A DNA stretch of 10,610 nucleotides, from positions 1-10,610 of the forward strand of contig JAGDAL010000270.1 in assembly GCA_017959525.1 (NCBI GenBank), written 5' to 3'. Made by a program: the position numbers and the translations under genes. Source of the stretch: Lachnospiraceae bacterium. GTDB taxonomy: Bacteria; Bacillota; Clostridia; Lachnospirales; Lachnospiraceae. The notes beneath the pieces are model-generated. The model was not told the origin of the DNA. It did not search any database and saw nothing but the letters and a program-made list of their open reading frames with translations. Shown piece by piece: positions 1 to 10,610 of the stretch; the stretch's first letter is position 1; each line of letters begins with the position of its first letter.

Positions 1-1521
1 AATCGCGGTCCGAAGATTCCGATTCTGTTTGCCATGGGATTGTTGTATTATCTCATGGGCTACATCGTGCTCATACGCTGTCGGAAGTTGATTCACCCGG
101 TGAAGTGGGGATGCCTGATGGCTGCGTACATGGTCGGTATTGTAGCAGCAGGTTGGCAGGCTACCCATGAGAGAACCACGGTGGAGGTACTTGCCTATGC
201 GATTATGATTCTCATGGGCCATCTGTTCATTCAGCGTCCGGAGCAGGTTGTGGATTTCTCCGTAGACATCTACAGCTGGTGGCAGTACCGGGAGCATCTG
301 CGTCGTTGTCAGTTGGCGAAGCATCCGTTGAAGCTTCTGATTCTTCGCTACATCAACGCCAGCGAAGTCCGTGCCCTCTTAGGCGAGATGGAATACAACC
401 AGTACATTCGTCGCACCGCAAAAAATCTGCGGGAGCTTATGGGCAACCAGTACGGATTGGTCAGCATGTATTATGGACCGGTGGGCTGTATCGCTATTGT
501 TTTCGATGATGTGAATGCCAATGCGGAAGATTTGGTACAAAAGATTGAGGAGTACCATGAACTGCGTGCGGCGGAAGATGTGATGCCGGCGTCGGTATTG
601 CAGCTTCGCATCGCAGTGGTACGCTTTTTGTTGGATATCACACATGTAGAAGGTATGATTAACTTCTCCGTGAATTTCCCGCGTTTGATGAAGGCCGGAC
701 AGACCTTGATTGAGCCGGAACAGATTGCCAACAAACCGGAGATTAAGATTCGCAATCAATCTGCTGAAATCATTGCAAGGGGCTTGGAACAGCAGGAATT
801 CGAGATGTACTATCAGCCGATTTACGATGTGAAGCGACAGCAGTACATAGCGGCAGAAGCGTTGATTCGACTGAATGATTCCAAGTACGGATTTGTGCCA
901 CCGAGTATTTTTATTCCGGAGGCAGAGCGCTTAGGATACATGAAGCAGATCGGGCACTTCGTCTTAGATAGCGTGTATTCCTTCTTATCAGAGATTCAGG
1001 AAGAGGCCCTAGGCCTTTCCTATATGGAGATCAACCTCTCGGTACAGCAGTGTGTACAGAACAATCTGATGCAGGAGTTCATGCAGTTAGAGAAGCGTTA
1101 CGATGTGGCACCGGCTCAGATTAACTTAGAGGTTACGGAGACCATGAGTGCTTTGAATCCGAAGACCATGACCAAGAATTTGGAGAACCTCTATCAGCGT
1201 GGTTACCGTTTCTCCTTGGATGATTACGGTACCGGGTATTCCAACATTGTGCGGGTCATTCACCTGCCAATCGATATTGTAAAAATCGACAAGTCACTGA
1301 TTGATAAGATTGACGAAGAGCGTTGCCGCAACATTATTGCAGACACCATCGGTATGATGCATCACAACGGATTAAAAGTGGTGTGTGAAGGTGTGGAGAC
1401 CGAGGAGCAGGCCAAGTATTTGCAGGCCATGGATTGTGATTATATCCAGGGATTCTATTATGCGAAGCCGATGCCAAGGAAAGAATTTGTTGCATTTTTA
1501 CGGGAACATAATTTTTCATAA
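1..1521 (+). CDS. Membrane-anchored c-di-GMP phosphodiesterase (degenerate GGDEF + EAL), 5' end outside window
   Basis: The reading frame is open from base 1 and the first ATG in the window (34) lies inside a hydrophobic segment, so the true start is probably upstream. Residues are numbered from that ATG. The first ~75 residues hold about three membrane segments. Residues ~95-235 resemble a GGDEF domain that lacks the GGDEF motif, so cyclase activity is not expected. Residues ~255-495 are an EAL domain with its catalytic set visible: EAL at 275-277, N334, E366 and E369 in LEVTET, D396-D397 in DDYGTGYS, K417 in KID, E452 in EGVE and Q472 in QGF. Known for the family: EAL domains hydrolyse c-di-GMP to pGpG using metal ions. 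I infer an active membrane phosphodiesterase whose degenerate GGDEF may be regulatory. The signal sensed is unknown because the sensor part is missing. The adjacent receiver protein could belong to the same signalling circuit, though it has its own promoter. Confidence 0.9.
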   Translation, partial: NRGPKIPILFAMGLLYYLMGYIVLIRCRKLIHPVKWGCLMAAYMVGIVAAGWQATHERTTVEVLAYAIMILMGHLFIQRPEQVVDFSVDIYSWWQYREHLRRCQLAKHPLKLLILRYINASEVRALLGEMEYNQYIRRTAKNLRELMGNQYGLVSMYYGPVGCIAIVFDDVNANAEDLVQKIEEYHELRAAEDVMPASVLQLRIAVVRFLLDITHVEGMINFSVNFPRLMKAGQTLIEPEQIANKPEIKIRNQSAEIIARGLEQQEFEMYYQPIYDVKRQQYIAAEALIRLNDSKYGFVPPSIFIPEAERLGYMKQIGHFVLDSVYSFLSEIQEEALGLSYMEINLSVQQCVQNNLMQEFMQLEKRYDVAPAQINLEVTETMSALNPKTMTKNLENLYQRGYRFSLDDYGTGYSNIVRVIHLPIDIVKIDKSLIDKIDEERCRNIIADTIGMMHHNGLKVVCEGVETEEQAKYLQAMDCDYIQGFYYAKPMPRKEFVAFLREHNFS

Positions 1522-1525
1522 AACC

Positions 1526-1551
1526 ATGCCCGGCAGAGGATTGTCGGGCAT
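1526..1551 (+). terminator. Hairpin after the EAL gene, probable weak terminator
   Basis: Arms ATGCCCGGCA (1526-1535) and TGTCGGGCAT (1542-1551) form a 10-pair stem with one G-U pair and a six-base loop, five bases after the stop codon. The following bases are only moderately T-rich, so termination may be incomplete. Confidence 0.55.
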
Positions 1552-1592
1552 TACTTGTGTCTAAATAAGTAGACAATACTTTATTTTGTCAT

Positions 1593-1620
1593 TTTTTGTC
1601 TGTGAATTTTGTGTTATGAT
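1593..1620 (+). promoter_or_regulatory. Extended -10 promoter for the receiver gene
   Basis: TATGAT at 1615-1620 is preceded by TG at 1612-1613, giving an extended -10 element. The best -35 at normal spacing is poor (TTTTTG at 1593-1598, spacer 16). Another TTGTCA at 1586-1591 is too far away (23 bases). The position, 40 bases before the ATG at 1660, fits a promoter for the receiver-PAP2 pair. Confidence 0.5.
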
Positions 1621-1659
1621 AATACCACAAAAAGAAAACAAGAAAAGTGGGGATCAGGC

Positions 1660-2415
1660 ATGAAGCAACTATTAGCGCTGGGGAAAATTAGCGATGGTGC
1701 ACAAGCCGCATTTGACTACTTGGGACATTTCTTTGGAATGCAGACGTATGAGTACGGAGTTGACTCTGCAGGTGGTGTGATCATGGCCATGCGACCGGAC
1801 TTACTGATGGTAAGTTTGGAAGATTTATTGGTGGCTCCCACTATGACCGTTGCCAACTTGCGCAATGACAATCCGCGCACGCCAATCATTACATTTGGAA
1901 CCGTGGATGACAAGGTGAAGTTCGATACCATTGTTCCGGAGGAGCAGTTGGAGAACCTGATTATTCCGTTTGATGAGAACCAGGCACTGAACACCGTGTG
2001 TGGACAGTTGCGTATGGATCCGGAAGCCTTGCGCGCGCAGATGGCCAACCGTAAGAAAATCCTGGTAGTGGACGACGATGCAACGACCCTACGAAGCCTC
2101 CGCAGTATGTTAGAGGACCAGTACGAGGTACACGTAGCCAATTCCGGAGCCAAGGCCTTCGAGGTCATGGATGAAGTGATGCCGGACGTGGTGTTATTAG
2201 ATTATGAGATGCCGGAGATGAGCGGACGGGAAGTCTTGGTGAAGATTCGCCAGACCCAGAAGCTGATGCGTTTACCGGTGGTATTCGTTACCAGTAGTTC
2301 CGGAAAAGAGATTGTGCAGGAGTTGATTGCACTGAAAGCTTCCGGATTATTATTGAAGCCTGTAATTATGGGCAATTTGACAGCCGCTTTGGATAAGGCG
2401 CTATCGGGCAAGTAA
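1660..2415 (+). CDS. Stand-alone response regulator: N-terminal pseudo-receiver-like region plus intact receiver domain
   Basis: Start chosen at ATG 1660, which has a G-rich ribosome site (GTGGGGA, 1647-1653) at normal distance; an in-frame TTG at 1609 lies inside the promoter and is rejected. The product is 251 residues. Residues ~132-250 form a complete receiver domain: acidic cluster D138-D140, phosphoacceptor D181 in LLDYEMP, T211 at the end of strand 4, and K233 in LLKP. Residues 1-~120 have an alternating helix/strand character resembling a receiver but lack the acidic cluster, so I read them as a pseudo-receiver or other input region. There is no DNA-binding or enzymatic output domain, so it probably acts by protein contact, as single-domain receivers do. 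The partner kinase is not in the window. It follows an EAL protein and precedes a PAP2 membrane enzyme by 32 bases with no terminator between, so co-transcription with the latter is likely. Confidence 0.85.
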   Translation: MKQLLALGKISDGAQAAFDYLGHFFGMQTYEYGVDSAGGVIMAMRPDLLMVSLEDLLVAPTMTVANLRNDNPRTPIITFGTVDDKVKFDTIVPEEQLENLIIPFDENQALNTVCGQLRMDPEALRAQMANRKKILVVDDDATTLRSLRSMLEDQYEVHVANSGAKAFEVMDEVMPDVVLLDYEMPEMSGREVLVKIRQTQKLMRLPVVFVTSSSGKEIVQELIALKASGLLLKPVIMGNLTAALDKALSGK

Positions 2416-2423
2416 GACTTGCC
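2407..2423 (+). other. Short hairpin over the receiver-gene stop codon
   Basis: GGCAAG (2407-2412) and CTTGCC (2418-2423) pair around a five-base loop containing the stop codon. A seven-T run (2438-2444) follows only after 14 further bases, so this is not a standard terminator. It could modulate read-through into, or translation of, the PAP2 gene. Function is unproven. Confidence 0.3.
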
Positions 2424-2447
2424 GTGGGGAATGGAGATTTTTTTGAC

Positions 2448-3134
2448 ATGTTAAAAACAATACTTTCGTCAATCTATCACAAGATTGTTGAAAATATGCG
2501 GACGTTGATTTTCTGGCCATGTTTTGGTATCGCTTTTTATGCGGTGGAACAGATCAATCGCAATCCGTGGAAGTGTTTCGAAGTGGGATGCAAATGGGAT
2601 GCCTATATTCCGTTTTGCGAATACTTCGTGGTGGCCTATGTCATGTGGTTTCTCTATATGGCAGGGACCATTGTGTATCTGATTTACAAGGATGCCAAGG
2701 CCTACGAGATTACCATGCGATTTATCATTCTAAGCTTTAGCATTACCATTGCGATTTATTTGTTGTTCCCGACGGTGCAGATGATGCGACCGTATAACAT
2801 TACCAGAGAGAACTTTTTTATGGATGTGGTGCAGTGGTTCTATCGTCACGATACACCGACCAATGTGTGCCCGTCCTTACATGTTATCGGTACCTTAGCA
2901 ACCATGTACGGAGCGCTAAACTCCGAACGCCTGATGCAGCATCGGGGCATGAAAGCCGCTTATGTGATTGTGGGATTTTTGATTTGCATTTCCACTGTCT
3001 TTTTGAAGCAGCATTCCATTGTGGATATCTTTGCCGGCGTGGTGTTGTGTCTGTTGATAGGACCATTCGTCATTCGCAAAGAAGAAGGTGCATTGGCCGA
3101 AGAAGAAAGCAAGAAGCGCAGCGAGGCTGCCTAA
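2448..3134 (+). CDS. PAP2-superfamily membrane phosphatase/phosphotransferase
   Basis: Start chosen at ATG 2448, behind a G-rich site (GGGGAATGGAG, 2426-2436) about 11 bases away; a GTG at 2424 in frame is an alternative adding eight residues. The product has 228 residues. Hydrophobic segments lie near 19-36, 57-80, 90-109, 146-160, 171-186 and 192-208. PAP2 active-site motifs are visible: RP at 114-115, PSLH at 142-145, and S182-x6-H189-x3-D193 (the KQHSIVD region). The usual Arg after the third-motif Ser is replaced by Thr, as in the inositol-phosphorylceramide-synthase-like branch of PAP2. Known role of the superfamily: removal or transfer of phosphate on lipid substrates such as phosphatidate, undecaprenyl-PP or phosphoinositides at the membrane. 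The exact substrate cannot be read from sequence. The C-terminus is a charged cytoplasmic tail rich in Glu and Lys. It is probably co-transcribed with the receiver gene and ends at the terminator 3151-3181. Confidence 0.85.
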   Translation: MLKTILSSIYHKIVENMRTLIFWPCFGIAFYAVEQINRNPWKCFEVGCKWDAYIPFCEYFVVAYVMWFLYMAGTIVYLIYKDAKAYEITMRFIILSFSITIAIYLLFPTVQMMRPYNITRENFFMDVVQWFYRHDTPTNVCPSLHVIGTLATMYGALNSERLMQHRGMKAAYVIVGFLICISTVFLKQHSIVDIFAGVVLCLLIGPFVIRKEEGALAEEESKKRSEAA

Positions 3135-3150
3135 GAAAACGTATAAAATT

Positions 3151-3181
3151 AGCGCAAGGTTTTGTGGGCCTTGCGCTTTTT
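3151..3181. terminator. Bidirectional intrinsic terminator between convergent genes
   Basis: AGCGCAAGG (3151-3159) and CCTTGCGCT (3169-3177) form a perfect nine-pair stem with a nine-base loop. Five T follow on the plus strand (3177-3181). On the minus strand the stem is followed by a T-rich stretch (complement of 3141-3150). It therefore can end both the PAP2 transcript and the phosphofructokinase transcript. Confidence 0.85.
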
Positions 3182-3187
3182 GATTGC

Positions 3188-4456
3188 TTATTTATCTGCG
3201 TTGTAGAGATCCTTGTAACCCTTGGAATTCATGGTCAGATGTCTTGGAAGACCGCCGACCATCATTGGCTGGTAATCACCCTGAATCAGTGGGCGAACAT
3301 AGTCAATGAATTCTTCGGTTACGTAGTTGCCTTCCTTGTTGATCCAATCTCTCGGAACCAATTTCTCGTCGTTAGCGATGCGGTGAACATCGTATACACC
3401 GGTGGTACTTTGGTACGGATCATCGGAGAGACGATCGATAACAACCATGACACCGGAGATGCCTTCATCTGCAGCCTTGACTGCAGCACCGCCTACCATG
3501 AATGCTTCATTGATATCGATACGGCTGGCAAGATGTGCAGCAGCACGCTGCAAGGTGGAGAACTCTACGGCTCTGGTCTTGCATCCCAATTCGTCGTGAA
3601 TATAGTTTGCAAGGAATGCAGCGGTACCGGTCATTTGGATATGACCGAATGCATCGACGGATTCACTGCCGGCGGTCAGCTGACAGATGTAAGTGCCCTT
3701 GGCATCCTTGATACCTTCGGAAACAGCGGCAACGACCACGTCTTTTTTCTTCAGTAACTTCTCTACCTGTGTCTTGAACTTCTCCAAATCGAACGGAACT
3801 TCCGGAAGGAAAATCATATCCGGTCCGTCACAATCCTCTCCCTTGGAAAGTGCGGTAGCACCGGTTAACCAGCCGGCATTACGTCCCATAACTTCGATGA
3901 CGGTGACGTTCTTTTTCTGATAAGAGAATCCCAGGCAGTCACGAATGACTTCCTTGGTGGATGTTCCGATATACTTGGCAGCAGAACCAAAACCAGGGGT
4001 ATGATCGGTGAGAGCCAGATCATTATCAATGGTCTTCGGACAGCCGATGAAGCGCTGCTTTGCGCCGGTTAAAATTGCATAATCGGAAAGTTTTTTGATG
4101 GTGTCCATGGAATCATTTCCACCAATGTAGATGAAAACATCGATGTCCATCTTGTCTAAGAGTTCGAAGATACGCTCATAGACTGCACGGTCTTCGTGGA
4201 TGGCCGGCATCTTGTAACGGCAAGTGCCAAGAAAAGCAGATGGTGTACGCTTAAGTAGCTCCAAGTCTAACTCATTCTTGATGTAATCGGAGAGATCCAC
4301 GTATTGCTCGTCCATGAATCCCTGGATTCCGTAACGCATTCCGTAAACCTTGTTGAAACCTCTGTCCATCGCAGTTTTGAATACGCCGGCAAGACTTGAG
4401 TTGATGACTGCGGTTGGGCCGCCTGACTGACCGACAAGTACATTACCTTTCTTCAT
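3188..4456 (-). CDS. pfp: 6-phosphofructokinase, pyrophosphate-type signature
   Basis: A 422-residue phosphofructokinase of the PFKA superfamily, phosphorylating fructose 6-phosphate at C1 in glycolysis. The N-terminal phosphate-binding loop GQSGGPT is at 9-15. GGNDS at 112-116 has Asp115 where ATP-dependent enzymes have Gly. PKTIDND at 140-146 has Lys141 where ATP-dependent enzymes have Gly (PGTIDND). Both changes are the recognised marks of PPi-dependent enzymes. Asp144 is the expected catalytic base and MGRNAGW at 190-196 is the sugar-phosphate-binding motif. Length is near that of bacterial PPi-PFKs. PPi-PFKs work reversibly and save ATP in fermentative anaerobes. The ribosome site is AAGGGGG (complement of 4467-4473), ten bases before the start. 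Codon use is biased in the way of strongly expressed genes. It is monocistronic, with its own promoter and terminator. Donor specificity is inferred from the two residues; a biochemical exception is possible. Confidence 0.92.
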   Translation of the reverse strand: MKKGNVLVGQSGGPTAVINSSLAGVFKTAMDRGFNKVYGMRYGIQGFMDEQYVDLSDYIKNELDLELLKRTPSAFLGTCRYKMPAIHEDRAVYERIFELLDKMDIDVFIYIGGNDSMDTIKKLSDYAILTGAKQRFIGCPKTIDNDLALTDHTPGFGSAAKYIGTSTKEVIRDCLGFSYQKKNVTVIEVMGRNAGWLTGATALSKGEDCDGPDMIFLPEVPFDLEKFKTQVEKLLKKKDVVVAAVSEGIKDAKGTYICQLTAGSESVDAFGHIQMTGTAAFLANYIHDELGCKTRAVEFSTLQRAAAHLASRIDINEAFMVGGAAVKAADEGISGVMVVIDRLSDDPYQSTTGVYDVHRIANDEKLVPRDWINKEGNYVTEEFIDYVRPLIQGDYQPMMVGGLPRHLTMNSKGYKDLYNADK

Positions 4457-4545
4457 AGTAAAATAACCCCCTTTTCGTATGGTATGTTGTACTTTTCACG
4501 CTCCTGTAAAAACCCTTGAAGTAACGGAACGCTACACATGGTCTT

Positions 4546-4574
4546 ATTATATACTAAATTACTTGCGATATGGA
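4546..4574 (-). promoter_or_regulatory. Probable promoter of the phosphofructokinase gene
   Basis: Reading the minus strand, a perfect TATAAT lies at 4546-4551. At 17 bases spacing the -35 (TCCATA, 4569-4574) matches the consensus at only three of six positions. It would give a leader of about 80 bases. Confidence 0.5.
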
Positions 4575-4601
4575 TATATTTTTAGAAAATTGCAAAATAA
4601 G

Positions 4602-4630
4602 TTGACGGATAAAGAAAGATGAATGATAAT
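4602..4630 (+). promoter_or_regulatory. Sigma-A-type promoter of the TetR-led operon
   Basis: TTGACG (4602-4607) and GATAAT (4625-4630) are separated by exactly 17 bases. This is the best promoter match in the window and sits just upstream of the TetR gene, diverging from the phosphofructokinase promoter. Confidence 0.7.
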
Positions 4631-4642
4631 AAAAACGGATAA

Positions 4643-4660
4643 CGTGAATTGTGGTTCACG
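4643..4660 (+). promoter_or_regulatory. 18-base palindrome near the transcription start, candidate TetR operator
   Basis: CGTGAA (4643-4648) and TTCACG (4655-4660) are perfect inverted arms with a six-base centre, beginning about 13 bases after the -10 element, a usual place for an autoregulatory TetR-family operator. An alternative reading is as RNA: outer AAAAACG (4631-4637) and CGTTTTT (4669-4675) could extend an interrupted hairpin ending in a T-run, like an attenuator. A single TTCACG half-site also occurs at 4495-4500 in the divergent leader. Confidence 0.45.
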
Positions 4661-4692
4661 AGAGGCGTCGTTTTTTCTTAATGGGGTGGGGA

Positions 4693-5337
4693 ATGTATAA
4701 GAAATTAGATCCGGAAGCATTACAGCGCATCATGGAAGCGGGAATTGAAGAATTTGCCGAGTACGGATTGGACCGGGCTGCCATGAATCATATTGCGAAA
4801 ACTTCCGGGGTGAGTGTGGGAGTTCTCTACAAATACTACAAGGACAAGGATGATTTTTTCTTGGCCTGCGTGCAGTATTCACTACGACTTCTGGAAGAAA
4901 CCATGGCATCTGTGGTGCGCCAGGAGGCCGATCTGATGGGATGCATTCGCAACCTGATACACACCTTAGTACAAGAAGCACATGCGCATCCGGCGTACTA
5001 TAAGCTCTACAACGAGATTACGTCGGGAAGCTGTAAAAAATATGCCGCGGAATTAGCTGCTCAGATCGAGGGCAGTACCGCAAAAATTTATTCCGAGATT
5101 ATTGAACGGGCGCAGAAGGAAGGTCGCATAGAGTTTGCCGGAGATCCGCGCATGACCGCTTTTTTCTTCGATAACTTATTGATGATGTTACAATTCTCCT
5201 TCAGTTGCGAGTACTATCGCAGGCGAATGGGAATTTTCTGTGGAGAGGAGTATATGGATCAGCCGGAAGCCATTGGCGAGGCATTGATTCAGTTTGTGGC
5301 AACGACACTAGGGGGAGGAGAGGAATGTATGCGTTAA
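4693..5337 (+). CDS. TetR/AcrR-family transcriptional regulator
   Basis: Start chosen at ATG 4693 (214 residues) because the family's N-terminal helix begins here and a G-rich site (from 4683) precedes it. In-frame ATG 4681 and GTG 4651 are alternatives; the latter overlaps the candidate operator. Residues ~8-54 are the TetR helix-turn-helix domain: a helix with EEFAEYG, then AAMNHIAKTSGVSVGVLYKYY and the KDKDDFF turn. The rest is helical and variable, as expected for the ligand-binding and dimerisation domain; the ligand is unknown. It leads the operon and overlaps the kinase gene by 13 bases, so it probably represses its own operon and is relieved by a pathway metabolite. That role is inferred from position only. 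Confidence 0.88.
   Translation: MYKKLDPEALQRIMEAGIEEFAEYGLDRAAMNHIAKTSGVSVGVLYKYYKDKDDFFLACVQYSLRLLEETMASVVRQEADLMGCIRNLIHTLVQEAHAHPAYYKLYNEITSGSCKKYAAELAAQIEGSTAKIYSEIIERAQKEGRIEFAGDPRMTAFFFDNLLMMLQFSFSCEYYRRRMGIFCGEEYMDQPEAIGEALIQFVATTLGGGEECMR
5311..5323 (+). promoter_or_regulatory. Purine-rich ribosome site that sets the kinase start
   Basis: A run of G and A (5311-5323) inside the end of the TetR gene lies directly before ATG 5325. It supports 5325 rather than any of the upstream in-frame codons as the kinase start and implies translational coupling across the overlap. Confidence 0.7.
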
Positions 5338-6917
5338 GTTACGATATCGGTACCACAGGATTGAAGTGCTGTCTGTTTGCCTTGGAGGGGGAAGTACAGA
5401 TGGTGGCGGGACATTATGCCACCTACGGTTTGCATATTTTAAGCAATGGTGGCGCAGAGCAGGAAGTAGAAGACTGGTGGCATGCCATGGAAGAGTGCAC
5501 CCATCAGTTGCTGGAGAAGACCGGCATCTCACCGGATGAGATTGCAGGCATCGCCTTCTGCTCGCAGATGCAGGGTCTTGTCTTAGTGGATAAAGAGGGC
5601 AATGCGCTCCGTCGTCCTATGAGCTACATGGACCAGCGTGCAGCGGCTGAAATGAAGGAGACGGAAGACTACGGACTATCGGTAGCAGGCGTGAATGTAC
5701 GGATGTTGGTAAAGAGTCTTCGCCGGACCCATGCCGCATCCACTAGCGTAAAAGACCCGTTATGGAAGTACAAATGGGTACAGAAGCACGAACCGGAGAT
5801 TTTCGCCAAGGTCTATAAATGGCTGGATGTCAAAGAATACTTGATTGCCCGGATGACCGGAGAATTTATTATGACACCGGACAGTGCCTATGCTACGTTC
5901 CTCTATGACAGTCGACCGGGGAAGGAAGGCTGGAGCAAGAGTCTGTGCCGGATGTACGGCGTTGAGTATGAGCACTTACCGCGGATCATCGGTTGTGACG
6001 AAGTAGTCGGTGGTCTGCTTCCACAGGTAGCAGAGCAGTTAGGATTAAAAGCAGGGACGCCGGTGTACGGAAGCGGCGGAGATGCAACGCTTATCGGCAT
6101 CGGTGCAGGAAGTACCTGTATCGGAGATACCCATGTATATTGGGGAACCTCCGGATGGATCGGAACGGTGATTGATCGGCAGAAGGTGGACTTAGGGTCC
6201 ATGATCGCCGGTATTGTTGGAGCACAGGAAGGCAAGTACAACTATTTTGCCGAGATGGAGACCGCAGGCAAGTGCTTCGAGTGGGTGAAGGATCATCTGG
6301 TATTGGATGAGATTAATATTTACCTGCAGAAAAAAGATGTGGAGCACTGTGTGGAGGCAGAATACATCAGCCTCTACGATTACATGTCCCGGGTGGTCAA
6401 TGAAGTAGCACCGGGCAGCGGAGGTGTGATTTTTACCCCATGGTTGCATGGCAACCGGTGTCCGTTCGAAGATCCGAAAGCAGCAGGAATGTTTTTTAAT
6501 ATCAAGTTGGATACCAAGAAGCGCGAACTGATTCGTGCGGTGTTGGAAGGTATCTGTTTCCACTTACGGTGGATGCTAGAGTGTGAAGATCATAAGACAC
6601 ATACGTCAAACGTCATTCGCTTCGTTGGAGGGGGATCTTTATCTGCCGTCACCAGTCAGATGTTAGCTGACATTACGGGACGGCGGGTAGAGACCATTGT
6701 CCAGGCGAAGGATGTAGGAGCTTTGGGTGCAGCGTTGTTAGTAGCCAAGGGATGTGGCGTATTGCATGACTTGGAAGAAGCGAAACAACTGGTACAGGTG
6801 GAACATGTTTTTGAACCACAGGAAGAATTTAGTTGGATATACAACAAAAACTATGAGATTTTCAAACGACTGTATCGTGCCAATCGAAAGAACTATCGAC
6901 TGCTGAATCAGGAATAG
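5325..6917 (+). CDS. FGGY-family carbohydrate kinase (xylulokinase-like)
   Basis: A 530-residue FGGY kinase, longer than typical xylulokinase (about 480-500). The first ATPase-fold phosphate motif is YDIGTTG (6-12). SQMQG at 80-84 corresponds to the xylulokinase SGQMHG segment but has Gln for the usual His. MDQR at 102-105 corresponds to the substrate-contacting W.D.R segment. GSGGDAT places the probable catalytic Asp at 253. GTSGW (274-278) is the second phosphate motif and GGGS (435-438) the adenosine motif, followed by DVGALGAAL. Family role: ATP-dependent phosphorylation of a ketose or polyol in the cytosol. Xylulose is the nearest named substrate, but the altered substrate-site residues and the neighbours make another ketose or polyol as likely. 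The gene overlaps the regulator by 13 bases and is nine bases from the aldolase, which would cleave the phosphorylated product. No transporter or isomerase is present in the operon. Confidence 0.9.
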   Translation: MYALSYDIGTTGLKCCLFALEGEVQMVAGHYATYGLHILSNGGAEQEVEDWWHAMEECTHQLLEKTGISPDEIAGIAFCSQMQGLVLVDKEGNALRRPMSYMDQRAAAEMKETEDYGLSVAGVNVRMLVKSLRRTHAASTSVKDPLWKYKWVQKHEPEIFAKVYKWLDVKEYLIARMTGEFIMTPDSAYATFLYDSRPGKEGWSKSLCRMYGVEYEHLPRIIGCDEVVGGLLPQVAEQLGLKAGTPVYGSGGDATLIGIGAGSTCIGDTHVYWGTSGWIGTVIDRQKVDLGSMIAGIVGAQEGKYNYFAEMETAGKCFEWVKDHLVLDEINIYLQKKDVEHCVEAEYISLYDYMSRVVNEVAPGSGGVIFTPWLHGNRCPFEDPKAAGMFFNIKLDTKKRELIRAVLEGICFHLRWMLECEDHKTHTSNVIRFVGGGSLSAVTSQMLADITGRRVETIVQAKDVGALGAALLVAKGCGVLHDLEEAKQLVQVEHVFEPQEEFSWIYNKNYEIFKRLYRANRKNYRLLNQE

Positions 6918-6926
6918 GGGGATGCT

Positions 6927-7934
6927 ATGGAAGAAAAAGAATTACGACAACAGATTACAGAGACCGGTCGCAGGCTACTGCAGGACGGACTGGTAGCAAG
7001 AACCTGGGGCAATGTCAGTGCCAGAGTGGATGCGGAGCATTTTCTCATTACCCCAAGTGGACTGGATTACATGCAGACGAGGGATGAGGATTTAGCACTC
7101 TATCATCCGGCGGATAAGACCTGGAGCGGACCGCATAAGCCTTCCAGTGAGAAGGGCATTCATGCTGCAGCGTATGAATTGTTTCCGGAAGTAAACTTTG
7201 TGATTCATACCCATCAGACCTATGCATCTGCCATTGGCGTGTTCGGGTTTGATCGGCTTAGCCTTACGAAGGAAGAAAAAGAAAGCCTTGGTGGAATTGC
7301 TTTGGCGGGCTATGGGCTTCCTGGCACCGGTAAGCTGAAAAAGGAAGTGACCGCTGCTTTTGCCACCGGTGCACATACGGTTTTTATGAAGCATCATGGC
7401 GTGGTGATTGCCGCAGCGTCCAGAGAGGAGGCTTATGAGAGGGCCTTACTTCTGGAGGAGGTTTGTAAGCGAAATTGTGATATTGCAGAACAGATTGTGC
7501 CGATGCCTCAGGGGGAGAAAGCTGCACTAAAAGATGAGATTTTGTTGGATATCCAACAGACATATCCGAATGCCAGATGGGTGAATACGGAAGCAGTCTT
7601 ACGTTGGGCTTTGTTACATCGTCCATTAACGGCGCAGCTGGATGACATGGCCCAGATGATCGGACGGCGGATTCCATGGGTGAAAGCAGAGAAGGAAGCG
7701 GTACGCACCGTATTTTCATCCGGAGGAAATGCTGCCTTCGTTGGAGAATTAGGAGCAGTGGTTTGCGGACGGGATGCAGACGATACGGAAGCCTTACAGA
7801 TTCTGGTAGATAAGTCTGCGGTCTGCGCCTTAAATACCATGGCAACACCGAGGAAGACTTCCCTTGGAGCATTTGACAGTGCATTGATGCATCTGGTGTA
7901 TCAGAAGAAATATTCTAAGCAGAAGAACGGTTAG
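6927..7934 (+). CDS. Class II aldolase/adducin-family protein with extra C-terminal domain
   Basis: Residues ~1-200 of 335 form a class II (zinc) aldolase domain of the fuculose/ribulose-phosphate type: GNVSAR (28-33), TPSG (42-45), PSSE with candidate catalytic Glu75, zinc ligands H94 and H96 in IHTH, and H157 in KHHG. Family role: retro-aldol cleavage (or epimerisation) of sugar phosphates, often giving dihydroxyacetone phosphate and an aldehyde. The usual enzyme is ~210-230 residues; here ~130 more follow (about 203-335). That tail has segments like the end of an aldolase fold (LGAVVCGRDADD at about 273-284) but no zinc-site histidines, so it may be a degenerate second aldolase domain or a family-specific extension. 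A strong ribosome site (AGGGGGAT, 6916-6923) overlaps the kinase stop. Pairing with the kinase indicates a kinase-aldolase route. The substrate is not determined. Confidence 0.88.
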   Translation: MEEKELRQQITETGRRLLQDGLVARTWGNVSARVDAEHFLITPSGLDYMQTRDEDLALYHPADKTWSGPHKPSSEKGIHAAAYELFPEVNFVIHTHQTYASAIGVFGFDRLSLTKEEKESLGGIALAGYGLPGTGKLKKEVTAAFATGAHTVFMKHHGVVIAAASREEAYERALLLEEVCKRNCDIAEQIVPMPQGEKAALKDEILLDIQQTYPNARWVNTEAVLRWALLHRPLTAQLDDMAQMIGRRIPWVKAEKEAVRTVFSSGGNAAFVGELGAVVCGRDADDTEALQILVDKSAVCALNTMATPRKTSLGAFDSALMHLVYQKKYSKQKNG

Positions 7935-7953
7935 TAATGGGGGAAGAAAAAAG

Positions 7954-8388
7954 ATGAAAGACAAAACAAAATGGAAGGAAACCTTACGGGTGTTAAAATT
8001 CGTCGGGTTCTCGATATCGGCAGGGGTGATTGAGATTCTCTCTTTTACCTTGCTGGATCAGTTTACCGGCTGGCGTTATTGGCCGAAGTACCTGATTGCG
8101 TTGGTATTATCGGTGCTCTGGAACTTCACGTTAAATCGGAAGTTCACCTTCCAGAGCGCCAACAACGTACCAAAGGCCATGCTGCTGGTAGCACTTTTTT
8201 ACCTGGTGTTTACACCACTCACAACGGTGCTTGGAGATTTCCTGGCAGAAGGATTGGGATGGAACGAATATCTGGTGACAGGCCTGAATATGGCCTTAAA
8301 CCTTTCCACCGAATACTTATATGACCGCTTCGTGGTCTTCCGGGGAACCATCGATACCAATGAACGTGCACAGAAACAAACATTATAA
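7954..8388 (+). CDS. GtrA-family membrane protein
   Basis: A 144-residue protein with four hydrophobic segments near 13-35, 44-60, 75-95 and 103-123. The GtrA-family hallmarks are WNFTLNRKFTF (56-66) after segment 2 and YDRFVVF (123-129) after segment 4. Known for the family: small integral membrane proteins, several linked to flipping lipid-linked sugars or to cell-surface polysaccharide synthesis. Its ribosome site is GGGGGAAG (7939-7946), and gaps to its neighbours are 19 and 23 bases, so it is within the operon. A GtrA gene between a sugar-cleaving aldolase and an aminotransferase is unexpected in a catabolic operon. It may point to a surface-glycan link or a small-molecule transport role, which is inference. 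Confidence 0.85.
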   Translation: MKDKTKWKETLRVLKFVGFSISAGVIEILSFTLLDQFTGWRYWPKYLIALVLSVLWNFTLNRKFTFQSANNVPKAMLLVALFYLVFTPLTTVLGDFLAEGLGWNEYLVTGLNMALNLSTEYLYDRFVVFRGTIDTNERAQKQTL

Positions 8389-8411
8389 AGCGGAAAACAG
8401 GAGGTTATCAA

Positions 8412-9905
8412 ATGAAGAATTGTGGAATCAGCAGATGGGATGACCCGAAGGCCATCAATGCACAATTGAAAGCGCTTACATCTCAGCCAATTTGGGAAGT
8501 GGATGATGATTACTATCAGAATACGGTATTGAAATACTACGATGATAAGTGCCAGAAATCCCATGCCGTATTTGAAGAGTCCCAGAAGTATATTCCGGGC
8601 GGTGTGCAGCACAACCTGGCTTTTAATAAGCCGTTTCCAATGTGTATGGAGAAGGCCAACGGCGCTTATCTGTACGATAAGGATGGCAACAAGTACATCG
8701 ATTTCTTGCAGGCCGGTGGTCCGACCATCTTAGGCAGCAACTACGAGCCGGTCAGACAGCGTGTGATTGAGCTATTGAATGAGTGTGGACCGGTCACCGG
8801 TTTGTTGCATGAATCTGAGATGCTCATTGCAAGAGAGATTAATAAGCACATGCCAAACGTAGAGATGTTCCGTATGCTTGGATCCGGTACCGAGTCCGTT
8901 ATGGCATCTCTTCGTATTGCTCGTATTGCCACCGGCAAGAAGCACATCATCAAGATTGGTGGCGCATATCATGGATGGTCCGATCAGATGGTATACGGTC
9001 TGAAGATTCCGGGCAGCCGTAATCTCTTAGAGTCTCACGGCATTCCTGGCAGCTGCTTTGGCAAGACCGATGAAGTTCGTCCAAACGATTTGAATATGTT
9101 AGAGAAGATGTTAAAGCGCAATCGCCTAAGCGGTGGTACTGCAGCAGTTCTCATTGAGCCGGTAGGACCGGAGAGTGGTACCAGACCGGTGGCCCATGAT
9201 TATAACAAGGGCGTTCGTGAACTTTGCGATAAGTATGGCGCACTCTTAATTTTTGATGAAGTTGTAACCGGATTCCGTGTGGCTCTTTCCGGTGCACAGG
9301 GATACTTCGATGTCGTTCCGGATCTGACCATTTTCGGTAAAATCGTTGCCGGTGGATATCCTGCAGCAGGTGGTGTCGGTGGTAAGAAGGAATATGCACA
9401 GTTGATGGCTGCAGGTCTTGCAACCGGTAAACACAGAGCGTACGTTGGTGGTACCTTATCTGCTAACCCACTGTCTTGTATCGCAGGTTATGCTGCAATT
9501 CAGGAAATCGAGCGTACCAATGCCTGTGAAGTTGCAGGTCAGATGGGTGACCGTCTCTGCGATGGCTTGAAGGAATTGATCGACCGTTACGGATTACCAT
9601 TTGTTGCATACAACCAGGGCTCCATCGTTCACTTAGAGTGTACTGGAGCAATGAGCTTCGATTTCTCCTCCATGTCCTTTATCAAGTCTGCAACCGGACT
9701 CTTGAAGCATAAGGATATGATGTATGTCCGTAAGGATTCCATGGAGCGCATGGGTGCTGCTTACATGGCCAACGGTATTGTTACTTTGGCAGGCAGCCGC
9801 CTCTACACATCCCTAGCAGACACACCGGAAATCATCGACGAGGCATTGAACCGCTTCGAAGAAGTATTTAAGCATGTGAAAAAGACCGATAAGGGTCTGT
9901 TATAG
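8412..9905 (+). CDS. Class III PLP aminotransferase, glutamate-1-semialdehyde aminomutase-like
   Basis: A 497-residue fold-type I PLP enzyme. IPGGV...GAYLYDKDGNKYID at about 60-96 is the typical glutamate-1-semialdehyde aminomutase N-terminal pattern. GSGTES (157-162) binds the PLP phosphate, Y186-H187 stack over the ring, D282 in FDEVVTGFR contacts the pyridine nitrogen, and K310 in FGKIVAGG is the Schiff-base lysine. It is longer than standard HemL (~430), mainly by an N-terminal extension of about 50 residues. No other haem gene is near, so a HemL role is unlikely; amination or amino-transposition of an aldehyde or ketone from the kinase-aldolase route is a reasonable guess. It has a consensus AGGAGG site (8399-8404) seven bases before the ATG. 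Arginine is coded by CGT, CGC and AGA with no CGG seen, whereas CGG is the commonest arginine codon in the kinase, suggesting stronger expression or a different history from the neighbours. Confidence 0.88.
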   Translation: MKNCGISRWDDPKAINAQLKALTSQPIWEVDDDYYQNTVLKYYDDKCQKSHAVFEESQKYIPGGVQHNLAFNKPFPMCMEKANGAYLYDKDGNKYIDFLQAGGPTILGSNYEPVRQRVIELLNECGPVTGLLHESEMLIAREINKHMPNVEMFRMLGSGTESVMASLRIARIATGKKHIIKIGGAYHGWSDQMVYGLKIPGSRNLLESHGIPGSCFGKTDEVRPNDLNMLEKMLKRNRLSGGTAAVLIEPVGPESGTRPVAHDYNKGVRELCDKYGALLIFDEVVTGFRVALSGAQGYFDVVPDLTIFGKIVAGGYPAAGGVGGKKEYAQLMAAGLATGKHRAYVGGTLSANPLSCIAGYAAIQEIERTNACEVAGQMGDRLCDGLKELIDRYGLPFVAYNQGSIVHLECTGAMSFDFSSMSFIKSATGLLKHKDMMYVRKDSMERMGAAYMANGIVTLAGSRLYTSLADTPEIIDEALNRFEEVFKHVKKTDKGLL

Positions 9906-9924
9906 TTCTCTTTCCATGTAGCTC

Positions 9925-9962
9925 GGATGTCCTCCCACTCGCAGGGAGGGCATCCTTTTTTT
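9925..9962 (+). terminator. Strong intrinsic terminator of the operon
   Basis: GGATGTCCTCCC (9925-9936) pairs with GGGAGGGCATCC (9944-9955) in a 12-pair stem with one G-U pair and a seven-base loop, followed by seven T (9956-9962). It begins 20 bases after the aminotransferase stop. Confidence 0.92.
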
Positions 9963-9966
9963 ATTC

Positions 9967-10090
9967 CTTAAGCCCCGTCTTATTGATTGTATCTAAGGCC
10001 TGCGGAGCATCAAGGGCATAGCCGCATTGCGGTGCTTCGCACCCTTGACCCTCCGCAAGCCTTAGCTTGTTTGTTGGCACGGGGCTTAAG
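9967..10090. repeat. 124-base nested inverted repeat
   Basis: Three concentric stems are visible. The outer is CTTAAGCCCCGT (9967-9978) with ACGGGGCTTAAG (10079-10090), 12 perfect pairs. The middle is 9993-10007 with 10051-10065, 14 of 15 pairs (one C/A mismatch at 10000/10058). The inner is TCAAGGG (10010-10016) with CCCTTGA (10042-10048). The centre can form either CCGC-ATT-GCGG (10022-10032) or GGTGC-TTC-GCACC (10031-10043), which exclude each other. It lies four bases after the operon terminator T-run. It could be a dispersed extragenic palindrome, a small non-autonomous mobile element, or a structured RNA. There are no transposase genes and no clear target-site duplication. Confidence 0.8.
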
Positions 10091-10117
10091 AGATAATGCT
10101 GCGAAGTTGGAGAATTC

Positions 10118-10299
10118 TTAGTGAAGTGCTTTTGTTTGGGGAGATTCACTAACTTTTTTGGGACTCCGCTGGCTGCGCGGGAGCGTAGAATTAGTGAAAC
10201 AATCCGATATCGGAAGATTGACTACATATTTTGGGTGGCGGCATCTCATGGGGGACTGGAAAGATTAGTGATGTAGCTAATTTCAAGGTATTTCACTAT
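10118..10299. repeat. Hairpin array block 1: three units, arms TTAGTGAA / TTCACTAA
   Basis: Unit A has TTAGTGAA at 10118-10125 and TTCACTAA at 10145-10152, eight perfect pairs. Unit B has TTAGTGAA at 10191-10198 and TTGACTAC at 10218-10225, six of eight. Unit C has TTAGTGAT at 10265-10272 and TTCACTAT at 10292-10299, with a six-pair core TAGTGA/TCACTA. In every unit the arms start 27 bases apart with 19 bases between them. Units start 73 and then 74 bases apart. The sequence between arms differs between units; unit B contains a 12-base palindrome (TCCGATATCGGA, 10203-10214) near its axis. The unit spacers share a TTTTGGG stretch after the right arm and a G-rich part before the next left arm. 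Confidence 0.85.
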
Positions 10300-10313
10300 A
10301 AATTGATGCTTTT

Positions 10314-10571
10314 CAGTATCTGAGCGCTCCTAAGAGGCAAATACTGAAGGTTGAGGTATTGGGGAGGACAAGGTGAGCGCCTAAATCAGTATGCTAGTTG
10401 CAAGAGTGAGCAAATACTGAAGAATGATGCGTTCGATGGTAAGGGATGAGTGTGAAAATCAGTATTTGAATGCTCCCAGAGGGAGAATACTGAAATGAGC
10501 GACTGCAGGACTCCACGCTTGTGAGTGAAAATCAGTATTCTAGGCGCTAGGGAGAGCAAATACTGATTTTC
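10314..10571. repeat. Hairpin array block 2: four units, arms TCAGTAT / ATACTGA, exact 73-base period
   Basis: CAGTAT starts at 10314, 10387, 10460 and 10533; ATACTG starts at 10341, 10414, 10487 and 10560. Both series step by exactly 73 and the arms are always 27 apart. A flanking T and A extend all four to the seven-pair TCAGTAT/ATACTGA. In unit 4 the arms extend to 13 pairs (10527-10539 with 10559-10571). The 21 bases inside each hairpin and the 40 bases between hairpins are mostly different from unit to unit. Weakly kept features are an A at inner column 4, a GCAA-like end before the right arm in three units, and AAAT before the next left arm. Unit 3 carries an inner CTCCC-AGA-GGGAG hairpin. 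Because 73 is not a multiple of three, the repeat is not protein coding. The right end lies close to the window edge. Confidence 0.92.
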
Positions 10572-10610
10572 GATATTTGAAATTGGGTGAGGCGTCTCTG
10601 GGATGGAAGC

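Follow-up and report, generated by a model that had tools for sequence, protein, structure and literature searches.

Layout of the element in the window

The window, by which we mean the whole stretch of 10,610 nucleotides analyzed here, harbors at positions 4651–9905 a series of genes in one orientation that encode a TetR-like regulator, an FGGY (xylulokinase-like) kinase, a class II aldolase-like protein, a 144-residue protein that falls in no NCBIfam family, and a hemL-like aminotransferase; together they possibly form a sugar operon. Found 3′ of the gene for the 497-residue aminotransferase (8412–9905; the matches shown all score below the curated cut-offs) is a repeat element arranged in the order P module, three class B units, and four class A units, none of which is assigned to a strand. 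P is a long palindromic border module of ~135 bases (9961–10096), an inverted repeat with the core TCAAGGG...CCCTTGA at positions 10010–10048. Class B units follow the pattern TTAGTGAA-N19-TTCACTAA and are found at 10118–10152 (no arm mismatches), 10191–10225 (two arm mismatches, 73 bases on from the first), and 10265–10299 (two arm mismatches, a further 74 bases on).

The four class A units, TCAGTAT-N21-ATACTGA, each span 35 bases (7 + 21 + 7) and were placed by a pattern search of the host genome at 10313–10347, 10386–10420, 10459–10493, and 10532–10566, the last arm ending at position 10566. They are separated by three spacers of 38 bases (10348–10385, 10421–10458, and 10494–10531), the second of which is near-identical to one spacer of the orthologous array in the congener Lachnospiraceae bacterium XBD2001. 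The contig ends 44 bases beyond the fourth unit, at 10610, and this point falls within the element as judged against the XBD2001 orthologue, which carries a second P at its far end. A first-pass annotation of the same DNA had described a four-unit array with perfect TCAGTAT and ATACTGA arms at exact 73-base steps, and that observation is real. Its 73-base step holds, but the array starts at 10313 rather than 10314, arm starts lie 28 rather than 27 bases apart, and the outer spacer comprises 38 rather than 40 bases; the array so described was moreover a partial object, since the upstream class B units (73/74-base steps) and P had been missed. The 35-base units share little beyond their arms, and thus lack the CRISPR-type organization of near-identical repeats with unique spacers. 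The first-pass annotation had also set the array apart from type III antitoxin repeats and iterons, and none of the present observations conflicts with this.

Distribution, arm classes, and genomic context

The search for the arm pattern in the host genome and its relatives, which the first-pass annotation had proposed, returned matches in three genomes of the genus: that of the window (G000; 1.7 Mb, 71% complete), XBD2001 (G002), and G001. G000 contains 10 exact class A units on four contigs and none of the reversed control pattern, XBD2001 contains 46, and G001 contains six, with no class A match in G003, the fourth genome of the genus. Eight of the 31 genomes searched have matches, the five from other genera with one or two isolated matches each. 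Within this group of rumen bacteria, compound elements recur in XBD2001 and are sparser in G001 and G003. A scan of GTDB r220, from which records of the window's own genome may be excluded, found two class A units in series only in the XBD2001 record set (11 stretches). Tandem class B is present in two of 150 genomes of the family, G000 and G002, the sole members of the genus in that sample; tandem class C is likewise found in two of the 150, G002 and, with one match, a genome of another genus (G043).

We also ran a blind detector of at least three inverted-repeat units in series, which presupposes no particular arm word. This detector found no arrays in 400 kb from four other genera or in 800 kb of shuffled DNA, and three in 400 kb of one XBD2001 contig (C10), from which most, but not all, of the loci fetched earlier had been excluded. 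Two of these arrays are class C and one is of a new E type; one of the class C arrays (L141:3694) was already known as L105, and the other two are new. On 11 known XBD2001 loci it recovered 17 of ~23 runs of at least three units and therefore misses some. The window has no match at the Rfam gathering score, and the hits of the XBD2001 orthologue all lie far below it. A blastn comparison of the window element with phage and plasmid records gave no match, and viral contigs contain no class A tandem and one class B match, located within an ORF and regarded as a chance hit; these searches lend no support to a viral or plasmid origin. A limited collection of open-access literature yielded no description of arrays from this lineage.

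The DNA fetched from these genomes contains at least six arm words: A (TCAGTAT), B (TTAGTGAA), C (GCAKAGGGAW), D (GGTGCYAAG), E ((T)GGACGC), and F (TTGTGACCTT). Units range from 35 to 43 bases across classes, with one to three runs per element. G000 has classes A and B; G002 has A, B, and C plus one E-type array; G001 has A, D, E, and F; and G003 has D at four sites, the one in C39 being a probable chance match within what seems to be coding DNA. The arm words are not strictly species-bound, and the sets differ between species. D-like words are present in G002 as well, though the exact class D pattern gave no hits there: at L138 (G002:C10, 6950–7400), D-like arms (GGGTGCTAAAA and its inverse) lie just upstream of the E-type array. 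Class D and E matches on P copies (seven in G002 and one, class D, at L038 in G001) are chance matches, which are included in the raw unit tallies and the list of mixed junctions but absent from the 149 same-class steps and 17 mixed junctions analyzed below.

Of 29 P cores in the genus, 27 adjoin units (19/19 in G002, 3/3 in G000, 5/6 in G001, and 0/1 in G003), and P lies near 13 of the 22 tabulated G002 arrays, a set partly chosen via P. In six of the 22 it is found on both sides, and the same module then forms both borders. Where an element has two P copies, these are more alike than copies from different elements (0.75 versus 0.64; p = 0.00015, six pairs).

The arrays occupy intergenic positions. 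Among 39, 24 lie between codirectional genes, 5 between convergent and 4 between divergent genes, with 6 undetermined; genes were called by codon score, and some calls are doubtful, e.g., that at L036, which is convergent in an ORF list. By these calls every orientation of the neighboring genes is represented, with no clear preference; this speaks against arrays acting purely as promoters or terminators, a reading that we rejected. All four array-bearing contigs of G000 have a counterpart in G002, and at one orthologous locus four class A units in G000 correspond to two in G002. In an eight-unit array, similarity is visible by eye between units two and four positions apart. Class A spacers share a weak consensus (11.3 bits versus 3.7 in shuffled sequence) like that of the 74-step class B spacers, a resemblance that suggests common descent.

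At L031 (G002:C10, 9282–11734), a RelB/RelE toxin–antitoxin pair (10576–11147) lies between two related A–B arrays in direct orientation that are ~91% identical over 247 bases; in an empty-site comparison the neighboring protein was present in G002 only. At L122 (G001:C175), a four-unit class D array (1575–1867) has a 98% identical inverted copy (3568–3860). The 313 bases of homology run from the outer arm to ~19 bases beyond the last arm, as if the array had moved as a unit, and the inverted copies flank a stretch of ~1.7 kb. At L100 (G001:C116, 1902–2010), the hemL-like gene and an aldehyde-dehydrogenase-like gene (by eye) are followed by two class A units, which adjoin a gene whose counterpart likewise lies near the G002 array. 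This interval carries units in both G001 and G002 though gene content differs; there is no clean empty site at the hemL-like locus, because in G001 another gene directly follows.

Spacing, arm conservation, and covariation

Of 149 same-class center-to-center steps shorter than 160 bases, 129 measure 72 to 76 bases. The usual step is 73 in classes A and C and 75 in D and E, which at a single helical repeat puts these classes ~2 bases out of strict phase with each other. The 20 nonstandard steps comprise 52.5, 63, 63, 63.5, and 84.5 in class B, 103 in C, 84 in A, 106 (six times) and 107 in D, 86 and 87 in E, and four doubles of 146 to 148, in which a unit is missing or degenerate between neighbors. 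With doubles excluded and each apparent event counted once, seven departures remain, at −0.99, 1.04, −2.01, 2.86, 0.95, 2.95, and 1.07 turns of 10.5 bp from the usual step. Most of these lie near whole turns (V = 0.915 at 10.5 bp, Monte Carlo p ≈ 1e-5; p = 6e-4 for a conservative set of five), with the caveat that events were grouped by judgement, several arrays are homologous, and the independent nonstandard steps are few (five to eight).

Junctions between different classes are weakly phased (n = 17, R = 0.51, p = 0.01; n = 15 under 90 bases, R = 0.61, p = 0.002), with 11 bp fitting slightly better than 10.5; a smaller preliminary set of 11 gave p = 0.0006. One A–C junction of 137 bases has a shortened unit in between. 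The layout 75-106-75 is repeated to within ~1 base with class D arms in G001 and G003 and with E-type arms in G002. Across the class sets of G000, G001, G002, and G003, several arm words thus share a common spacing of about seven turns, and the step and phase counts support the earlier proposal that spacing is under selection near seven helical turns, which would set the arms on one face.

The arms themselves are conserved. At three orthologous loci they differ at 7 of 228 positions (3.1%), inner segments at 45 of 269 (16.7%), and spacers at 53 of 426 (12.4%), such that arms change 4 to 5 times less than inner segments or spacers; flanks including P differ at 95 of 1194 (four loci, the fourth, C136, contributing flank only). 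Arm divergence is lower than that of inner segments (p = 2.6e-7), spacers (p = 2.9e-5), and flanks (p = 0.007), and these site counts place inner and spacer divergence above that of the flanks. Because units in this comparison were delimited in G000, some arm changes in that genome go unseen, but a doubled arm rate would remain below the inner and spacer rates. These rates bear out the claim that arm sequence is under selection.

Selection on arm pairing, which had been put forward alongside, is not supported. Among 73 distinct class A units, detected like all units by arm matches under a mismatch limit, each of arm positions 1 to 6 is unchanged in 142 or more of the 146 arms, and changes are one-sided except at position 7, where three double changes (0.96 expected) include one that is compensated. 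Class C position 4 (T/G) varies in 16 left and 6 right arms, with two double changes versus 2.4 expected, and position 10 shows two versus 4.25; position 6 of class D varies in 9 left and 12 right arms, with five versus 3.6. Overall, the 40 class C units contain 4 doubly changed arm cells versus 6.7 in shuffles, the 30 class D units contain 5 versus 4.0, and variation in class A and B arms is mostly uncompensated. Inner-stem covariation in A, B, and C is not clearly above composition (best z of 2.5, in A, over many registers).

The adjoining P, in contrast, shows strong compensatory change. In an alignment of 27 of the 28 copies (L110, cut by a contig end, was omitted), both members are altered in 23 of 38 pairs, and there are 119 doubly changed cells versus 33.6 in shuffles, with none of 500 shuffles reaching the observed value, although mutation bias, like selection, can restore the symmetry of palindromes such as P. 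Since arm changes go uncompensated while P covaries, the term hairpin is not earned for the array units, and the arms look more like inverted half-sites in double-stranded DNA, placed on one helix face, than like base-paired hairpins.

Proposed function and relation to known repeats

On balance, we favor the view that in the array we see part of a compound noncoding intergenic element of the XBD2001 lineage, whose arms would be inverted half-sites for a putative DNA-binding protein, stacked on one face of the helix. Such an element would comprise one to three runs of inverted-repeat units, often bordered on one or both sides by a structured P. Each unit would bind a dimer of a putative sequence-specific protein on double-stranded DNA, each arm class having its own protein or paralogue, and the whole-turn spacing would bring all bound dimers onto one face, where they could touch and build a cooperative higher-order complex. 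The filling and spacers would mainly set distance and phase, and P probably works at the border as a folded single strand, either as RNA or as extruded DNA. Candidate roles for the complex are local silencing or topology, regulation of a neighboring gene, or propagation of the element. Cooperative binding of dimers to inverted half-sites on one helix face would be the most economical account of class-specific conserved arm words, steps of about seven turns with exceptional steps near whole turns, uncompensated arms, and unit numbers that vary between orthologues; cooperativity and an effect on neighboring genes are what we infer beyond these features.

Several other explanations bear on the same features. 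The arrays could be REPIN/BIME-like miniature mobile DNA, in which a Y1 (RAYT) transposase recognizes inverted-repeat units in folded single-stranded form and multiplies them into tandem arrays. Class-specific, intergenic, lineage-specific tandem units would suit such an origin, as would the 98% identical inverted class D copy with homology that stops near the array ends, and G002 and G003 each harbor one Y1_Tnp gene, the former nearest to the REP-associated tyrosine transposase family NF047646 (73.1 bits, below the cut-off of 80). RAYTs adjoin their REPs in the systems described in the cited text (PMC3116915), but the 3.3 kb around each Y1 gene in G002 and G003 contains no class A–D arm pair and only four stray half-words, so that a Y1 gene flanked by its repeat is not found there for these classes; no Y1 gene was found in the array-bearing G000 or G001, both incomplete assemblies, and class C and D arms do not show the covariation of a conserved hairpin. 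We therefore regard this origin as unlikely. The G002 gene (L128, G002:C7, 1099–1941) is a single REP-associated-tyrosine-transposase-like gene with no A–D arm pairs nearby. Also improbable, in our assessment, is that the arms are half-sites of a site-specific recombinase or integrase like those of Neisseria dRS3, with arrays as hot spots of integration or rearrangement. Conserved arms around a variable center in intergenic mosaics match dRS3 as the cited excerpts describe it (PMC3898611), and both the RelBE pair between related A–B arrays and the inverted copies around ~1.7 kb in G001 could reflect such events, but recombination sites require no seven-turn step, the window element matched no phage or plasmid record, and viral contigs contained only the one class B hit inside an ORF.

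Unit duplication and gene conversion could by themselves have kept old tandem repeats alike in their arms, the 73-base step simply being inherited. Duplication is visible in the eight-unit array, in the four versus two class A units at one orthologous locus, and in the weak consensus common to A and 74-step B spacers, yet this process alone is quite unlikely to explain arms that change several-fold less than the segments around them, several arm words with one spacing, or nonstandard steps near whole turns. That the arrays encode a transcribed RNA of serial hairpins is very improbable: each unit can fold as a hairpin and P covaries as a folded strand, but class C and D arms show no covariation, inner segments show none beyond composition, the window has no Rfam match at gathering score, and whole-turn steps have no evident meaning in RNA. 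We rejected the RNA-hairpin reading on the first three of these points.

Among known repeats, the units most resemble NIME and the border-plus-tandem layout most resembles BOX, but neither these nor REPIN appears to fit, because the dRS3 word and length are not found, no RAYT neighborhood was found for classes A–D in G002 or G003, and folding hairpins are not what the variation in the middle units suggests. NIMEs are intergenic arrays of 200 to 2700 bp with dRS3 units of 20 bp (ATTCCC-N8-GGGAAT) and RS spacers of 30 to 160 bp (PMC3898611); as far as the cited excerpts go, conserved terminal inverted arms, a variable center, an intergenic setting, and variable sequence between units are common to both, but units of 35 to 43 bp, at least six arm words, a step of about seven turns, and the P border are not. 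BOX elements have different border modules, boxA and boxC, around tandem boxB, all three predicted to fold as RNA (PMC3049150). Relative to that excerpted description, the likeness is one of layout, in that composite interspersed repeats of one lineage enclose tandem middle modules, variable in number, between border modules; here, however, covariation is seen in P and not in the middle units, and an element can combine several unit classes. REPINs are inverted doublets with several classes per genome, found in ordered tandem arrays at fixed distances, 72 and 112 bp in SBW25 (PMC3116915). The present arrays share these traits, as described there, and differ in having arms that do not covary, single units of 35 to 43 bp, and no REP/RAYT neighborhood for classes A–D in G002 or G003. 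We judge the arrays to be a variant of intergenic mosaic elements with an unusual spacing rule.

The usual explanations for interspersed palindromes in bacteria are hairpin formation and mobility. Within this one element, P covaries while the other units do not but keep helical phase, which separates folded-strand from double-strand function by sequence alone. Plasmid sopC is a phased operator/centromere array of tandem inverted-repeat protein sites; the units described here would likewise be tandem inverted-repeat protein sites, putatively, but unlike sopC they are dispersed over many intergenic loci and use several site words. The cooperative half-site reading predicts an arm-binding protein whose cooperativity is abolished by an insertion of half a helical turn, and should several proteins that read different words follow one geometry, they would define a new kind of site family in bacterial chromosomes. 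A bolder extension, which has a fairly low probability of being right, is that the arrays are dispersed platforms for a dedicated, fast-evolving chromosomal DNA-binding family, with a paralogue per arm word, a common seven-turn geometry, and a common nucleoprotein structure bordered by the folding P; this would amount to a chromatin-like or boundary system in bacteria, with a fixed geometry but with specificities replaced from species to species. Folding of the class A and B inner segments may have some role, as these fold slightly better than shuffled sequence (mean z ≈ −0.7), and comparison by eye of a unit in the window with its counterpart in XBD2001 shows a real but isolated compensated change (CTCCC/GGGAG versus CTCCT/AGGAG).
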